NCBI RefSeq assembly: GCF_013201035.1
Contig: NZ_CP053707.1
Location: forward strand, 1,426,001 to 1,490,000
Reading direction: 5' to 3'
DNA: 64,000 nucleotides
Source: Arthrobacter sp. NEB 688
Lineage (GTDB): Bacteria > Actinomycetota > Actinomycetes > Actinomycetales > Dermatophilaceae
Program-made: the position numbers and the translations under genes
The notes under the pieces: model-generated
Told to the model about the DNA's origin: nothing
Databases searched by the model: none
The model's input: only the letters and a program-made list of their open reading frames with translations
Shown here: piece by piece, positions 1 through 64,000 of the stretch
How the letters are laid out: the number at the start of each line of letters is the position of its first letter
How positions within the stretch are numbered: position 1 is the stretch's first letter

Positions 1-251
1 TCGTGCTCGCGCAGGCCGCCGCGCTCACCGGGGCCGCGGCCTCGGGCTGGTACCTCGGGCAGCTGGCCAGCCTCCTCGGCGACCTCTCGCTCGTCGCCAA
101 CCGCGACCGGCTGCTCGTCTTCGGGCTGATGCTCCTCGCGTCGGTGCTGCTCGCCGTCGCCGGGATGGTCGCGCAGGCCTGGTGCCGCATCGACCGCGAC
201 GACGACGAGGACCGGCCCGGGCGCGCGGACGAGGCCGCACCCCGCCCCTGA
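1..251 (+). CDS. DUF3180-type membrane protein, C-terminal part (cut by window edge)
   Basis: Only the last 82 or so residues are visible and the reading frame is open to the left edge, so the start lies outside. The fragment has two hydrophobic stretches (about residues 5-30 and 37-58) and ends in an Asp/Arg-rich polar tail, so it looks like the end of a small integral membrane protein. I call it DUF3180 from length, topology and place: in actinobacteria a DUF3180 protein sits between folK and the DUF2520-panC genes, and DUF2520 and panC follow here. Its function is unknown. The identification rests mainly on context. Confidence 0.55.
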   Translation, partial: VLAQAAALTGAAASGWYLGQLASLLGDLSLVANRDRLLVFGLMLLASVLLAVAGMVAQAWCRIDRDDDEDRPGRADEAAPRP

Positions 252-275
252 CCCGCCCGGATAGGGCGCCGGAGC

Positions 276-489
276 GTGCACGAACTGACGGATGTGTCGA
301 TTCCTGCACACCCCCTGACGGCTGACCGTGCATCAATCGTCGAAAGCGACGATTGATGCACGCCCGGGTGCTCCGGGTGCTGGAGGGGTGCGTGCACGAA
401 TCGTCGAAAGCGTCGACTGATGCACGCCCGGGTGCTCCGGGTGCTGGAGAGGTGCGTGCACGAATCGTCGAAAGCGACGATTGATGCAC
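276..489. repeat. Family 1 hairpin repeats, cluster A (4 copies)
   Basis: Four 34-bp units lie at 276-309, 328-361, 392-425 and 456-489. The copy at 328 is a perfect hairpin: arms GTGCATCAATCGTCG and CGACGATTGATGCAC around an AAAG loop. The last three copies are exactly 64 bp apart, with near-identical 30-bp spacers. The first copy is degenerate and matches the second subtype seen in cluster C. The cluster fills the gap between two convergent genes. Related clusters lie at 17655-17812 and 59155-59470. The spacers are repeated too, so this is not a CRISPR array. Confidence 0.9.
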
Positions 490-521
490 GCCCGGGTGAC
501 CGGTCCGGAGCGTGCCGGCGG

Positions 522-1709
522 CTACTTGTCGACGTCGCCGACGACGAAGAACATCGAGCCGAGCACGGCGACCATGTCGGCGACGAGGCAGCCGGGCAGC
601 ACCTCGGTCAACACCTGGACGTTGTTGAACGACGCCGAGCGCAGCTTGAGTCGCCACGGCGTCTTCTCGCCGCGCGAGACGAGGTGGTACCCGTTGAGCC
701 CCAACGGGTTCTCGGTCGCGGTGTAGCGCTCGCCCTCGGGCACCTTGAGCACCTTCGGCAGCCGCTGGTTGACCGGCCCGGGGGGCAGCGTCCGCAGGCG
801 GTCCAGGCAGGCGTCGGCGAGGTCGAGGCTGACGTGCACCTGCTCGAGCAGAACCTCTAGCCGGGCGAGGCAGTCGCCCTCGGTGCGGGTGACGACGCGG
901 CCGGGGCCGCCGGGGCCGAAGAGCTCGGCGTACGCGAGGTACGGGTCGTCGCGCCGCAGGTCGAGGTCGACACCGCTGGCGCGGGCGATCGGGCCGGAGA
1001 CGCCGTACGCGAGGACCGTCGCGGGGTCGAGCACCCCGACGCCGCGGGTGCGGGCGAGGAGGATCTCGTTGCCGACGAGCAGCGACTCGAGCTCGGGCAG
1101 GCGGCGGCGCACGGCATCCACGGCGTCGCCGACCCGCCCGAGCCACCCCGCGGGCACGTCCTCCTTGAGGCCGCCGACGCGGTTGAACATGTAGTGCATC
1201 CGGCCGCCGGAGGCCTCCTCCATGACGGCCTGCAGCTCCTCGCGCTCGCGGAACGCGTAGAACACCGGCGTGATGGCGCCGAGCTCCAGGGGGTAGGAGC
1301 CGAGGAACATCAGGTGGTTGAGCACCCGGTTGAGCTCGGCGAGGAGCGTGCGGAGCCAGACGGCGCGCTCGGGCACCTCCATCCCGAGCATCGCCTCGAC
1401 GCCGAGCACGACTCCGAGCTCGTTGGAGAAGGCCGAGAGCCAGTCGTGGCGGTTGGCGAGGACGGTGATCTGCCGGTAGTCGCGCACCTCGAAGAGCTTC
1501 TCGGCGCCCCGGTGCATGTAGCCGACGACCGGTTCGGCGGCGACGATGCGCTCGCCGTCGAGGACGACCTTGAGCCGGAGCACGCCGTGCGTCGCCGGGT
1601 GCTGCGGGCCGATGTTGAGGACCATGTCGGCCGTGGCGAGCCCGCCGGCCCCGACGGCGACGTCGAGGGCACGGGGCGCGTGCGGCTCGGTGGGGGCGTC
1701 GTGGCTCAC
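522..1709 (-). CDS. nuoD2: NADH-quinone oxidoreductase subunit D paralogue (stand-alone)
   Basis: A 395-residue protein of the 49-kDa/NuoD family, the quinone-site subunit of complex I. Near the N-terminus it has the family motif [12 protein letters not shown] (about residues 34-45) and the family C-terminus ending GDVDK, so it looks full length. The GTG start at 1709 gives a protein that begins a little before the conserved block. It is distinct from the nuoD in the nuo operon at 63661: at the conserved His-x-Gly site it reads MHRGAEK (His66, Arg67), whereas the operon copy reads LHTGIEK. It lies 29 bp downstream of a MidA/NDUFAF7-type methyltransferase on the same strand, so the two are probably co-transcribed. 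Complex I-like or other quinone/hydrogenase-type use is possible; function is inferred from family only. Confidence 0.88.
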
Positions 1710-1738
1710 GCGGCCAGTCTGCCGCACGGCCCGCGAGG

Positions 1739-2698
1739 TCACCCGGGGCGCACGCGGGCGAGGACCCAGCGGAACCCGCCGAGGCCGGCCGGGTCGGTGA
1801 GCGCGGTGAGCGCCGAGGTGTCCGCCAGCGCCGCGAGGTAGCCCGCGGGGTCGGTACGGGCGAGGGCGTGGTCGGGCAGGCCGGTGCGGCCGAGCAGCCG
1901 GTGCAGGGCCTCGCGCTGCGTCGTCAGCTCGTCGTGCCGCAGCGAGTCGACGGCGACGTGGGCGGTGAGGTCGCGGGAGCCGTCGGGCAGCGGGTCGACG
2001 ACGACGCCCTCGCGGTAGGCCACGAGCGTCCCGCCGACCGGGTGCTCCTCCCGGGTGTGGCCGTAGTCGACGGCGAGCACGGTGCCCCGGCGCACGCGCC
2101 CGAGGAGGGACTCCCAGGCGCGGTCGCGCGCGAGGCCGACCTCGACGCGGGAGCCGGCCGGCAGGCCGTCCGCGGGCCGGTGCGCGGCGCACCAGGCGGC
2201 GTCGTCGGGGCCGAGCGGCCCCCCGAGCGACTCCTCGCCGGTGGCGGGGTCGACGAGGACGGTGCGCAGGCGCCCGTCCGTGTCGACCTCGGCCACGGTG
2301 CAGGGCACGACGTCGAGCCACTCGTGGGCCACGACGAGCACGTCGTCGAGGTCGGTGAGCGCGTCGGGGAGGCCCGGGCCGCCGGGGGAGGGCATCCAGC
2401 GGACGTCGTCCGGCAGGCCTTGCGGTCGCTCCACGACGTCGACCCCGGTGAGCCGCAGGGCGGGACGCTCGGCCCGCAGCGCCGTGAGGAGCTCGCCGCG
2501 GCCGGCGCCGACGTCGACGACGTGGGTGGCACCTTCCTCGTCGGCGAGGCGCGCGAGGGCGCGGGCGAGGTGTGCCCCGAGGCCACCGTGGGAGGAGGTG
2601 GTGAAGTGCCCGGCCGGTCCCTCGGGGCGGCGGTAGAACCCGTCGGGGCCGTAGAGGGCGTGCTGCCACGCCTCGCGCCAGGGCAGCGGGTCGCTCAC
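1739..2698 (-). CDS. SAM-dependent methyltransferase, MidA/NDUFAF7 (COG1565) family
   Basis: 319 residues with a GTG start. Motifs expected of the COG1565/DUF185 family are present: YGPDGFY near residues 16-22, HFTTSSHGG near 31-39, the SAM-binding loop VDVGAGRGE near 61-69, and AHEWLDVVP near 125-135. The human member NDUFAF7 dimethylates an arginine of NDUFS2, the NuoD homologue, and is needed for complex I assembly. Here the gene lies directly upstream of a stand-alone NuoD-like gene on the same strand, 29 bp apart, so an arginine methyltransferase acting on that neighbour is the natural guess. The divergent DUF2520 gene starts 65 bp away. Confidence 0.82.
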
Positions 2699-2763
2699 GC
2701 GGGCAGGCTAGCCGGTGGGCCGACCGGTCCGAGCCGTGGCGGCGCGGGGTAGCGTGCTGGCTC

Positions 2764-3648
2764 GTGGACGGCCTCGAGCACCCAGCCCGGCTCAGCGTCG
2801 GCGTCGTCGGCGCCGGCAAGGTGGGGTCGGTCCTGGGCGCCGCGCTCGTGCGGGCCGGTCACCGCGTCACCGGGGCCTACGCCGTCTCGGACGCCAGCCG
2901 GGAGCGGGCGGCCACGCTGCTGCCCGGGGTGCCCGTGGCCGACGTCCGCACCGTCGTCGAGGGCGCCGAGCTCGTGCTCCTCGCCGTGCCGGACGACGCC
3001 CTCGGCCACCTCGTCCGCGGGCTGTCGGCGACCGGGGCCTGGCAGGCCGGCCAGCTCGTCGTCCACACGAGCGGCCGCCACGGCACGACGGTGCTCGAGC
3101 CGGTGCGCGAGCACCACGCGATGCCGCTCGCCCTCCACCCGGCGATGACGTTCACCGGCACCGCGATGGACCTCCAGCGGCTGGTCGACTGCGCCTTCGG
3201 GGTCACCGCCGACGAGGTGCTGCGGCCGGTCGCCGAGGCCCTCGTCCTCGAGATGGGCGGCACGCCGGTGTGGGTCCCCGAGGAGGACCGGCTGGCCTAC
3301 CACGCGGCGCTCGCCCACGGCGCCAACCACCTCGTCACCCTCACCGCCGAGGCGATGGAGGTGCTGGCGCGCGCCGGGGTGGCGGACCCCCGCGCCGTGC
3401 TCGGCCCGCTCATGCACGCCGCCCTCGACAACGCCCTGCGGATGGGTGACGCGGCGCTCACCGGGCCGGTCGCGCGCGGCGACGTCGGCACCCTCGCGGC
3501 CCACCTGCGCGAGCTCGACCTCGTGGCGCCCGAGGTGCGGCGCACCTACGTCGCCCTCGCGCGCGCCACGGCGCTGCGCGCGCTCGACAGCGGGCGGCTG
3601 TCGCCGACGGCGGCCGAGCCGCTGCTCGGCGTCCTCGGCACCGACTGA
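2764..3648 (+). CDS. Rossmann-like / DUF2520 protein (PanG-type ketopantoate reductase candidate)
   Basis: 294 residues with a GTG start. The N-terminal NAD(P)-binding fold is plain, with [11 protein letters not shown] near residues 12-22, and the helical C-terminal half (from about 135) matches the DUF2520 layout. As I recall, the third class of ketopantoate reductase, PanG, belongs to this Rossmann-like plus DUF2520 family. The gene stands before panC, separated by one secreted-protein gene, which fits the reduction of ketopantoate to pantoate for coenzyme A synthesis. No PanE is seen in the window. The enzymatic role is inferred from family and context. Confidence 0.75.
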
Positions 3649-3763
3649 CGACGCATCCCGGCCGTCCGGACCCACTTTCCGCGAATCGACCACGGCCGCA
3701 GGGCGGTCGGCGATACGGTCGCGCGGCGGTCAGGGGACCGCCCGAACCGAGGGGAAAGACAGC

Positions 3764-4489
3764 ATGCGTCGTACCGTTTCATCCACCCTGGGCACGATGG
3801 CGCTCGCCGCCGGCCTCCTCGTCGCGCCGGCGGCCCCGTCGGGCGCGGCCACCGCGTCGTCCGTCGCGGCGTTCCCCGTCCAGGCGACGACCCTGTCCGT
3901 GACCAAGGGGGCGTCGACCTACGTCTACGGCGCGTCGGCGAAGCTCGCCGTCCACCTGTCGGTCCCCGACGCGACGGTCTCGGTCTACGCCACGCCGTAC
4001 CACGGCACGAAGAAGCTGCTCACGACGACCGTGGTCGACGCGAACGGCGACCTCACGGTGACGACGCCCGTCACCGTGCGCACGGCGTTCACCGTCGAGT
4101 ACGCCGGTGACGTGGAGCACGAGCCCGCGATCGCCGGGACCCACGTCGACGTCCGCGCGAAGGTGACGACGCGGACGACCCGCGTCATCGGGCACTCGGG
4201 GTCCTACCAGCTCGTCAGGACCGGGTCGAAGCCCTACGTCGTCGGCACGGTCGCGCCGTCGCACGCCGGCCAGTGCGTGAAGTTCCAGGGGCAGGAGCCG
4301 AAGGGCAGCGGCTGGGGCTACACGCAGACCACCGACTGCTTCCGCCTCAACTCCAAGAGCGCCACGTCGGTCTACTTCGGGTCGAGCTGGCCCGCCGGCG
4401 CGAAGGTGCGCATGCGGGTCCTCTGGGGCGGCGACACGAAGAACGCGGCCGCGAACTCCGCCTGGACCTACCTCAAGTTCGTCCGCTGA
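3764..4489 (+). CDS. Secreted protein with Ig-like repeat region, unknown function
   Basis: 241 residues. An ATG at 3764 follows an AGGGGAAAG ribosome-binding site. The N-terminus is a clear signal peptide (basic start, hydrophobic core, Ala-rich cleavage region near residues 25-30). The mature part is rich in Thr, Ser and Val, with beta-strand patterns such as YGASAKLAVHLSVPDATVSVY that resemble bacterial Ig-like domains. Two cysteines in the C-terminal half (QCVKF and TDCFRL) could form a disulfide. I do not recognise a function. It sits between the DUF2520 gene and panC, with a strong hairpin just after its stop, so it is probably its own unit. Confidence 0.8.
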   Translation: MRRTVSSTLGTMALAAGLLVAPAAPSGAATASSVAAFPVQATTLSVTKGASTYVYGASAKLAVHLSVPDATVSVYATPYHGTKKLLTTTVVDANGDLTVTTPVTVRTAFTVEYAGDVEHEPAIAGTHVDVRAKVTTRTTRVIGHSGSYQLVRTGSKPYVVGTVAPSHAGQCVKFQGQEPKGSGWGYTQTTDCFRLNSKSATSVYFGSSWPAGAKVRMRVLWGGDTKNAAANSAWTYLKFVR

Positions 4490-4493
4490 CGCG

Positions 4494-4531
4494 GCGACGG
4501 GCCCGCCGGGACCTCCCGGCGGGCCCGTCGC
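4494..4531 (+). terminator. Hairpin terminator after the secreted-protein gene
   Basis: A perfect 17-bp GC stem (arm GCGACGGGCCCGCCGGG) with an ACCT loop starts 5 bases after the stop codon. There is no T-run, as is common in high-GC actinobacteria. It separates the secreted-protein gene from panC. Confidence 0.7.
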
Positions 4532-4556
4532 GGCTCGGGTGCGCAAGGATGCGGGC

Positions 4557-5486
4557 ATGACGTCGCAGTCGACCGACCCCCGTGCCGTCCCGACGGTGGC
4601 GATGACCCGCGAGGAGCTCAAGGCCGCCCGCGAGGCCCTCCCCAGCCGGGACGTGGCCGTCGTCATGACGATGGGGGCCCTCCACGAGGGGCACGCCCAG
4701 CTCATCCGCGCCGCCCGGCAGCGTCACGACCACGTCGTCGTGACGATCTTCCTCAACCCGCTCCAGTTCGGGCCCAAGGAGGACCTCTCGCGCTACCCGC
4801 GCACCTTCGACGACGACATGGCCATCTGCACCGCGGCCGGCGTCGACGTCGTCTTCGCCCCGACGCCGGACGTCGTCTACCCCGACGGCGACCCGGGCGT
4901 GCGCATCTCGGCCGGTCCGCTCGGCGAGCTGCTCGAGGGGGCCTCCCGCGCGGGGCACTTCGACGGCGTCCTCACGGTCGTCGGCAAGCTGCTGCACCTG
5001 ACGGCCGCCCGCAGCGCGTACTTCGGCCAGAAGGACGCCCAGCAGCTGCTCCTCATCCGGCGGATGGTCCGCGACCTCGACGTGCCGGTCGACGTCGTGT
5101 CGGTCCCGACCGTGCGCGAGGCCGACGGGCTCGCGATGAGCAGCCGCAACACCTACCTCACCGACTCCGACCGCGAGGTCGCGCTCTGCCTCAGCCGTGC
5201 GCTGCGGGCCGGCGGGGCCGCCGCGCCGTTCGGGCCCTCGGCGGTGCGCCGCGCCGCCCGCGAGGTGCTCGTCGAGGAGCCGCTCGCCCTCGTCGACTAC
5301 CTCGTGCTCGTCCACCCGCAGACGCTCGCCGACGTCCCCGAGTGGTACCGCGGCGAGGCGCTGCTCGCGGTCGCCGCGCGCATCGGCACGACCCGCCTCA
5401 TCGACAACACCCCGCTCCTCGTCGGGCCGGGGGGCGGCGCCCTCGACGTCTTCTCGGACGTCTCCCACGCCCGCGCCGATGTCTGA
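4557..5486 (+). CDS. panC: Pantoate--beta-alanine ligase
   Basis: 309 residues from the ATG at 4557. A GTG at 4539 is in frame, but it overlaps the region just behind the terminator and adds no conserved sequence. The protein joins pantoate and beta-alanine with ATP to make pantothenate in the cytosol. Family motifs are present: MTMGALHEGH near residues 37-46 (the usual Pro is Met here), FLNPLQFGPKED, YFGQKDAQQ and the nucleotide-closing MSSRN motif. Length is normal. The stop overlaps the start of nadB by 8 bases, so panC, nadB and nadC form one operon linking coenzyme A and NAD synthesis. panD is not in the window. Confidence 0.96.
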   Translation: MTSQSTDPRAVPTVAMTREELKAAREALPSRDVAVVMTMGALHEGHAQLIRAARQRHDHVVVTIFLNPLQFGPKEDLSRYPRTFDDDMAICTAAGVDVVFAPTPDVVYPDGDPGVRISAGPLGELLEGASRAGHFDGVLTVVGKLLHLTAARSAYFGQKDAQQLLLIRRMVRDLDVPVDVVSVPTVREADGLAMSSRNTYLTDSDREVALCLSRALRAGGAAAPFGPSAVRRAAREVLVEEPLALVDYLVLVHPQTLADVPEWYRGEALLAVAARIGTTRLIDNTPLLVGPGGGALDVFSDVSHARADV

Positions 5487-7209
5487 GGGCGGGCCCGAGG
5501 CGCCGGAGGGCGCCGTCCTGCCGGGGTCGCCCCTGCTGCCGCGCCGCCTCGCCGCGCCCGCGCCGGGGTGGACGGTCGAGGCCGACGTCGTCGTGGTCGG
5601 CTCGGGCATCGCCGGGCTGACCTGCGCCCTGCGCCTGCGCGAGCGGGTCGAGCGGGTGCTGCTCGTGACCAAGACCGTCCTGTCGGCGGGCTCGACCGCC
5701 TGGGCCCAGGGCGGCATCGCCGCGGCCCTGCACCCCGAGGACACCCCCGACGAGCACCTCGACGACACCCTCGTCGCGGGTGTCGGGCTCTGCGACGTCG
5801 AGGCCGTCCGGGCGCTGGTCACCGAGGGGCCGGACCGCGTCCGCGAGCTCGTCGCGCTCGGCGCCGAGTTCGACCGCGACGCCGGCGGAGACATCAAGCT
5901 GACCCGTGAGGGCGGGCACCACCGCGACCGGATCGCGCACGCCGGCGGCGACGCCACCGGGGCCGAGATCTCGCGGGCGCTCATCGCCGCGCTGCGGGCG
6001 GTCGTGGCCGACCCCGGCATCGAGGTCGTCGAGCACGCGCTCGTCGTCGACCTGCTGACCGACGCCGACGGCGCGGTGGGCGGCGTCACGCTCCACGTCA
6101 TCGGCGAGGGCCAGGTCGACGGCGTCGGCGCCGCGCGCGCCCGGGCCGTCGTGCTCGCCACCGGTGGCCTCGGCCAGATCTACACCTCGACGACCAACCC
6201 GCCGGTCGCGACCGGCGACGGGATGGCGGCCGCCCTGCGCGCCGGCGCCCGCGTCACCGACCTCGAGTTCGTCCAGTTCCACCCGACGGTCCTCTTCCTC
6301 GGGGAGGGCTCGACCGGGCAGCAGCCGCTCATCTCGGAGGCCGTGCGCGGCGAGGGCGCCTTCCTCGTCGACGACCGCGGCGAGCGCTTCATGCTCGGGC
6401 GGCACGAGCAGGCCGACCTCGCCCCGCGCGACGTCGTGGCGCGCGGCATCCTCGACGTCATGGGCGAGCGCGGGCTGGCGCACGTCTGGCTCGACGCCCG
6501 CCACCTGGGGGGCGAGTTCCTCGAGCGGCGCTTCCCGTCCATCGTCGCGCGCTGCCGCGAGCTGGGGTTCGACCCCGCCACCGACCTCCTGCCGGTCGCG
6601 CCCGCGCAGCACTACGCCTCCGGTGGGGTCGAGACCGACCTGCACGGGCGCACCTCCCTCGAGGGGCTCTACGCGTGCGGGGAGGCGTCGTGCACCGGTG
6701 TGCACGGGGCGAACCGGCTGGCGTCGAACTCGCTGCTCGAGGGCCTCGTCTTCGCGCACCGCATCGCCGACGACGTCACGCAGCGCCTGGGGTCCGGCGA
6801 CCTGCCGTGGCGCGAGGTGCTGGCCGACGACGGCGCGGCCGCCGACCTGCTCGACTCGTCGCAGCGGATCACGGTGCAGCGCAGCATGACCCGTGGATGC
6901 GGCCCGCTCCGCAGCGAGGAGTCCACGGCCTCGACGCTGCGGGCGCTCGAGGAGCTGGCCACCGCGCCGGCCGGCGACGCCGAGCCGGGGCCGCGCACCT
7001 GGGAGACGACCAACCTCCTGCACCTGGGCCAGGCGCTCGCGCTCCTCGCGCACCGCCGCGAGGAGACGCGCGGCGGCCACGTGCGCACCGACTTCCCGCG
7101 CCGCGACGACGAGCGCTGGCTCGTCCACCAGTCCGTCGTCCGGGCCGGCGACGGTCGGCTCGACGTCGCCGAGCGGCCCGCCCTCGACCCCCTCGGAGGA
7201 CCCCTGTGA
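5479..7209 (+). CDS. nadB: L-aspartate oxidase
   Basis: 576 residues. The protein oxidises L-aspartate to iminoaspartate with FAD, the first step of de novo NAD synthesis. The FAD-binding loop VVGSGIAGLT is near residues 39-48. The flavoprotein motif STAWAQGGIAA, the active-site stretch REGGHHRDRIAHAGGDATG and the second FAD contact HGANRLASNSLLEG all follow, and the C-terminal helical domain is complete. The ATG at 5479 lies inside the end of panC. nadC follows with a 4-bp overlap. The partner nadA (quinolinate synthase) is not in the window. Confidence 0.96.
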   Translation: MSEGGPEAPEGAVLPGSPLLPRRLAAPAPGWTVEADVVVVGSGIAGLTCALRLRERVERVLLVTKTVLSAGSTAWAQGGIAAALHPEDTPDEHLDDTLVAGVGLCDVEAVRALVTEGPDRVRELVALGAEFDRDAGGDIKLTREGGHHRDRIAHAGGDATGAEISRALIAALRAVVADPGIEVVEHALVVDLLTDADGAVGGVTLHVIGEGQVDGVGAARARAVVLATGGLGQIYTSTTNPPVATGDGMAAALRAGARVTDLEFVQFHPTVLFLGEGSTGQQPLISEAVRGEGAFLVDDRGERFMLGRHEQADLAPRDVVARGILDVMGERGLAHVWLDARHLGGEFLERRFPSIVARCRELGFDPATDLLPVAPAQHYASGGVETDLHGRTSLEGLYACGEASCTGVHGANRLASNSLLEGLVFAHRIADDVTQRLGSGDLPWREVLADDGAAADLLDSSQRITVQRSMTRGCGPLRSEESTASTLRALEELATAPAGDAEPGPRTWETTNLLHLGQALALLAHRREETRGGHVRTDFPRRDDERWLVHQSVVRAGDGRLDVAERPALDPLGGPL

Positions 7210-8093
7210 GCGACCTCGGCTTCCCCCTCGACGACGCCCGGCTCGTCGTCGAGCGCGCCCTCGACGAGGACCTCGGCACGTCGGGCACCGGTGGGCGGGA
7301 CGTCACCACGCTGGCGACCATCCCCGAGGCGCAGCGGTCCGTCGCGCACGTCGTGGCGCGCGCCCACGGCGTCCTGGCCGGCGGGCCGGTCGTCGCCCTC
7401 GTGGTGTCGGCGGTGTCCCGACGGCTCGGCACCGGCGCGGTCGACGTCGAGGTGCACGTCGCGGACGGCGCGCGGATCACCCGCGGCCACCACCTCGCGA
7501 CGCTGCGCGGCTCGACCCGCACGACGCTCGTCGCCGAGCGGACCGTGCTCAACGTCCTCTCGCGCACCTCCGGGATCGCGACGCACACGCGACGGTGGGC
7601 CGACGCCCTCGAGGGGACGGGCGCCACCGTCCTCGACACCCGCAAGACGACGCCGGGGATGCGCGCGCTCGAGAAGTACGCGGTGCGCTGCGGCGGCGGC
7701 ACCAACAAGCGGATGGGCCTGTACGACGTCGCGATGATCAAGGACAACCACAAGCTCGCCGCCGGCGGCCTGACCCAGGCGTACGAGGCGGTGCGGCGGG
7801 CCTACCCCGACGTCGACGTGCAGGTCGAGGTGACGACGACGGAGGAGGCGCTGGAGTCGGTCGCCGTGGGGGCGCGGTTCCTGCTGTGCGACAACATGAC
7901 TCCCGCGCTGCTGCGTCGCACCGTCGAGGCCGTGCGAGCCACCGGCGAGCACGTCGAGCTCGAGGCGACGGGAGGCCTCACGCTCGAGGTCGTCCGCGAG
8001 TACGCCGAGACGGGGGTCGACTTCCTGTCGGTCGGGGGCCTGACGCACTCGTCACCGATCGTCGACATCGCGCTCGACCTCGACGACGCCTGA
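7206..8093 (+). CDS. nadC: Nicotinate-nucleotide diphosphorylase (carboxylating)
   Basis: 295 residues, starting with a GTG that overlaps the nadB stop by 4 bp. It converts quinolinate and PRPP to nicotinate mononucleotide. Typical sequence is present: the NVLSRTSGIAT helix, the substrate-binding LDTRKTTPGMR segment, the GGGTNKRMGLYD loop and the C-terminal barrel strand FLSVGGLTHS. Length is normal for the family. A weak 7-bp hairpin overlaps its stop codon (8087-8104), ending the operon before an opposing gene. Confidence 0.96.
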   Translation: MSDLGFPLDDARLVVERALDEDLGTSGTGGRDVTTLATIPEAQRSVAHVVARAHGVLAGGPVVALVVSAVSRRLGTGAVDVEVHVADGARITRGHHLATLRGSTRTTLVAERTVLNVLSRTSGIATHTRRWADALEGTGATVLDTRKTTPGMRALEKYAVRCGGGTNKRMGLYDVAMIKDNHKLAAGGLTQAYEAVRRAYPDVDVQVEVTTTEEALESVAVGARFLLCDNMTPALLRRTVEAVRATGEHVELEATGGLTLEVVREYAETGVDFLSVGGLTHSSPIVDIALDLDDA

Positions 8094-8115
8094 CGGCTCA
8101 GGCGAGGTCAGGCGC

Positions 8116-8478
8116 TCAGGCGCTCGGCCACTCGCGGACCACGACGCAGACCGTCGTGGCATCCAGCAGCGCGAACTCGCGCGCGCCCCACGGGCGTTCG
8201 CGCGGAGAGGGCAGGTTGGGGTGCAGCAGGTCCGGGCGGCGGGACGACACGTCGGCGAACACGGCGTCCAGGTCGTCGGTCTCGAGGCCGAGCTCGGGGC
8301 GCTCGGAGTGCGCCGCCGCCTCGGCGTTCTCGGCCAGCTGGATCTTCGCGCCGTCGCGCTCCAGCACGACGAAGCCGCCGTCGCGGTGCACGACCTCCAT
8401 CCCGAGGCCGTCGACGAAGAGGTCGAGCCCGACCGAGACGTCCTCGTAGAAGACGGTGGTGACGACGCGGGTCAGCAT
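8116..8478 (-). CDS. VOC (glyoxalase/bleomycin-resistance) family protein
   Basis: 120 residues forming one VOC domain: beta-strand starts VVTTVFYEDV, an amphipathic middle, and a strand ending REFALLDATTVCVVV. Such proteins work as metal-dependent lyases, dioxygenases or ligand-binding resistance proteins. The usual His/Glu metal ligands are not obvious, and the substrate cannot be told. It converges on nadC and is divergent from the flavin reductase gene. Confidence 0.75.
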   Translation of the reverse strand: MLTRVVTTVFYEDVSVGLDLFVDGLGMEVVHRDGGFVVLERDGAKIQLAENAEAAAHSERPELGLETDDLDAVFADVSSRRPDLLHPNLPSPRERPWGAREFALLDATTVCVVVREWPSA

Positions 8479-8528
8479 CCACCCAGTCTGCTGCCGGGCG
8501 CCGCGGGGCGGAAGCCTAGGCTCGGGGG

Positions 8529-9158
8529 ATGCGCCACGAGCTCGCCGTCCAGCACGGCCCCGAGGACGACCGGATGCGGGCCGGCGCCGCGTACCGGCTG
8601 ATGACCTCCGCCGTCGTCCCCCGCCCCATCGCCTGGGTGAGCAGCCGGTCGGCCGACGGGGTCGACAACCTCGCGCCGCACTCGTTCTTCACCGTCGTGA
8701 GCACCGACCCCGCGATGCTCGCCTTCACGTCGGTCGGCCGCAAGGACACGCTGCGCAACATCGAGGCCACCGGCGAGTTCGTCGTCAACGTCGCGCCCGG
8801 GCCGCTGTTCGAGGTCGTCAACGCGACGAGCGCCGACTACCCGCCGGAGGTCGGCGAGTTCGACGCCGAGGGGGTCGCGCGCGAGCCCTCGCTGACCGTC
8901 GACCCGCCGCGCGTCGCGGGGTCGCCGGTCGTCTTCGAGTGCCGGCTGCACGAGGTGCGCCCGACCGGCAACTGCTTCGTCGTCGTCGGGCTCGTCCTGC
9001 ACGCCGCGGTGGATGCCTCGGTCGCTGCGAGCGAGGACATGGTGCGCCGCCCGCACGTCGACATCGGTGCGCTGCAGCCGTGGTCGCGCCTCGGCGCCGA
9101 CGAGTGGGGGCTGCTCGGCGAGATCCGCGAGATCGAGCGGCCGAGGTACGACGGCTGA
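8529..9158 (+). CDS. Flavin reductase family (flavoredoxin-like) protein
   Basis: 209 residues. The N-terminal block VVPRPIAWVSSRSADGVDN and the following FFTVVSTDPAMLAFTS match the FMN-binding split-barrel of flavoredoxin-type flavin reductases, and FVVNV follows as expected. It probably binds FMN and reduces flavin or transfers electrons. The partner is unknown. The stop overlaps the ATG of the NUDIX gene (TGATG arrangement), so the two are co-translated. Confidence 0.82.
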   Translation: MRHELAVQHGPEDDRMRAGAAYRLMTSAVVPRPIAWVSSRSADGVDNLAPHSFFTVVSTDPAMLAFTSVGRKDTLRNIEATGEFVVNVAPGPLFEVVNATSADYPPEVGEFDAEGVAREPSLTVDPPRVAGSPVVFECRLHEVRPTGNCFVVVGLVLHAAVDASVAASEDMVRRPHVDIGALQPWSRLGADEWGLLGEIREIERPRYDG

Positions 9159-9622
9159 TGGCGACGCCGGACTTCATCCTGTCGCTGCGGCGCTCGGTCG
9201 GCCACGAGCTGCTGTGGCTGCCCGGGATCACGGCCGTGGTGCTCGACGAGGGCCGCGTGCTGCTCGTCCGCCGCGCGGACACGGGGGAGTGGACGCCGGT
9301 CACCGGCATCTGCGACCCGGGGGAGCATCCCGCGGTCACCGCCGTCCGGGAGTGCCTGGAGGAGACCGGGGTCGACTGCGAGGTCGAGCTCCTCGCGTGG
9401 GTCGACGTCACGCCGGTCATCGAGTACCCCAACGGCGACCGCTCGCAGTACGTCGACCACACCTTCCGCTGCCGCTACCTCGGCGGCGAGGCGCACGTCG
9501 CGGACGACGAGTCGTCGCAGGTCGCGTGGTTCCCGCTGGACGCGCTGCCGCCGATGGCCGCCGACCACCGCGAGCGCATCCGCACCGCCGTCTCCCACGA
9601 GGGCCCCACCCGCCTCACCTGA
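9158..9622 (+). CDS. NUDIX hydrolase
   Basis: 154 residues. A complete NUDIX box (G-x5-E-x7-RE-x-x-EE-x-G) lies at about residues 50-72, read here as GICDPGE then RECLEETGV. This family cleaves nucleoside diphosphates linked to another group, and the substrate cannot be read from the sequence. It is translationally coupled to the preceding flavin reductase gene by a 1-base stop/start overlap. A long hairpin begins at its stop codon. Confidence 0.88.
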   Translation: MATPDFILSLRRSVGHELLWLPGITAVVLDEGRVLLVRRADTGEWTPVTGICDPGEHPAVTAVRECLEETGVDCEVELLAWVDVTPVIEYPNGDRSQYVDHTFRCRYLGGEAHVADDESSQVAWFPLDALPPMAADHRERIRTAVSHEGPTRLT

Positions 9623-9706
9623 CCCTCCCTCTTCCGCGAACGTGTGTGAACTCGCCGGAGAACACCGGCGTGTTCACACACGTTCGCGGGAAAGAGGGGA
9701 GAGTCA
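9620..9706. terminator. Long inverted repeat between convergent genes, bidirectional terminator
   Basis: The arms run from about 9620-9658 and 9665-9706 and include both flanking stop codons. The inner 24 bp pair with one mismatch (CGCGAACGTGTGTGAAC then CGCCGG). The outer parts (CCTCCCTCTT against AAAGAGGGGAGAG) pair with small bulges. The T- and A-rich edges fit termination in both directions. Confidence 0.75.
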
Positions 9707-10402
9707 GGCGTGGCGCCAGCGGAGGGCGACGGCGTAGTCGACAGTCAGCCCCTCGTGCTCGGCGAGGACGGCGTCGGCCGGCCCCGGCGGCAGCTCGATG
9801 CGCACGACGGCCTCGAGGTCCTCGCGCCGCTCGAAGCGCCAGTCGATGGTCAGCCGCTCGGTCGTGAAACCCTGCCGGTCCCAGAAGCGCTGGACGGCGA
9901 CGGGGTCGTAGGCCGGGTAGGCGCGCGAGAACCATCCGCCGAAGGTCGAGCGCGTCGCGTCGTTGTCGACGAGGCAGGCGACGCCACCCGGCCGCAGCAC
10001 GCGCTCGACCTCGGCCAGGCCCGGCTCGCACCCGGCGCCGAAGAAGTACGCCCAGCGGGCGTGGACGACGTCGACGGACGCGTCGGGCAGCGGCAGCGCC
10101 TCCGCGCTCGCGGCCACGACCCGCGCCCGGGACCCCCTGGCGCGCAGGCGGTTCGCGGCGCGCCGGACCAGCGGCAGGTGCGGCTCGACCCCGAGCACGG
10201 TCGCGCCGCGCTCGGCGAACCGGGGCAGGTGGAACCCGGTGCCGCAGCCGACGTCGACGAGGGTCGCCCCGCGCAGCGGGTGCAGCCCGTCGAGGGCACC
10301 GTCGATGACGCCGGCCCGGTCGGAGGCGAGGTTCTCGAGCTCGTAGACCTCCGGGGTGTCCCAGATGTTCGGGCTGCGGAGGGCCCCCGAGGACCCGCTC
10401 AC
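9704..10402 (-). CDS. Class I SAM-dependent methyltransferase
   Basis: 232 residues with a GTG start. It has the SAM-binding motif [13 protein letters not shown] near residues 48-60, the acidic strand end GVEPHLPL, and [16 protein letters not shown] at motif IV, all standard for the methyltransferase-11 group. The substrate is unknown. The start overlaps the stop of the upstream Cys-rich gene by 4 bp, so the two are translated together, which may tie their roles. Confidence 0.82.
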
Positions 10403-11361
10403 CCCCGGCTGCGTCCCCGGGGCGCGCGCCGGGCCGGGCGCGCGGCGACGGGGTGCGCCGGCTCGTTCGCGCCGTCCGGGCCGTCCACGTCGTCGCCCGG
10501 CAGCGCGTTCGTGCCGCGCCGCCGCTTGACCCGCTCGCGCCGCCCGCCGATCGTCCCGGCCTCGGCCGTCGCGGGGTGGACGAGCAGCGGGATGAGCTTG
10601 CGGGCGCCGGCGGACTGCGCGTGGCGGACGACGGCGAGATGGGCCTCGCAGCGCACGACGAGCTCGTCGTAGCCGGCCTGCCCCATGAGGGCGACGAGCT
10701 CGGCGTGGTTGCTGCGGTAGACGGGCTCCCGGCCGACGTGCGCCTCGGGGTTGGAGGAGCAGTACCAGTCGAGGTCGTGTCCGCCGGGGCCCCAGCCGCG
10801 CCGGGTGTACTCGGCGATGGTCACCTCGAGGTACGAGGTGTCGTCGGGCTCCTCGACGGTCCGGTACGAGCGGCGGATGGGCAGCTGCCAGCAGACGTCG
10901 GGCTTGACCTCGTGCGGCGGCTTGCCGGTGAGCACGGCGTGCTGGTGCAGGGCGCAGCCGGCGCCGGCGGGGAAGCCCGGCCGGTTGAGGAAGATGCACG
11001 CGCCGTCGACGACCCTGGTCTTCCGGTCGCCCTCGTCGTCGACCTCGGTCCACGCCGAGCGCCGGGCCGGGCTCTTGTCGCCGCGCTTGCCGTGGCCGGG
11101 GTGGTGCTGCCACTCGTCCTCGCCGAGCTCGGCGACGACGGCGCGCACGCGCTCGAGGTCGTCGTCGTCGGTGAAGTGGGCCCCGAGGGTGCAGCACCCG
11201 TCGTCCGGCCGGTCGGCGTAGATGCCCCGGCAGCCGGAGCCGAAGATGCAGCTCCAGCTCGAGGTCAGCCACGTGAGGTCGACCCGGAAGCGCTGACCGG
11301 GGTCGGCGGGGTCGGTGAACTCGGCCCACGTGCGCGGGATGTCGAGGGTCGCTTCGGGCAC
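10399..11361 (-). CDS. Cys-rich conserved protein, Rv0495c-like (YkgJ/DUF3109-like cysteine cluster)
   Basis: 320 residues with a GTG start. Conserved cysteines sit at about 38, 44, 56, 57, 122, 136, 157 and 201 in patterns such as [13 protein letters not shown] and GCALH, suggesting bound metal (Zn or Fe-S). The C-terminal 45 or so residues are Arg/Pro-rich and look disordered. Position and orientation, divergent from a Ppx/GppA gene, match Rv0495c beside Rv0496 in M. tuberculosis as I recall. A redox role has been suggested for that protein, but I would treat the function as unknown. The downstream methyltransferase overlaps it by 4 bp. Confidence 0.75.
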
Positions 11362-11438
11362 GCGCCCACCCTATGCACGGGCGGTGGTCGCCGGGGCGCG
11401 GTGGGGCCGCGCCACCCCGCAGCGGATACCTTGTGCCC

Positions 11439-12365
11439 ATGCGCCTCGGGGTCGTCGACGTCGGTTCGAACACCGTCCACCTCCTCGTCGTCGACGCGCA
11501 CCCCGGGGCCCAGCCCCTGCCGGCGAGCAAGCACAAGATCGACCTGCGCCTGTCCGAGCACGTCACCGACGAGGGCCTCATCGCCGACGACGGCCGTGAC
11601 GCGCTCGCCGACTTCGTCGCGGAGTGCCTCGCCGTCGCCGAGGACCAGGGCGTCGAGGACCTGCGCGGCTTCGTCACGAGCGCGGTCCGCGAGGCCCCCA
11701 ACGGCACCGAGGTGCTGGCCCACGTCGCCGAGCGCACGGGCGTGCGGCTCGACGTGCTCACCGGCGAGGAGGAGGCCCGGCTGACCTTCCTCGCGGTGCG
11801 CCGCTGGTTCGGCTGGTCGGCGGGCACGCTGCTCGTCGCCGACATCGGCGGAGGGTCGCTCGAGCTCGCCATGGGGATGGACGAGGAGCCCGACGTCGCG
11901 ATCTCGGTGCCCCTCGGCGCCGGCCGGGTCACCCGCGACCTCCTGCCCGGCGACCCGCCCTCGCCCGACGACCTGCGCGAGGCCCGCCGCCGGGTGCGCG
12001 CCACCATCGCCGCCGAGCTGCGGCCGCTGGCCAAGGCCGGGACCCCCGACCTCGCCGTCGGCACGAGCAAGTCGATGCGCTCCCTCGCCCGCATCTGCGG
12101 CGCCGCCCCGAGCTCCGAGGGGATGTACGCCCGCCGGATGCTCCCGCGCGAGACGCTGCTCGAGGTGCTCCCGCGGATCGCGTCGATGACGGCGCGCGAG
12201 CGGGCCGAGCTGCCGGGTGTCTCGGCGTCGCGCTCGCGGCAGGTGCTCGCGGCCGCGATCGTCGCCGACGCGACGATGGACCTGCTCGGCCTCGAGGCCC
12301 TCGAGATCTGCCCCTGGGCGCTGCGCGAGGGCATCCTCCTGCGCCACCTCGACCGGATGCCGTGA
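11439..12365 (+). CDS. Ppx/GppA-family exopolyphosphatase
   Basis: 308 residues from the ATG at 11439. The sugar-kinase/ASKHA fold is marked by the phosphate-binding strands [16 protein letters not shown] near residues 4-19 and [14 protein letters not shown] near 131-144. The [11 protein letters not shown]-like stretch is also present. Such enzymes release phosphate from polyphosphate or the 5'-phosphate of pppGpp; in M. tuberculosis the counterpart Rv0496 is called ppx1. It is short compared with E. coli Ppx, as is usual in this clade. It overlaps the next gene by 4 bp. Confidence 0.88.
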
Positions 12366-13195
12366 GCGTGGCCGGCCCGCGCACCCGCGCCCGGCGCCGA
12401 CCGGCGACGCCCCGGGTCGCGCTCTCGACGTCGTCGGTCTACCCGCTCGGGTGCGCCGCGGCGTTCGCCACGGCGGCCCGGCTCGGGTACGACGGGGTCG
12501 AGGTCATGGTCTGGACCGACCCGCTGACCCGCGAGCCCGGCGCCCTGCGGCGGCTCGCGGAGCACTTCGGCGTGCCGGTCGTCTCGGTGCACGCGCCGAC
12601 GCTGCTCGTCACGCAGCGGGTGTGGGGGACCGACCCCTGGGAGAAGGTCGACCGCTCCCTCGCGATGGCGGCCGAGCTCGGCGCCGACACGGTCGTGCTC
12701 CATCCGCCCTTCCGGTGGCAGCGCGAGTACGCCCGGGGCTTCGCCGACGGGGTGGCGGCGCGCGACGACGGCTCGGGCCCCCGGCTCGCGGTGGAGAACA
12801 TGTACCCGTGGAAGGCCGGCGTCCGCTCCCGCGAGGTGGAGGCCTACCTGCCGGACTGGGACCCGGTGGGCCAGCCGTACGAGCACGTGACGCTCGACCT
12901 GTCGCACACCGCGACCGCCGGCTCGGACGCCCTGGCGATGGTGCGCGACCTCGGCCCGCGCCTCACCCACCTGCACCTCGCCGACGGCTCCGGCGCGCCG
13001 CGGGACGAGCACCTCGTGCCCGGCCGCGGGACCCAGCCGTGCGGCCCGGTCCTCGAGGCGCTCGCGACGGACGGCTTCACGGGCCACGTCGTCGTCGAGG
13101 TGTCGACCCGGCGGGCGTCCGAGGAGCAGCGCGACCTCGACCTCGCCGAGTCGCTGGCCTTCGCCCGGCTGCACCTCGCCCCGGTCCCCTCCTGA
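12362..13195 (+). CDS. Sugar phosphate isomerase/epimerase family TIM-barrel protein
   Basis: 277 residues. The GTG at 12362 overlaps the ppx stop. The sequence has the xylose-isomerase-like/AP-endonuclease-2 barrel pattern: [72 protein letters not shown] and a final [10 protein letters not shown]. The His, Glu and Asp at strand ends would bind a divalent metal. The M. tuberculosis counterpart is Rv0498. The substrate is unknown. Confidence 0.82.
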
Positions 13196-13235
13196 GCGGA
13201 GGGTCCGGGGCGGCGCCGTGCGCGTGAGGGTCGGG

Positions 13236-13955
13236 TCAGCCGGAGGTGCCGACCGACGAGACGACGAGCTGCGGGCTGCTGCCGGTCGAGCCCTGGCAGG
13301 CCTGCACGGACTGCCGGACGAAGGCGGCCTCGGTCGAGCCGGGCGGGTAGACCCGGAAGCCGTCGGCGGTCGTCGGGGCGCAGCTGCGCTGCGGGTAGCT
13401 GCCCGCGTTCGCCACCTGGAGGAGGGAGGTCGTCGAGCGGCCGGGGGCGAGCGTGACCGTGCGGGCCGAGCCGGTGCGCTCGGCGGCCGCGCCCAGCTGC
13501 GTCCCGTCGCCCTTGCCGACGAACGAGACACCGGGGAAGCCGTCGAGGACGCAGCTGCGGGAGCCGGTGTTGCGGAACGCGACCAGCAGGTAGGTGCTGC
13601 CGGCGGCCGCGCCGCCGGACGGCTCACGGACGCCGACGTCGAGGTTCGCGACGGTGCAGCGCCCCACCCGTCCGGCGGCCGAGGTCGAGGAGGTCGACGC
13701 GGCCGAGGAGCCGGTCGTCGACGGCGTGCTCGGGGAGGAGCCGCCACCCGTCGACGGGGAGGGGGACGCGTCGGACCCTGTCGACGAGGGGGCGGGCGAG
13801 GCCGACGGGTCGGGGTTGCTCGTGGTGCTCGACCCGCCCGACAGGCCGGCCGTGGCGCTGCCGGAGGACTCGAGGCCGTTGCCGCAGGCGGTGAGGCCGA
13901 GAGCGGCGACCAGGGCGGTCGCCGCGAGGACGGGACGGAGGCGTCGTGTGTTCAT
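13236..13955 (-). CDS. DUF4232-type lipoprotein
   Basis: 239 residues. The signal sequence ends in an LTAC lipobox with Cys24. A long Ser/Thr/Pro/Gly-rich linker (about residues 28-95) follows, then a compact domain with VANLDVGVREPSGGAAAGS, LLVAFRNTGSRSCVLDGFPG and RSTTSLLQVANAG. That layout matches DUF4232 proteins common in actinobacteria. Cysteines in the domain could pair. It is probably anchored on the outer face of the membrane; function is unknown. It lies 52 bp upstream of the histidine kinase stop, on the same strand. Confidence 0.8.
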   Translation of the reverse strand: MNTRRLRPVLAATALVAALGLTACGNGLESSGSATAGLSGGSSTTSNPDPSASPAPSSTGSDASPSPSTGGGSSPSTPSTTGSSAASTSSTSAAGRVGRCTVANLDVGVREPSGGAAAGSTYLLVAFRNTGSRSCVLDGFPGVSFVGKGDGTQLGAAAERTGSARTVTLAPGRSTTSLLQVANAGSYPQRSCAPTTADGFRVYPPGSTEAAFVRQSVQACQGSTGSSPQLVVSSVGTSG

Positions 13956-14007
13956 GCCGACGACGCTAGGACGGCGAGGTCTCCGCGGCGCCCCGCCCCG
14001 GTCACCG

Positions 14008-15309
14008 TCACGCACCGGTCCGCTCACGGTCCGGTGACCCGGCCGTGACCTCGTCGTGAGGTGCGGCCGCCGGCTGCTCCGGGAGCACGAGGCGCGCCCG
14101 CGCCCCACCACCGGGCGGGTTGTCGAGCTCGAGGCGGCCACCGAGCACGCGGGCCTGGCCGGTCGCGATGACGAGCCCGAGCCCGTGCCCGTCGTGGTCG
14201 GTCCGGCCGTGCCGCAGCCGTTGCGGCCCGTCGCGCAGCATCGAGGGCTCGAAGCCCGGTCCGTGGTCACGCACCTCGACGACCCGCCCGTCCTGGACGA
14301 CCTCCACCGGGGCGGCCCCGTGCCGCAGGGCGTTGCGCACGAGGTTGCTCACGACCCGGTCGACCCGGCGGGGGTCGGTGACCACCCGGGCCGTGCCGTC
14401 CGTCCGGACGCTGACGGCGCCTTCCGGCAGCTCGCCGGACGCGACGCCGCGGCGGACGACCCGGTGCACGACCTCGCCGAGGTCGACCTGCTCGGCCAGG
14501 GCCTCCTCCCGGCCCCCGTCGAGCCGGGCGACCTCGAGCAGCTCCTCGACGAGCGCGGCGAGCGCGCGGGCGCGGTCGCGGACGAGGTCGGCCGCGCGCG
14601 AGGGCTCGAGCAGCTCGGCGGCGGTGAGCAGCCCGGTGACCGGGGTCCGCAGGTCGTGGGCGACGTCGGCGGTGAAGCGCTGCTCGGCGCGCACCCGGTC
14701 GGCCAGCCGTGCGGCCATCGCGTCGACGGCGTCGGCCAGCGCCCCGACCTCGTCGTGGCGCTCCCCGACGACGCGGCGCAGCGACGCGGGGTCGCCGCCC
14801 GAGGCCACGCCCCGCGCGGTGTCGGCGGCGCGGCGCAGGCGCCGGGCCAGGCGCCCCGCGGTCACCCACCCGACGAGCCCCGCGACAAGCACGACGACCA
14901 CCCCGGCGAGCAGCAACGCGCGGTCGACCTGCGCGACGGTGCCGTCGGCGGGGACGAACCGGGTCCGCGTCGAGAGGACGACGTCGCCGGCGCGGCCCGC
15001 CGCCCAGACGGTGCGCACCGAGCCGCCGGTGACGAGCGTGGCGCGCGCCCCGTCGGTGCGCACGGCGTCGCGGAGCGCGGCCGGGACCGAGGGGTCGTCG
15101 ACGCGCGCGTCGAAGGCCAGCAGCCCGGTGGCCGCCCGCACGTCGAGGGCGGCGGCCATCCGGTCGGCGGCGGAGGCCCGGGCGGTGTCGACCTGCTCGC
15201 GCAGCACGAGGAGGTGGACGGCGACGCCGAGCGCGGCGACGGCGGCGAGGGCGACGAGGATGACGGCCGTCGCGATCCGGCCGCGCAGGCCGCGCGACCG
15301 CCGGCTCAC
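14008..15309 (-). CDS. Two-component sensor histidine kinase
   Basis: 433 residues with a GTG start. Transmembrane segments at about 12-35 and 131-152 enclose an extracytoplasmic sensor of about 95 residues. A HAMP linker follows (about 153-205), then the phosphoacceptor box FTADVAHDLRTP with His218, the N-box NLVRNALRHG, the G1 motif DHGPGF and the G2 motif GHGLGLVIA. All catalytic parts are present. It overlaps the upstream response regulator by 4 bp. The regulator faces an ABC exporter, which is the likely target; the signal is unknown. Confidence 0.92.
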   Translation of the reverse strand: MSRRSRGLRGRIATAVILVALAAVAALGVAVHLLVLREQVDTARASAADRMAAALDVRAATGLLAFDARVDDPSVPAALRDAVRTDGARATLVTGGSVRTVWAAGRAGDVVLSTRTRFVPADGTVAQVDRALLLAGVVVVLVAGLVGWVTAGRLARRLRRAADTARGVASGGDPASLRRVVGERHDEVGALADAVDAMAARLADRVRAEQRFTADVAHDLRTPVTGLLTAAELLEPSRAADLVRDRARALAALVEELLEVARLDGGREEALAEQVDLGEVVHRVVRRGVASGELPEGAVSVRTDGTARVVTDPRRVDRVVSNLVRNALRHGAAPVEVVQDGRVVEVRDHGPGFEPSMLRDGPQRLRHGRTDHDGHGLGLVIATGQARVLGGRLELDNPPGGGARARLVLPEQPAAAPHDEVTAGSPDRERTGA

Positions 15310-16040
15310 CGGACCAGCCGGTAGCCGAAGCCGCGGACGGTCTCGACCCGGTCGGCGCCGACCTTCGCGCGCAGCCGCTGGACGTGGACGTTGACGACGT
15401 GGTCGTCGTCCTCGGCGTCGCCGTAGCCCCAGACCCGCTCGAGCAGCGCCCGGCGCGACAGCACGCGGCCGGGCTCGTCGGCCAGCTCGAGGAAGAGGCG
15501 CATCTCGGTCGGGGTGAGGCGCAGCACCTCCTCGCCCCGCCGCAGCTGCACGGCCCGGCGGTCGAGGACGAGGTCGCCGAAGGTCTCGAGGCCGGTGCCG
15601 GTGCCGGCCTCGGGGGAGGGGTCGGTGGGGGCCTGCGGCCGCTCGCCGCCGGCGCGGCGCAGGGCGGTGCGCAGCCGGGCGCGCAGCACCTGCACGTCGA
15701 ACGGCTTGGTCACGTAGTCGTCCGCGCCGGCCTCGAGCCCGCCGACGACATCGAGGCTGTCGGTGCGCGCCGAGACGAGGACCACCGGCACCTGGTCGCT
15801 CTCCCGGATGCGCCTCGTCAGGCTCGCGCCGTCGAGGCCGGGGAGCATGACGTCCGAGACGACGAGGTCGAACGGCGGTGCGGCGCAGCGCCATGCGTCC
15901 CAGGCCTCCAGGCCGTCGGTGTGCCAGACGACGTCGTAGCCGTCGCGCTCGAGGTGGGCGGCCGTGGCCTCCCCGATGACGGCGTCGTCCTCGACGAGGA
16001 GGACCCGACGCCGTCCGGTCGCGGTGGTGCTCTCGCTCAC
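15306..16040 (-). CDS. OmpR-family response regulator
   Basis: 244 residues with a GTG start. The receiver domain has the acidic pair EDD near residues 17-19, phosphoacceptor Asp63 in VVSDVMLPGLDG, and Lys112 in YVTKPFD. The C-terminal winged helix (about 150-244) ends with VQRLRAKVGADRVETVRGFGYRL, typical of the OmpR/PhoB group. It is translated together with the sensor kinase. It is divergent from the ABC-transporter operon across 81 bp, where binding sites might lie; I see no clear repeat there. Confidence 0.93.
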   Translation of the reverse strand: MSESTTATGRRRVLLVEDDAVIGEATAAHLERDGYDVVWHTDGLEAWDAWRCAAPPFDLVVSDVMLPGLDGASLTRRIRESDQVPVVLVSARTDSLDVVGGLEAGADDYVTKPFDVQVLRARLRTALRRAGGERPQAPTDPSPEAGTGTGLETFGDLVLDRRAVQLRRGEEVLRLTPTEMRLFLELADEPGRVLSRRALLERVWGYGDAEDDDHVVNVHVQRLRAKVGADRVETVRGFGYRLVR

Positions 16041-16121
16041 GCCGCCACAGTAGGCGCGTCCCGTGGCGGAACGTGCCCACGGTGCTCGACAGCGGGCCCG
16101 CGCGGTGCCATCGTCGGTGAC

Positions 16122-16904
16122 ATGGCCGACGCCGCGATCGTGGTCGAGGACCTCCGGGTGGTCCGGGGCGGGCGCGAGGTGCTGCCCGGGCTCTCGATGA
16201 CGGTGCCGCGCGGCGAGATCGTCGGGCTGCTCGGGCCGAGCGGCGGCGGCAAGTCCACCCTGATGCGCGCGGTCGTCGGCGTCCAGGTCGTCGCCGGCGG
16301 CACCGTGACGGTGCTCGGCGAGCCCGCCGGTTCGCCCGCCCTGCGCCGGCGGGTCGGCTACCTCACCCAGGCCCCGAGCGTCTACGGCGACCTCACGGTG
16401 CGCGAGAACGTCCGCTACTTCGCCCGGGTGCTCGGCGTCGGCCGGGAGGCCGCCGACCGGGCCGTCGCGGCGGTCGACCTCACCGACCGCGCCGACGCGC
16501 GCGCCGGCTCGCTCTCCGGTGGGCAGCTGTCGCGGGCCGGCCTCGCGTGCACCCTCGTCGGCGACCCCGAGGTCCTCGTCCTCGACGAGCCGACGGTCGG
16601 CCTCGACCCGGTGCTGCGCCGCGACCTGTGGGCAATCTTCCGACGGCTGGCCGCCGACGGGCGCACCCTCCTCGTCTCGAGCCACGTGATGGACGAGGCC
16701 GTGCGCTGCGACCGGCTCGTGCTCCTGCGGGCCGGCCGCGTCCTCAGCGACTCGACCCTGCCCGGGCTGCTCGAGCGGACCGGCACGACCGACGCGGAGT
16801 CGGCCTTCCTCGCGCTCGTCGACGCCGCCGACGGGCCCGCCGCCGACCCGGGCGGCCCTGCGCCCGAGGCGTACCGGGGCCGGCACACGGGGGAGGCGTC
16901 GTGA
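16122..16904 (+). CDS. ABC transporter ATP-binding protein (ABC-2 export type)
   Basis: 260 residues. Walker A GPSGGGKST lies near residues 38-46, the Q-loop is in YLTQAPSVY, the signature is LSGGQ, Walker B is VLVLDEPTVGLDP, and the H-loop is SSHVMDEA. The sequence matches DrrA/YadG-like subunits that drive drug or lipid export. It overlaps the permease gene by 4 bp and is divergent from a response regulator, so it is probably regulated by that system. The cargo is unknown. Confidence 0.92.
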   Translation: MADAAIVVEDLRVVRGGREVLPGLSMTVPRGEIVGLLGPSGGGKSTLMRAVVGVQVVAGGTVTVLGEPAGSPALRRRVGYLTQAPSVYGDLTVRENVRYFARVLGVGREAADRAVAAVDLTDRADARAGSLSGGQLSRAGLACTLVGDPEVLVLDEPTVGLDPVLRRDLWAIFRRLAADGRTLLVSSHVMDEAVRCDRLVLLRAGRVLSDSTLPGLLERTGTTDAESAFLALVDAADGPAADPGGPAPEAYRGRHTGEAS

Positions 16905-17641
16905 ACGCGCGCATCACGCTCGCGACGGCGGCGCGCATCCTGCGGCAGCTGCGCGGCGACCACCGGACCGTCGCGCTCATGCTCGTCGTCCCGTGCGTCC
17001 TCCTCGGCCTGCTGGCGTGGGTCTACGCCGACGCCCCGGTCGACGTCTTCGGCTCCATCGGGCCCGCGCTGCTCGGCGTCTTCCCGCTCGTCGTCATGTT
17101 CATCGTCACGAGCATCGCCACGCTGCGCGAGCGGACGACCGGCACCCTCGAACGGCTGCTGACGACGCCCCTCGGCAAGGGTGACCTCATGCTCGGCTAC
17201 GCGCTGGCCTTCGGCGTGATGGCGCTCGTGCAGGCCCTCGTCGCCAGCGCGTTCGCCATCTGGGTGTGCGGGCTCGACGTCGCCGGGCCGGTGTGGCTGC
17301 TCGTCGTCGTCGCGGTCGTCGACGCCGTGCTCGGGACCGCGCTCGGCCTGCTCGCGAGTGGGTTCGCGCGCACCGAGTTCCAGGCCGTGCAGTTCATGCC
17401 GGCGTTCGTGCTGCCGCAGTTCCTGCTCTGCGGGCTCATCGTGCCGCGCGACCGGATGCCCGGGGTGCTCGAGGCGATCTCGGACGTCCTGCCCCTGTCG
17501 TACGCCGTCGACGCGATGAAGGACGTCACGACGCGCGCCGACCCGCTCGGCGAGGTGCTCCCGAGCCTCGGCGTCATGCTCGCGTGGATCGCCGTCGCGC
17601 TCGTGCTCGGCAGCCTGACGCTCCGCCGCCGCACGCCCTGA
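16901..17641 (+). CDS. ABC-2 type transporter permease
   Basis: 246 residues with a GTG start overlapping the ATPase stop. About six membrane segments are visible, with the ABC-2 hallmark TLRERTTGTLERLLTTPLGKGDLMLGY after the second segment and FMPAFVLPQFLLCGLIVPRDRMP near the periplasmic loop. It would form a homodimeric channel with the preceding ATPase. Family 1 repeats begin 14 bp after its stop. Confidence 0.9.
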   Translation: MNARITLATAARILRQLRGDHRTVALMLVVPCVLLGLLAWVYADAPVDVFGSIGPALLGVFPLVVMFIVTSIATLRERTTGTLERLLTTPLGKGDLMLGYALAFGVMALVQALVASAFAIWVCGLDVAGPVWLLVVVAVVDAVLGTALGLLASGFARTEFQAVQFMPAFVLPQFLLCGLIVPRDRMPGVLEAISDVLPLSYAVDAMKDVTTRADPLGEVLPSLGVMLAWIAVALVLGSLTLRRRTP

Positions 17642-17654
17642 CCCGCCGGCGGGC

Positions 17655-17812
17655 GTGCACAAATCGTCGCTTTCGACGATGTGTGCACGGGCCGGGGGTG
17701 CTGGTTCGTCGGGGACGTGCACCATTCGACACTTTCGACGATTTGTGCACGGTCGGGGGGTGCTGGTTCGTCGGGAGCGTGCATCAATCGACGCTTTCGA
17801 CGATTTGTGCAC
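17655..17812. repeat. Family 1 hairpin repeats, cluster B (3 copies)
   Basis: Three 34-bp units lie at 17655-17688, 17717-17750 and 17779-17812, exactly 62 bp apart. They begin GTGCA and end TGTGCAC around a CTTT loop, so they point opposite to cluster A. Spacers share the stretch GGTGCTGGTTCGTCGGG. The cluster fills the gap between the ABC permease and proline dehydrogenase genes, both on the plus strand. Confidence 0.9.
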
Positions 17813-17894
17813 GGTCGGGCGGGGCGGGGACCCGGCCGGGACCCGCTCGCACCCGTGGTCCGGTGCGGCCGCTCGCGCGGCTAGCCTGCTCGTC

Positions 17895-18845
17895 GTGGAC
17901 GCCTCCGACCTGCTCCGTGGAGCCCTGCTCCAGATCTCCGGCTCCGACGCGGTGCGCACCGCCGTGACGAAGGCGCCGGTCAGCCGGGCCGTCGTCCAGC
18001 GCTACGTCGCGGGCGACCTCGTCCCCGAGGCCGTCGCGGTCACCGGCGAGCTGCGCGCGACCAACCGCCTCGCGACCATCGACTACCTCGGCGAGGACGT
18101 CACCGACCGCGCCCAGGCCGAGCGCACCCGCGACACCTACCTCGCGCTGCTCGACGCGCTCGCCGAGGCCGACCTCGCGCGCTTCGGGGCCGCCGAGGTG
18201 AGCGTCAAGCTGAGCGCCGTCGGGCAGGCCATCCCCGGCGACGGCGACGCGATCGCCCTCGAGAACGCCCGCGCCATCTGCGCGGCGGCCGAGCGGGCCG
18301 GCACGACCGTGACCCTCGACATGGAGGACCACACGACGACCGACCGCACCCTCGAGGCCGTCCGGGCGCTGCGCGCGGACTTCCCGTGGGTCGGCGCCGT
18401 GCTCCAGGCCTACCTGCACCGCACCGAGGCCGACTGCCGCGACCTCGCGGGCCCGGGCAGCCGGGTGCGCCTGTGCAAGGGCGCCTACAAGGAGCCCGCC
18501 TCCGTGGCCTACCAGGACGGCGGCGAGGTCGACCTCTCCTACGTCCGCTGCCTCAAGGTCCTCATGGCGGGCGAGGGCTACCCGATGGTGGCCAGCCACG
18601 ACCCGCGCCTCGTCGAGATCGCCGAGGCCCTCGCCTCGCACCACGGCCGCACCCCCGACTCCTACGAGTTCCAGATGCTCCTCGGCGTCCGCTCGACCGA
18701 GCAGAAGCGGATCGCCGACCGCGGCCACCAGATGCGCGTCTACCTGCCCTTCGGCGAGGACTGGTACGGCTACCTCGTGCGCCGGCTCGCCGAGCGGCCG
18801 GCCAACCTCCGCTTCTTCCTGCGCTCGCTCGCCGGCAGCAGCTGA
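17895..18845 (+). CDS. Proline dehydrogenase
   Basis: 316 residues from the GTG at 17895. It matches monofunctional PRODH, the FAD barrel that oxidises proline to pyrroline-5-carboxylate. Conserved parts include SVKLSAVGQ, VTLDMEDHTTTDRT, VLQAYLHRTEADC, RLCKGAYKEP, VASHDPRLVEIA, EFQMLLGVR and the substrate-binding end YGYLVRRLAERPAN. Length is as usual for the monofunctional type. The next gene, proC, makes proline from the same intermediate, so the two could cycle proline and pyrroline-5-carboxylate. Confidence 0.93.
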   Translation: MDASDLLRGALLQISGSDAVRTAVTKAPVSRAVVQRYVAGDLVPEAVAVTGELRATNRLATIDYLGEDVTDRAQAERTRDTYLALLDALAEADLARFGAAEVSVKLSAVGQAIPGDGDAIALENARAICAAAERAGTTVTLDMEDHTTTDRTLEAVRALRADFPWVGAVLQAYLHRTEADCRDLAGPGSRVRLCKGAYKEPASVAYQDGGEVDLSYVRCLKVLMAGEGYPMVASHDPRLVEIAEALASHHGRTPDSYEFQMLLGVRSTEQKRIADRGHQMRVYLPFGEDWYGYLVRRLAERPANLRFFLRSLAGSS

Positions 18846-18888
18846 AACGTCCGCGCCCCGCGCGGGTGCGGACGGCATACTCGGCGCC

Positions 18889-19689
18889 ATGGCCACGACT
18901 GCGATCTTCGGTGCCGGCGTCATGGGCGAGACGCTCCTCTCGGGGCTGCTGCGCGCGGGGCGACCGGCCGACTCCCTCGTCATCACGGAGCGCCGCGCCG
19001 ACCGCGCCGCCGAGCTGACCGAGCGCTACGGGGTGCGCGTCCTCGAGAACGCGGAGGCCGCCGCCGCCGCGAGCACGCTCGTCCTCGTCGTCAAGCCGCA
19101 GGACATGGGGGCGCTGCTCGAGGAGATCGCGCCGCACGTCGAGGCCGGTGACCTCGTCGTCAGCCTCGCCGCCGGCATCACGACCGCGTTCGTGGAGTCC
19201 CGTCTGCCGGAGGGCCGTTCGGTCGTCCGGGTGATGCCCAACACGCCCGCGCTCGTCGACCAGGGGATGGCGGCCGTCTCGGCCGGGGCGCACTGCGGGC
19301 CCGAGCACCTCACCGAGGCGCAGTCGCTGCTCGCGGCCACCGGCAAGGTGGTCGAGGTCCCCGAGAAGCTCCAGGACGCCGTCACGGCCATCTCCGGCAG
19401 CGGCCCCGCGTACATCTTCTACGTCGTCGAGGCGATGATCGAGGCCGGCGTCGTCCTCGGGATGCCGCGCTCCACGGCCACCGAGCTCGTCGTCCAGACC
19501 CTCTACGGCGCCGCGACGATGATCAAGGAGACCGGCCAGCACCCGACCGTCCTGCGCGAGCAGGTGACCTCGCCCGGCGGCACGACCGCGGCCGCGCTGC
19601 GGGTCATGGACGACCACAAGGTGCGGGCCGCGTTCATCAGCGCCATGGAGGCCGCGGCCACCCGCAGCCGCGAGCTGGCCGGTGGCTGA
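18889..19689 (+). CDS. proC: Pyrroline-5-carboxylate reductase
   Basis: 266 residues. The Rossmann motif IFGAGVMGETLLSGLL is at the N-terminus. VMPNTPALVDQGM, the conserved AISGSGPAYIFYVVEAM helix and the C-terminal VTSPGGTTAAALRVM follow, all standard for ProC. It carries out the last step of proline synthesis in the cytosol with NAD(P)H. The M. tuberculosis counterpart Rv0500 lies in the same neighbourhood. It overlaps the following acetyltransferase by 8 bp. Confidence 0.96.
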   Translation: MATTAIFGAGVMGETLLSGLLRAGRPADSLVITERRADRAAELTERYGVRVLENAEAAAAASTLVLVVKPQDMGALLEEIAPHVEAGDLVVSLAAGITTAFVESRLPEGRSVVRVMPNTPALVDQGMAAVSAGAHCGPEHLTEAQSLLAATGKVVEVPEKLQDAVTAISGSGPAYIFYVVEAMIEAGVVLGMPRSTATELVVQTLYGAATMIKETGQHPTVLREQVTSPGGTTAAALRVMDDHKVRAAFISAMEAAATRSRELAGG

Positions 19690-20206
19690 GGCGGGCCCGG
19701 GCCTGCACCCCGGCGTCCGGGTCGAGCCGGTCACCGACGCGACGTGGCGCGCCTATCGCGACGTGCGCCAGGCGGCCCTCATCGACAGCCCCCGCGCGTT
19801 CTGGACGACCTGGGCGCAGAGCGCGGCGCGCACCGACGACGACTGGCGCGCCCTCGTCGCCACCGGCCCCGCCCTCTGGCTCGCGTGGGACCTCGACCGC
19901 CCGGTCGGCACGGTCGGGCTCGTCCACGGTGACGACCAGGCCGACGACGAGGTGTACCTCGTCGGGATGTGGGTGACCGGCGGGGCCCGGGGGAGCGGCG
20001 CGGCCGGACGGCTCGTCGACGCCGCGCTCGACCGGGCCCGCGCCGACGGCCGGCGTCGCGTGGTCCTCGACGTCGCCCGCGAGAACTCCCGCGCGCTGCG
20101 CTTCTACCTCCGCCGCGGGTTCGCGCTCACCGGCGAGACCGGGACGATGCCGTGGGACCCCACGTGCGTCGAGGAGCGGATGGTGCTCGACCTCGAGCCC
20201 TCCTGA
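19682..20206 (+). CDS. GNAT-family N-acetyltransferase
   Basis: 174 residues with a GTG start inside the end of proC. The acetyl-CoA-binding motif A is present as VYLVGMWVTGGARGSGAAGRLV, and the C-terminal strand pattern RVVLDVARENSRALRFYLRRGF is typical. The acceptor is unknown. It resembles the next gene in its N-terminal part, so the two may be old duplicates. Confidence 0.88.
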   Translation: MAEAGPGLHPGVRVEPVTDATWRAYRDVRQAALIDSPRAFWTTWAQSAARTDDDWRALVATGPALWLAWDLDRPVGTVGLVHGDDQADDEVYLVGMWVTGGARGSGAAGRLVDAALDRARADGRRRVVLDVARENSRALRFYLRRGFALTGETGTMPWDPTCVEERMVLDLEPS

Positions 20207-20291
20207 GGGGCTCGCCGGGGCCGGCCCACGCCATCTCGTGTTCACCTCCCCGGTTGCCGCACACCGTGGGTGTCGTGGGAGAGTGGCCGAC

Positions 20292-20822
20292 ATGAGCGAC
20301 ATCACGGTCCGCGCGCTGGGCGCCGAGGAGTGGGAGCACTACCGCTCGATGCGTCTCACCGCCCTGCGCGAGTCGCCCGAGGCGTTCGTCGCCTCCCACG
20401 CCGACGAGGAGTCCGAACCCGAGGACTTCTGGCGCGCCCGCATGGAGCGCTCGACCCGCCTGCTCGCCGAGCGCGACGGCGAGGCCCTGGGCATCGCCAG
20501 CGTCGGCGAGGTCGACGAGGACCGCCCCGACCACGCGCAGCTCTTCGGCCTGTTCGTCACGCCGGCGGCGCGCGGCACCGGGGTCGCCGCCGCCCTCGTG
20601 CGCGCCGCCTCCCGTGTCGCCGCCGAGAAGGGGCGCACCCAGCTCCTCTACTGGGTCGGCACCGACAACGGCCGCGCGGTCGCCTTCGCGAGCAGCTTCG
20701 GCTTCCGCCCCACCGAGAACCGCCGCCCGATGCGCGTCGTCTCCGAGGACGACGGCGAGGAGGAGGTCGCGATGACCCTCGCCCTCGCCGGTGACCGCGG
20801 CGGCATCCCCACCGCGATCTGA
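20292..20822 (+). CDS. GNAT-family N-acetyltransferase
   Basis: 176 residues from the ATG at 20292; an earlier in-frame start adds only non-conserved sequence. Motif A reads LFGLFVTPAARGTGVAAALVRAA, and LLYWVGTDNGRAVAFASSFGFRPT follows. The start SMRLTALRESPEAF parallels VRQAALIDSPRAF of the previous gene. The substrate is unknown. It converges on the ktrA-like gene with only 13 bp between. Confidence 0.88.
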   Translation: MSDITVRALGAEEWEHYRSMRLTALRESPEAFVASHADEESEPEDFWRARMERSTRLLAERDGEALGIASVGEVDEDRPDHAQLFGLFVTPAARGTGVAAALVRAASRVAAEKGRTQLLYWVGTDNGRAVAFASSFGFRPTENRRPMRVVSEDDGEEEVAMTLALAGDRGGIPTAI

Positions 20823-20835
20823 GCCCTCCCGCCGG

Positions 20836-21501
20836 CTACGGCCGGGCGGCGAGCCGCTCGATGAGCGTCGTCGGCCCGCTGACGATGAGGGTGTCGTGCG
20901 CCGACACCTTCGTCGTGGGCACGGCGTAGGTGAAGTCCTCGCCGGGCGCCTTGACGCCGACGACCGTCACGCCGTACTTGCTGCGGACCTGGCTCTGCTC
21001 GAGCGTGAAGCCGATGGTCTCGGTCGGCGGGCGCATCTTGACGATGGCGAACCCGTCGTCGAACTCGATGTAGTCCTGCATCCGGCCCCCGACGAGGTGC
21101 GCGACCCGGCGGCCGGTGTCGGCCTCGGGGCGGACGATGTGGTGCACCCCGATCCGGTCGAGGATGCGGGCGTGCTCCGGCGAGAGCGCCTTGGCCCAGA
21201 TGGCCGGCACCTGCGCGTCGACGAGGTTGGCGGCGGCCAGCACCGACGCCTCGACCGAGGAGCCGATGGCGACGACGGCGATCTGGAAGCGCCCGGCCTT
21301 CGCGTCGCGGATGACCCCGGCGTCGCTCGCGTCGCCGTGGACGACCTGCGAGATGCGGCCGAGGAACTTCTCGGCGAGGAAGCCGTCCTTCTCGATGGCG
21401 GTGACCTTGTGGCCCAGGCGTCGCAGCTCGAGCGCCGCGGCGGCGCCGAAGCGGCCGAGGCCGATGACGAGGACCTCGTCGTCGCGGGCGTTCTTGCCCA
21501 T
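20836..21501 (-). CDS. TrkA/KtrA-type RCK protein (potassium channel regulatory subunit)
   Basis: 221 residues from the ATG at 21499-21501, which has a good GGGAGG ribosome-binding site; a longer upstream reading adds unrelated sequence. The N-terminal nucleotide-binding domain has LVIGLGRFGAAAALEL, and the C-terminal TrkA-C domain runs from about residue 140. Such RCK proteins gate K+ channels (KtrB, TrkH). No membrane partner gene is adjacent, so it acts with one encoded elsewhere. Confidence 0.9.
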   Translation of the reverse strand: MGKNARDDEVLVIGLGRFGAAAALELRRLGHKVTAIEKDGFLAEKFLGRISQVVHGDASDAGVIRDAKAGRFQIAVVAIGSSVEASVLAAANLVDAQVPAIWAKALSPEHARILDRIGVHHIVRPEADTGRRVAHLVGGRMQDYIEFDDGFAIVKMRPPTETIGFTLEQSQVRSKYGVTVVGVKAPGEDFTYAVPTTKVSAHDTLIVSGPTTLIERLAARP

Positions 21502-21575
21502 GGGTGGCGTCCTCCCGGTGGTGGGTCCGTGCGGTCCCAGCCTGCCACGGACGGGCCACCGAGTAGCGTGCAGCC

Positions 21576-22766
21576 ATGGCCCCACGGACGAGCGTCATCT
21601 GGGATGACGTGTTCACCGCCTACGACTTCGGTCCGGGCCACCCGATGGGTCCCGTGCGGCTCGACCTCACGACGCGGCTCGCCCGCTCGCTCGGCGTGCT
21701 CGACCACGTCGACGTCGTGAGCCCCGGTGTCGCCGACGACGACCTGCTCGCGACGGTGCACGACCCCGCGTACGTCGAGGCGGTCAAGGTCGCCTCGGCC
21801 GACCCGAGCCGCGCCGACGTCCACCGCGGCCTCGGCACCGACGACGACCCCGCCTTCCGGGGGATGCACGAGGCGTCGGCACGGATCGTCCAGGGCACGG
21901 TCGAGGTCTGCCGGCGCGTCTGGGAGGGCGAGGCCGAGCACGGCGTCAACTACTGCGGCGGCCTGCACCACGCGATGCGCACGCACGCCAGCGGCTTCTG
22001 CATCTACAACGACATCGCGGTCGGCATCCAGTGGCTGCTCGACCACGGCGCCGAGCGGGTCGCGTACGTCGACATCGACGTGCACCACGGCGACGGGGTC
22101 GAGCGCGCCTTCTGGAACGACCCGCGCGTGCTGACGATCTCGCTCCACGAGAGCGGCCAGCACCTCTTCCCCGGCACCGGCTGGCCGGCCGACGTCGGCG
22201 GGCCGGACGCGCGCGGCACGGTCGCCAACGTCGCCCTGCCGCCCGGCACCGGCGACGCGTCGTGGCTGCGGGCGATGGACTCGGTCGTGCCCCACCTCGT
22301 GCGCGCCTTCGCGCCCGACGTCCTCGTGACGCAGCACGGCTGCGACACCCACCTCGAGGACCCGCTGGCGCACCTCGCCATCACCGTCGACGCCCAGCGC
22401 CGCGCCCACGACGAGCTGCACACGCTCGCCCACGAGGTCTGCGGCGGGAAGTGGGTCGCGCTCGGCGGCGGCGGGTACGAGCTCGTCGACGTCGTGCCGC
22501 GCTCGTGGACCCACCTGACGGCCATCGCGGCCCACCGGCCGGTCGACGTCCGGACCGCCGTGCCGCAGGAGTGGCTCGACCACGTCGAGTCGCTGCTCGG
22601 CCGGCCGGGCCCGCGCCGGATGGGCGACCTGCCGGCGGACCGGCTCCCGATCTGGGTGCAGCCGTGGGGGATGGGCCACAACCCCGACAACCCGCTCGAC
22701 CGCGCGGTGTTCGCCACCCGGCAGGCGGTCTTCCCGCTGCACGGCCTCGACCCCTGGTTCGACTGA
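21576..22766 (+). CDS. acuC: AcuC-type histone-deacetylase-family protein
   Basis: 396 residues. The class I-like deacetylase motifs are present: YCGGLHHAM, the zinc/active-site stretch YVDIDVHHGDGVE, TISLHESGQHLFPGTG and VTQHGCDTH. Bacterial AcuC removes acetyl groups from lysines, classically from acetyl-CoA synthetase. The C-terminal extension ending in GLDPWFD is common in actinobacterial AcuC. The divergent neighbour is the ktrA-like gene, 74 bp away. Confidence 0.92.
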   Translation: MAPRTSVIWDDVFTAYDFGPGHPMGPVRLDLTTRLARSLGVLDHVDVVSPGVADDDLLATVHDPAYVEAVKVASADPSRADVHRGLGTDDDPAFRGMHEASARIVQGTVEVCRRVWEGEAEHGVNYCGGLHHAMRTHASGFCIYNDIAVGIQWLLDHGAERVAYVDIDVHHGDGVERAFWNDPRVLTISLHESGQHLFPGTGWPADVGGPDARGTVANVALPPGTGDASWLRAMDSVVPHLVRAFAPDVLVTQHGCDTHLEDPLAHLAITVDAQRRAHDELHTLAHEVCGGKWVALGGGGYELVDVVPRSWTHLTAIAAHRPVDVRTAVPQEWLDHVESLLGRPGPRRMGDLPADRLPIWVQPWGMGHNPDNPLDRAVFATRQAVFPLHGLDPWFD

Positions 22767-22918
22767 CCCGATCGAGCTCCCGGGACTCCTCCGGGACGCC
22801 GCCCGGCGGTGGCCGACCACCCGAGGCAGGGGTTCGGCCGATCGGCCCGACACGCCGAAATTCCGGTGGCGCAGACGGCGTGTCGACTGGACATCGTCCA
22901 CGAGTGCGCTCGTTCCCC

Positions 22919-22947
22919 TTCACAGTGGTCACAACTGCCCCTATGGT
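22919..22947 (+). promoter_or_regulatory. Candidate promoter of the BldC-like regulator gene
   Basis: TTCACA at 22919-22924 and TATGGT at 22942-22947 are separated by 17 bp and lie about 70 bp before the ATG at 23018. The -35 box overlaps a direct repeat (TTCACAGTG then GTCACAACT) with a 9-bp step. This is the only well-formed promoter-like pair in the 251-bp gap. Confidence 0.5.
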
Positions 22948-23017
22948 TGCGACAGCACGCCGCAGGGAGCTTGCCGGGCTGGTCCGGCACTGCGACGGGC
23001 AGAAGATCGAGGTCCAG

Positions 23018-23218
23018 ATGTCCACGGAGCGTCAGCTCGGCGAGGTGCGCTTCCTCACCGTCGCCGAGGTCGCCACGATCATGCGCGTCTCGAAGATGAC
23101 GGTCTACCGCATGGTCCACGCCGGTGAGCTGCCGGCGATCCGCGTCGGTCGCTCCTTCCGCGTGCCGGAGGACGAGGTGCACGCCTACCTGCGCAGCTCG
23201 TTCGTCGACACCGCGTGA
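23018..23218 (+). CDS. BldC/MerR-like helix-turn-helix DNA-binding protein
   Basis: 66 residues from the ATG at 23018, which follows a GAGG ribosome-binding site. Almost the whole protein is a winged helix-turn-helix: FLTVAEVATIMRVSKMTVYRM, then the wing ELPAIRVGRSFRVPEDEVHAYL. It resembles Streptomyces BldC and the excisionase-like product Rv0500A, which in M. tuberculosis also precedes the bS22-like gene. BldC binds direct repeats as head-to-tail oligomers. Its targets here are unknown. A hairpin follows the gene. Confidence 0.9.
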   Translation: MSTERQLGEVRFLTVAEVATIMRVSKMTVYRMVHAGELPAIRVGRSFRVPEDEVHAYLRSSFVDTA

Positions 23219-23236
23219 CCCGGTCCCACCGACCGA

Positions 23237-23270
23237 CGAGGGGTGCTCCGCCACGGCGGGGCGCCCCTCG
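23237..23270 (+). terminator. Hairpin terminator after the BldC-like gene
   Basis: Arms GAGGGGTGCTCCGC and GCGGGGCGCCCCTC pair over 14 bp with two G-T wobbles, 19 bases after the stop. There is no T-run. Confidence 0.55.
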
Positions 23271-23373
23271 CGCATGATCCCGTCCACCAGGTCCGGCACC
23301 CGCGGTTTGGGGCCGGTGGGGGCCCGCCGGTAGGGTGGGCCGCCGTACCCCCGTACCACCGTGAGGAACACCC

Positions 23374-23472
23374 ATGGGCTCTGTCATCAAGAAGCGGCGC
23401 AAGCGGATGGCGAAGAAGAAGCACCGCAAGCTGCTGCGCAAGACGCGTCACCAGCGTCGCAACAAGAAGTGA
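23374..23472 (+). CDS. Small ribosomal protein bS22 (AURKAIP1/COX24 domain)
   Basis: 32 residues, almost all basic: MGSVIKKRRKRMAKKKHRK then LLRKTRHQRRNKK. This fits the actinobacterial bS22 protein (Rv0500B in M. tuberculosis), found near the decoding centre in mycobacterial ribosomes. It carries the AURKAIP1/COX24 domain shared with mitochondrial small-subunit proteins. A GTGAGGAAC ribosome-binding stretch precedes the ATG. It is easily missed because of its size. A terminator follows. Confidence 0.92.
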   Translation: MGSVIKKRRKRMAKKKHRKLLRKTRHQRRNKK

Positions 23473-23497
23473 CCACGCGTCACCTCTGAGCGTCGAG

Positions 23498-23528
23498 GGT
23501 CCCCGGCCGATGCCGGGGACCTTTGTCG
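23498..23528 (+). terminator. Rho-independent terminator after bS22
   Basis: A perfect 10-bp stem (GGTCCCCGGC, CGAT loop, GCCGGGGACC) is followed by TTTGTCG, 25 bases after the stop. It is the most canonical terminator in the window. Confidence 0.82.
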
Positions 23529-23640
23529 TCCCCCGGGGCGGTCGGCGGCCGTCCGGGGACCACGGACCGGCGGCCCCCTGTGGGCGCCCGCCCGGCCCCG
23601 GTAGTGTCGGACCCGTCGGACCGACGTGGGAGGAGCAGCG

Positions 23641-24690
23641 GTGGCGAAGGTGGTGCTGGTGACCGGGGTGTCCCGGTACCTCGGGGGGCTGCTCGCCCGC
23701 CGCGTCGCCGCCGAGCCCGGGGTCGACCACGTCGTCGGCGTCGACGTCATCCCGCCGCCGCACCCCGTGCCCGGGGTCGAGTTCGTGCGCGCCGACATCC
23801 GCAACCCGATGATCTCCCGCGTCATCGAGTCCTCGGGCGTCGACACCGTCGTGCACATGAACGTCATCGCGACGCCGACCTTCGTCGGGGGCCGGACCCC
23901 GCAGAAGGAGATCAACGTCATCGGCACGATGCAGCTGCTCGCGGCGTGCCAGAAGTCCTCGACGGTGCAGCGCCTCGTCGTCAAGTCCTCCGCGGCGGTC
24001 TACGGCTCGACGCCGCGCGACCCCGCCCTCTTCACCGAGGACATGGACGCCCGCCGCACCCCGAGCAGCGGCTTCGGCAAGGACTCCATCGAGGTCGAGG
24101 GGTACGTGCGCGGCTTCGCCCGCCGCCGCCCCGACGTCGACATCCTCATGCTCCGCTTCGCCAACGTCATCGGCCCGCGCATCCGCACCTCGATCACCGA
24201 CTACTTCTCGATGCCCGCCGTCCCGGTGCCGCTCGGCTACGACGCCCGGATGCAGTTCGTCCACGAGGAGGACGCCATCGACGCCCTCGTCCTCGGCGGC
24301 ACCGGGCAGGCCACGGGTGTCGTCAACGTCGCCGGCGACGGTGTCGTCACCGTCCTCCAGGCGGTCGCGATGTCCGGCCGGCCCGCGGTCCCGTTGCCGC
24401 TCAACAGCGCTGCGTTCGTCGGCGGCGTGACCCGCAGGCTCGGGCTCGCCGACTTCTCGCCCGACCAGATGTCCTTCCTCGCCTACGGCCGCGGCCTCGA
24501 CACGACGCGGATGCGCACCCGGCTCGGTTTCGAGCCCCGCTTCACGACCCGTGAGGCGTTCGAGGCCTTCGCCGCGACCCTCGGGGCGAACGGCCCCGGG
24601 CTCGGCTCCGTCGTCGACGCCGTGAGCGGTGTCGCCGGGGCCGCCAGCCAGTCGGTCCTCAAGGCCCTCGGCGCCGGGAGCGTGCGCTGA
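23641..24690 (+). CDS. NAD-dependent epimerase/dehydratase family protein (Rv0501-like)
   Basis: 349 residues with a GTG start. The extended-SDR fold is evident (VVLVTGVSRYLGGLLARRV at the start, ADIRNP, VVHMNV, SSAAVYG), but the catalytic Tyr-x3-Lys motif is not seen: the region reads SSGFGKDSIEVEG, with Lys kept and no Tyr four positions before it. The counterpart in M. tuberculosis is Rv0501 (galE2). It may act as an NAD(P)-binding non-enzymatic protein or use altered chemistry. The stop overlaps the acyltransferase ATG by one base. Confidence 0.82.
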   Translation: MAKVVLVTGVSRYLGGLLARRVAAEPGVDHVVGVDVIPPPHPVPGVEFVRADIRNPMISRVIESSGVDTVVHMNVIATPTFVGGRTPQKEINVIGTMQLLAACQKSSTVQRLVVKSSAAVYGSTPRDPALFTEDMDARRTPSSGFGKDSIEVEGYVRGFARRRPDVDILMLRFANVIGPRIRTSITDYFSMPAVPVPLGYDARMQFVHEEDAIDALVLGGTGQATGVVNVAGDGVVTVLQAVAMSGRPAVPLPLNSAAFVGGVTRRLGLADFSPDQMSFLAYGRGLDTTRMRTRLGFEPRFTTREAFEAFAATLGANGPGLGSVVDAVSGVAGAASQSVLKALGAGSVR

Positions 24691-26288
24691 TGGCCGCGCG
24701 CCCGGGAGCCCTCGCGGCCGGTGCCGCGCGCGCCGGCGGCGAGCGCGCCCGCCGCCGCTCGACCCCCCTCATCGGGGCCGCGCCGGTGACGGCGGCGCCC
24801 GCGACCACGCCGGCCGCTCCGGCGACGAAGAAGGCCGCGACGCAGAAGGCCGCGCCCGCGAAGAGGGCGACGGCGACGAAGGCCGCGGCGAACAAGAACG
24901 CGCCCGCGAAGAGGGCGACGGCGAAGAAGGCCGCCCCCGCGGTGAAGCAGGCGGCGAAGGCGGTGCCGGCGAAGAGGACCGCGCCGGTGACCAAGGCCGC
25001 CCCGGCCACGAAGGCTGCGGCGCAGGCCGCCCCGGCGGCGCCCGCGGTCCGCAAGCACCGCCCGGCCCCGAAGGTCACCTCCGCCCCGTCCCCGCGCGCG
25101 ACGACCCAGGCGGGGGAGCGCACCGGCACCCGGCGCCTGACCCCGCGCGAGAAGGCCCGGCGCGACGCCGCCGCCCGCCGCCCGCACCTGCGGGTCGCCG
25201 ACCCCGCCGCACCCACCGCCTCCGCCACACCCCCCGCACGCACCCGGCGGCGCGCCGCCGACCCCGCGCCGGCCGCCCCGGCCACCACGCCCCCGGCCGC
25301 CCCGCCGCTGGCCGCCGTGCCGCCGCTCGACCCCACCTCGGCCGCGGCGCCGGGGCGCACCGGCCTGCCGGTCCCCGACGTCGCCGACCTCCTCGACGCC
25401 CTCGTCGTCGGCCTGCGCGTCGCGGCCGAGGCCGCCGGCATCGCCCCCGAGGACGTCGAGCGCCGCGTCGCCCAGGTCCTCGCCTACCTGCGCCGCCGGG
25501 TCGAGGGCGACTACGAGGTCGACGACTTCGGCTACGACGAGCACTTCACCGAGAACGTCTTCTACCCGATGCTCCGCCCGCTCTACCGGCACTGGTTCCG
25601 GGTCGAGGTGCGCGGCATCGAGAACATCCCGGCCGAGGGCGGCGCGCTCGTCGTCTCGAACCACTCGGGCACGGTCGCGCTCGACTCGCTCATGGTGCAG
25701 CTGGCCATCCACGACGAGCACCCGGCGCACCGCACGATGCGCGCGCTCGGCGCGGACCTCGTCTTCCGCACGCCCTTCGTCGGGACCACCGCGCGCCGCT
25801 CCGGCTCGACCCTCGCCGCGAGCGAGGACGCCGCCCGGCTCTTCGGCCGCGGGGAGCTCGTCGGCGTCTTCCCCGAGGGGTTCAAGGGCACCGGCAAGCC
25901 GTTCAGCGAGCGCTACAAGCTCCAGCGCTTCGGCCGGGGCGGCTTCGTGTCGGCCGCGCTCGCCGCCGGCGTGCCGATCGTCCCGTGCTCGGTCGTCGGC
26001 GCCGAGGAGACCTTCCCGATCATCGGCAACATGGGCAGCCTCGCGCGCCTGCTCGGCCTGCCGTACGCGCCGGTGACGCCGACCTTCCCGTGGCTCGGCC
26101 CGCTCGGGATGATCCCGCTGCCGAGCAAGTGGATCATCGAGTTCGGCGCCCCCATCGACACCTCGGGGCACGACGAGGGCGCCGCCGACGACCCGATGCT
26201 CGTGTTCGACCTCACCGACCAGGTGCGCGAGACCATCCAGCAGACCCTCTACACGCTGCTCATGCAGCGTCGCTCGGTCTTCTTCTGA
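24690..26288 (+). CDS. Lysophospholipid acyltransferase-family protein with Lys/Ala/Pro-rich N-terminal tail
   Basis: 532 residues in two parts. Residues 1 to about 225 are low-complexity Ala/Lys/Pro/Thr sequence with histone-H1-like repeats (KKAA, PAKRAT, KAAPA). From about 230 a PlsC-type acyltransferase follows: VVSNHSGTVALDSLM (acceptor His motif), VGVFPEGFKGTGKPFS and VPIVPCSVVGAEETFP. The M. tuberculosis counterpart Rv0502 is, from memory, much shorter, so the tail is the odd part. It may bind DNA, RNA, polyphosphate or anionic lipid. The ATG overlaps the previous stop. Confidence 0.85.
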   Translation: MAARPGALAAGAARAGGERARRRSTPLIGAAPVTAAPATTPAAPATKKAATQKAAPAKRATATKAAANKNAPAKRATAKKAAPAVKQAAKAVPAKRTAPVTKAAPATKAAAQAAPAAPAVRKHRPAPKVTSAPSPRATTQAGERTGTRRLTPREKARRDAAARRPHLRVADPAAPTASATPPARTRRRAADPAPAAPATTPPAAPPLAAVPPLDPTSAAAPGRTGLPVPDVADLLDALVVGLRVAAEAAGIAPEDVERRVAQVLAYLRRRVEGDYEVDDFGYDEHFTENVFYPMLRPLYRHWFRVEVRGIENIPAEGGALVVSNHSGTVALDSLMVQLAIHDEHPAHRTMRALGADLVFRTPFVGTTARRSGSTLAASEDAARLFGRGELVGVFPEGFKGTGKPFSERYKLQRFGRGGFVSAALAAGVPIVPCSVVGAEETFPIIGNMGSLARLLGLPYAPVTPTFPWLGPLGMIPLPSKWIIEFGAPIDTSGHDEGAADDPMLVFDLTDQVRETIQQTLYTLLMQRRSVFF

Positions 26289-26293
26289 GCGCC

Positions 26294-26578
26294 GTGAGCA
26301 CCCCCGAGCCCCGTGTCACCCTCGTCACGCGCGAGGACTGCCACCTGTGCACGACCGCCCGCGAGACCGTGGCGCGGGTGTGCGCCGACCTCGGGGTCGG
26401 CTGGCGCGAGCTCGACGTCGACGGGGACGCCGACCTGCTCGAACGCTGGTCCGAGGAGGTGCCCGTCACCCTCGTCGACGGGCGCCAGCACGACTTCTGG
26501 CGGGTCGACGAGACCCGCCTGCGCGCGGCCCTCGCGACCCCGCCCCGCGGGGAAGCATCCGGCCCGACCGGACGTTGA
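26294..26578 (+). CDS. Glutaredoxin-like (DUF836) thiol protein
   Basis: 94 residues from the GTG at 26294. The thioredoxin-fold start VTLVTREDCHLCTTA carries a CxxC at Cys16 and Cys19, and EVPVTLVDGRQHDFWRVD gives the cis-Pro strand. It matches Rv0508, which stands before hemA in M. tuberculosis. It is a likely thiol-disulfide reductant; the partner is unknown. It lies 5 bp after the acyltransferase stop, so it belongs to that operon. The Rex operator lies just downstream. Confidence 0.82.
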   Translation: MSTPEPRVTLVTREDCHLCTTARETVARVCADLGVGWRELDVDGDADLLERWSEEVPVTLVDGRQHDFWRVDETRLRAALATPPRGEASGPTGR

Positions 26579-26630
26579 GCGCACTAGCACATCGTCGTCG
26601 TGAGGCACGTCACCGGGGTCCCGCGCAACT

Positions 26631-26648
26631 TTGTGCCTCCCTTCACAA
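26631..26648 (+). promoter_or_regulatory. Rex operator and promoter of rex-hemACDB
   Basis: TTGTGCCTCCCTTCACAA matches the Rex consensus (TTGTGAA-n4-TTCACAA) in all but two positions of the left half. TTGTGC at 26631-26636 can also serve as the -35 box for TAGGCT at 26654-26659, with a 17-bp spacer, so bound Rex would block RNA polymerase. The rex start is about 95 bp downstream. Autoregulation of rex-hemACD by Rex is known in Streptomyces. Confidence 0.85.
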
Positions 26649-26744
26649 AGTCGTAGGCTGACCGGGTTCCACGGGCGATGGTGCGGCGTTCTGCCGCGCC
26701 CCTCGCCGCAGCCCGTGACCCGCGAAAGGAGTCGGTGACCGCCT

Positions 26745-27410
26745 GTGTCCACCGCAGCAGCCACCCGCCGGGGCATCCCGGACGCGTCGGTGGCCCGTCT
26801 GCCGGGGTACCTGCGAGCCCTCACCGCCCTCGCCGACGCCGGCATCGCCTCGGTCAGCTCGGAAGAGCTCGCGAGCGCGGCCGGCGTCAGCTCGGCGATG
26901 CTCCGCAAGGACCTCTCGCACCTCGGCAGCTACGGCGTGCGCGGGGTCGGCTACGACGTCGAGCGCCTCGCCTCCGAGATCGCCGCGGCCCTCGGGCTGA
27001 CCCAGGACTGGCCGGTCGCCATCGTCGGGATGGGCAACCTCGGCCGGGCGCTCGCCGCCTACCGCGGGTTCGCCGAGCGCGGCTTCCGCGTCATCGCGCT
27101 GCTCGACCGCGACGAGCGCCTCGTCGGCGAGGAGGTCTCCGGCCGCGTCGTGCGCCCGATGACCGACCTGCCGGTGCTCGTCCGGGACGAGGGGCTGTCG
27201 GTCGGCGTCATCGCCACGGCCTCCGACGGCGCGCAGGACGCCTGCGACGCGCTCGTCGCCGCCGGCATCCGCTCCCTGCTCAACTTCGCGCCGGTGCTGC
27301 TGTCGGTGCCCGACGACGTCGCCGTGCGCACCGTCGACCTCTCGACCGAGCTGCAGATCCTCGCGTTCCACGGCCAGCGGCTCGCCGTCGCCGAGGCGGT
27401 GGCGCCGTGA
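26745..27410 (+). CDS. rex: Redox-sensing transcriptional repressor Rex
   Basis: 221 residues from the GTG at 26745. The N-terminal winged helix (about 8-85) includes [22 protein letters not shown] and the Gly-rich wing [10 protein letters not shown]. The Rossmann domain [16 protein letters not shown] and the C-terminal swapped helix [11 protein letters not shown] follow. Rex senses NADH/NAD+ and releases DNA when NADH is high. The GAAAGGAG ribosome-binding site lies 14 bases before the GTG, rather far. The stop overlaps hemA by 4 bp. Confidence 0.95.
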
Positions 27411-28717
27411 GCCTCGTCGTCCTCGGCCTCTCCCACCACGGGGCGCCGCTCGGGCTCCTCGAGTCGGTGGCGCTCGACGGTCCCGCCGCGACCGACCTCG
27501 AGAGCGCGGTCCTGCGCTCGGAGCACATCACCGAGGCGGTCGTCCTCTCGACGTGCAACCGCACCGAGGTCATCGCCGAGAGCCTCACCTTCCACGGGGC
27601 GCTCGTCGACATCACCAACGCTCTCGCACAGGCCTGTTCGGTCGACCGCGCCGACCTGCAGCCGCACCTCTACGTGCACTACGAGGACCGCGGCATCGCC
27701 CACGCCTTCACCGTCGCGGCGGGCCTGGACTCGATGGCCGTCGGCGAGGCGCAGATCCTCGGCCAGGTGCGGCGCAGCCTCTCGCGCGCCCAGAAGCACG
27801 GTCACGTCGGACCCGCCGTCAACGGACTCCTCCAGCAGGCGCTGCGCGTGGCCAAGCGGGTCCACTCCGAGACCGAGATCGACCTCGTGAGCGGCTCGCT
27901 CGTCCAGGCCGGCATCACCCGCGCCGAGGCCGCCCTCGGTGGTCTCGGGGCGCTGTCGGTGCTCGTCGTCGGCGCCGGCGGGATGGGCGCGCTCGCCGCG
28001 ACCACCGTCGCGCGGCACGGCGCCCGCGAGGTCGTCGTGCTCAACCGCAACCCCGACCGCGCCGTGGGCGTCGCCGAGCGCGTCGGGGGCACCGCCCGGC
28101 CGCTCGCCGAGCTGACCGAGGCGCTCGCGCAGGCCGACGTCGTCATCGCCTCGACCGGCGCGCGCGGCCAGGTCGTCACCGCCGAGCACGTCTCCGCCGC
28201 CCTCGCGGCGCGCGGCGGCCGCCCGCAGGTGTACATCGACCTCGCCCTGCCCCACGACGTCGAGCTCGACGTCGACCTCCTCGACGGCGCCACCCGCGTC
28301 GGGCTCGCCGAGCTCGGCGAGGACCTCGCCGAGGCGGGGTCGGCCCCGCAGGTCACCGTGGCCCGCGAGCTCGTGACCGCCGAGGTCGCCACCTACCTCG
28401 TCCAGCGCTCCGCGCAGGCCGTCGCCCCGACCGTCACCGCGCTGCGCGCCCGCGCCGGCGAGGTCGTCGACGCCGAGCTCACCCGCCTCGAGCGGCGCAC
28501 GCCCGGCCTCGACGAGCACGAGCGGGCCGAGGTCCGCCGCGCCGTCGAGCGCGTCGTCGACAAGCTGCTCCACACCCCGACCGTCCGGGTCAAGGAGCTC
28601 GCCCGCGACGGCCAGGGCGGCAGCTACGCCCGCGCCCTGTCCGAGCTGTTCGACCTCGACCCACGCGACGTCTCGCTCGTCTCGGCGCCGCCGGCCATCC
28701 CGGGGGAGGGCGTATGA
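27407..28717 (+). CDS. hemA: Glutamyl-tRNA reductase
   Basis: 436 residues with a GTG start. The catalytic cysteine is Cys50 in [27 protein letters not shown], the NADPH-binding loop [12 protein letters not shown] and the C-terminal dimerisation helix are all present. It makes glutamate-1-semialdehyde, the entry to haem by the C5 route, which hemL at 35297 completes to 5-aminolevulinate. It is part of the overlapping rex-hemA-hemC-hemD-hemB operon, so it is controlled by Rex. Confidence 0.96.
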
Positions 28718-29664
28718 GCACCCTGCGCCTCGGCACCCGCCGCTCGGCCCTCGCGACGACCCAGTCCACCTGGGTCGCCGACCGCCTGCGCGCCCTCGGG
28801 CACGAGGTCGAGCTCGTCGAGATCACGACCGAGGGCGACCGCGACCGCACCACCCCGCTGGCCCAGCTCGGCGGCACCGGCGTGTTCGTCTCCGCGCTGC
28901 GCGAGGCCCTCGCCGACGGCCGGGTCGACCTCGCGGTCCACTCGCTCAAGGACCTGCCGACCGCGCCGGACCCCCGCGTCGACATCGCGGCCGTCCCGGT
29001 CCGCGAGGACGTCCGCGACGCCCTCGTCGCCCGTGACGGCCTGACCCTCGGCGAGCTGCCGGCCGGTGCGACCGTCGGGACCGGCTCCCCGCGCCGGCGG
29101 GCCCAGATCGAGGCCCTCGGCCTCGGCCTGGTCCTCACCGAGCTGCGCGGCAACGTCGACACCCGGCTGCGGGCGGTCCACGAGGGCCGGCTCGACGCCG
29201 TCGTCCTCGCGGCCGCCGGCCTGCGCCGGCTCGGCCGCGCCGACGAGGTGACCGAGCTCCTCGACCCGCTCCAGGTGCTCCCGGCCCCCGGCCAGGGCGC
29301 GCTCGCGGTCGAGGTCCGCAGAGACGACGACGCCACCCGCGCCGCCGTCGCCCCGCTCGAGGACGCCGACGCCCGCGCCTGCGTCACCGCCGAGCGCACC
29401 CTGCTCGCCGAGCTCGAGGCCGGCTGCTCCGCACCGGTCGGAGCGCTCGCCGAGGTCGTCGAGGGGGTGGACGGGCCCGAGCTGTCGCTGCGGGCCGTCG
29501 TCGCCGCCCCCGACGGCTCCCACGACCTGCGCCGGTCCCTGACCGGTGACCCCGCCGAGGCCGCAGACCTCGGCCGGAGGACGGCTCGCCTCCTCCTCGA
29601 GGACGGCGCCGCCGACCTCATGCCCACGTCCACCGACCGATCCGTCACGGAGCGTGCCCAGTGA
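28714..29664 (+). CDS. hemC: Hydroxymethylbilane synthase
   Basis: 316 residues. It polymerises four porphobilinogens. The cofactor attachment site is Cys238 in [11 protein letters not shown]. The catalytic region HSLKDLPT (near 77-84) and the substrate-binding RRAQI and RGNVDTR stretches are intact. It overlaps hemA and hemD by 4 bp each. Confidence 0.97.
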
Positions 29665-31280
29665 GCCCCACGCGCTCGTCCACCCGCCCCTCCCGCGTCC
29701 CCGCGCGCGTCGCCTTCGTCGGCGGCGGCCCGGGCGACCCCGGCCTGCTCACGGTGCGTGCCGTCGAGCTGCTCGCCGCGGCCGACGCCGTCGTCATCGA
29801 CCAGGTCGCCCGTGAGGCGATCGCCCTGCGGCACGCCCGCGAGGGCGTCGAGGTCGTCGACGCCGGCCACGGTGACCAGGGCGAGGCCCTGACCCAGGCC
29901 TCGCGCGCCAAGCTCGTCGTCAAGGCCGCCAAGGCGCACGCCGGCGGCCTCGTCGTCCGGCTGATGGACGGCGACCCGGCCGTCTTCAACGGTCTCGCCG
30001 AGGAGGCGCAGGCGCTCGTCAAGGCCGGCATCTCCTTCGAGGTCGTGCCGGGCGTCAGCAGCCTGAGCGCCGTGCCCGCCTACGCCGGCGTGCCGCTCAC
30101 CGCGAAGTCCACCTCCGCCGTCCACGTCGTCGTCGCCGGCCCCGGCACGCCGCACGTCGCGGGCGGGGTCGACGCCTCCGTCACCGTCGTCGTCCTCGGC
30201 GCCCCGGACCGCGCCTCGGTCGCGCTCCAGGCGCTCCTGGACGCCGGCCGCGACGCCGCCACCCCGGTCGCCCTGACCGAGCGCGGCACGACGACCGAGC
30301 AGCGCACCGTCGTCACCACCCTCGGCGAGGCCCCGGCCGTCATGGCCGCCGGCCGCTTCCCGGTCCTCGCGGTCGTCGGCGACACCGTGCGGATGCGCGA
30401 CGCCCTCTCGTGGTTCGAGACCAAGCCGCTCTACGGCTGGTCGGTCCTCGTGCCGCGCACCAAGGAGCAGTCCGGCTCGATGACCGCGCGCCTGGAGCAC
30501 CACGGCGCCCACGCCGAGATCGTCCCGACCATCTCGGTCGAGCCGCCGCGCACCCCGCAGCAGCTCGAGCGCGCCGTCAAGGGCATGGTCACCGGCCGCT
30601 ACGAGTGGGTCGGGTTCACCTCGGTCAACGCAGTGCGCGCCATCCGCGAGAAGTTCGACGAGTTCGGCCTCGACGCCCGCTCGTTCGCCGGGCTGAAGGT
30701 CGCCGCCGTCGGTGGCGTCACCGCCGACGCGCTGCGCGAGTGGGGCATCAACCCCGACCTCGTCCCCGCCGAGGAGCAGTCCGCCCAGGGCCTGCTCGAC
30801 GTGTGGCCGCCGTTCGACGCCGACCTCGACCCGATCGACCGGGTCTTCCTCCCGCGCGCCGACATCGCCACCGACACCCTCGTCGCCGGCCTGCAGGACA
30901 ACGGCTGGGAGGTCGACGACGTGACGGCCTACCGCACCGTCCGGGCCGCCCCGCCGCCCGCGCCGGTCCGCGACGCCATCAAGTCCGGTGCCTTCGACGC
31001 CGTGCTCTTCACGTCGAGCTCGACCGTGCGCAACCTCGTCGGCATCGCCGGCAAGCCGCACCCGAGCACCGTCATCGCGTGCATCGGGCCGGCCACCGCG
31101 AAGACCGCCGAGGAGCACGGCCTGCGGGTCGACGTCCTCGCGCCGGAGCCGAGCGCCGCGGCGCTCGTCGACGCGCTCGCCGACCACGGCCGCTCGCTCG
31201 CCCTCGACGCCACCGAGGCCGGCGAGGAGGTCGTGCGCCCGAGCCAGCGTCGCGCCGGCGGCCGGAAGCGCGCGACGTGA
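29661..31280 (+). CDS. hemD: Uroporphyrinogen-III synthase with N-terminal SUMT-like domain (HemD fusion)
   Basis: 539 residues in two domains. Residues about 17-255 resemble uroporphyrinogen-III C-methyltransferase ([29 protein letters not shown]), and about 265-515 form uroporphyrinogen-III synthase. The usual GGDP-F-x-x-GRGGEE loop of active SUMT is changed to [14 protein letters not shown], so methyltransferase activity is doubtful, while the synthase domain is needed for haem. The tail (about 515-539) is basic. This fusion is common in actinobacteria. Confidence 0.9.
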
Positions 31281-32275
31281 CGGCGGGCCTCCCACTGCCG
31301 GGGGCGCCGTTCCCGGTCGGGCGGCCCCGCCGGCTGCGCCGCACCCCGGCGCTGCGCCGGCTCGTCGCCGAGACGCGTCTGCACCCGGCCGAGCTCGTCC
31401 TTCCGGTCTTCGTCCGCGAGGGCATCGACGCCCCGGTCTCCATCTCGGCGATGCCGGGCGTCGTGCAGCACACGCTCGACTCGCTCGTCGAGGAGGCGCG
31501 GCGCTGCGTCGACGCCGGGCTCGGCGGGATCATGCTCTTCGGCGTGCCCACGGCCAAGGACGCGCGCGGCTCGGGCGCCGACGACCCCGACGGCATCCTC
31601 AACGTCGGCCTCTCGCGGGTCGTCGAGGCGGTCGGTGACGACCTCGTCGTCATGAGCGACCTCTGCCTCGACGAGTTCACCGACCACGGCCACTGCGGCG
31701 TGCTCGCGGCCGACGGCTCGGTCGACAACGACGCGACGCTCGAGCGGTACGCCGCGATGGCCCTCGCGCAGGCCGCGACCGGCACCCCCGTCCTCGGCCT
31801 GTCCGGGATGATGGACGGCCAGGTCGGCTTCGTCCGCGCGGCCCTCGACGCCGCCGGGTACACCGACACCGCGATCCTCGCCTACGCCGCGAAGTACACC
31901 TCGGGGCTCTACGGGCCCTTCCGCGAGGCCGTGCAGTCCTCGCTCGTCGGGGACCGCTCGACCTACCAGCAGGACCCGGCGAACGGTCGCGAGGCGCTGC
32001 GCGAGCTCGAGGCCGACATCGCCGAGGGCGCCGACATCGTCATGGTCAAGCCCGCCGGGCCGCACCTCGACGTCGTCGCCGCGGCCGCCGCGGTCTCGCC
32101 GGTGCCCGTCGCGGCCTACCAGATCTCGGGCGAGTACGCCCAGATCGAGGCCGCCGCCGAGCGGGGCTGGATCGACCGCGAGCGGGTCATGATGGAGGCG
32201 CTGCTCGGCATCCGCCGGGCCGGCGCGAGCATCATCCTCAGCTACCACGCGATCGAGGCCGCCCGGCGCCTCTGA
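31277..32275 (+). CDS. hemB: Porphobilinogen synthase (delta-aminolevulinate dehydratase)
   Basis: 332 residues with a GTG start overlapping the hemD stop by 4 bp. The Schiff-base lysines are Lys206 in [12 protein letters not shown] and Lys258 in VMVKPAG. The metal loop [14 protein letters not shown] has Cys130, Asp132 and Cys140, so it lies between the three-cysteine zinc type and the Asp-rich magnesium type. It condenses two 5-aminolevulinates to porphobilinogen and closes the rex-hem operon. Confidence 0.95.
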
Positions 32276-32300
32276 GCGCTTTCCCCAGTCCACGGGTGCC

Positions 32301-32350
32301 GGCTACACCGCAGTGCGTGCTGCTCTGGCGACGCTTACTGCGGTGTAGCC
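32301..32350. terminator. Hairpin between convergent hemB and the zinc lipoprotein gene
   Basis: A perfect 14-bp inverted repeat (GGCTACACCGCAGT and ACTGCGGTGTAGCC) encloses a 22-base loop between the two stop codons. It would work as a bidirectional terminator. Confidence 0.65.
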
Positions 32351-32360
32351 CGCGTCCGGG

Positions 32361-33641
32361 TCAGTGCGCGTGGGCGTGCGGCGCCTCGCCGGTGACCGCG
32401 ACCATCTCGACCGGGGTGTGCTCGAGCGCATGCCGGGCGAGGATCTTGCCGGTGCCGAGGTCGGCCACGACGAGCTCCTTCTTCTCCGCGTCGGTGACGA
32501 ACGCGGTGTCGCCGACGACCCGCAGCACCGGACCCGGCTGCTGCCAGTCGTCCTTCTCCTGCCACGGCGCGATGACGGGGATGCGGCGCTCGACGGTCGA
32601 GTCGTCGACGTCGAGGACGGCCAGGGAGCCGTCGTAGGTCAGGACGACGCCCTCGCCGTCGGCGCCGCGGGCGAGCGAGCGGAACCAGTACGACGAGCCG
32701 AGGTCGACCAGGCGCAGGCGGTCGGTGCGGGTGTCGACGAGCGCGACGCGCGTCGTGCGCTCGACCGGGTCGGCGTCCGGGTCGACCTTGTAGTCGGTGA
32801 GGACGACGGGGGAGGCAGGGCTGCCCGCGGCGTTGCCGGTGCGCGCGTAGTCGTCGCGGACGGGGACCTTGTGGAACTCGCCGCCGCGGTACACGACCGG
32901 GCCGTCCTCGCAGCCGAAGAGCACGACGTCGCCGTCCGCGTCGGGGGCGGCCGCGGCCTCGCCGTGCACACCGGCACAGTCGTCGGTCCGGGTGACCTCC
33001 GTCCCGTCGCGGACCAGCCGGATGCTCGAGCGCGCCTCCTCGGTGCCGTCGGTCACGAGCAGCCCGTCCTCGACGGGGACGGCGACCCCGTGGTGCGGCG
33101 CGGGCGTCGTCGAGCGCTGCACCGGGGCGACGTCCGAGCCGATCTGCTCGGTCGGCACGAGCTGCACCGAGCCGTCGCCGTCGCCGAAGAGCGCGGTCAT
33201 CCCCTCGTGCGGCACGACGTGGCCGGCGTGCGCGGCGGTGTACGCGACGTCGGTCAGGCCCGGGGTGTACTCGAAGGCGTGGTCGTGGTCACCGTGCGGC
33301 TGGCGCTCGATCCCGGTGTCGTACACCCGGAACGCGTCGCCGTCCGCGACGACGACGCGGCGCCCGTCGCCGGCGTCGCTCAGGCGGAGGAAGCCCTCGC
33401 GGGCGTCCTCGCGCACGGTCTCGCCGGTCGTCGCGTCGACGAGGGTGAGCCCAGCCTCGTGCGCGAGCAGGACGCGCGGCTCGACGCCGCGGACCTCGCG
33501 CTCGTCGCCTCCGACGCTGGCGGACGGGATCGAGGTCGGCGCAGCGGCGGGGGAGGTGGGGTCGGACGCGCAGCCCGCGAGGACGACGGCAGGGGCGAGG
33601 AGGAGGGCGGCGGTGCGCAGGGCACTCAGGCGTGGTCGCAT
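32361..33641 (-). CDS. AztD-like zinc-binding lipoprotein (metallochaperone candidate)
   Basis: 426 residues from the ATG at 33641. A TTG further upstream would lie inside the operator, so I reject it. The signal peptide ends in a VLAGC lipobox. The mature part reads as a beta-propeller with repeated strand pairs. It carries His-rich loops: RQPHGDHDHAF, AHAGHVVPHEGM and a HAHAH tail. The layout, including GMTALFGDGDGSVQLV, recalls AztD, the extracellular chaperone that hands zinc to the AztC binding protein. Two cysteines (DDCAG, FGCED) may pair. A Zur-type box stands 18 bases before the start. No aztABC genes are adjacent. The family call is from recall of the pattern. Confidence 0.75.
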   Translation of the reverse strand: MRPRLSALRTAALLLAPAVVLAGCASDPTSPAAAPTSIPSASVGGDEREVRGVEPRVLLAHEAGLTLVDATTGETVREDAREGFLRLSDAGDGRRVVVADGDAFRVYDTGIERQPHGDHDHAFEYTPGLTDVAYTAAHAGHVVPHEGMTALFGDGDGSVQLVPTEQIGSDVAPVQRSTTPAPHHGVAVPVEDGLLVTDGTEEARSSIRLVRDGTEVTRTDDCAGVHGEAAAAPDADGDVVLFGCEDGPVVYRGGEFHKVPVRDDYARTGNAAGSPASPVVLTDYKVDPDADPVERTTRVALVDTRTDRLRLVDLGSSYWFRSLARGADGEGVVLTYDGSLAVLDVDDSTVERRIPVIAPWQEKDDWQQPGPVLRVVGDTAFVTDAEKKELVVADLGTGKILARHALEHTPVEMVAVTGEAPHAHAH

Positions 33642-33659
33642 GGCCGCGACCCTAGACCA

Positions 33660-33674
33660 GAATGACAATCATTC
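33660..33674 (-). promoter_or_regulatory. Zur-like operator before the zinc lipoprotein gene
   Basis: GAATGACAATCATTC is a perfect inverted repeat (6-bp arms, 3-bp centre). Read on the minus strand with its flanks it resembles the actinobacterial Zur box (TGAnAATGATTnTCA). Its position 18-33 bases before the ATG fits repression by zinc-bound Zur. A Fur-type protein is the other possibility. Confidence 0.72.
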
Positions 33675-33694
33675 TCAAACAGGCGATACGAAGG

Positions 33695-33940
33695 GATGGG
33701 GCCATCCCGCACGTGCGGGGTTATCGCGGTCCGGGCGCGGCGCGGGCAGCGACAACCCCGCACGTGCGGGCTTATCGCGGTCGGCCTGGGGTCGCGGGGT
33801 GGGCGCGGCGACATCCCGGCACGTGCGGGCTTATCGCGGTCGGGTTCTCGAGCGGACAGCGATAACCCGGCACGTGCGGGCTTTTCGTGGTCGGGCGCCT
33901 GGGTGGGCAGCGATAACCCGGCACGTGCGAGGTCATCCGA
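33695..33940. repeat. Family 2 CACGTG-centred palindromic repeats (5 copies)
   Basis: Five copies of an approximately 30-bp palindrome, GCGATAACCCGGCACG followed by TGCGGGCTTATCGC, are centred at about 33712, 33763, 33822, 33873 and 33924. Spacing is 51, 59, 51 and 51 bp. They lie between the zinc lipoprotein promoter and the end of yceI. Three more degenerate copies lie at 59000-59130. Short reading frames through the array are only products of the repeat. Confidence 0.88.
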
Positions 33941-33953
33941 CGGTCGGGTCGGT

Positions 33954-34011
33954 CGAGGGGAGGTGACACGCCGAGGGATGGCCTCGCTCGTCTGCGTGTT
34001 GCCTCCCCTCG
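33954..34011. repeat. 58-bp inverted-repeat element (copy 1 of 2)
   Basis: The arms CGAGGGGAGGTGACACGC and GCGTGTTGCCTCCCCTCG pair with two mismatches around a 22-base centre. A sister copy of the same length, with the same arms and a different centre, is at 46549-46606. The rest of the gap (34012-34154) holds GC-rich sequence with short hairpins and no gene I can support. Confidence 0.8.
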
Positions 34012-34154
34012 CGGGCCGCCGGCCTCGGGACGACGGACCGCCCGCCACGCGGTGCGTGACGGGCGGTCGGTGGGCGCTGCCCGTCGTCCCTGCACGACGG
34101 GCGGCCCGGGGCGGCTCGCCGGAGGGAGCGGTGCCGCGCGCGGAGGGACCTCGC

Positions 34155-34691
34155 TCAGGCCTGCTTGGCGAGCTGGAGGTCGATGACGAGCTTGATCTTC
34201 TCGGAGACGAGGACGCCGCCCTTCTCGAGGTTGGCGTTCCAGGTGAGGCCCCACTGGGTGCGGTCGAGCTCGCCGGAGGCCTCGAAGGCCGCCTTCTCGT
34301 TGCCCCACGGGTCGGTGGCGACGCCGCCGAAGTCGACGTCGAGGGAGACCGGCTTGGTGATGCCCTTGATGGTCAGGTCGCCGGTGAGGGTGGAGCCGTC
34401 GAACGAGGTCGAGCGGAACGTCATGTCCGGGTGGGTCTCGGAGTCGAAGAAGTCGCCGCTGCGCAGGTGGCCGTCACGGTCGGCGGTGCCGGTGGCGACG
34501 GAGGCGGTCTTGATGACGACCTCGGCGGTGGAGTCCGCGAGGGACTCGCCGACGACGACGGTGCCGGAGACGTCGGTGAACGAGCCGCGGACCTTGCTCA
34601 CCATGAGGTGACGGGCGACGAAGCCGACCTCGGTGTGGGTGGGGTCGATGGTCCAGGTGCCGGCGGAGAGGCCGGTGAGGGTGTCGCTCAT
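34155..34691 (-). CDS. YceI-family protein
   Basis: 178 residues without a signal peptide. The YceI lipocalin-like fold is clear: AGTWTIDPTHTEVGFVARHLMVSKVRG at the start (seen here in parts), DFFDSETHPDMTFRST in the middle and LTIKGITKPVSLDV after it. Members bind isoprenoid-type lipids such as polyprenyls; the cytoplasmic location here is unusual compared with periplasmic E. coli YceI. It is divergent from a marR gene with a palindromic operator between them, so MarR control is likely. Confidence 0.93.
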   Translation of the reverse strand: MSDTLTGLSAGTWTIDPTHTEVGFVARHLMVSKVRGSFTDVSGTVVVGESLADSTAEVVIKTASVATGTADRDGHLRSGDFFDSETHPDMTFRSTSFDGSTLTGDLTIKGITKPVSLDVDFGGVATDPWGNEKAAFEASGELDRTQWGLTWNANLEKGGVLVSEKIKLVIDLQLAKQA

Positions 34692-34725
34692 GGGTGGTGC
34701 TCCTTCAAGAGAGGGGGTCGTGCGG

Positions 34726-34743
34726 TAGTTGACGCTTCAACTA
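34726..34743. promoter_or_regulatory. Perfect palindromic operator between yceI and marR
   Basis: TAGTTGACGCTTCAACTA is an 18-bp inverted repeat with 7-bp arms and a 4-bp centre. Its size and TTGA/TCAA content are typical of MarR-family operators. It sits 35 bp before yceI and 50 bp before marR, able to control both. Confidence 0.85.
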
Positions 34744-34792
34744 TGCACCATCTCCGGCTATTCCGCCTCCCCATCCGTGCGACGATGAACAG

Positions 34793-35281
34793 GTGGAGAC
34801 GACGCGGTGGCTGGCGGCCGACGAGCAGCGGTGGTGGCGCGCGTACCTGCGCGGCAACCGTGAGCTCGACACCGCCCTCGACCGCGACCTCTCCCGGCAC
34901 GGCGTGAGCATCTCCGACTACGAGCTGCTCTCGATGCTCTCCGAGGCCGACGGCCGCCGCCTGCGGATGTCCGCGCTCGCCGAGATCGTCGTGCAGTCGC
35001 GCAGCCGGGTCACGCACACCGCCGGCCGCCTCGAACGGCGAGGCTGGGTGCGCCGCAGCCCCGCCCCGGACGACGGCCGCGGGGTCGTCCTCGAGCTGAC
35101 CGACGAGGGGCTCGCCGCCGTCGAGGACCTGGCCGCCGCGCACGTCGCGAGCGTGCGCCGCCACCTCGTCGACGTCCTCACCCCGTACCAGTTCCGGGCG
35201 CTCGGCGAGGCGATGGAGGCCGTGCGCGAGGCGTACGCCAGCGACCCGACGACCCCGGCATCCCCCTGCGAGCCCTGCTGA
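34793..35281 (+). CDS. MarR-family transcriptional regulator
   Basis: 162 residues with a GTG start. The winged helix includes ISDYELLSMLSEADGRRLRMS, the recognition region LAEIVVQSRSRVTHTAGRLERRGWV and the wing RRSPAPDDGRGVVLELTDEG. It probably binds the palindrome at 34726 and represses itself and yceI. The ligand is unknown. hemL starts 16 bp after its stop and may be partly co-transcribed. Confidence 0.92.
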   Translation: METTRWLAADEQRWWRAYLRGNRELDTALDRDLSRHGVSISDYELLSMLSEADGRRLRMSALAEIVVQSRSRVTHTAGRLERRGWVRRSPAPDDGRGVVLELTDEGLAAVEDLAAAHVASVRRHLVDVLTPYQFRALGEAMEAVREAYASDPTTPASPCEPC

Positions 35282-35296
35282 CCCGACAATGGGACG

Positions 35297-36625
35297 GTGA
35301 CCGACTCCACCCCCGCCCCCTCCGCCGCTGACGAGGCCCCCGCCTCCGCCGCCCTCCTCGCCCGGGCGCGCGCCGTCACCCCCGGCGGCGTCAACAGCCC
35401 GGTCCGCGCCTTCCGCTCCGTCGGTGGCACGCCCCGCTTCATGGTCCGCGGCGAGGGACCGCTCCTCACCGATGCCGACGGCCACGAGTACGTCGACCTC
35501 GTCGGCAGCTGGGGCCCGATGATCCTCGGCCACGCGCACCCGGCCGTGCTCGACGCCGTCCACACCGCCGCCTCGCGCGGCACGTCCTTCGGCACACCGA
35601 GCGAGAACGAGGTCGCGCTCGCCGAGGAGATCGTCGCCCGCGTCGACCCCGTCGAGCGGGTCCGCCTCGTGAGCAGCGGCACCGAGGCGACGATGAGCGC
35701 CATCCGCCTGGCCCGCGGCTTCACCGGCCGCGCGCTCGTCGTCAAGTTCGCCGGGCACTACCACGGCCACGTCGACTCCCTCCTCGTCGCGGCGGGCTCG
35801 GGCGTCGCCACCCTCGCGCTGCCCGACTCCGCCGGCGTCCCCGCGTCGGTGGCCGCCGAGACGGTCGTCCTGCCCTACAACGACGTCGCCGCGCTCGAGG
35901 CGCTCTTCGCGGCCCGCGGCGACGAGGTCGCGTGCGTCATCACCGAGGCCGCGGCCGGCAACATGGGCGTCGTCGCGCCGCAGCCCGGGTTCACCGAGGC
36001 CCTGCGCCGGGTCACCGCCGCGCACGGCGCGCTGCTCGTCTCGGACGAGGTGATGACCGGCTTCCGGTGCAGCCGCGCCGGCTGGTGGGGCCACGAGGGC
36101 CTCGACCTCGCCCCGGACCTGCTGACCTTCGGCAAGGTGATGGGCGGAGGCTTCCCCGCCGCGGCGTTCGGCGGCCGCGCCGACGTCATGGCCCTCCTCG
36201 CACCCGACGGGCCGGTCTACCAGGCCGGCACCCTGAGCGGGAACCCCGTCGCGACCGCCGCCGGCCTCGCGACCCTCCAGCACTGCGACGACGCCGTCTA
36301 CGCCCGCCTCGACGAGGTGTCGCGCGCCATCAGCACGGCGGCGTCGGAGGCCCTCTCGGCCGCCGGTGTCGCGCACCACGTCCAGTACGCGTCGTCGATG
36401 TTCTCCGTCTTCTTCCGCGACGGCGAGGTGCGCGACTACGACGACGCCCGCGACCAGGACACCGCCGCGTTCGGCCGCTTCTTCCACGCGATGCTCTCGG
36501 CCGGCGTCTACCTCCCGCCGAGCGCCTACGAGTGCTGGTTCGTCTCGGCCTCGCACGACGACGCGGCCGTCCAGCGCGTCCTCGACGCACTGCCCGGTGC
36601 CGCCGCCGCGGCGGCCGCCGGCTGA
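35297..36625 (+). CDS. hemL: Glutamate-1-semialdehyde 2,1-aminomutase
   Basis: 442 residues with a GTG start. A fold-type I PLP enzyme making 5-aminolevulinate. PLP would bind Lys280 in [12 protein letters not shown]. The signature N-terminus [12 protein letters not shown] and the stretch [17 protein letters not shown] are intact. It completes the C5 route begun by hemA at 27407, although it is placed outside the hem operon beside the cytochrome c maturation genes, as in M. tuberculosis (Rv0524). The C-terminus is Ala-rich. Confidence 0.96.
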
Positions 36626-36698
36626 CCGCCACCCGGGTCGCCGCGGCGGTGTCGAACCCCGTCCGCGGCACTCAGGTGGGTTTGCGACAATCGCGAGC

Positions 36699-37373
36699 AT
36701 GACCCCGACCTCCGGTGGCGCCGTCCCCGCCGAGCCGCAGCGCACGACCGTGCACCTGCTGCGGCACGGCGAGGTGCACAACCCCGGGCAGGTCCTCTAC
36801 GGGCGGCTGCCCGGCTTCCACCTCTCCGAGCTCGGGCGCCACATGGCCGAGCTCGCGGCCGAGCACCTCGCCGACCACGACGTCGTCCACGTCGTCTCCA
36901 GCCCGCTCGAGCGGGCGCAGGAGACGGCGGCCCCGATCGCGGCCGGCCACGACCTCACGGTCACGCTCGACGAGCGGGTGCTCGAGGCCGGCAACGCGTT
37001 CGAGGGCCTGCCGGTCGCCGGCGGCCAGGGGCTGCTGCGCCACCCGCGCCTGTGGACGAAGATGCTCAACCCGCTGCGTCCGTCGTGGGGCGAGCCCTAC
37101 GGCGAGATCGTCGACCGGATGCGTGCCGCCATCGTCGACGCCCGGGCCGCCGCCCGCGGCCACGAGGCGGTCATCGTCAGCCACCAGGCGCCGATCTGGA
37201 TGATCCGGCTCGCCACCGAAGGACGCCCCCTCGTGCACAACCCCGCCCGCCGCGAGTGTTCCCTCGCGAGCCTCACCTCGCTGACCTTCCTCGGCGACGA
37301 GCTGCTCTCGCTCTCGTACGCCGAGCCCGCGGCCCAGCTGCTGCCGCGCGCGCAGAAGGGGGCCGGCGCATGA
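36699..37373 (+). CDS. Histidine phosphatase (phosphoglycerate-mutase-like) family protein
   Basis: 224 residues. The catalytic LLRHGEVHN motif lies near residues 20-28, SSPLERAQETA follows, and the second catalytic histidine is in VIVSHQAPIW. The substrate is unknown. The gene stands first in a chain with tlpA, ccdA, resB and ccsB, joined by 4-bp overlaps, as Rv0525 does in M. tuberculosis. Confidence 0.92.
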   Translation: MTPTSGGAVPAEPQRTTVHLLRHGEVHNPGQVLYGRLPGFHLSELGRHMAELAAEHLADHDVVHVVSSPLERAQETAAPIAAGHDLTVTLDERVLEAGNAFEGLPVAGGQGLLRHPRLWTKMLNPLRPSWGEPYGEIVDRMRAAIVDARAAARGHEAVIVSHQAPIWMIRLATEGRPLVHNPARRECSLASLTSLTFLGDELLSLSYAEPAAQLLPRAQKGAGA

Positions 37374-37969
37374 GCCGGACGCCCTCCCGCCGGGCCGCGC
37401 TCGGCGCCGCGGCCCTCGTCGCGCTCGCCCTCGCCGGCTGCGGCAGCGACCCCAACTCGGTTGCGGCGCAGGCGAAGGCCGGCGACCAGAAGGGGTACAT
37501 CAGCGGCGACGGCGCCGTCGAGACCATCCCGGCCGCCGACCGCCAAGAGCCGGTGACGATGCAGGGCACCCTGCTCGACGGCACCCCGTGGGACATCACC
37601 TCGACCCGCGGGCAGGTGCTCGTCCTCAACGTCTGGGGCTCGTGGTGCGCCCCGTGCGTCGCCGAGGCGCCCGACCTCCAGAAGGCCTGGGAGCAGCAGC
37701 AGGCCAAGAAGGCGCCCGTGCAGTTCATGGGCATCGACTTCCGCGAGGAGGCCGAGCGCGGCGCGGCGTTCGTCGACAAGGCGGGCATCACCTACCCGAG
37801 CCTCAGCGACAAGCCGGGCCTGCTCATCCTGCGCCTCCAGGGCAAGGCCCCGACGACGCCGAGCACCCTCGTCCTCGACCGCGAGGGACGCATCGCCGCC
37901 CGGGTCAACGGCCCCGTCGACGCCACGACCCTCACCGGCCTCGTCGACGACGTGGTCGCGGAGAAGTGA
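37370..37969 (+). CDS. TlpA/ResA-like thiol-disulfide lipoprotein
   Basis: 199 residues. A signal peptide ends in an LAGC lipobox with Cys24. A thioredoxin fold has the active-site CAPC at Cys93 and Cys96 in VWGSWCAPCVAEAP, and the cis-Pro region TTPSTLVLD. It would keep the apocytochrome c haem-binding cysteines reduced on the outer face of the membrane, drawing electrons from CcdA, whose gene overlaps it by 4 bp. Confidence 0.93.
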   Translation: MSRTPSRRAALGAAALVALALAGCGSDPNSVAAQAKAGDQKGYISGDGAVETIPAADRQEPVTMQGTLLDGTPWDITSTRGQVLVLNVWGSWCAPCVAEAPDLQKAWEQQQAKKAPVQFMGIDFREEAERGAAFVDKAGITYPSLSDKPGLLILRLQGKAPTTPSTLVLDREGRIAARVNGPVDATTLTGLVDDVVAEK

Positions 37970-38727
37970 CCGCCGGCCTCGTCGCCGCCACCGGCGACAC
38001 CGTGACGAGCGGGGCGCTCCCGCTCGCGGTCGGTGTCGCCGCGCTCGCCGGGCTCGTCTCGTTCGCGAGCCCCTGCGTGCTGCCGCTCGTCCCCGGCTTC
38101 CTCGGCTACGTCACCGGGCTGACCGGTGAGTCGGCCGCCGACCGCTCGCGCGGGCGCACCCTCGCCGGGGCGCTGCTGTTCGTCGTCGGCTTCACCGTCG
38201 TCTTCGTCCTCGGGTCGATCTTCGTCACCGGTGTCGGCAGCGTCCTCGTCGAGCACCGCGAGGTGCTGCTGCGGGTGGGTGGGGCGGTCGTCGTGCTCAT
38301 GGGGCTGGTGTTCGTCGGCCTCGGCAGCCAGCGCGAGGTGCGCATCCACTGGCGGCCGCGGGCCGGTCTGCTCGGGGCGCCCGTGCTCGGCGCCGTGTTC
38401 GCGCTCGGCTGGGCGCCGTGCACCGGCCCGACCCTCGCCGCCGTCCTCGTGATGGCCACCGCGTCCGGCGACGCCCAGGTCACCCGCGGGGTCACGCTCG
38501 CGCTCGCCTACGGGCTCGGGCTGGGCCTGCCGTTCCTGCTCGTCGCGGCCGGGCTCGACCGCGCCGGCCGCGCGTCCGCCTGGCTGCGCCGGCACATGCG
38601 CACCATCCAGCTCCTCGGCGGCGTCCTGCTCGTCGTCGTCGGGCTGCTCATGCTCACCGGCGTCTGGGAGACGATGAACACCTGGGTGCAGACCGAGCTC
38701 GTCTCCGGCTTCGAGGTGTCCCTGTGA
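37966..38727 (+). CDS. ccdA: Cytochrome c biogenesis protein CcdA
   Basis: 253 residues with six membrane segments and a GTG start. The redox cysteines are Cys37 in SFASPCVLPLVPG and Cys152 in GWAPCTGPT, as in the CcdA/DsbD-beta family. It carries electrons from cytosolic thioredoxin to the TlpA-like protein encoded just before it. It overlaps tlpA and resB by 4 bp each. Confidence 0.95.
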   Translation: MTAGLVAATGDTVTSGALPLAVGVAALAGLVSFASPCVLPLVPGFLGYVTGLTGESAADRSRGRTLAGALLFVVGFTVVFVLGSIFVTGVGSVLVEHREVLLRVGGAVVVLMGLVFVGLGSQREVRIHWRPRAGLLGAPVLGAVFALGWAPCTGPTLAAVLVMATASGDAQVTRGVTLALAYGLGLGLPFLLVAAGLDRAGRASAWLRRHMRTIQLLGGVLLVVVGLLMLTGVWETMNTWVQTELVSGFEVSL

Positions 38728-40328
38728 GCACGACCGACGACCGCCCGACGACCGAGGCCGCCGCCGGGTCCGGCACGCCCCCGAGGACGCCGGTCGCGCA
38801 GCCGCGCCTCGGCGCCGTCGGCTGGCTGCGCTTCCTCTGGCGGCAGCTGACGAGCATGCGCACCGCGCTGTTCCTGCTGCTCCTGCTCTCGGTCGCGGCC
38901 ATCCCCGGCTCGACCTTCCCGCAGCGCTCCATCGACGCCGCGCGCACGACGCAGTTCATCACCGACCACCCGACCGCCGGTCCGATCCTCGACAAGCTGG
39001 GGTTCTTCGCGGTCTACGCGTCGCCGTGGTTCGCGGCCATCTACCTGCTCCTGTTCGTCTCGCTCATCGGGTGCGTCGCGCCCCGCAGCCGCATCCACTG
39101 GCACCAGCTGCGCTCGCGGCCGCCGCGGGCACCGCGCCGGCTCGAGCGCCTCGCCGCGCACACCGAGGAGGTCGTCGACGGGACGCCCGACGAGGTGCGC
39201 GAGCGGCTGCGCGGCGTCCTGCGCTCGAAGCGCTACCGGGTGCACGCCCACGACGACACCTCGCTGTCGGCCGAGAAGGGCTACCTCAAGGAGACCGGCA
39301 ACCTCGTCTTCCACCTCGCGCTCATCGGCGTCCTCGTCGGCGTCGCGTGGGGCCACCTGCTCGGGTGGAAGGGCGACGTCATCGTCCCGGTCGGCGACAC
39401 CTTCGCCAACAGCCTCTCGTCGTACGACACCTTCAGCCCCGGCCCGTGGGTCGACGTCAACGACCTCTCGCCGTACTCGATCCGCCTGGACCGGCTCGAC
39501 GTGAAGTTCGAGACCGAGGACACCGGGCGCGGGCAGTTCGGGATGCCGCGCGACTTCCGGGCGTACACGACCTTCACGACGCCGGAGGGTCGCACCGAGG
39601 CGCGCGAGATCGCGGTCAACCACCCGCTCGAGACCGGCGGCGGCAGCGTCTTCCTCCTCGGCAACGGCTACGCCCCGAAGGTGACCGTGCGCAACGCCGC
39701 CGGCAAGGCCATCTACACCTCGGCGACGCCGTTCCTCCCGCAGGACAACAACTACACGTCGGTCGGCGCCATCAAGGTGCCCGGGGCGCAGCCCGACGAG
39801 CTCGGCTTCACGGGGCTGTTCCTGCCGACCGGTGTCATCGACTCCGAGCGCGGGCCGCACTCCACCTTCCCCGACACCCTCGACCCGCAGCTGGCACTCA
39901 GCGGGTTCTCCGGGACGCTGTTCCCCGGCGGTGGCCCGCAGTCGGTCTACACGCTCGACGTGTCCAAGATGAAGCCGCTGCCCGGCAAGGACGGCGCCGA
40001 CCAGCTGCGCATCCTCCTGCGGCCCGGCCAGACCTACGAGCTGCCCGAGGGGCGCGGCTCCATCACCTTCGACGGGGTCGAGCGCTTCGCCGGCCTCTCG
40101 ATCCGCACCGACCCCGGCAAGACCCTCACCCTCGTCTCGGCGCTGCTCGCGCTCGCCGGGCTCGTCCTCAGCCTCGTCGTCCGGCGCCGCCGGGTCTTCG
40201 TCCGGGTTCGCCCCGAGGAGGGCACGGGTCGTACCGTGGTCTCCGTCGGCGGCCTGGCCAAGGACGACGACGAGGGGATGGCCGACGAGGTCGCCGCCGT
40301 CCTCACCGCACCCGGAGGAACCCGATGA
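38724..40328 (+). CDS. resB: Cytochrome c biogenesis protein ResB
   Basis: 534 residues with a GTG start. Three membrane segments lie in the N-terminal third (LTSMRTALFLLLLLSVAAIPGSTFPQ in parts, then two more) and one near the C-terminus, with a large extracytoplasmic domain of about 300 residues between. ResB with CcsB/ResC forms the System II haem-lyase complex that joins haem to apocytochrome c. The acidic cytosolic tail is clade-specific. Confidence 0.95.
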   Translation: MSTTDDRPTTEAAAGSGTPPRTPVAQPRLGAVGWLRFLWRQLTSMRTALFLLLLLSVAAIPGSTFPQRSIDAARTTQFITDHPTAGPILDKLGFFAVYASPWFAAIYLLLFVSLIGCVAPRSRIHWHQLRSRPPRAPRRLERLAAHTEEVVDGTPDEVRERLRGVLRSKRYRVHAHDDTSLSAEKGYLKETGNLVFHLALIGVLVGVAWGHLLGWKGDVIVPVGDTFANSLSSYDTFSPGPWVDVNDLSPYSIRLDRLDVKFETEDTGRGQFGMPRDFRAYTTFTTPEGRTEAREIAVNHPLETGGGSVFLLGNGYAPKVTVRNAAGKAIYTSATPFLPQDNNYTSVGAIKVPGAQPDELGFTGLFLPTGVIDSERGPHSTFPDTLDPQLALSGFSGTLFPGGGPQSVYTLDVSKMKPLPGKDGADQLRILLRPGQTYELPEGRGSITFDGVERFAGLSIRTDPGKTLTLVSALLALAGLVLSLVVRRRRVFVRVRPEEGTGRTVVSVGGLAKDDDEGMADEVAAVLTAPGGTR

Positions 40329-41308
40329 CCGACCTGACGCTCGCGCAGCTGTCGAACCTGTCCGTCTACTCGGCGATGGCCGTCCTGACCCTCGCGATGC
40401 TCGCGCACGGTCTGTACCTGGCCCGCGTCGTGCCGGCCCGCGAGGCCGCGGTCGAGGCGCCCGAGCGCGAGCTCGTCGCGGCCGGCGGCGGGTCCGCACC
40501 GGCCGGTGGCGCGCCCGCCGTCCCCAGCGAGAAGGCCGACGAGCCGGCCGGCGCGCGCAAGGCCGCCGGCATCGGGCACTCGCTGACCGTCCTCGGCACG
40601 CTGCTCGTCGTCGCCGGCGTCGTGCTGCGCGCCCTCGAGGTGCACCGCTGGCCGCTCGGCAACATGTACGAGTTCGCCATCGTCGGGGCGATGTTCACGC
40701 TGCTCGCCTATGTCGCGTGGTCGACCCGCCGCGACCTGCGCTGGCTCGGGGTCTTCGTCACCGGCCCGGTGCTGCTCGTCCTCGGCGCCGCCATCACCGT
40801 CTGGTACACCGACGCCTCCGAGCTCATGCCGTCGCTGCGCTCGGTGTGGCTGGCCATCCACGTCACCGTCGCGACGATGTCGGTCGCGGTGTTCACGATC
40901 GGCGCCTCGCTCGGCATCCTCTACCTCATCCAGGACCGGCTCGAGGCGCGCGAGGGCGGGGCCACCGGCCGGGCGGCCTTCATGCGGCGCCTGCCGTCGG
41001 CCAAGGGGCTGGAGCGGCTGACGTACGCGACGCACATCGTCGCCTTCCCGATGTGGACCTTCACCGTCATCGCCGGCGCCATCTGGGCCCGCCAGGCGTG
41101 GGGGTCGTACTGGAACTGGGACCCCAAGGAGGTCTGGAGCTTCGTCATCTGGACCGTCTACGCGGCCTACCTGCACGCCCGCGCCACGACCGGCTGGAAG
41201 CGCCAGAACGCCGTCTGGATCTCGCTCGCCGGCTTCGTCTGCGTGCTGCTCAACTTCGCCGTGGTCAACGTCTTCTTCGTCGGCCAGCACTCCTACTCGG
41301 GCATGTGA
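40325..41308 (+). CDS. ccsB: Cytochrome c biogenesis protein CcsB (ResC)
   Basis: 327 residues and about eight membrane segments. The haem-handling tryptophan-rich motif is seen as WGSYWNWDPKEVWSF, with conserved histidines before and after it. It exports haem and, with ResB, attaches it to cytochrome c. It is the last of the overlapping chain. A Gly/Ala/Pro-rich insert follows the first membrane segment. Confidence 0.96.
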   Translation: MTDLTLAQLSNLSVYSAMAVLTLAMLAHGLYLARVVPAREAAVEAPERELVAAGGGSAPAGGAPAVPSEKADEPAGARKAAGIGHSLTVLGTLLVVAGVVLRALEVHRWPLGNMYEFAIVGAMFTLLAYVAWSTRRDLRWLGVFVTGPVLLVLGAAITVWYTDASELMPSLRSVWLAIHVTVATMSVAVFTIGASLGILYLIQDRLEAREGGATGRAAFMRRLPSAKGLERLTYATHIVAFPMWTFTVIAGAIWARQAWGSYWNWDPKEVWSFVIWTVYAAYLHARATTGWKRQNAVWISLAGFVCVLLNFAVVNVFFVGQHSYSGM

Positions 41309-41321
41309 GGGATCCCGCTCG

Positions 41322-41696
41322 ATGAACGCCTTCCTGCGCTACACCGTCCTGCGCGTGCTCATCTTCTTCGGCTGCGTCCTGGCCCTGTGGCTGGCCGGTC
41401 TGCGCTCGGAGGAGCAGCTGCTGCTCCTCGTCGTCCTCTCGGCGCTGCTGTCGATGGCCATCTCGTACGTCGCGCTGCGCCGCTTCCGCCAGGACTACTC
41501 CGCGCAGCTGTCCGACACCATCGAGCGCCGGGCGGCGGTCCGTCGTGAGAAGGGTGGCGACCGGCGCACCGACGAGCAGGCCGAGGACGAGGAGGTCACG
41601 GTCCGCCCGTCGACGTCCGGCTCGTCCGCCGGGTCGGCGGCTGCGTCGACCGACGGCGCCACGGCCGGTCGGCCCGAGGACGACGACTTCCGCTGA
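41322..41696 (+). CDS. DUF4229 membrane protein
   Basis: 124 residues. Two membrane segments (about 7-25 and 30-50) are followed by an Arg-rich helix and a charged Ser/Asp/Gly-rich tail ending in DDDFR. It matches the actinobacterial DUF4229 family often found after ccsB. Function is unknown. It starts 13 bp after ccsB and is the end of that operon. Confidence 0.82.
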   Translation: MNAFLRYTVLRVLIFFGCVLALWLAGLRSEEQLLLLVVLSALLSMAISYVALRRFRQDYSAQLSDTIERRAAVRREKGGDRRTDEQAEDEEVTVRPSTSGSSAGSAAASTDGATAGRPEDDDFR

Positions 41697-41710
41697 CTCC
41701 CGGCTCACCC

Positions 41711-42076
41711 GGGTCGAGGTGAAACCCGACCTCGTCGTGGTCGACTTCCACCTCGACCGAGGGGCGCGACGGCGGGGAGCATCCGACTGGTTGCGACTTC
41801 CGCCGCCGACACGCCGGCGGGATGGGCGCGTCGAGCAGCAGAACTCGCAATCAGTCGGGATGTAGGTGGGTCGAGGTATCTCGGCATCGCCAGATGGTGG
41901 CCGGATTCCTCGACCGATGCGTCGCCACGTGGGTCGAGGTGAAACCCGACCGTCTCGTGGTCGACTTCCACCTCGACCGAGGGGCGCGACGGCGGGGAGC
42001 ATCCGACTGGTTGCGAGTTCCGCCGCCGACACGCCGCCGGATGCGCGCGTCGAGCAGCAGAACTCGCAATCAGTCG
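41711..42076. repeat. Duplicated 147-bp double-hairpin element
   Basis: Two direct copies, 41711-41857 and 41931-42076, are nearly identical. Each copy has a first hairpin closed by GGTCGAGGTG and CACCTCGACC, and a second with arms GACTGGTTGCGAGTTC and GAACTCGCAATCAGTC around a GC-rich centre. The region between (about 41868-41915) holds a third, diverged GGTCGAGG/CCTCGACC pair. The array fills the 417-bp gap between the convergent DUF4229 and menA genes. No gene is supported there. Confidence 0.88.
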
Positions 42077-42113
42077 AGGTCTGTGGGGCGGGGGCGCGGC
42101 TGTGGGGTCTCGG

Positions 42114-42998
42114 TCAGGCGAGGGTGCGACCGAGGGCCACGCCGACGAGGACGAGGACCGCGTAGGCCACCTCGTAGAGCCCGGTCGCGGCGAGCACCGG
42201 GATGAGCCCGGGCCCGGTCGTGCCGGCGCGCACGACCCGCACCCCGCGCCACGCGACGCCGAGCGCGAGCAGGCCGAGCAGCGCCCACGGCTGCCACAGC
42301 GCCATGACGACCAGGGCCAGCACCGACACCCCGACGAGCGCGCCGTAGAACATCCGGGTGCGGGCGTCGCCGAGCCGCACCGCGAGGGTCCGCTTGCCGT
42401 GCTCGACGTCGGTCGGGATGTCGCGCAGGTTGTTCGCCACGAGGATGCCCGAGGCGATGGCCCCGACGCCGACGGCGCCCGCGACCCCGAACCACGAGAT
42501 GGCCCCGGCCTGCGTGTACTCGGTGCCGAGCGTCGCCATGAGGCCGAAGAACACGAAGACGTAGACCTCGCCGAGGCCGCGGTAGCCGTAGGGGTTGTCG
42601 CCCCCGGTGTAGCGCCACGCGGCGAGCACGGCCAGCGCCCCGAGCGGGAGCATCAGCCAGGCCTGCGAGAGCGCGACGAGCGCCAGCCCGACGACGCCGG
42701 CGGCGCCGAAGGAGAGGAAGGCCGCGATCTTGACGTGGCGCGGGTCGGCGATCCGCTGGCCGACGAGGCGGACCGGCCCGCTGCGCACCTCGTCGGTGCC
42801 GCGGACGCCGTCGGAGTAGTCGTTGGCGTAGTTGACGCCGACCTGCAGCGAGAGGGCGACGAGCAGGGCGAGCAGCGCGAGGCCGGCGTCCGCCTCGCCG
42901 ACGCGCAGGGCGGCGGCGGTGCCGAGGACGACGGGGGCGACGGCGGCGGGCAGGGTGCGCGGGCGGGCGCCCGCCACCCACTGGGCGAGAGTGGCCAT
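42114..42998 (-). CDS. menA: 1,4-dihydroxy-2-naphthoate polyprenyltransferase
   Basis: 294 residues with about eight or nine membrane segments, from the ATG at 42998. The UbiA-family motif is present as NYANDYSDGVRGTD, with the second aspartate motif NNLRDIPTDVEHGKRT. It prenylates DHNA to demethylmenaquinone in the membrane. menG at 60881 would methylate the product. It lies 7 bp downstream of the PLDc_N gene and in one unit with menE. Confidence 0.95.
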   Translation of the reverse strand: MATLAQWVAGARPRTLPAAVAPVVLGTAAALRVGEADAGLALLALLVALSLQVGVNYANDYSDGVRGTDEVRSGPVRLVGQRIADPRHVKIAAFLSFGAAGVVGLALVALSQAWLMLPLGALAVLAAWRYTGGDNPYGYRGLGEVYVFVFFGLMATLGTEYTQAGAISWFGVAGAVGVGAIASGILVANNLRDIPTDVEHGKRTLAVRLGDARTRMFYGALVGVSVLALVVMALWQPWALLGLLALGVAWRGVRVVRAGTTGPGLIPVLAATGLYEVAYAVLVLVGVALGRTLA

Positions 42999-43005
42999 CG
43001 GTCGG

Positions 43006-43287
43006 TCAGAGTCCCTTGAGGAAGTCGGGGTCGTCGTCGGGGCCGCGCGGCGGGCGCCGCGTCGGGCCGGGGGTGCCACGGCCGGGCCGACCCGGGCCGA
43101 GGAGCGGACCGGCAGGACGCCCGGCGAGCAGCCAGGCGATCGGCCCGACGAGCGGGAAGAGCAGGATGAGGAGGATCCAGGCGATCTTGGGCAGGTTGCG
43201 GACGGACCCGTCGTCGGTCTGGATGCAGTCGACGAGGGTCCAGACCGTCAGCGCCAGGCTGAGGACGACGGGCAGGAACCGCAGCAC
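43006..43287 (-). CDS. Small PLDc_N (cardiolipin synthase N-terminal-like) membrane protein
   Basis: 93 residues with a GTG start. Two membrane segments contain the PLDc_N signature: VWTLVDCIQTDDGSVRNLPK, then IAWILLILLFPLVGPIAWLL. The remaining 35 residues are Gly/Pro/Arg-rich. Such proteins carry only the membrane anchor of phospholipase-D-type enzymes and have no known activity. It sits between menE and menA, 4 and 7 bp away. Confidence 0.85.
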   Translation of the reverse strand: MLRFLPVVLSLALTVWTLVDCIQTDDGSVRNLPKIAWILLILLFPLVGPIAWLLAGRPAGPLLGPGRPGRGTPGPTRRPPRGPDDDPDFLKGL

Positions 43288-43291
43288 CCCG

Positions 43292-44452
43292 TCATCCTCC
43301 CACGGGGAAGAGAGCGGCCACCGCGGCCCGGTCCGGCTTGCCGGGGCCGCGCAGAGGGAGTGCGGGCGCGGCCGTCACCCGGCGCGGGAGGGCGTGCGCC
43401 GGCAGGTGGGGGCGCAGCAGGTCGCGGACCTCGGCGAGCGACAGCGGGCGCGCGTCCGGCGCCGGGACGACGAGGAGGCTGACCGCCTGGCCCCACTCGG
43501 GGTCGGGGGTGCCGACGACGACGGCCTCGATGACCCCCGGCACGTGCTCGAGCGCGGCCTCCTCGACGATGCGCGGCGCGACCTTGAGCCCGCCGGTCGT
43601 CACGAGGTCGTCGAGCCGGCCGTCGACGTGCAGGCGGCCGTCGTCGTCGAGGTGCCCGGCGTCGTCGGTGCGGTACCAGCGCGAGCCGTCGGGGTCGACC
43701 GCGAAGGCCCGGAAGGTGAGGTCGGGGCGGCCGAGGTAGCCGTGGGCGAGGGTGGCCCCGCCGAGCCGGATGCGCCCGTCGTCGTCGAGCCGGACCTCGA
43801 CGCCGCGCAGCGCCGTGCCGTCGTAGACGCAGCCGCCGCATGTCTCGCTCATCCCGTACGTCGTGAGGATGCGCACGCCGGCGGCCTCGGCCCGCCGGCG
43901 CAGCGCCGGGGGAGTGGCCGCACCCCCGAGGAGGACACCGTGGAGCGACGTGAGCGCCTGTGTCGCAGCGGGGTCGGCGAGCAGACGGACGAGCTGCGTC
44001 GGCACGAGCGAGGTGTAGTGCCGGTGCCGCGGGTCCATCCGGCGCACGGCCGCGGTGAAGGAGTGCGGGGTGAAGCCGTCGCGCAGGTCGGTGGCGACCG
44101 GCTCGGTGTCGGCGTCGAGGCCGCGCAGCAGCACCTGGAGGCCGGCGACGTGGCCGGCGGGCAGGGTGAGCAGCCACTGCCCGGGGCCGCCGAGCCGCTC
44201 GTGGGTGGCCCGGGCGCTGGCGCCGAGCGCGGCGGCCCCGAGCATCGCGAGCTTGGGGGTGCCGGTCGAGCCGGAGGTGCCGACGACGACGGCGAGGTCG
44301 TCGGCGGCGGCCGCGCGGGCGGGCAGCTCGGGGGGCGGGGACCCGGCGACGTAGGGGGCGACGGCGCCGCCACCGGCCAGGGCGCGGCGCAGCCGGGGCA
44401 GGACGGAGACGGCCTCCGCGCCCGCGGGCACCGGCAGCGGCTCGACGTCCAT
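43292..44452 (-). CDS. menE: o-succinylbenzoate--CoA ligase
   Basis: 386 residues from the ATG at 44452. It is an adenylate-forming enzyme with the P-loop VVGTSGSTGTPK, LLGGAATP, TTYGMSETCGG and the hinge/C-terminal motifs WYRTDD, GRLDDLVTTGGLKVAP and GPGKPDR. It is short compared with E. coli MenE, as usual in actinobacteria. It activates o-succinylbenzoate for MenB and starts the reverse-strand unit menE, PLDc_N, menA. Confidence 0.92.
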   Translation of the reverse strand: MDVEPLPVPAGAEAVSVLPRLRRALAGGGAVAPYVAGSPPPELPARAAAADDLAVVVGTSGSTGTPKLAMLGAAALGASARATHERLGGPGQWLLTLPAGHVAGLQVLLRGLDADTEPVATDLRDGFTPHSFTAAVRRMDPRHRHYTSLVPTQLVRLLADPAATQALTSLHGVLLGGAATPPALRRRAEAAGVRILTTYGMSETCGGCVYDGTALRGVEVRLDDDGRIRLGGATLAHGYLGRPDLTFRAFAVDPDGSRWYRTDDAGHLDDDGRLHVDGRLDDLVTTGGLKVAPRIVEEAALEHVPGVIEAVVVGTPDPEWGQAVSLLVVPAPDARPLSLAEVRDLLRPHLPAHALPRRVTAAPALPLRGPGKPDRAAVAALFPVGG

Positions 44453-44554
44453 GCCGTCACGGTACCGAGGCCGCTCGGCGCCGGCCGCCACCGGGCGGGG
44501 GTGGCCATCCGCGGCGATCGGCGGGACCATGGGGGAGCGCGAGGAGGTGCTCCG

Positions 44555-45010
44555 ATGCCCGGGACCACGACGACGTACCTCGACCGCGTGCGCGCCCACC
44601 GGGCCGAGCTCGGGGAGTCGATGGCCGCCCTCGACGCGGCGCTCGCGCTGCCGGTCGGCCTCGGGCCGGTGTGGCGGCGGCGGGTGCGCGCCGCGCTGAC
44701 CGAGCTCGCCCACGACCTGCGCGACCACGTCGCGCTGACCGAGGCGCAGGACGGCCTCTACGCCGACCTGCGCACGCGCGCACCGCGGCTCGCGCACGAC
44801 GTGGCCCGCCAGCTCGTCGACCACGTCGAGGTCGTCGCCGAGGTCGAGCGGCTGCTCGGCGAGCGCGACGACGGGCTCGCCGACGAGGACGCCGTCCGGG
44901 CCCACCGCGAGGCGGCGACGCAGCTGCTCGGGCGGCTCGTGCGCCACCGCCAGCGCGGCTCCGACCTCGTCTACACGGCGTACGACGTCGACCTCGGCGG
45001 CTCCGGCTGA
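44555..45010 (+). CDS. Small all-helical protein, hemerythrin-like
   Basis: 151 residues, predicted all helical. The ATG has a strong GAGGAGG ribosome-binding site. Spaced acidic and histidine residues (HDLRDHVALTE, RLAHDVARQLVDHVEVVAEVE, VRAHREAATQLLGRLVRHRQRG) recall hemerythrin HHE helices that hold a di-iron site, but I cannot match every ligand. Function is unknown. It is divergent from menE and converges on the transporter gene. Confidence 0.65.
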   Translation: MPGTTTTYLDRVRAHRAELGESMAALDAALALPVGLGPVWRRRVRAALTELAHDLRDHVALTEAQDGLYADLRTRAPRLAHDVARQLVDHVEVVAEVERLLGERDDGLADEDAVRAHREAATQLLGRLVRHRQRGSDLVYTAYDVDLGGSG

Positions 45011-45020
45011 GGGCCGGCCG

Positions 45021-46451
45021 CTACGGCTGGACGGCCGGCACGAAGTCGAAGGTGTTGCCGAGCAGCCACACGAGCAGCAGGATCACCGGCAGGTGGATCG
45101 CGAACTGCAGGAACGTGAACCCGACGAGGTCGCGCGCCCGCAGCTTGAGCACGGCGAGCAGCGGCAGCATGAAGAACGGGTTGACGAGGTTCGGCAGCGC
45201 CTCGGCCATGTTGTAGATCTGCACGGTCCAGCCGAGGTTCATCTGCACGTCGGTGGCGGCCTGCATCACGTACGGCGCCTCGACGAGCCACTTGCCGCCG
45301 CCGGACGGCACGAGGATGCCGAGCACGGCGGTGTAGACGGCCAGCGCGATCGCGAACCCGCCGCCCCCGCCGAACGAGGTGAAGATCGAGGACAGGTGGT
45401 CCGAGAGCGTCTCGCCGCCACGGCCCTCGGCCTTGGTGAGGACGGCGGCCATCGCGGCGTAGAGCGGGAACTGCACGAGGATGCCCGCCGTCGCCGGCAC
45501 CGCCTTCTGGACGGCCATGAGGAAGCGGCGCGGGGTGCCGTGCAGGACGAGCCCGAGGACGAGGAAGACGAGCAGGTAGCCGTTGAGGCTGCTGAGCACC
45601 GCGACGGCCGACTTCTCGAGGAGCTGCCCGACGAGCCAGCCGAGCGTGATGACGCCGAGGAGCAGCGGCAGGACGCGCGAGTACTCGAGCCACTCACCGG
45701 GCCGCTCGCGCACCGGCGGCGCGTCGGGGAGGTCCTCGGTGTCGATGCCCATGTCCTGTGCGGTGCGGACCGAGGCACCGCGGGGGCACGACGCCCACGC
45801 GATGACGGTCGTCAGCACGATGAGGACGAGCGCCGAGACCATCGACTGCCACGTGAAGATGGTCTTCCCGAAGTCGAGGACGCCGGTGATCTCCAGCAGC
45901 GGCGCGGGCAGCGAGGCCGGCGTGGCCTGGAGCTGCGCGGCCGAGGACGAGAGGCCGAGGGCCCAGACGGCGCCCAGGCCCATGAACGCGGCGGCGCCGA
46001 GGGCTCTGTAGTCGACGGTGAGGTCCTCGCGGCGGGCGACCGCGCGGGCGAGCAGACCACCGAAGATCAGCGACAGGCCCCAGTTCAGCAGCGAGACGCT
46101 CATCGAGAGGAACGCGACGAAGGCCACCGCGCGGCGCGGGTCGTTGGGCAGGTGCGCGAGCGCCTCGATGAGCCGGGCCACCGGGGGAGCCGTGGCCACG
46201 ACGTAGCCGGTGAGGACGACCATCGCCATCTGGAGGGTGAAGTTCGTCAGGTCCCAGAAGCCGTTGCCGAAGGTCTCGACGACGGCGGCCGGCGTCGAGC
46301 CGTTGGCCAGCGCGGCGACCGAGACGATGACGACGCCGAGCGCGGCGAAGACCCACGCGTCGGGGAACCACTTCTCGGTGAAGGCGGCGAAGGTCTGGGC
46401 GACGCGGGCGAGGCCGCGCTCGTCGGTCGTGGGGGCGGTCGTCGTCGACAT
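45021..46451 (-). CDS. AtoE-type short-chain fatty acid transporter
   Basis: 476 residues with about 11-12 membrane segments. The N-terminal VAQTFAAFTEKWFPDAWVFA, LLNWGLSLIFGGLLAR and the Gly-rich VPSGGGKWLVEAPYVM are typical of the short-chain fatty acid (AtoE) family. It probably imports acetoacetate or butyrate-like acids. No degradative genes are beside it. It stands between the small helical protein and menB as an insertion in the men cluster. Confidence 0.9.
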   Translation of the reverse strand: MSTTTAPTTDERGLARVAQTFAAFTEKWFPDAWVFAALGVVIVSVAALANGSTPAAVVETFGNGFWDLTNFTLQMAMVVLTGYVVATAPPVARLIEALAHLPNDPRRAVAFVAFLSMSVSLLNWGLSLIFGGLLARAVARREDLTVDYRALGAAAFMGLGAVWALGLSSSAAQLQATPASLPAPLLEITGVLDFGKTIFTWQSMVSALVLIVLTTVIAWASCPRGASVRTAQDMGIDTEDLPDAPPVRERPGEWLEYSRVLPLLLGVITLGWLVGQLLEKSAVAVLSSLNGYLLVFLVLGLVLHGTPRRFLMAVQKAVPATAGILVQFPLYAAMAAVLTKAEGRGGETLSDHLSSIFTSFGGGGGFAIALAVYTAVLGILVPSGGGKWLVEAPYVMQAATDVQMNLGWTVQIYNMAEALPNLVNPFFMLPLLAVLKLRARDLVGFTFLQFAIHLPVILLLVWLLGNTFDFVPAVQP

Positions 46452-46548
46452 GCTCGTCCTCGGGTCAGGGGTCCTGGGCGCGACGACCCACCCTGCCAGA
46501 GGGCGGGGTCACCCGGCGCCGCAGGGGCGCGGGCCGCGTGCCGTCGCC

Positions 46549-46606
46549 CGAGGGCAGGCCACACGCCGACGGTGGAGCCCCGGCGCCTGCGTGTTGCCTC
46601 CTCTCG
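46549..46606. repeat. 58-bp inverted-repeat element (copy 2 of 2)
   Basis: It has the same length and arms as 33954-34011: CGAGGGCAGGCCACACGC and GCGTGTTGCCTCCTCTCG, with several arm differences and a different centre. It lies between the menB stop and the start of the transporter gene, both on the minus strand. Confidence 0.72.
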
Positions 46607-46630
46607 AGGGGAGACCGAGGTGCTCGGGGG

Positions 46631-47578
46631 TCAGAAGTACCAGGGGAAGGGCGACCAGTCGGGGTCGCGCTTCTCGAGGAACTGGTCGCGGCCCTCGACG
46701 GCCTCGTCGGTCATGTACGCGAGCCGGGTCGCCTCGCCGGCGAAGACCTGCTGGCCCATCAGCCCGTCGTCGAGCAGGTTGAAGGCGAACTTGAGCATCC
46801 GCTGGGCCTGCGGCGACTTCGACATCACGTCGCGCGCGAGGTCGAGCGCGGTGGGCTCGAGCTCGGCGTGGTCGGCGACGATGTTGACCGCGCCCATCCG
46901 GTGCATGTCGTCGGCGGTGTACTCCCGGCCGAGGAAGAAGATCTCGCGGGCGAACTTCTGCCCCACCATCTTCGCGAGGTAGGCGCTGCCGTAGCCGCCG
47001 TCGAAGGAGCCCACGTCGGCGTCGGTCTGCTTGAAGCGCGCGTGCTCGCGGGAGGCGATCGTCAGGTCGCAGACGACGTGCAGGCTGTGCCCGCCGCCGG
47101 CCGCCCAGCCGTTGACCACGGCGACGACGACCTTGGGCATCGTCCGGATGAGCCGCTGCACCTCGAGGATGTGCAGCCGCCCGCCCTCGGCCTTGACCCG
47201 GCGCTCGTCGACGGTGTCGGCGGTCGCGCCCTCGGCGTACTGGTAGCCCGAGCGGCCGCGGATGCGCTGGTCACCGCCGGTGCAGAACGCCCAGCCGGCC
47301 GTGCGCGCCGACTGGCCCTCGCGCGGGGTCGGGCCGTTGCCGGTGAGCAGGACGACCCCGACGTCGGCGGTGCGCCGGGCGTGGTCGAGGACGCGGTAGA
47401 GCTCGTCGACGGTGTGCGGCCGGAACGCGTTGAGCACCTCGGGCCGGTCGAACGCGACTCGGACGCAGCCGAGCCCGACCGCGCGGTGGTAGGTGACGTC
47501 GGTGAGGTCCTCGAAGCCGGGGACCTCCTCCCACGCGCTGGGGTCGAAGGTCTCGCTGACTCCGGGGATCGCGCTCAC
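46631..47578 (-). CDS. menB: 1,4-dihydroxy-2-naphthoyl-CoA synthase
   Basis: 315 residues with a GTG start. It is a crotonase-fold enzyme that closes the second ring of the naphthoquinone. The oxyanion-hole stretches FCTGGDQRIRG and GWAAGGGHSLHVVCD are present, as are the MenB-specific TDADVGSFDGGYGSAYLAKMVG and the C-terminus DWSPFPWYF. The counterpart is Rv0548c. It is divergent from the Nramp-like gene, 68 bp away. Confidence 0.97.
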   Translation of the reverse strand: MSAIPGVSETFDPSAWEEVPGFEDLTDVTYHRAVGLGCVRVAFDRPEVLNAFRPHTVDELYRVLDHARRTADVGVVLLTGNGPTPREGQSARTAGWAFCTGGDQRIRGRSGYQYAEGATADTVDERRVKAEGGRLHILEVQRLIRTMPKVVVAVVNGWAAGGGHSLHVVCDLTIASREHARFKQTDADVGSFDGGYGSAYLAKMVGQKFAREIFFLGREYTADDMHRMGAVNIVADHAELEPTALDLARDVMSKSPQAQRMLKFAFNLLDDGLMGQQVFAGEATRLAYMTDEAVEGRDQFLEKRDPDWSPFPWYF

Positions 47579-47646
47579 GGCGGCAAGGCTAGCCGGGGAG
47601 CACCCAAAGCCCCGACGGGCGGCGTCGTCCGGCAGGGTGGGGCCGC

Positions 47647-48918
47647 ATGTCGACGACGACCTCGCCGCCCCAGCAGTCCGAGTCCGGTTCCTCGCCGCGA
47701 TGGCGCCTCGTCGGGCCGGGCCTCGTGGTCGCCGCCACGGGCGTCGGCGCGGCCGACCTCGTGGCCACGCTCATCGCCGGTCAGAAGTACGGCTACGCCC
47801 TCCTGTGGGCCGTCGTCGTCGGGTGCCTCATGAAGATCGTCCTCGTCGAGGGCGCGGGCCGCTGGACGCTCGCGACCGGCACGACGATCTACGAGGGCTG
47901 GTCGAGCCTGGGCCGCTGGACGACCTTCTACTTCGGGCCGTACATCGTCGTCTGGGGCTTCGTCTACGGCGCGGCCGCGATGGCCGGGACGGGGCTGCCG
48001 CTGCACTCACTCTTCCCCGCGCTGTCGGTGCCGGTGTGGGGCATCGGGTCCGGCGTGGCCGGCGCGCTGCTCGTGTGGTTCGGCCGGTACGAGCTCTTCG
48101 AGAAGCTGTGCGCCGCGCTCGTCGGGCTGATGTTCGTCACCGTCGTGGGGGCCGCGGCGCTCACCGTCCCCAACCTGCCGGACCTCGTCGTCGGCCTCGT
48201 CCCGACCGTCCCGGCCGGGTCGGTCGTCAACGTGCTGTCGGTGGCCGGTGGGGTCGGCGGCACCATCACGCTCGCGGCCTACGGCTACTGGATCCGTGAG
48301 AAGGGATGGACGACACCGAGGTTCATGCGCGTGATGCGCCTCGACAACCGGGTCGCCTACATCGTCACCGGCATCTTCGTCGTCGCGACCCTCATCGTCG
48401 GCGCCGAGCTGCTCTACTCCGCGAAGATCGCCGTGCAGACGGGCGACCAGGGCCTGCTCGACCTCGCGAGCGTCCTCGACGACCGCTACGGCACCTGGGC
48501 GAGCAAGGTCTTCCTCGTCGGCTTCTGGGCGGCCGCGATGTCCTCGCTCCTCGGCGTCTGGAACGGCGTCAGCCTGATGTTCGCCGACTTCGTGGGCCAC
48601 GTCCGCAGGCTGCCCGACGACGCCCCCGAGCGCGGCATCGGCGGCCGCTGGTACCGCGCATACATCCTCTGGCTGACCATCCCGCCGATCGCGCTCATCC
48701 TCGTCGGCCGCCCGGTCTGGCTGCTCCTGGCGTACGGCGTCCTCGGCGCGTTCTTCATGCCGTTCCTCGCGGTGACGCTCATCTGGCTGCTCAACACCGA
48801 CCGCACCCCGCGCGAGTGGCGCAACAAGTGGTGGTCGAACCCGTGGATGGGCATCACGGCGGTCGCGTTCGTCGCGCTCGCGGCCAACGAGCTCGTGAAG
48901 GTCGTCACGGGCGGCTGA
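47647..48918 (+). CDS. Nramp-family-like membrane transporter
   Basis: 423 residues and about 11 membrane segments. The overall Nramp (COG1914) pattern is visible, but the canonical metal motifs are not: the first helix reads VGAADLVATL where DPGN is expected, and the sixth reads GGTITLAAYGYW where MPH is expected. It therefore belongs to a divergent subgroup, and Mn2+/Fe2+ transport should not be assumed. It stands 32 bp before menC. Confidence 0.82.
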   Translation: MSTTTSPPQQSESGSSPRWRLVGPGLVVAATGVGAADLVATLIAGQKYGYALLWAVVVGCLMKIVLVEGAGRWTLATGTTIYEGWSSLGRWTTFYFGPYIVVWGFVYGAAAMAGTGLPLHSLFPALSVPVWGIGSGVAGALLVWFGRYELFEKLCAALVGLMFVTVVGAAALTVPNLPDLVVGLVPTVPAGSVVNVLSVAGGVGGTITLAAYGYWIREKGWTTPRFMRVMRLDNRVAYIVTGIFVVATLIVGAELLYSAKIAVQTGDQGLLDLASVLDDRYGTWASKVFLVGFWAAAMSSLLGVWNGVSLMFADFVGHVRRLPDDAPERGIGGRWYRAYILWLTIPPIALILVGRPVWLLLAYGVLGAFFMPFLAVTLIWLLNTDRTPREWRNKWWSNPWMGITAVAFVALAANELVKVVTGG

Positions 48919-48950
48919 GCCCCGCGCGCCCCCGGTCCTACGGTGGAGGG

Positions 48951-49949
48951 GTGAGCGTCCCACCCCTGCCGGAGCTCCTCGCCGGTGCGCACGTCGTGGC
49001 CGTCCCGATGCGCGTGCCCTTCCGCGGCGTCCGCGTCCGGGAGGCGCTGCTGCTCGAGGGGCCCCGGGGCTGGGGCGAGTTCGCCCCGTTCCTCGAGTAC
49101 GGCCCCGCCGAGGCCTCGCGCTGGCTCGCCGCCGGCGTCGAGGCGGCCTGGGGCTCGTGGCCGGAGCCGGTGCGCGACACCGTGCCCGTCAACGCGACCG
49201 TGCCCGCCGTCACCGCCGACGAGGTGCCCGGCGTCCTCGCCCGCTTCCCCGGCTGCACGACCGCCAAGGTCAAGGTCGCCGAGCGCGGGCAGCCCGCGGC
49301 GGCCGACGTCGACCGGGTCGCCGCCGTGCGGTCCGCGCTCGGCCGCACCGGGCGGATCCGGGTCGACGCCAACGGCGGCTGGGGTGTCGAGGAGGCCGCG
49401 CAGGTGCTCGGCCGGCTGGCCCCCTACGACCTCGAGTACGCCGAGCAGCCCTGCGCCTCCGTCGAGGAGCTGCGCGACCTGCGGCTCGTCCTCGGCCGGC
49501 GCGGGCTCGACGTGCCGGTCGCGGCCGACGAGTCCATCCGCAAGGCGTCCGACCCCCTGCGGGTGCGCGACCTCGGGGCCGCCGACGTGGTCGTCGTCAA
49601 GGTCGCGCCCCTCGGCGGGGTGCGGCGGGCCCTCGAGGTCGTGCAGGCGTGCGGGCTGCCCGCCGTCGTGTCGTCGGCGCTCGACACCAGCGTCGGGATG
49701 GCCGCCGGCGTGGCGCTGGCCGCGGCCCTGCCCGACCTCCCGTACGCCTGCGGCCTCGGCACGGTCGCGCTGCTCGGCGGTGACGTGACGCCCGAGCGGA
49801 TGGAGCCGGTCGACGGCGCGCTGCCGGTGCGCCGGGTCGCGGCCGACCCGGAGCTGCTCGAGCGGTGGGCGGCCCCGCCCGACCGCGTCGCGTGGTGGCG
49901 CGAGCGCCTCGCCGCAGCCCACGCCCATCTGACGGGAGACCCGGCATGA
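48951..49949 (+). CDS. menC: o-succinylbenzoate synthase
   Basis: 332 residues from the GTG at 48951. It is an enolase-superfamily enzyme with the catalytic Lys pair in TAKVKVAE, metal ligands in RVDANGGW, EYAEQPC and VAADES, and the second Lys in VVKVAPLGG. It dehydrates SHCHC to o-succinylbenzoate, the MenE substrate. It overlaps the following VOC gene by 4 bp. Confidence 0.94.
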   Translation: MSVPPLPELLAGAHVVAVPMRVPFRGVRVREALLLEGPRGWGEFAPFLEYGPAEASRWLAAGVEAAWGSWPEPVRDTVPVNATVPAVTADEVPGVLARFPGCTTAKVKVAERGQPAAADVDRVAAVRSALGRTGRIRVDANGGWGVEEAAQVLGRLAPYDLEYAEQPCASVEELRDLRLVLGRRGLDVPVAADESIRKASDPLRVRDLGAADVVVVKVAPLGGVRRALEVVQACGLPAVVSSALDTSVGMAAGVALAAALPDLPYACGLGTVALLGGDVTPERMEPVDGALPVRRVAADPELLERWAAPPDRVAWWRERLAAAHAHLTGDPA

Positions 49950-50728
49950 CCGACGCACCGACCCGACCCGCAGCCGACCTCCCGGACGCCGCGGCCGTGC
50001 GCTGGGCGTGGCTCTTCCTCGACACCCCGCGCGCGGACGCCGAACGCTCGTGGGCCTTCTGGGCGGAGGTGACCGGCCAGCAGGTGTCCGACCGTCGCGG
50101 GGAGCGCGACGAGTTCGCCACCCTCGCACCGGATCACGGCGAGCCCTGGCTCAAGCTCCAGGCGGTCGACGCCGGCCGCGGGGGAGTGCACCTCGACCTC
50201 GACGTCGAGGACGTCCGGGTCGCGGCCGACCGGGCGGAGGCGCTGGGGGCGCAGCGGGTCGGCGCGATCGGCGACGCCGTCGTCGTCCTGCGCTCGCCCG
50301 GTGGGTTCGTCCACTGCCTGACGACGTGGGACGGGGAGGCGGGTCGTGCGGGTCAGGTGCGCGAGGGGCTGTCGAGCCTCCTCGACCAGGTGTGCCTCGA
50401 CGTCCCGAGCGCGCGGTGGGAGGCCGAGAACGCCTACTGGGAGGCGCTGACCGGCTGGACGTGGCGGGCCTCGGACGAGCCCGGCTACGCCTCCGTCAGC
50501 GCGGGGGCGGCGATGCCGGTGCGCATCCTGCTCCAGACCCTCGGCGAGGAGGAGGGCGAGGTGCGCGGGCACGTCGACCTCGCGTGCGCCGACCGCCCGG
50601 CCGCCGTCGCGCGGCACGTGGCCGCCGGCGCGGTCGTCCTCGAGGAGCGGGCGTTCTGGACGGTGCTGCTCGACCCGGTGGGCCGCGTGCACTGCCTGAC
50701 CGACCGGCCGGTGAGCCCCGCGCGCTGA
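49946..50728 (+). CDS. Two-domain VOC family protein
   Basis: 260 residues with two glyoxalase-like domains, about 15-130 and 145-255. Each ends in the same strand pattern, GGFVHCLT and GRVHCLTDRP, so it is an internal duplication. The function may be hydrolytic, lyase or ligand-binding. It is translated with menC, though no menaquinone step needs it. Confidence 0.8.
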   Translation: MTDAPTRPAADLPDAAAVRWAWLFLDTPRADAERSWAFWAEVTGQQVSDRRGERDEFATLAPDHGEPWLKLQAVDAGRGGVHLDLDVEDVRVAADRAEALGAQRVGAIGDAVVVLRSPGGFVHCLTTWDGEAGRAGQVREGLSSLLDQVCLDVPSARWEAENAYWEALTGWTWRASDEPGYASVSAGAAMPVRILLQTLGEEEGEVRGHVDLACADRPAAVARHVAAGAVVLEERAFWTVLLDPVGRVHCLTDRPVSPAR

Positions 50729-50744
50729 GGCCTCCCGTCCGGGC

Positions 50745-52142
50745 TCAGCGCGCGAGCGGCAGCCCGAGCAGGGCGTTCTCGACGACCTCGGCGAGGGCCG
50801 GGTGGATCCAGTACTGGCCGCGCGCGACGTCGTGCACGTGCTGGCCGAAGCTCGCCGCCTGGACGAGCGGCTGGACGATGCTCGAGGCCTGCGGGCCGAT
50901 CATGTGCGCGGCGAGCAGGCGACCGTCGGGGGTCGAGTGCAGGGTGAGGACGCCGGAGGTGTCCTCCAGCGCCCAGCCGTACGCGACGTCGCCGACCTTC
51001 TGGCTGTAGGTGACGAACTCGGTGCCGTCCGACTGCAGCTGGGCCGCGGTCGGGCCGAACGACGCGACCTGGGGGTGACCGAACACGGCGTGCGGCACCG
51101 GCCGGTCGTCGGCCTCGTCCGGGGGCCCGTCGAGCCGGCCGAGGTCGACCGCGAGGTTGTGCGCGACGATGCGCGCCTCGCCGTTGGCCACGTGCTTGAG
51201 CTGGTGCTCGGAGCTGATGTCGCCGAGCGCCCAGACGCGCGAGACGCTCGTGCGGCCCTGCCGGTCGACGACGAGCCGTCCGTCGGGGTGGGTGTCGAGC
51301 CCGCCCGCGGCGGCATCGAGGAGGTCGGTGTTGGGTCGGCGGCCGACGGCGAGCAGGACGACCTCGGCCTCGACGTGCGCCGCACCCTCGGGCCCCTCGG
51401 TGCCGAGGCGCCAGACGCCCGCGACGCGCTCGGCGCTCGTGACCGTCGTCGACAGCCGCACGTCGTAGCGCGAGCGCGCGGCCTCGGTGTAGCGCTCGGC
51501 GACCTCGACCTCCTCGGCCATGAGCAGCCGTCCGGAGCGTTGCACCTGCGTCACGTGGACCCCCAGCGCCGAGAAGACGTGGGCCATCTCGCACGCCACG
51601 AAGCCGCCGCCGACGACGGCCATCCGCGCGGGCAGCTCGTCGAGGCGCATGACGGTGTCGGAGGTGTGCACGCCGTTCGCCGGGTCGGCGCCGGTCAGGC
51701 CGTCGAGGGCGAGGCCGACGGGGCGGCTGCCCGCGGCGACGACGACGCGCTCGGCGCTCACCTCCTCGCCGGAGTCGAGGACGAGCGTGCGGGGGCCGGT
51801 GAAGCGCGCGCGGGAGCGGTACAGCGTCACGTGCTCCTGGCCGCTGCGGTAGTCCTCGCCGCCGTGGGAGATGGGGTCGATCCGGCCGAAGACGCGGTCG
51901 CGGATGGCCGGCCAGTCGACCTGCGGCGGCTCGAACGTCACGCCGAGGCGGTGGGCGTCCTGCGCCTCGACGACGCGGTCGGCGGGCAGCACGAACATCT
52001 TCGTGGGGATGCAGCCGACGTTGAGGCACGTGCCCCCGAAGGTGCCCTTCTCCACGATGGCGACGTCCAGGCCCTCGAGCTCCGGGGTCACCAGGGAGTT
52101 GCCCGAGCCGCTGCCGATGATCACGAGGTCGTGGTGGGGCAT
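50745..52142 (-). CDS. mtr: Mycothione reductase
   Basis: 465 residues. A flavoprotein disulfide reductase with FAD motif IIGSGSGNSLV, redox pair Cys39/Cys44 in GGTCLNVGCIPTK, NADPH loop VVGGGFVACEMAH, and the C-terminal catalytic HPALAEVVE. The GSGSGN start and the absence of dihydrolipoamide-type features fit mycothione reductase, which keeps mycothiol reduced. Dihydrolipoamide dehydrogenase is the alternative. It converges on the VOC gene with 16 bp between. Confidence 0.88.
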   Translation of the reverse strand: MPHHDLVIIGSGSGNSLVTPELEGLDVAIVEKGTFGGTCLNVGCIPTKMFVLPADRVVEAQDAHRLGVTFEPPQVDWPAIRDRVFGRIDPISHGGEDYRSGQEHVTLYRSRARFTGPRTLVLDSGEEVSAERVVVAAGSRPVGLALDGLTGADPANGVHTSDTVMRLDELPARMAVVGGGFVACEMAHVFSALGVHVTQVQRSGRLLMAEEVEVAERYTEAARSRYDVRLSTTVTSAERVAGVWRLGTEGPEGAAHVEAEVVLLAVGRRPNTDLLDAAAGGLDTHPDGRLVVDRQGRTSVSRVWALGDISSEHQLKHVANGEARIVAHNLAVDLGRLDGPPDEADDRPVPHAVFGHPQVASFGPTAAQLQSDGTEFVTYSQKVGDVAYGWALEDTSGVLTLHSTPDGRLLAAHMIGPQASSIVQPLVQAASFGQHVHDVARGQYWIHPALAEVVENALLGLPLAR

Positions 52143-52288
52143 GCGGTCACGCTACGTGGTGTCCGCTCGTCCACAGGGCGGGGGTGCGGGCCGAGTCGTC
52201 CACAGGTCGGGGGTGCCGGCGCGGCGGAGGGCTGGTGCGGCGGGCGCGGGTGCGGTGGGGTCGGGGCAGGCGAGCGGGAGGAGCGGGG

Positions 52289-52552
52289 GTGGACCCGGTG
52301 GAGGTGGAGGCCCTGGCGCGGCGGGTGCAGGCGGCGGTCGAGGTCGTCGAGCTGCGGCGCGGCGCCCTCGTGGCGGCGTCGGGCGAGTGGTGGGAGGGGC
52401 CGGCGGCCGATGCCTTCCGCGACGGGCTGCAGGAGCGGCGGGCGCGGCTGGCCGCGCTCGCCGACGAGCTCGGGTGGCTGGCCCGCTCGCTGCTGGCGCT
52501 CGCGGGGGCGCTGCGCGCCGAGCAGGACGACGGGCTCGGGAGGGCGTCGTGA
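52289..52552 (+). CDS. WXG100-like small helical protein
   Basis: 87 residues from the GTG at 52289, after a GGGAGGAG ribosome-binding site. It is a two-helix protein with a Trp-x-Gly turn (W35-E-G37 in GEWWEGPAADAF), as in EsxA/WXG100 proteins exported by type VII secretion. A YxxxD/E export signal is not seen. It overlaps the following hydrolase gene by 4 bp. No ESX genes are in the window. A pair of direct repeats (TCGTCCACAGG) stands in the 146-bp gap before it. Confidence 0.7.
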   Translation: MDPVEVEALARRVQAAVEVVELRRGALVAASGEWWEGPAADAFRDGLQERRARLAALADELGWLARSLLALAGALRAEQDDGLGRAS

Positions 52553-53727
52553 CCCGGGTGGGCGTGCGGTCCGGGGCCCTGCGGGCCCGGGCCGACGCGC
52601 TGGCCGCGGGGGCGGACGAGCTGCGGGACGAGGCCTCCGCGGTGGGGTCCGGCGTGGCCCACCTGTCGGCGTGGCCGTCCGGGCGGGGGCTGCCGGGCGT
52701 CGGGGTCCTCGGGGCGTGGGTGGTGGTCGAGGCCGACGCGGCCCGCGTCGTCGGGCCGGCCGGCCTGTGGGGGGAGGCGCTCGCCCTCGACGCTCTCGCG
52801 GTCCGGCTGCGGCTCGCGGCCACGGCCTACGCCGGGGTCGAGGCAGCGGCGGAGGCGCTGCTCCTCGGGGTGCGGTCCGGAGCGGCCCGGGCGGGTGGCG
52901 CCGGGTGGCTCGACGAGACCGGGCGCCGGGTGGTCGTCCACGAGGTGCCGCCGCGGTGGGCGGCCCGCCCCCTCGCGGGGCCGGGCGACCTCGTCGCGCT
53001 CGGGGAGGGCCTCGACGGCGGGCGCGTGCGGGTCGTCGAGGTGGCGGCCGCCGAGGGCTCGGCCTGGGTCGTCGTGGTCCCCGGGACGCAGTCGTGGTCC
53101 CCACGCGCCGGCCCGGAGGTCTTCGACCTGAGCGCCGACCTCGCGGCGGTCGCCGGTGGGGCCACCCTCGCCGGCGCGGGGGTCCGGGCCGCTCTCGACC
53201 GGGCGCAGGAGGGCTCGGTCCGCCGGCGCGCGCTCGGGGCCGGGGCGGTCGCGGCGGAGCCGGTCGTCCTCGTCGGCCACAGCCAGGGCGGGATGCACGC
53301 CGCGGCGCTCGCGGCGGACCCCGCGTTCACCGCCGGGCACCGGGTCACCCACGTCCTCACGACGGGTGCGCCGGTGGGGCTCCTCCCGGTGCCCGGGACC
53401 GTGCACGTGCTGTCGGTCGAGCACGCCGACGACCCCGTGCCCGTCCTCGACCTCGCACCGAACCCCGCCCGGCCGTCCTGGCTCACGCTGCGGGTCGGCG
53501 CCGGGCAGCCGGTCGACGTCTCGCGCCACGACCTGGGCGCCTACGAGCGCACCGTCCGCGCGGCTGCCGGGGCCCCGCTCGGCACGGTGCCCGGGCTGGC
53601 TGCCTGGCAGGCGTCGGCGGGGTCCTTCCTCGGCCGACCGGTCGTCGGCGTCACCGAGGTCGTCGTCGAGCGCGAGGCGGTCGTCGAGGGCGACGTCCGG
53701 CGGGCGACCCCGGGGCACCCGCCGTAG
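52549..53727 (+). CDS. Alpha/beta hydrolase (lipase-like) with helical N-terminal domain
   Basis: 392 residues with a GTG start. Residues 1 to about 110 are Ala-rich helices like those of WXG-type or LXG proteins. From about 125 an alpha/beta hydrolase follows, with the nucleophile elbow VGHSQGGMH (Ser245) and a candidate acid in EHADDPVPVLD and histidine in SRHDLGAY. There is no signal peptide. Coupled to the WXG100-like gene, it may be a co-secreted enzyme or toxin-like effector. The substrate is unknown. Confidence 0.78.
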   Translation: MTRVGVRSGALRARADALAAGADELRDEASAVGSGVAHLSAWPSGRGLPGVGVLGAWVVVEADAARVVGPAGLWGEALALDALAVRLRLAATAYAGVEAAAEALLLGVRSGAARAGGAGWLDETGRRVVVHEVPPRWAARPLAGPGDLVALGEGLDGGRVRVVEVAAAEGSAWVVVVPGTQSWSPRAGPEVFDLSADLAAVAGGATLAGAGVRAALDRAQEGSVRRRALGAGAVAAEPVVLVGHSQGGMHAAALAADPAFTAGHRVTHVLTTGAPVGLLPVPGTVHVLSVEHADDPVPVLDLAPNPARPSWLTLRVGAGQPVDVSRHDLGAYERTVRAAAGAPLGTVPGLAAWQASAGSFLGRPVVGVTEVVVEREAVVEGDVRRATPGHPP

Positions 53728-53759
53728 GGTGACCGCACCGTCGACGGCAGGAGGCCACC

Positions 53760-55937
53760 GTGCGCCGCATCCCTCGTCCTGTGCCACCCCACCGCGCGAC
53801 GCCGCGCCCGGGTGCCCGACCCCTCCGCCGCGTGACGCGGGCACGGGGGCTGCTCGCCGCGACGGGCGCCGCGGCGCTCCTCGCCGGGTCCCTCGTCGCC
53901 GCGGCGCCGGCCGCGACGGCGACCCCGGCGGCCGCGACGCCCACCGCCTCGGCCCCCGCGCTCGCGGCAGCGGCCCCGACCCTGGACGTGTCGACCGTCG
54001 CCACGGGGCTGACCATCCCTTGGGACGTCGCGTTCCTCCCGAGCGGCCAGATGGTCGTCACCGAACGTCCCGGGCGCATCCGGGTCTACGCCGACGGCGC
54101 GTCGGGCGCCGCCCTGCAGCGGACCGTCACCGTCCCCGCGGTGCGCTCCGTGGACGAGTCGGGGCTCATGGGGGTCGCGGTCGACGTCGACTTCCGCGAC
54201 CACCCCTACGTCTACGTCTGCGCGTCGCGGGACTACCCGGGCAGCAACGGCTGGGTCAACCAGCTCCTGCGCTACACGGTGTCCTCCGCGGGGTCGTGGT
54301 CCGGCCCCACGGTCCTGCGCAGCGGGATGGCGGCGAGCAACCGGCACAACGGCTGCTCCCTCGAGATGGACCAGAGCGGCTACCTCTGGCTGGGGATGGG
54401 CGACGCCGGTGTCGACGCGCTCGCCCAGGACCGGCGCAGCCCCAACGGCAAGATCCTGCGCCTGACCCGGACCGGGGGCGTGCCGTCGTCCAACCCCGTC
54501 ATCGCCGGGTCGCGCGACGCGGTGTGGTCGATGGGCCACCGCAACCCGCAGGGGATCGCGCTGCGTCCGGGGACGAGCGAGGTGTGGGAGGTCGAGCACG
54601 GGCCGAACACCGATGACGAGGTCAACCGGATCGTCGCCGGCGGCAACTACGGCTGGCCCTGCTACACCGGCGACGGCCGGCGCAACGCCACCTCGACGAG
54701 CTGCGGGGCGGCGAGCGCCTACCGCGCCCCGGCCTGGGCGTCCGGCACCCCGACCGTCGCCACCTCCGGCGCGGCCTTCGTCCACGGTGCCCAGTGGGCG
54801 GACTTCGCGGGCGACCTCTTCGTGCCGACGCTCAAGGAGAGCGAGCTGCGCCGCTTCGAGGTCGCCGGCTCGACCACGGCGACCCTCGCCCAGCGCCTCT
54901 ACGACGGCACCTACGGCCGGATGCGTGCCGCGGTGAGCGGCCCGGGCGGCGACCTCTACGTCACGACCTCGAACGGCACGGACGACCGCGTGCTGCGCGT
55001 CCGGCCGGCCACCGGGTCGGTCACCCGCGTCGGCGGCGCCGACCGCTACGCGGCGGCGGCCAACGTCAGTGCGACGACGTACCCCCGCGGGGCCACGGAG
55101 GTCTACGTCGCGAGCGGGCTCGTCTTCGCCGACGCCCTCGGCGCCGGGCCGGCCGCCGGGCGCGCCGGCGCGCCGCTCCTGCTCACCGACGACGACACCC
55201 TGCCCGACGTCACCCGCCAGGAGCTGCAGCGGCTGGCGCCGTCGCGGGTCACGGTCGTCGGCGGCCCCCCGACCGTGTCGGACGGCGTGCTCGCCGCCAT
55301 CCGCGACGCGGTCGGCGGCGCGACGGTCTCGCGGGTCGACGGCGACACCCGCTACGACGTCGCGGCCGCCGTCTCCCGCGCCGAGTACCCGTCGGGGGCG
55401 CGGACGGCGTTCGTCACCTCCGGCGAGGTCTTCACCGACGCGCTGTCCGCCGGTCCGGCCGCGGCGAAGCAGGACGCCCCGCTCCTGCTCGCCGGCCGCA
55501 GCACCCTGCCCGCCGCCACGGCCGCCGAGCTGCAGCGCCTGCGCCCGACCCGCATCTACGTCGTCGGCGGCACCCCGACGGTCGACGACACCGTCCTCGC
55601 CCGGCTGCGGACCTACGTGTCGGGCACCGGGTCCGGCGTGACGCGGCTCGCGGGCGCCGACCGCTACGAGGTCTCGCGCACGGTCGCCCGCACCTTCTGG
55701 TCCGACGCCGACGCCGTGGTCACCTCCGGCGAGGTGTTCCCCGACGGCCTGAGCGGTGGGGCGGCGGCCGCCGCGACCGGACGCCCGGTGCTGCTCACCG
55801 GCCGCGACCGGCTGCCCCCGGCCGTCGGGACCATCCTCCTGCGCCTGGCGACCGACCGGGTGACGGTCGTCGGCGGCACGCCGTCGGTCGGCTCCGGGGT
55901 CGAGTCGACCCTGCGGCGCCTCGTCGGCAGCCGCTGA
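53760..55937 (+). CDS. Secreted PQQ-type sugar dehydrogenase with three cell-wall-binding repeats
   Basis: 725 residues with a GTG start. A long signal region ends near residue 55. The glucose/sorbosone dehydrogenase propeller (about 75-415) follows, with IPWDVAFLPSGQMVVTERPG, GLMGVAVD, SMGHRNPQGIALRPG and EVEHGPNTDDEVN. Three cell-wall-binding type 2 repeats run from about 420 to 725, each starting G(A/D)xRY and ending VxVVGG-P-V. It would oxidise sugars at the cell surface while attached to the wall polymer. The cofactor is inferred from the family, and some members do not bind PQQ. Confidence 0.88.
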   Translation: MRRIPRPVPPHRATPRPGARPLRRVTRARGLLAATGAAALLAGSLVAAAPAATATPAAATPTASAPALAAAAPTLDVSTVATGLTIPWDVAFLPSGQMVVTERPGRIRVYADGASGAALQRTVTVPAVRSVDESGLMGVAVDVDFRDHPYVYVCASRDYPGSNGWVNQLLRYTVSSAGSWSGPTVLRSGMAASNRHNGCSLEMDQSGYLWLGMGDAGVDALAQDRRSPNGKILRLTRTGGVPSSNPVIAGSRDAVWSMGHRNPQGIALRPGTSEVWEVEHGPNTDDEVNRIVAGGNYGWPCYTGDGRRNATSTSCGAASAYRAPAWASGTPTVATSGAAFVHGAQWADFAGDLFVPTLKESELRRFEVAGSTTATLAQRLYDGTYGRMRAAVSGPGGDLYVTTSNGTDDRVLRVRPATGSVTRVGGADRYAAAANVSATTYPRGATEVYVASGLVFADALGAGPAAGRAGAPLLLTDDDTLPDVTRQELQRLAPSRVTVVGGPPTVSDGVLAAIRDAVGGATVSRVDGDTRYDVAAAVSRAEYPSGARTAFVTSGEVFTDALSAGPAAAKQDAPLLLAGRSTLPAATAAELQRLRPTRIYVVGGTPTVDDTVLARLRTYVSGTGSGVTRLAGADRYEVSRTVARTFWSDADAVVTSGEVFPDGLSGGAAAAATGRPVLLTGRDRLPPAVGTILLRLATDRVTVVGGTPSVGSGVESTLRRLVGSR

Positions 55938-55977
55938 CGCGGACGGGGTCACGGGCCGGCTGGCAGAATCGCGGCCC

Positions 55978-57708
55978 GTGACCCCCTCCAGCGCGCTCGC
56001 CACCGTCCTCGTCGACGAGCTCGTGCGCGGCGGGGTCCGGGAGGCGGTCCTCGCGCCGGGGTCGCGCTCGGCGCCGCTCGCCTACGCGCTGCTCGACGCC
56101 GACCGCGCCGGCCGGCTGCGGCTGCACGTGCGCGTCGACGAGCGCTCGGCCGGCTTCCTCGCGCTGGGGCTCGCCACGGCGAGCGGCCGACCCGTGCCTG
56201 TCGTCACGACCTCCGGCACCGCGGTGGCCAACCTCCACCCGGCCGTCCTCGAGGCCTCCCACACCGGTGTGCCGCTCGTCGTGGTCTCCGCCGACCGACC
56301 GCACGAGCTGCGGGGGAGCGGGGCGAACCAGACGACCCGCCAGCCGGGGATCTTCGCCGGGGCGGTGCGCTTCGAGGCCGACGTGCCTGCCCCCGACGTC
56401 GTCCCGGTACCGGGCGACGGCCGGGCTCCGTGGTGGCGCGCGACGGTCTGCCGGGCGCTGGCCGCGGCCACCGGGGCGACCGGCGGCGAGCCGGGACCCG
56501 TCCACCTCGACGTCGCCTTCCGCGACCCGCTGGCCCCCGGGCTCGACGACACCGCTCGGCTGCCCGAGCACCTCGATGGACGCCCGGACGGCGGCCCGTG
56601 GACCTCGGTGCGACCGACCGTCCCGGCTGCCCCCGGCGAGGGCATCGAGCACGTGGAGCGGACGCTCGTCGTCGTCGGGGACGCCGGGACCGCAGGTGGG
56701 GCGGAGGCCGTCGCCTGGGCGACCGCCCGCGGGTACCCCGTCGTCGCCGAGCCGTTCGCCGGGCCCTCGGCGCGGGCGGCGACGCTGCCGCACGGCCCGC
56801 TCCTGCTCACCGCCACCGGATGGCTCGACGCCCACCTGCCCGAGCGCGTCGTGGTCGTCGGCCGCGTCACCCTCGCCCGCCCGGTCGCCGCGCTGCTGCG
56901 CCACCCGGGGATGCGCGTCGAGGTCGTGCCGGGCTCGACCACCTGGGCCGACCCCTCGCACGTCGCGCACGCCGTCCACCCGTGGACCGCGCTCTCGGCC
57001 GAGGCGGACGACGCACCCGCCGAGCGCGGCGCCTGGGCGCGGGCCTGGGACGACGCCGGGCGCCGGCTCGCCGAAGGCGTTGCCGCGCAGGGGCTCCCGT
57101 GGCCGAGCGGCCTCGCCGTCGCGGCCACCGTCCACGACGCGCTGCCCGGGGACGGGGTGCTGGTCCTCGGCTCGTCCAACCCCGTCCGCGACCTCGACCT
57201 CGCGACGACCGGGCGCACCGGCGACCCGCACGGCGGCATCCGGGTGTACGCCAACCGCGGGCTGGCCGGCATCGACGGCATCGTCTCGACGGCGGCCGGC
57301 GTCGCCCTCGGGCTCGGCCGCCCGACCCACGCCCTCCTCGGCGACCTCACGCTCCTCCACGACACCAACGGGCTGCTCCTCGGCCCGGACGAGCCGCGCC
57401 CCGACCTCACCCTCGTCGTCGTCAACGACGACGGCGGCGGCATCTTCACCACCCTCGAGCACGGCTCGCCGGAGCGCGCCGCGTCGTTCGAGCGCGTCTT
57501 CGGGACGCCGACCGGCACCGACCTCGCGGCCCTCTGCCGCGCGCACGGCGTCGCTCACGAGGTCGTCACCGACCGCGCCACGCTCGCCGCCGCCGTCGCC
57601 CGTCGGCCCGAGGGCCTGCGGGTGATCGAGGTGCCGCTCGAGCGCTCGGGCCACCGCGGCGCCCACGCCGACCTGCGTGCGCTCGCGGCCCGCACCCTCG
57701 ACAGCTGA
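55978..57708 (+). CDS. menD: 2-succinyl-5-enolpyruvyl-6-hydroxy-3-cyclohexene-1-carboxylate synthase
   Basis: 576 residues with a GTG start. A ThDP enzyme: APGSRSAPLAYAL, the activating Glu in VDERSAGFLALG, GSGANQTTRQPGIF and the ThDP-Mg stretch GDLTLLHDTNGL with VVVNDDGGGIF. It joins isochorismate and 2-oxoglutarate, the first committed menaquinone step. menF, which supplies isochorismate, lies at 59501 on the other strand. Confidence 0.96.
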   Translation: MTPSSALATVLVDELVRGGVREAVLAPGSRSAPLAYALLDADRAGRLRLHVRVDERSAGFLALGLATASGRPVPVVTTSGTAVANLHPAVLEASHTGVPLVVVSADRPHELRGSGANQTTRQPGIFAGAVRFEADVPAPDVVPVPGDGRAPWWRATVCRALAAATGATGGEPGPVHLDVAFRDPLAPGLDDTARLPEHLDGRPDGGPWTSVRPTVPAAPGEGIEHVERTLVVVGDAGTAGGAEAVAWATARGYPVVAEPFAGPSARAATLPHGPLLLTATGWLDAHLPERVVVVGRVTLARPVAALLRHPGMRVEVVPGSTTWADPSHVAHAVHPWTALSAEADDAPAERGAWARAWDDAGRRLAEGVAAQGLPWPSGLAVAATVHDALPGDGVLVLGSSNPVRDLDLATTGRTGDPHGGIRVYANRGLAGIDGIVSTAAGVALGLGRPTHALLGDLTLLHDTNGLLLGPDEPRPDLTLVVVNDDGGGIFTTLEHGSPERAASFERVFGTPTGTDLAALCRAHGVAHEVVTDRATLAAAVARRPEGLRVIEVPLERSGHRGAHADLRALAARTLDS

Positions 57709-57754
57709 CGGGGCCCGATTCGGCCACGGCGCCCGCGGTTGCGAGAATCGACCC

Positions 57755-58990
57755 GTGCCGACCACCCCCACCCGTACCGACGTCCTCGTCGTCGGCGCCG
57801 GCCCCGCCGGAGCCTCCGCCGCCGCCTGGGCCGCGCGCGCCGGCCGTGACGTCGTCCTCGCCGACGCCGCCACCTTCCCGCGCGACAAGACCTGCGGCGA
57901 CGGCCTGACCCCGCGCGCGGTGGCCGAGCTCGACCGGCTCGGCCTCGGCGACTGGGTGCGCTCGCACACGGTCAACCAGGGCCTGCGCGCGCACGGCTTC
58001 GGCCAGACGCTGCACCTGCCGTGGCCCGGGGGCACGCTGCCGTCGCACGGCTCGGCCGTGCCCCGCACCGAGCTCGACGCCCGCATCCGCGAGTCCGCGC
58101 TCGAGTCCGGGGCGACCGGTGTCGAGGGCGCCAAGGCGGTCGACGCGACGCTCGAGGGCGGCCGCGTCCGGTCGGTCACCTTCCGCCGCGACGACGGCAG
58201 CACCCACGAGATCGAGTGCGAGCGGCTCGTCGTCGCCGACGGTGTGCGCTCCGGCCTCGGCAAGGTCCTCGGCCGCGAGTGGCACAAGGACACCGTCTAC
58301 GCCGTCGCGGGCCGCTGCTACGTCGACTCCGACCGCGCCGACGACCCGTGGATCTCCAGCCACCTCGAGCTGCGCGGCGACGCCGGCGAGGCCCTGCCGG
58401 GCTACGGCTGGATCTTCCCGCTCGGCGGCGGCCAGGTGAACGTCGGCGTCGGGACGCTGGCCACGACCCGCCGCCCGGCGGAGGTCGCCATCAAGCCGCT
58501 CATGCGCCGGTACACCGACGAGCGCCGGGCCGACTTCGGGCTGACCGGCGAGCAGCGGATGCCGACGAGCGCGCTGCTGCCGATGGGCGGCGCGGTGTCG
58601 AACGTCGCCGGCGCGAACTGGGCGCTCGTCGGCGACGCCGCCGCGTGCGTCAACCCGCTCAACGGCGAGGGCATCGACTACGGCCTCGAGACCGGCCGGC
58701 TCGCCGCGCTGCACCTCGACGACGACCTCGCCACCGTGTGGCCCGCGCTCCTGCGCGACCACTACGGCGAGGCGTTCTCGGTCGCGCGCCGGATGGCGGC
58801 GATCTTCACCGTGCCGCGCACACTCGCCGCGCTCGGCCCGGTCGGGATGCGCAGCGACTGGCTGATGACGCTCGCGCTGCGCTGGATGGGCAACCTCATC
58901 ACCGACGAGGACCGCGACGCCTCCGCGCGCATCTGGCGCTGGGCCGGCCGGCGCTCGGTCTCCCTCGACGCCCGCCCGCCCTTCACCTGA
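57755..58990 (+). CDS. menJ: Geranylgeranyl reductase-family flavoprotein (menaquinone reductase MenJ-like)
   Basis: 411 residues from the GTG at 57755. FAD motif VLVVGAGPAGASAAAWAARAG, the CGDGLTPRAV loop, YGWIFPLGGG (the YxWxFP signature of the family) and the second FAD stretch LVGDAAACVNPLNGEGIDYG are all present. In mycobacteria the neighbour-conserved Rv0561c (MenJ) saturates one isoprene unit of menaquinone. The place between menD and menF supports that role here. Confidence 0.9.
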   Translation: MPTTPTRTDVLVVGAGPAGASAAAWAARAGRDVVLADAATFPRDKTCGDGLTPRAVAELDRLGLGDWVRSHTVNQGLRAHGFGQTLHLPWPGGTLPSHGSAVPRTELDARIRESALESGATGVEGAKAVDATLEGGRVRSVTFRRDDGSTHEIECERLVVADGVRSGLGKVLGREWHKDTVYAVAGRCYVDSDRADDPWISSHLELRGDAGEALPGYGWIFPLGGGQVNVGVGTLATTRRPAEVAIKPLMRRYTDERRADFGLTGEQRMPTSALLPMGGAVSNVAGANWALVGDAAACVNPLNGEGIDYGLETGRLAALHLDDDLATVWPALLRDHYGEAFSVARRMAAIFTVPRTLAALGPVGMRSDWLMTLALRWMGNLITDEDRDASARIWRWAGRRSVSLDARPPFT

Positions 58991-58999
58991 CCGACCCCG

Positions 59000-59135
59000 A
59001 CCCGCGGAAACCCCGCACGGGCCGGGTGTCTCTGTCCGCTGCTACCCCGGACGACGAAAACCCCGCACGTGCGGGGATATCGCTGTCCGTCGGCGGTCCC
59101 GACCGCGATAAGCCCGCACGTGCCGGGTCAGCGTC
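59000..59135. repeat. Family 2 CACGTG-centred repeats (3 degenerate copies)
   Basis: Copies are centred at about 59018, 59068 and 59119, with a 50-51 bp pitch. The last two keep the CCGCACGTG core, and the third reads GCGATAAGCCCGCACG on its left arm. They match the array at 33695-33940 and run directly into the family 1 cluster at 59155. Both fill the gap between the convergent menJ and menF genes. Confidence 0.78.
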
Positions 59136-59154
59136 GTCGGGTGTCGGGGCCGGT

Positions 59155-59470
59155 GTGCATCAATCGACACTTTCGTCAGTTGCTGCACGGTCCGGAGCCG
59201 TCGGCGTGCATCATTCGACGCTTTCGACGATTGGTGCACAGCTCGGGCCGGCGCCCGGTGCCGGTCGGCGTGCATCAATCGACACTTTCGTCAGTTCCTG
59301 CACGGTCCGGAGCCGTCGGCGTGCATCGATCGACGCTTTCGACGATTGGTGCACACCTCGGGCCGGCGCCCGGGGCCGGTCGGCGTGCATCAGTCGACAC
59401 TTTCGTCAGTTCCTGCACGGTCGGGGGCCGGTCGGTGTGCATCATTCGACGCTTTCGACGACTGGTGCAC
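59155..59470. repeat. Family 1 hairpin repeats, cluster C (6 copies, 115-bp super-repeat)
   Basis: 34-bp units lie at 59155, 59206, 59270, 59321, 59385 and 59437. Two subtypes alternate: one ends CGTCAGTT then CTGCAC, the other is the symmetric hairpin ending CGACGATTGGTGCAC. Together they form a 115-bp tandem super-unit repeated three times, with steps of 51 and 64 bp. No gene is supported between 58991 and 59500. Confidence 0.9.
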
Positions 59471-59500
59471 GCCCGGCCGCGTCGTCCTTGGCCGCCGGCC

Positions 59501-60820
59501 TCAGGGGGCGTCGGCGGTCAGGGCGTCGCGCATCGGCACGAGCTTGGCCGACGACTCGGCGAGCTCGTCGTCCGGGTCCGACCCCGCGACGATGCCGCAG
59601 CCGGCGAACAGCCGCATCCGCGAGGCGTCGTCGCGGTCGACCGCGCCGCACCGCAGGGCGATGCCCCACTCGCCGTCGCCCGCGGCGTCGATCCAGCCGA
59701 CCGGGCCGGCGTAGCGCCCGCGGTCCATGTGCTCGAGCTCGGTGATGACCGCGTCGGCCTCGGCCCGCGGCGTGCCGCAGACCGCCGCCGAGGGGTGCAG
59801 CGACGCGGCCAGCGTCAGCGACGAGGTGTCGTCGACGAGCACCCCGGCCACGTCGGTGGCCAGGTGCATGACGTTGGACAGGTGCAGGACGAAGGGCGCC
59901 TCGGGCACGTTCATCGACGAACAGTGCGGCGCCAGCGCGTCGGCGACCGACCGGACGGCGTACTCGTGCTCCTCGAGGTCCTTCGACGAGCGCGCGAGCG
60001 ACGCCGCGAGCGCGAGGTCGTGGGCATCGTCACCGGTGGGCCGGATGGTGCCCGCGAGCACCCGGGAGGTCACGAGACCCTTCTCGCGGCGCACGAGCAG
60101 CTCGGGCGTCGCGCCGACGAGGCCGTCGACGGCGAAGACCCACGTCGTGTCGTAGCGCTCGGCGAGCCGGTGCAGCAGCCAGCGCACGTCGAGCGGGGAG
60201 CGGGTCGTCACCCCGAGGTCGCGGGCGAGCACGACCTTGTCGAGCGCCCCGGCGGTGATCCGCCCGACGGCGGTCGCGACGGCCGCGGCCCAGTCGGTGG
60301 GGGTCAGGGCGCCGTCGGAGAAGGCGACGTCGACCGGGCGCTCCGGTGCCGGCTGCGGGGCGACCTCCGCGGACCCGGGGACGGCGGCGCCGGCGCTCAT
60401 CGTCGTCAGCCAGGCGACGTCGCCCCGGCGCCCGACGACGACCTCCGGGACGACGAGCGTCCCACCCTCGGCCGAGTCGGCGGCGTAGGCGACGGACCCG
60501 AAGGCCACGGGCCCGGTGCCGGGCAGGTCGACCTCGTCGCGGACGACGGCGCCGGCGACGAGCCCGCTCCACCACCGCTCGAGCTCGGCGAAGCGCTCGG
60601 GCCCGGCGGCGACGTGCGCGGCGGCGCGCCCCCAGCCGACCAGGCCCTCGCCGCGGCGCACCCACGAGCATGCGTGGGTGGGGCCGCCGGCGGGGAGGAC
60701 GGCCAGCAGGTCCGCGGCGAGCGCGGGGTCGAGCGGCACGGTGCGGGCCACGAGGGGGGCCGCGGGGGCGTGCGCCGCCGGTGCGGTGGGGGCCGGCCGG
60801 CCCGCGGGGAGCGAGGTCAT
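59501..60820 (-). CDS. menF: Isochorismate synthase
   Basis: 439 residues from the ATG at 60820. The chorismate-utilising enzyme fold is in the C-terminal two thirds: the catalytic base region [32 protein letters not shown], the HL motif region [13 protein letters not shown], and the metal site [11 protein letters not shown] with [19 protein letters not shown]. It makes isochorismate for MenD. An Ala/Pro-rich N-terminus precedes the domain. EntC-type use for siderophores is possible, but the neighbours favour menaquinone. Confidence 0.92.
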
Positions 60821-60880
60821 CAGCAGACAACGATACGGCGCCGTGCAGGGCCCTCCGGCATCGGTGGGAGGATGGCCACC

Positions 60881-61585
60881 ATGTCCCGCGCCTCCCTCGA
60901 GAAGGACCCCCGCGACGTCGCGTCGATGTTCGACGACGTCGCCGACCGCTACGACGTCACGAACGACGTGCTCTCCCTCGGCCAGGACCGCCTGTGGCGC
61001 CGCGCCGTCGTCGCCGCGTGCGACGCCCGCCCGGGCCAGCGCGTCCTCGACATCGCCGCGGGCACCGGCACGAGCAGCGAGCCGTTCGCCGACTCCGGCG
61101 TCGACGTCGTCCCGGCCGACTTCTCCCTCGGGATGCTCCGCGTCGGCCACCGCCGCCGCTCCGACCTCGGGTTCACGGCCGCGGACGCGATGCGCCTGCC
61201 CTTCGCCGACGACTCCTTCGACGTCGTGACGATGAGCTTCGGCCTGCGCAACGTCGCCGACCCCGCGCTGGCCCTGGAGGAGTTCCTCCGGGTGACGAAG
61301 CCGGGCGGGCGGCTCGTCGTCTGCGAGTTCAGCAGCCCGACGAACAAGGCCTTCCGCCGCGTCTACTCGACCTACCTCATGGGCTCGCTGCCGCGCATCG
61401 CCCGGGCGGTCAGCTCCAACCCCGACTCCTACGTCTACCTCGCCGAGTCGATCCAGGCCTGGCCCGACCAGCGCGGCCTCGCCGAGAAGGTCTCCGCGGC
61501 CGGCTGGAGCGGCGTCCAGTGGCGCGACCTGAGCGGCGGGATCGTCGCCCTCCACCGCGCCACGAAGCCCGTCGTCGAGGGTTAG
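60881..61585 (+). CDS. menG: Demethylmenaquinone methyltransferase
   Basis: 234 residues. Of two in-frame ATGs, 60881 lies 9 bases after a GGGAGG ribosome-binding site, while 60872 abuts it, so I choose 60881. The UbiE/MenG signature is present: [25 protein letters not shown] (in parts), SAM loop [14 protein letters not shown], and [15 protein letters not shown]. It carries out the last step of menaquinone synthesis. It is divergent from menF. Confidence 0.95.
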
Positions 61586-61634
61586 GCATACCTCAGTGCG
61601 TGCCCTCCGGGGCGCGTCCTAGACTTCCGACCGT

Positions 61635-61652
61635 TCGTGAACACGTTCACAA
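61635..61652 (+). promoter_or_regulatory. Rex-like operator in front of the nuo operon
   Basis: TCGTGAACACGTTCACAA differs from the Rex consensus (TTGTGAA-n4-TTCACAA) at one base. Its core GTGAACACGTTCAC is a perfect palindrome. It lies 180 bp before nuoA. A possible -10 TAGACT is at 61620-61625, placing the operator at about the transcription start. Control of nuo by Rex is known in Streptomyces. Confidence 0.8.
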
Positions 61653-61831
61653 GCATCCGAGGGACCCGTGACCTGCACAGACCGCGCGCCGCGACGCGCC
61701 GCGACCGGGGGCGTGACGCCCCTGGGTGCGCCGTCGGCCATCGCCCCTAGGATGGCCGGGACGCCGAGTGCGGCCCCGGCGCCCGTCGACCACCCGTCGC
61801 ACCCGAGCAGCGAAAGGGGAGTTCGCCCGCG

Positions 61832-62194
61832 ATGAGCAACCCCTACGTCCCCCTCCTCATCCTCCTGGCGCTCGGCTTCGGCTTCGCGGCGCTGTCGGTG
61901 GGGACGAGCCTCGTCGTCGGCCCGAAGCGCTACAACCGCGCGAAGCTCGAGGCCTACGAGTGCGGCATCCAGCCGACGCCCCGCGCCGCCGGTGGCGGTC
62001 GCGTGCCGATCAAGTACTTCCTGACCGCGATGCTCTTCATCATCTTCGACATCGAGTCGGTCTTCCTCTACCCGTTCGCCGTGGCCTTCGACCAGCTGGG
62101 GCTCTTCGCCCTCGTCGAGATGGTCCTGTTCATCCTCACGGTGTTCGTCGCCTACGCCTACGTCTGGAAGCGGGGCGGTCTCGAATGGGACTGA
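61832..62194 (+). CDS. nuoA: NADH-quinone oxidoreductase subunit A
   Basis: 120 residues with three membrane segments. The conserved [23 protein letters not shown] region and the acidic [13 protein letters not shown] helix are present (shown here as separate stretches in the protein from about 42 and 72). It is the small membrane subunit of complex I at the junction with the peripheral arm. An AAAGGGGAG ribosome-binding site precedes the ATG. Confidence 0.96.
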
Positions 62195-62234
62195 CCACCG
62201 CCCGCACCACCGTCAACACCGCCGAGGAGGCGTG

Positions 62235-62834
62235 ATGGGACTCGAGGAGAAGCTGCCCGCAGGGTTCGTCCTGACGACGCTCGAGAACGTCGTCGGATAC
62301 ATGCGCAAGGCCTCGATCTGGCCGGCGACCTTCGGGCTCGCCTGCTGCGCGATCGAGATGATGGCCGTCGGCACGCCCGACTACGACATCGCCCGCTTCG
62401 GCATGGAGCGGTTCTCGGCCACGCCGCGCCAGGCCGACCTGATGATCGTCGCCGGCCGGGTCAGCCAGAAGATGGCGCCCGTCGTCCGGCAGGTCTACGA
62501 CCAGATGCCCAACCCCAAGTGGGTCATCTCGATGGGCGTCTGCGCGTCCTCGGGCGGCATGTTCAACAACTACGCCATCGTCCAGGGCGTCGACCACGTC
62601 ATCCCGGTCGACATCTACCTGCCGGGCTGCCCGCCGCGCCCCGAGATGCTGCTCAACGCGATCATCGAGCTCCACGAGCAGATCCAGAACAGCAAGCTCG
62701 GCGTCAACCGCGTCGCCGCCGCCCGCGCCGCCGAGGAGGCCGCCCTGCGCGCCACCCCGACCTCGCTCATGGCGCCGACCCACGACCACCTCGCGCACCT
62801 CGCGGCGCCGGCCGGGAAGAACCTCCTCGGATGA
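62235..62834 (+). CDS. nuoB: NADH-quinone oxidoreductase subunit B
   Basis: 199 residues from the ATG at 62235. The ligands of the terminal N2 iron-sulfur cluster are Cys37, Cys38 ([10 protein letters not shown]), Cys103 (MGVCASSGG) and Cys132 (LPGCPPRPE), all present. The C-terminus is extended by about 30 residues compared with E. coli NuoB. It overlaps nuoC by 4 bp. Confidence 0.97.
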
Positions 62835-63661
62835 GCGACGCCCAGGACCCCAAGCACCTCGAGAGCGGCGAGGGCGCCCCGGTGCCCGACAAGGCCCTCG
62901 ACACGGCGGCCACCCGCACCGACGACGACCCGCGCTCGTCCGACACCGCGCAGCACACCGGCGGCGGTCGTGTCGTCGAGCTCGCCGGGGCCGACTCCGA
63001 GCCGGTGCAGATCGGCGAGCGGCGCGGCATGTTCGGCGCGACCCGCGGCCAGGACACGACCGGCTACGGCGGCCTCGTCACCCCGACGCTGCTGCCCGGC
63101 GCCTCGCCGCGCCCCTACGGCGGCTACTACGACGAGGTCGCCGACCTGCTCGGCACCGCCCTCGAGGCCGGCCCCGGTCTCGGTGCGGCGCTCGAGAAGG
63201 TCGTCGTCGACCGCGGCGAGATGACCGTCTTCGTGCGGCGCGAGCACCTCCTCGAGGTCGCCCGCGTCCTGCGCGACCACCCGGGCCTGCGCTTCGAGAT
63301 GTGCATGGGCGCCTCGGGAGTGCACTACCCGGGCGAGACCGGCCGCGAGCTGCACGTCGTGTACCCGCTCCTGTCGATCACGCACGGCAGCCGCCGGATC
63401 CGCCTCGAGGTCACCTGCCCCGACGCCGACGCGCACGTGCCCTCGCTCGTGAGCATCTGGCCGGGCAACGACTGGCACGAGCGCGAGACCTGGGACATGT
63501 TCGGGATCGAGTTCGACGGCCACCCCGCGCTGACCCGCATCCTCATGCCCGACGACTGGCCGGGCCACCCGCAGCGCAAGGACTACCCCCTCGGCGGCAT
63601 CCCCGTCGAGTACAAGGGCGGCACCGTCCCGCCGCCGGACCAGCGGAGGGCGTACAGCTGA
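62831..63661 (+). CDS. nuoC: NADH-quinone oxidoreductase subunit C
   Basis: 276 residues. The NuoC/30-kDa domain occupies about residues 110-255, with [20 protein letters not shown] in parts, [19 protein letters not shown] and KDYPLGG. An N-terminal polar extension of about 80 residues is usual in actinobacteria. It is separate from NuoD, unlike the fused E. coli NuoCD. The stop overlaps the nuoD start by one base. Confidence 0.96.
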
Positions 63662-64000
63662 TGACGACCCACGAGCACGACACCGTCGCCGAGGACCTCA
63701 CGGTCACCGACCCCTACGGCGCATCCGTCGACGACGACACCGAGGGCGCGCGCGTCTTCACCGTCTCCGGCGGCGACTGGAACGACCTCGTCGACGAGGC
63801 CACCGCCCTCCACGAGGAGCGGATCGTCGTCAACATGGGCCCGCAGCACCCGTCGACCCACGGCGTGCTCCGGCTCATCCTCGAGCTCGACGGCGAGACG
63901 GTCACCGAGGCCCGCGCGGGCATCGGCTACCTGCACACCGGCATCGAGAAGAACATGGAGTTCCGCACCTGGACGCAGGGCGTGACGTTCTGCACCCGGA
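63661..64000 (+). CDS. nuoD: NADH-quinone oxidoreductase subunit D (N-terminal part, cut by window edge)
   Basis: The first 113 residues are visible. [14 protein letters not shown] lies near 59-72, and [17 protein letters not shown] near 88-104. This is the quinone-site subunit of complex I in the nuo operon. At the His-x-Gly site it has Thr93 where the stand-alone paralogue at 522-1709 has Arg. An N-terminal polar extension of about 50 residues precedes the conserved part. Confidence 0.95.

Follow-up and report, generated by a model that had tools for sequence, protein, structure and literature searches.

A NuoD subunit of a predicted second complex I, encoded beside a MidA/NDUFAF7-family methyltransferase gene, and its candidate target arginine

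Two adjacent genes in a 64,000-nucleotide stretch of the chromosome of a soil actinobacterium (the window; positions 1,426,001–1,490,000 of a single 4.08-Mb contig) are likely to belong to an ancient set of second complex I genes. Under this explanation, the methyltransferase MidA would methylate Arg67 of the subunit NuoD2, aiding docking of NuoD2 onto NuoB2, and the main complex I (Nuo1) would be exempt. The genes and their families, the exchange of arginine and threonine between subunits, the linkage of the two genes, and their co-inheritance are all read from sequence.

The gene nuoD2 (522..1709, minus strand) encodes the predicted D subunit of the second (nuo2) complex I, of HRG type and in a short form resembling FpoD and NdhH. 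The protein comprises 395 aa, with GTG chosen as start, and its place in the NuoD family comes from matches to PF00346 (E 3.4e-69) and to three NCBIfam NuoD models (E-values of about 1e-110 to 1e-113), of which one passes its curated cut-off. An FpoD profile spans residues 26–394, almost end to end, with a score below cut-off. The short form lacks an insert of some 40 residues that is present in NuoD1, and the three cysteines of NuoD2 do not form the CxxC motif found in NiFe hydrogenases. No PF00346 gene was found in the genome besides nuoD1 and nuoD2. The 319-aa product of midA (1739..2698, minus strand), an NDUFAF7/MidA-family arginine methyltransferase gene, matches PF02636 above cut-off (E 2.7e-17) and is the sole match to this family in the 4.08-Mb genome. 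The gene lies 29 bp upstream of nuoD2 on the same strand (gap 1710–1738), and both family matches bear out the original prediction of a second nuoD closely following a MidA/NDUFAF7-family gene. A divergent DUF2520/Rossmann gene (2764..3648, plus strand) adjoins midA and, as a conserved neighbour outside the system, serves as a control. The main nuo operon enters the window with nuoB1, of Arg type (62232..62834, plus strand; codon 76 at 62457–62459, A-G-R-V-S), and nuoD1, of Thr type (63661..64000, plus strand, running off the window; codon 93 at 63937–63939, H-T-G).

By NuoD2, the closest named relative is Phycicoccus jejuensis (98% identity), other Dermatophilaceae-like genera also being close, and identity to 13 named relatives ranges from 77% to 98%. 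Synonymous codon differences from P. jejuensis (64) far outnumber non-synonymous ones (6), and nuoD2 therefore looks to be under selection. An AlphaFold model of NuoD2 reached a mean pLDDT of only 51.5 and was left out of the analysis.

Sequence and modelled fold together identify the midA product as a genuine member of the MidA/NDUFAF7 family. As sole query against the PDB, it retrieved only 1zkd below 0.1 (E 3.5e-8), and a profile of 21 MidAs found three sequences, namely 4f3n (1.4e-73), 1zkd (2.3e-65), and the NDUFAF7 homologue 5ztz (6.3e-51). The MidA model, built with 34 sequences, has a mean pLDDT of 96; its six top PDB fold matches—4g67, 1zkd (two chains), 4f3n, 5zu0, and 5ztz, with E-values from 3.2e-17 to 1.7e-15—all belong to MidA/COG1565, and the seventh follows at 1.6e-6. 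The protein carries GAGRG at residues 64–68, which we take to be the SAM motif, and E126 and D129, presumably the conserved E-x-x-D motif of the family, are invariant in the 21 sequences. Around them, the window MidA reads AHEWLDVVP, most sequences having ANE..D..P. The MidAs of the window's class are divergent, with a branch of 1.2 in the MidA tree (52 rows).

At the conserved histidine–x–glycine site, NuoD2 reads GYMHRGAEK and NuoD1 reads GYLHTGIEK, so the contrast between MHRGAEK in the paralogue and LHTGIEK in the operonic copy, on which the original prediction was built, stands as read. Arg67 (codon 1509..1511, minus strand; H-R-G) aligns without gaps in phmmer with Thr64 (H-T-G) of Thermus Nqo4 (chain 4 of 2fug, also of 4hea) and likewise with the HRG arginine of the 49-kDa subunits 8ba0, 8b9z, and 8esw. 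The dimethylated Arg85 of mature NDUFS2 is stated to correspond to Thermus Thr64 (PMC3829151, PMC3750175); hence, the suspicion that the HRG arginine is the methylation site was right as to position. NDUFAF7 is described as the enzyme that makes this dimethylarginine (PMC3829151), and the arginine is reported to be dimethylated in cow, man, Pichia, and Paracoccus but present and unmodified in NuoD of E. coli (PMC3750175). Among 14 control genomes, PF02636 was found in three (Caulobacter, Synechococcus, and Haloferax), with no match in E. coli or Thermus. Arg67 of NuoD2 is probably the dimethylation target of MidA. NuoD1 has threonine at the equivalent position and so is not modifiable at that residue, in keeping with the proposal that only the paralogue can be modified at this site.

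The gene had been described as stand-alone, which holds for its chromosomal position but not for its partners. A second NuoB is encoded at 1,521,300 with a second NuoA directly upstream, and a second NuoH is encoded at 1,536,497, surrounded by NuoC2, I2, J2, K2, L2, M2, and N2 as identified with Pfam. The nuo2 genes thus occupy three places (midA-D2; A2-B2; and C2-H2 to N2), and, together with D2, all 11 subunits outside the N-module are encoded (A2, B2, C2, D2, and H2–N2). Because the genome also encodes A2, B2, C2, and H2–N2, D2 is assigned on gene content to a second, 11-subunit complex I without E, F, or G beside its genes. The subunits L2, M2, and N2 retain glutamate and lysine motifs, which we take to be those of proton-pumping subunits, and I2 retains two motifs presumed to bind 4Fe-4S clusters. 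A search for an N-module beside nuo2 found none: the four PF01512 (NuoF) places in the genome are nuoF1, an FDH-type E-F-G set beside formamidase, and two genes beside ApbE, none of which adjoins nuo2 genes, and queries with NuoF1 and NuoG1 gave no matching row in 16 nuo2 loci. Nuo2 may share other modules encoded in the genome; a literature search on its electron donor found nothing specific. A Streptomyces nuo2 set (nuoA2, B2, D2, and H2–N2), its lack of E/F/G, and its separate nuoD2 have already been published (PMC3765725, PMC8388888).

The partner of D2 is indicated by an arginine that sits on either NuoD or NuoB. As described by Hameedi and colleagues, Yarrowia has arginine on NDUFS2 and threonine on NDUFS7, Thermus has threonine on Nqo4 and Arg83 on Nqo6, and the side chains occupy the same space in both (PMC8042128). 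Both states are encoded in the one cell here, NuoD1 HTG with NuoB1 AGRVS and NuoD2 HRG with NuoB2 SGTVT. Across 119 operonic NuoD/NuoB pairs from 102 genomes of the phylum sample (readable NuoD site and same-strand NuoB within 5 kb, one per gene copy; pairs of the window genome itself, and NuoDs whose retrieved stretch showed no NuoB, left out), 69 were Arg/Thr, 47 Thr/Arg, and 3 Arg/Trp, with no Arg/Arg or Thr/Thr pair. Counted from the HRG-type NuoDs, the cognate NuoB has threonine in 69/72 pairs and tryptophan in 3/72. In the window's class, in which D2 and B2 lie apart, threonine occurs in 10/10 NuoB2 loci and arginine in 17/17 NuoB1 loci, a count that omits two low-scoring other family proteins (Val, Pro) and one duplicate piece. 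In the NuoD tree, the Thr-type proteins (35 rows) and the D2-type proteins (37 rows) each form a single clade with 100/99 support, and the switch therefore rests on few evolutionary events. Because arginine on NuoD occurs with threonine or tryptophan on NuoB and in none of the 119 pairs with arginine, D2 should pair with B2 and not with B1.

Of 197 sampled Actinomycetota, 62 have a PF02636 match and 179 a PF00346 match. The search for NuoD2 covered every one of the 62 MidA-bearing genomes, together with 63 MidA-less genomes picked for spread from among 135. D2-clade NuoD is present in 53 of the 62 MidA-bearing genomes; seven have another HRG-type NuoD (G002, G018, G029, G033, G042, G171, and G176), and two showed Thr-type NuoD only (G089 and G196). 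The 63 MidA-less genomes comprise 17 with D2-clade NuoD, 23 in which the Thr type was the sole NuoD read, and 23 with another HRG type, a hydrogenase-like protein, a partial or unread NuoD, no NuoD, or, in G022, a Thr-type NuoD alongside D2 and midA genes that are both in broken frames, D2 lying at contig ends. The predicted co-occurrence of MidA with HRG-type NuoD is thus upheld in one direction (an HRG type is present in 60/62 MidA-bearing genomes) but not in the other, since 17 of the 70 D2-bearing genomes show no MidA either by PF02636 or by MidA profile. An overlooked divergent MidA was looked for and not found: when the 21-sequence profile was run against the 63 MidA-less genomes, with no more than the best 33 candidates per genome scored, it gave only weak matches below 28 bits, mostly short and around the SAM motif, the broken pieces of G022 excepted. 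Methylation of D2 by MidA is therefore probably not universal. Several genomes with another HRG-type NuoD likewise show no MidA, and the HRG arginine of E. coli is unmodified in a genome with no PF02636 match; by these genome comparisons, MidA is not obligatory for HRG-type NuoD. The outcomes named beforehand as fatal to the original prediction—an Arg67 out of register with the methylated residue, or MidA found equally often beside HTG-type NuoD or without HRG-type NuoD—were not found.

MidA and D2 share a contig in 34/53 genomes, lying at most 10 kb apart in 31, and are on different contigs in 19/53, including all 11 of family f7. Nineteen genomes carry MidA, D2, and D1 on a single contig; in all of them (19/19), D2 is the closer of the two nuoD genes to MidA, and in none (0/19) does MidA come within 10 kb of D1, the HTG gene. 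The named loci analysed were the best 80 out of 548 confirmed ones, with Dermatophilaceae, Streptomyces, and Streptosporangiaceae among their sources. In 72 of these, no more than 8 kb separates MidA from D2, with midA placed upstream or convergent, and each of the other eight has less than 5 kb of sequence on one side. As a control, 56 named D2 loci with more than 19 kb of sequence contained MidA in 56, DUF2520 in 48, PanC in 48, NadB in 36, and NadC in 28, with three further neighbours in 1 to 3. DUF2520 and PanC being nearly as linked to D2 as MidA is, linkage in the window's class alone proves little; it exceeds the linkage of the nearest neighbours only modestly, and the weight falls on other classes.

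Of 16 nuo2 loci ordered by tblastn, 12 have the unbroken order A2-B2-C2-D2-H2-I2-J2-K2-L2-M2-N2. In other classes, midA directly follows nuoN2 on the same strand in five loci (L087, L088, L089, L090, and L092), the contig of L088 beginning at C2 and the midA of L087 and L090 having been placed by MidA profile; in L095, midA lies about 6.5 kb beyond nuoN2, and L103, L106, and L112 come from MidA-less genomes. Family f13 (L080, L237, and L244) and the window's class share a layout in which D2 and midA, though both have moved away from the other nuo2 genes, remain near each other. The MidA tree (52 rows) and the D2 tree largely agree by family, as is expected if the two genes were inherited together, although family f12 is placed differently.

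A scan of all D2 columns for association with MidA presence across the 70 D2 sequences ranked first residue 69 (codon 1503..1505, minus strand; alanine here), two residues after Arg67. Phenylalanine occurs at this position in 16/17 MidA-less against 1/53 MidA-bearing D2 sequences (Fisher p 1.1e-13, kinship ignored). The exception with MidA, G040, has kept the gene together with Phe69; in the other exception, G139, the contig bearing D2 is 4.8 kb long and stops short of the position occupied by midA in relatives. The tree places the origin of Phe69 at only two points, each in a lineage that, G040 aside, lacks MidA. Among four independent pairs differing in MidA, Phe69 differs in the expected way in two, in the opposite way in none, and not at all in two (sign test p 0.5). 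The link of residue 69 to MidA is hence a lead only and is not significant once kinship is considered.

The quinone site of NuoD2 also departs from the usual form. Residue 90, a tryptophan (codon 1440..1442, minus strand), aligns with Y87 of Thermus Nqo4, which is described as the quinone-binding tyrosine (PMC8042128), and NuoD2 thus lacks the conserved tyrosine otherwise expected of NuoD. Tryptophan occupies this position in 70/70 D2 sequences, and tyrosine was read in 25 other HRG copies and in 54 Thr-type copies. The D2 set was first picked by the presence of both the arginine and the tryptophan; a set chosen by homology only (53 + 17 genomes) proved identical, and the 70/70 count is therefore not a product of construction. 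Trp90 suggests a changed acceptor site in Nuo2.

The preferred explanation can be put as a sequence of events in which we infer the methylation of Arg67, its role in assembly, and the pairing of D2 with B2. Other classes of the phylum keep the genes in a single cluster, A2-B2-C2-D2-H2-I2-J2-K2-L2-M2-N2-midA; in this genome, they are spread over three places. MidA would dimethylate Arg67 of newly made NuoD2 before it docks, or as it docks, onto NuoB2, in the manner of NDUFAF7 acting on NDUFS2; Arg67 would be located beside iron–sulphur cluster N2, where its methylation would aid the docking. The resulting 11-subunit Nuo2 would pass electrons via NuoI2 and NuoB2 and pump protons. Nuo1 would solve the same contact with an arginine on NuoB1 and, since the arginine is on NuoB1 and threonine on NuoD1, would need no methylation by MidA.

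The original prediction held instead that the paralogue swaps into complex I, NuoD2 serving as an alternative D subunit that replaces NuoD1 in the main enzyme. D2 does lie apart from the other nuo2 genes here, and Streptomyces papers propose differential incorporation of the antiporter subunits NuoL2 and NuoM2 (PMC3765725, PMC8388888). The genome encodes its own NuoB2 and nine more nuo2 genes besides, however, and intact clusters of relatives place D2 between C2 and H2; a swap would also bring Arg67 of D2 and Arg76 of B1 to one spot by cluster N2, a combination found in 0/119 natural pairs. With a second NuoB and a switch rule that predicts D2–B2 pairing, a swap is improbable, and this part of the prediction was rejected. 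Slightly better placed, yet still unlikely, is the possibility that MidA acts on a different substrate, which need not be a protein, and sits next to nuoD2 through old conserved synteny. It draws on the near-equal conservation of DUF2520 and PanC beside D2 in the window's class, on the 17/70 D2 genomes without MidA, on the 19/53 genomes with the two genes on different contigs, and on nine MidA-bearing genomes that lack D2-clade NuoD, though seven of these have another HRG NuoD. Against it, the MidA family follows nuoN2 in a different neighbourhood in other classes, and its proximity to D2 outlasted the departure of the pair from the other nuo2 genes, both in the window's class and in family f13; the MidA-associated column two residues from Arg67 points the same way, weakly once kinship is counted. 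Least probable of all, and very much so, is that Nuo2 is decaying in this lineage with D2-midA as a relic. Dispersal of the genes over three places and the broken frames of both genes in the relative G022 would fit decay, but D2 is constrained in codon substitutions and in identity to its named relatives, all 11 subunits are encoded, and the charged motifs of L2, M2, and N2 and the cysteine motifs of I2 are retained.

A broader reading that joins these observations is offered as a speculation that is less likely to be right than wrong. Here, Nuo2 would be a distinct complex I, lacking E, F, and G, requiring a MidA-made dimethylarginine on D2, having lost the quinone tyrosine (Trp90), and pumping protons via an altered or non-classical acceptor site. 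The MidA–NuoD pairing would date from the root of the Actinomycetota and either predate its proposed proteobacterial origin or be independent of it, and Phe69 would render methylation dispensable, with MidA then lost.

Mutation of the arginine is reported to disrupt cluster N2 in yeast (PMC8042128), and suppression of the methyltransferase to impair complex I assembly in human cells (PMC8042128, PMC3829151). One actinobacterial cell may hold both solutions, a methylated arginine on NuoD and an unmethylated one on NuoB, and this would provide a built-in natural control, in organisms more readily manipulated than mitochondria. The proposal further offers a possible function for a methyltransferase gene present in 62/197 sampled Actinomycetota, and it draws attention to a second complex I that is widespread and has an altered quinone site. 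A search of open-licence papers found no link of MidA to actinobacterial nuoD2.

Among known systems, the best PDB sequence match of NuoD2 is NdhH of cyanobacterial NDH-1 (6hum), which retains the quinone tyrosine, whereas NuoD2 has tryptophan; the resemblance to FpoD of F420H2 dehydrogenase lies in the profile that, below cut-off, covers almost the whole protein. Both NDH-1 and F420H2 dehydrogenase lack E, F, and G. The Streptomyces nuo2 set represents the same second complex, with nuoD2 off the operon and E/F/G absent, but those accounts, as excerpted, list neither nuoC2 nor MidA, the arginine switch, or the tryptophan (PMC3765725, PMC8388888). Paracoccus denitrificans, in which Arg65 of Nqo4 is reported to be dimethylated (PMC3750175), shares an HRG-type NuoD in a bacterium; here, however, the HRG type belongs to a second enzyme lacking E, F, and G and having tryptophan for the quinone tyrosine. 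With the mitochondrial NDUFAF7–NDUFS2 pair (and MidA in Dictyostelium), the system shares the methyltransferase family, by profile and fold, and the position of the target arginine; it differs in being bacterial, in being encoded beside its predicted substrate, and in a predicted role for only one of the two versions of complex I in the cell. Finally, the alternation seen in Thermus and Yarrowia, with arginine on NuoD and threonine on NuoB or the reverse, is the same as that described here, but there it was described between species (PMC8042128), and here it occurs in paralogous complexes encoded in one cell.

The quinone tyrosine of NuoD is replaced by tryptophan in NuoD2 (window codon 1440–1442), the D subunit of the second, EFG-less complex I, and this substitution is shared by all 70 sequences of the D2 clade. 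Tryptophan is found at the switch position of NuoB in three loci from sampled Actinomycetota (L116 in genome G190, L129 in G176, and L130 in G042), each with an HRG-type NuoD as partner; this pairing is a third state of the NuoD/NuoB switch. In genome G022, pieces of D2 and of the methyltransferase gene MidA lie close together across the end of contig C1 and the start of contig C2, with frames broken in both, reflecting either an assembly error or joint decay of the two genes.

Just downstream of nuoD2, window 271–518 holds a series of imperfect palindromes of the type CGTGCA..TCGTCGAAAGCGACGA..TGCACG, each of approximately 37 nt, three of which recur in tandem every 64 nt (at 327, 391, and 455). 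Similar-looking units reappear at window 59149–59494, and together these resemble a REP-like family of intergenic hairpins.

Elsewhere in the same genome, two NuoF-like genes (PF01512 plus NADH_4Fe-4S; at 2,261,931, L319, and 1,069,915, L320) each adjoin an ApbE-family gene, and an FDH-type NuoE/NuoF/molybdopterin gene set at 3,394,010 (L318) adjoins a formamidase gene. The genome also encodes nuoC2 (PF00329; 1,535,901–1,536,470, L011), ahead of nuoH2, whereas the passages of PMC3765725 and PMC8388888 on the Streptomyces nuo2 genes do not include nuoC2.
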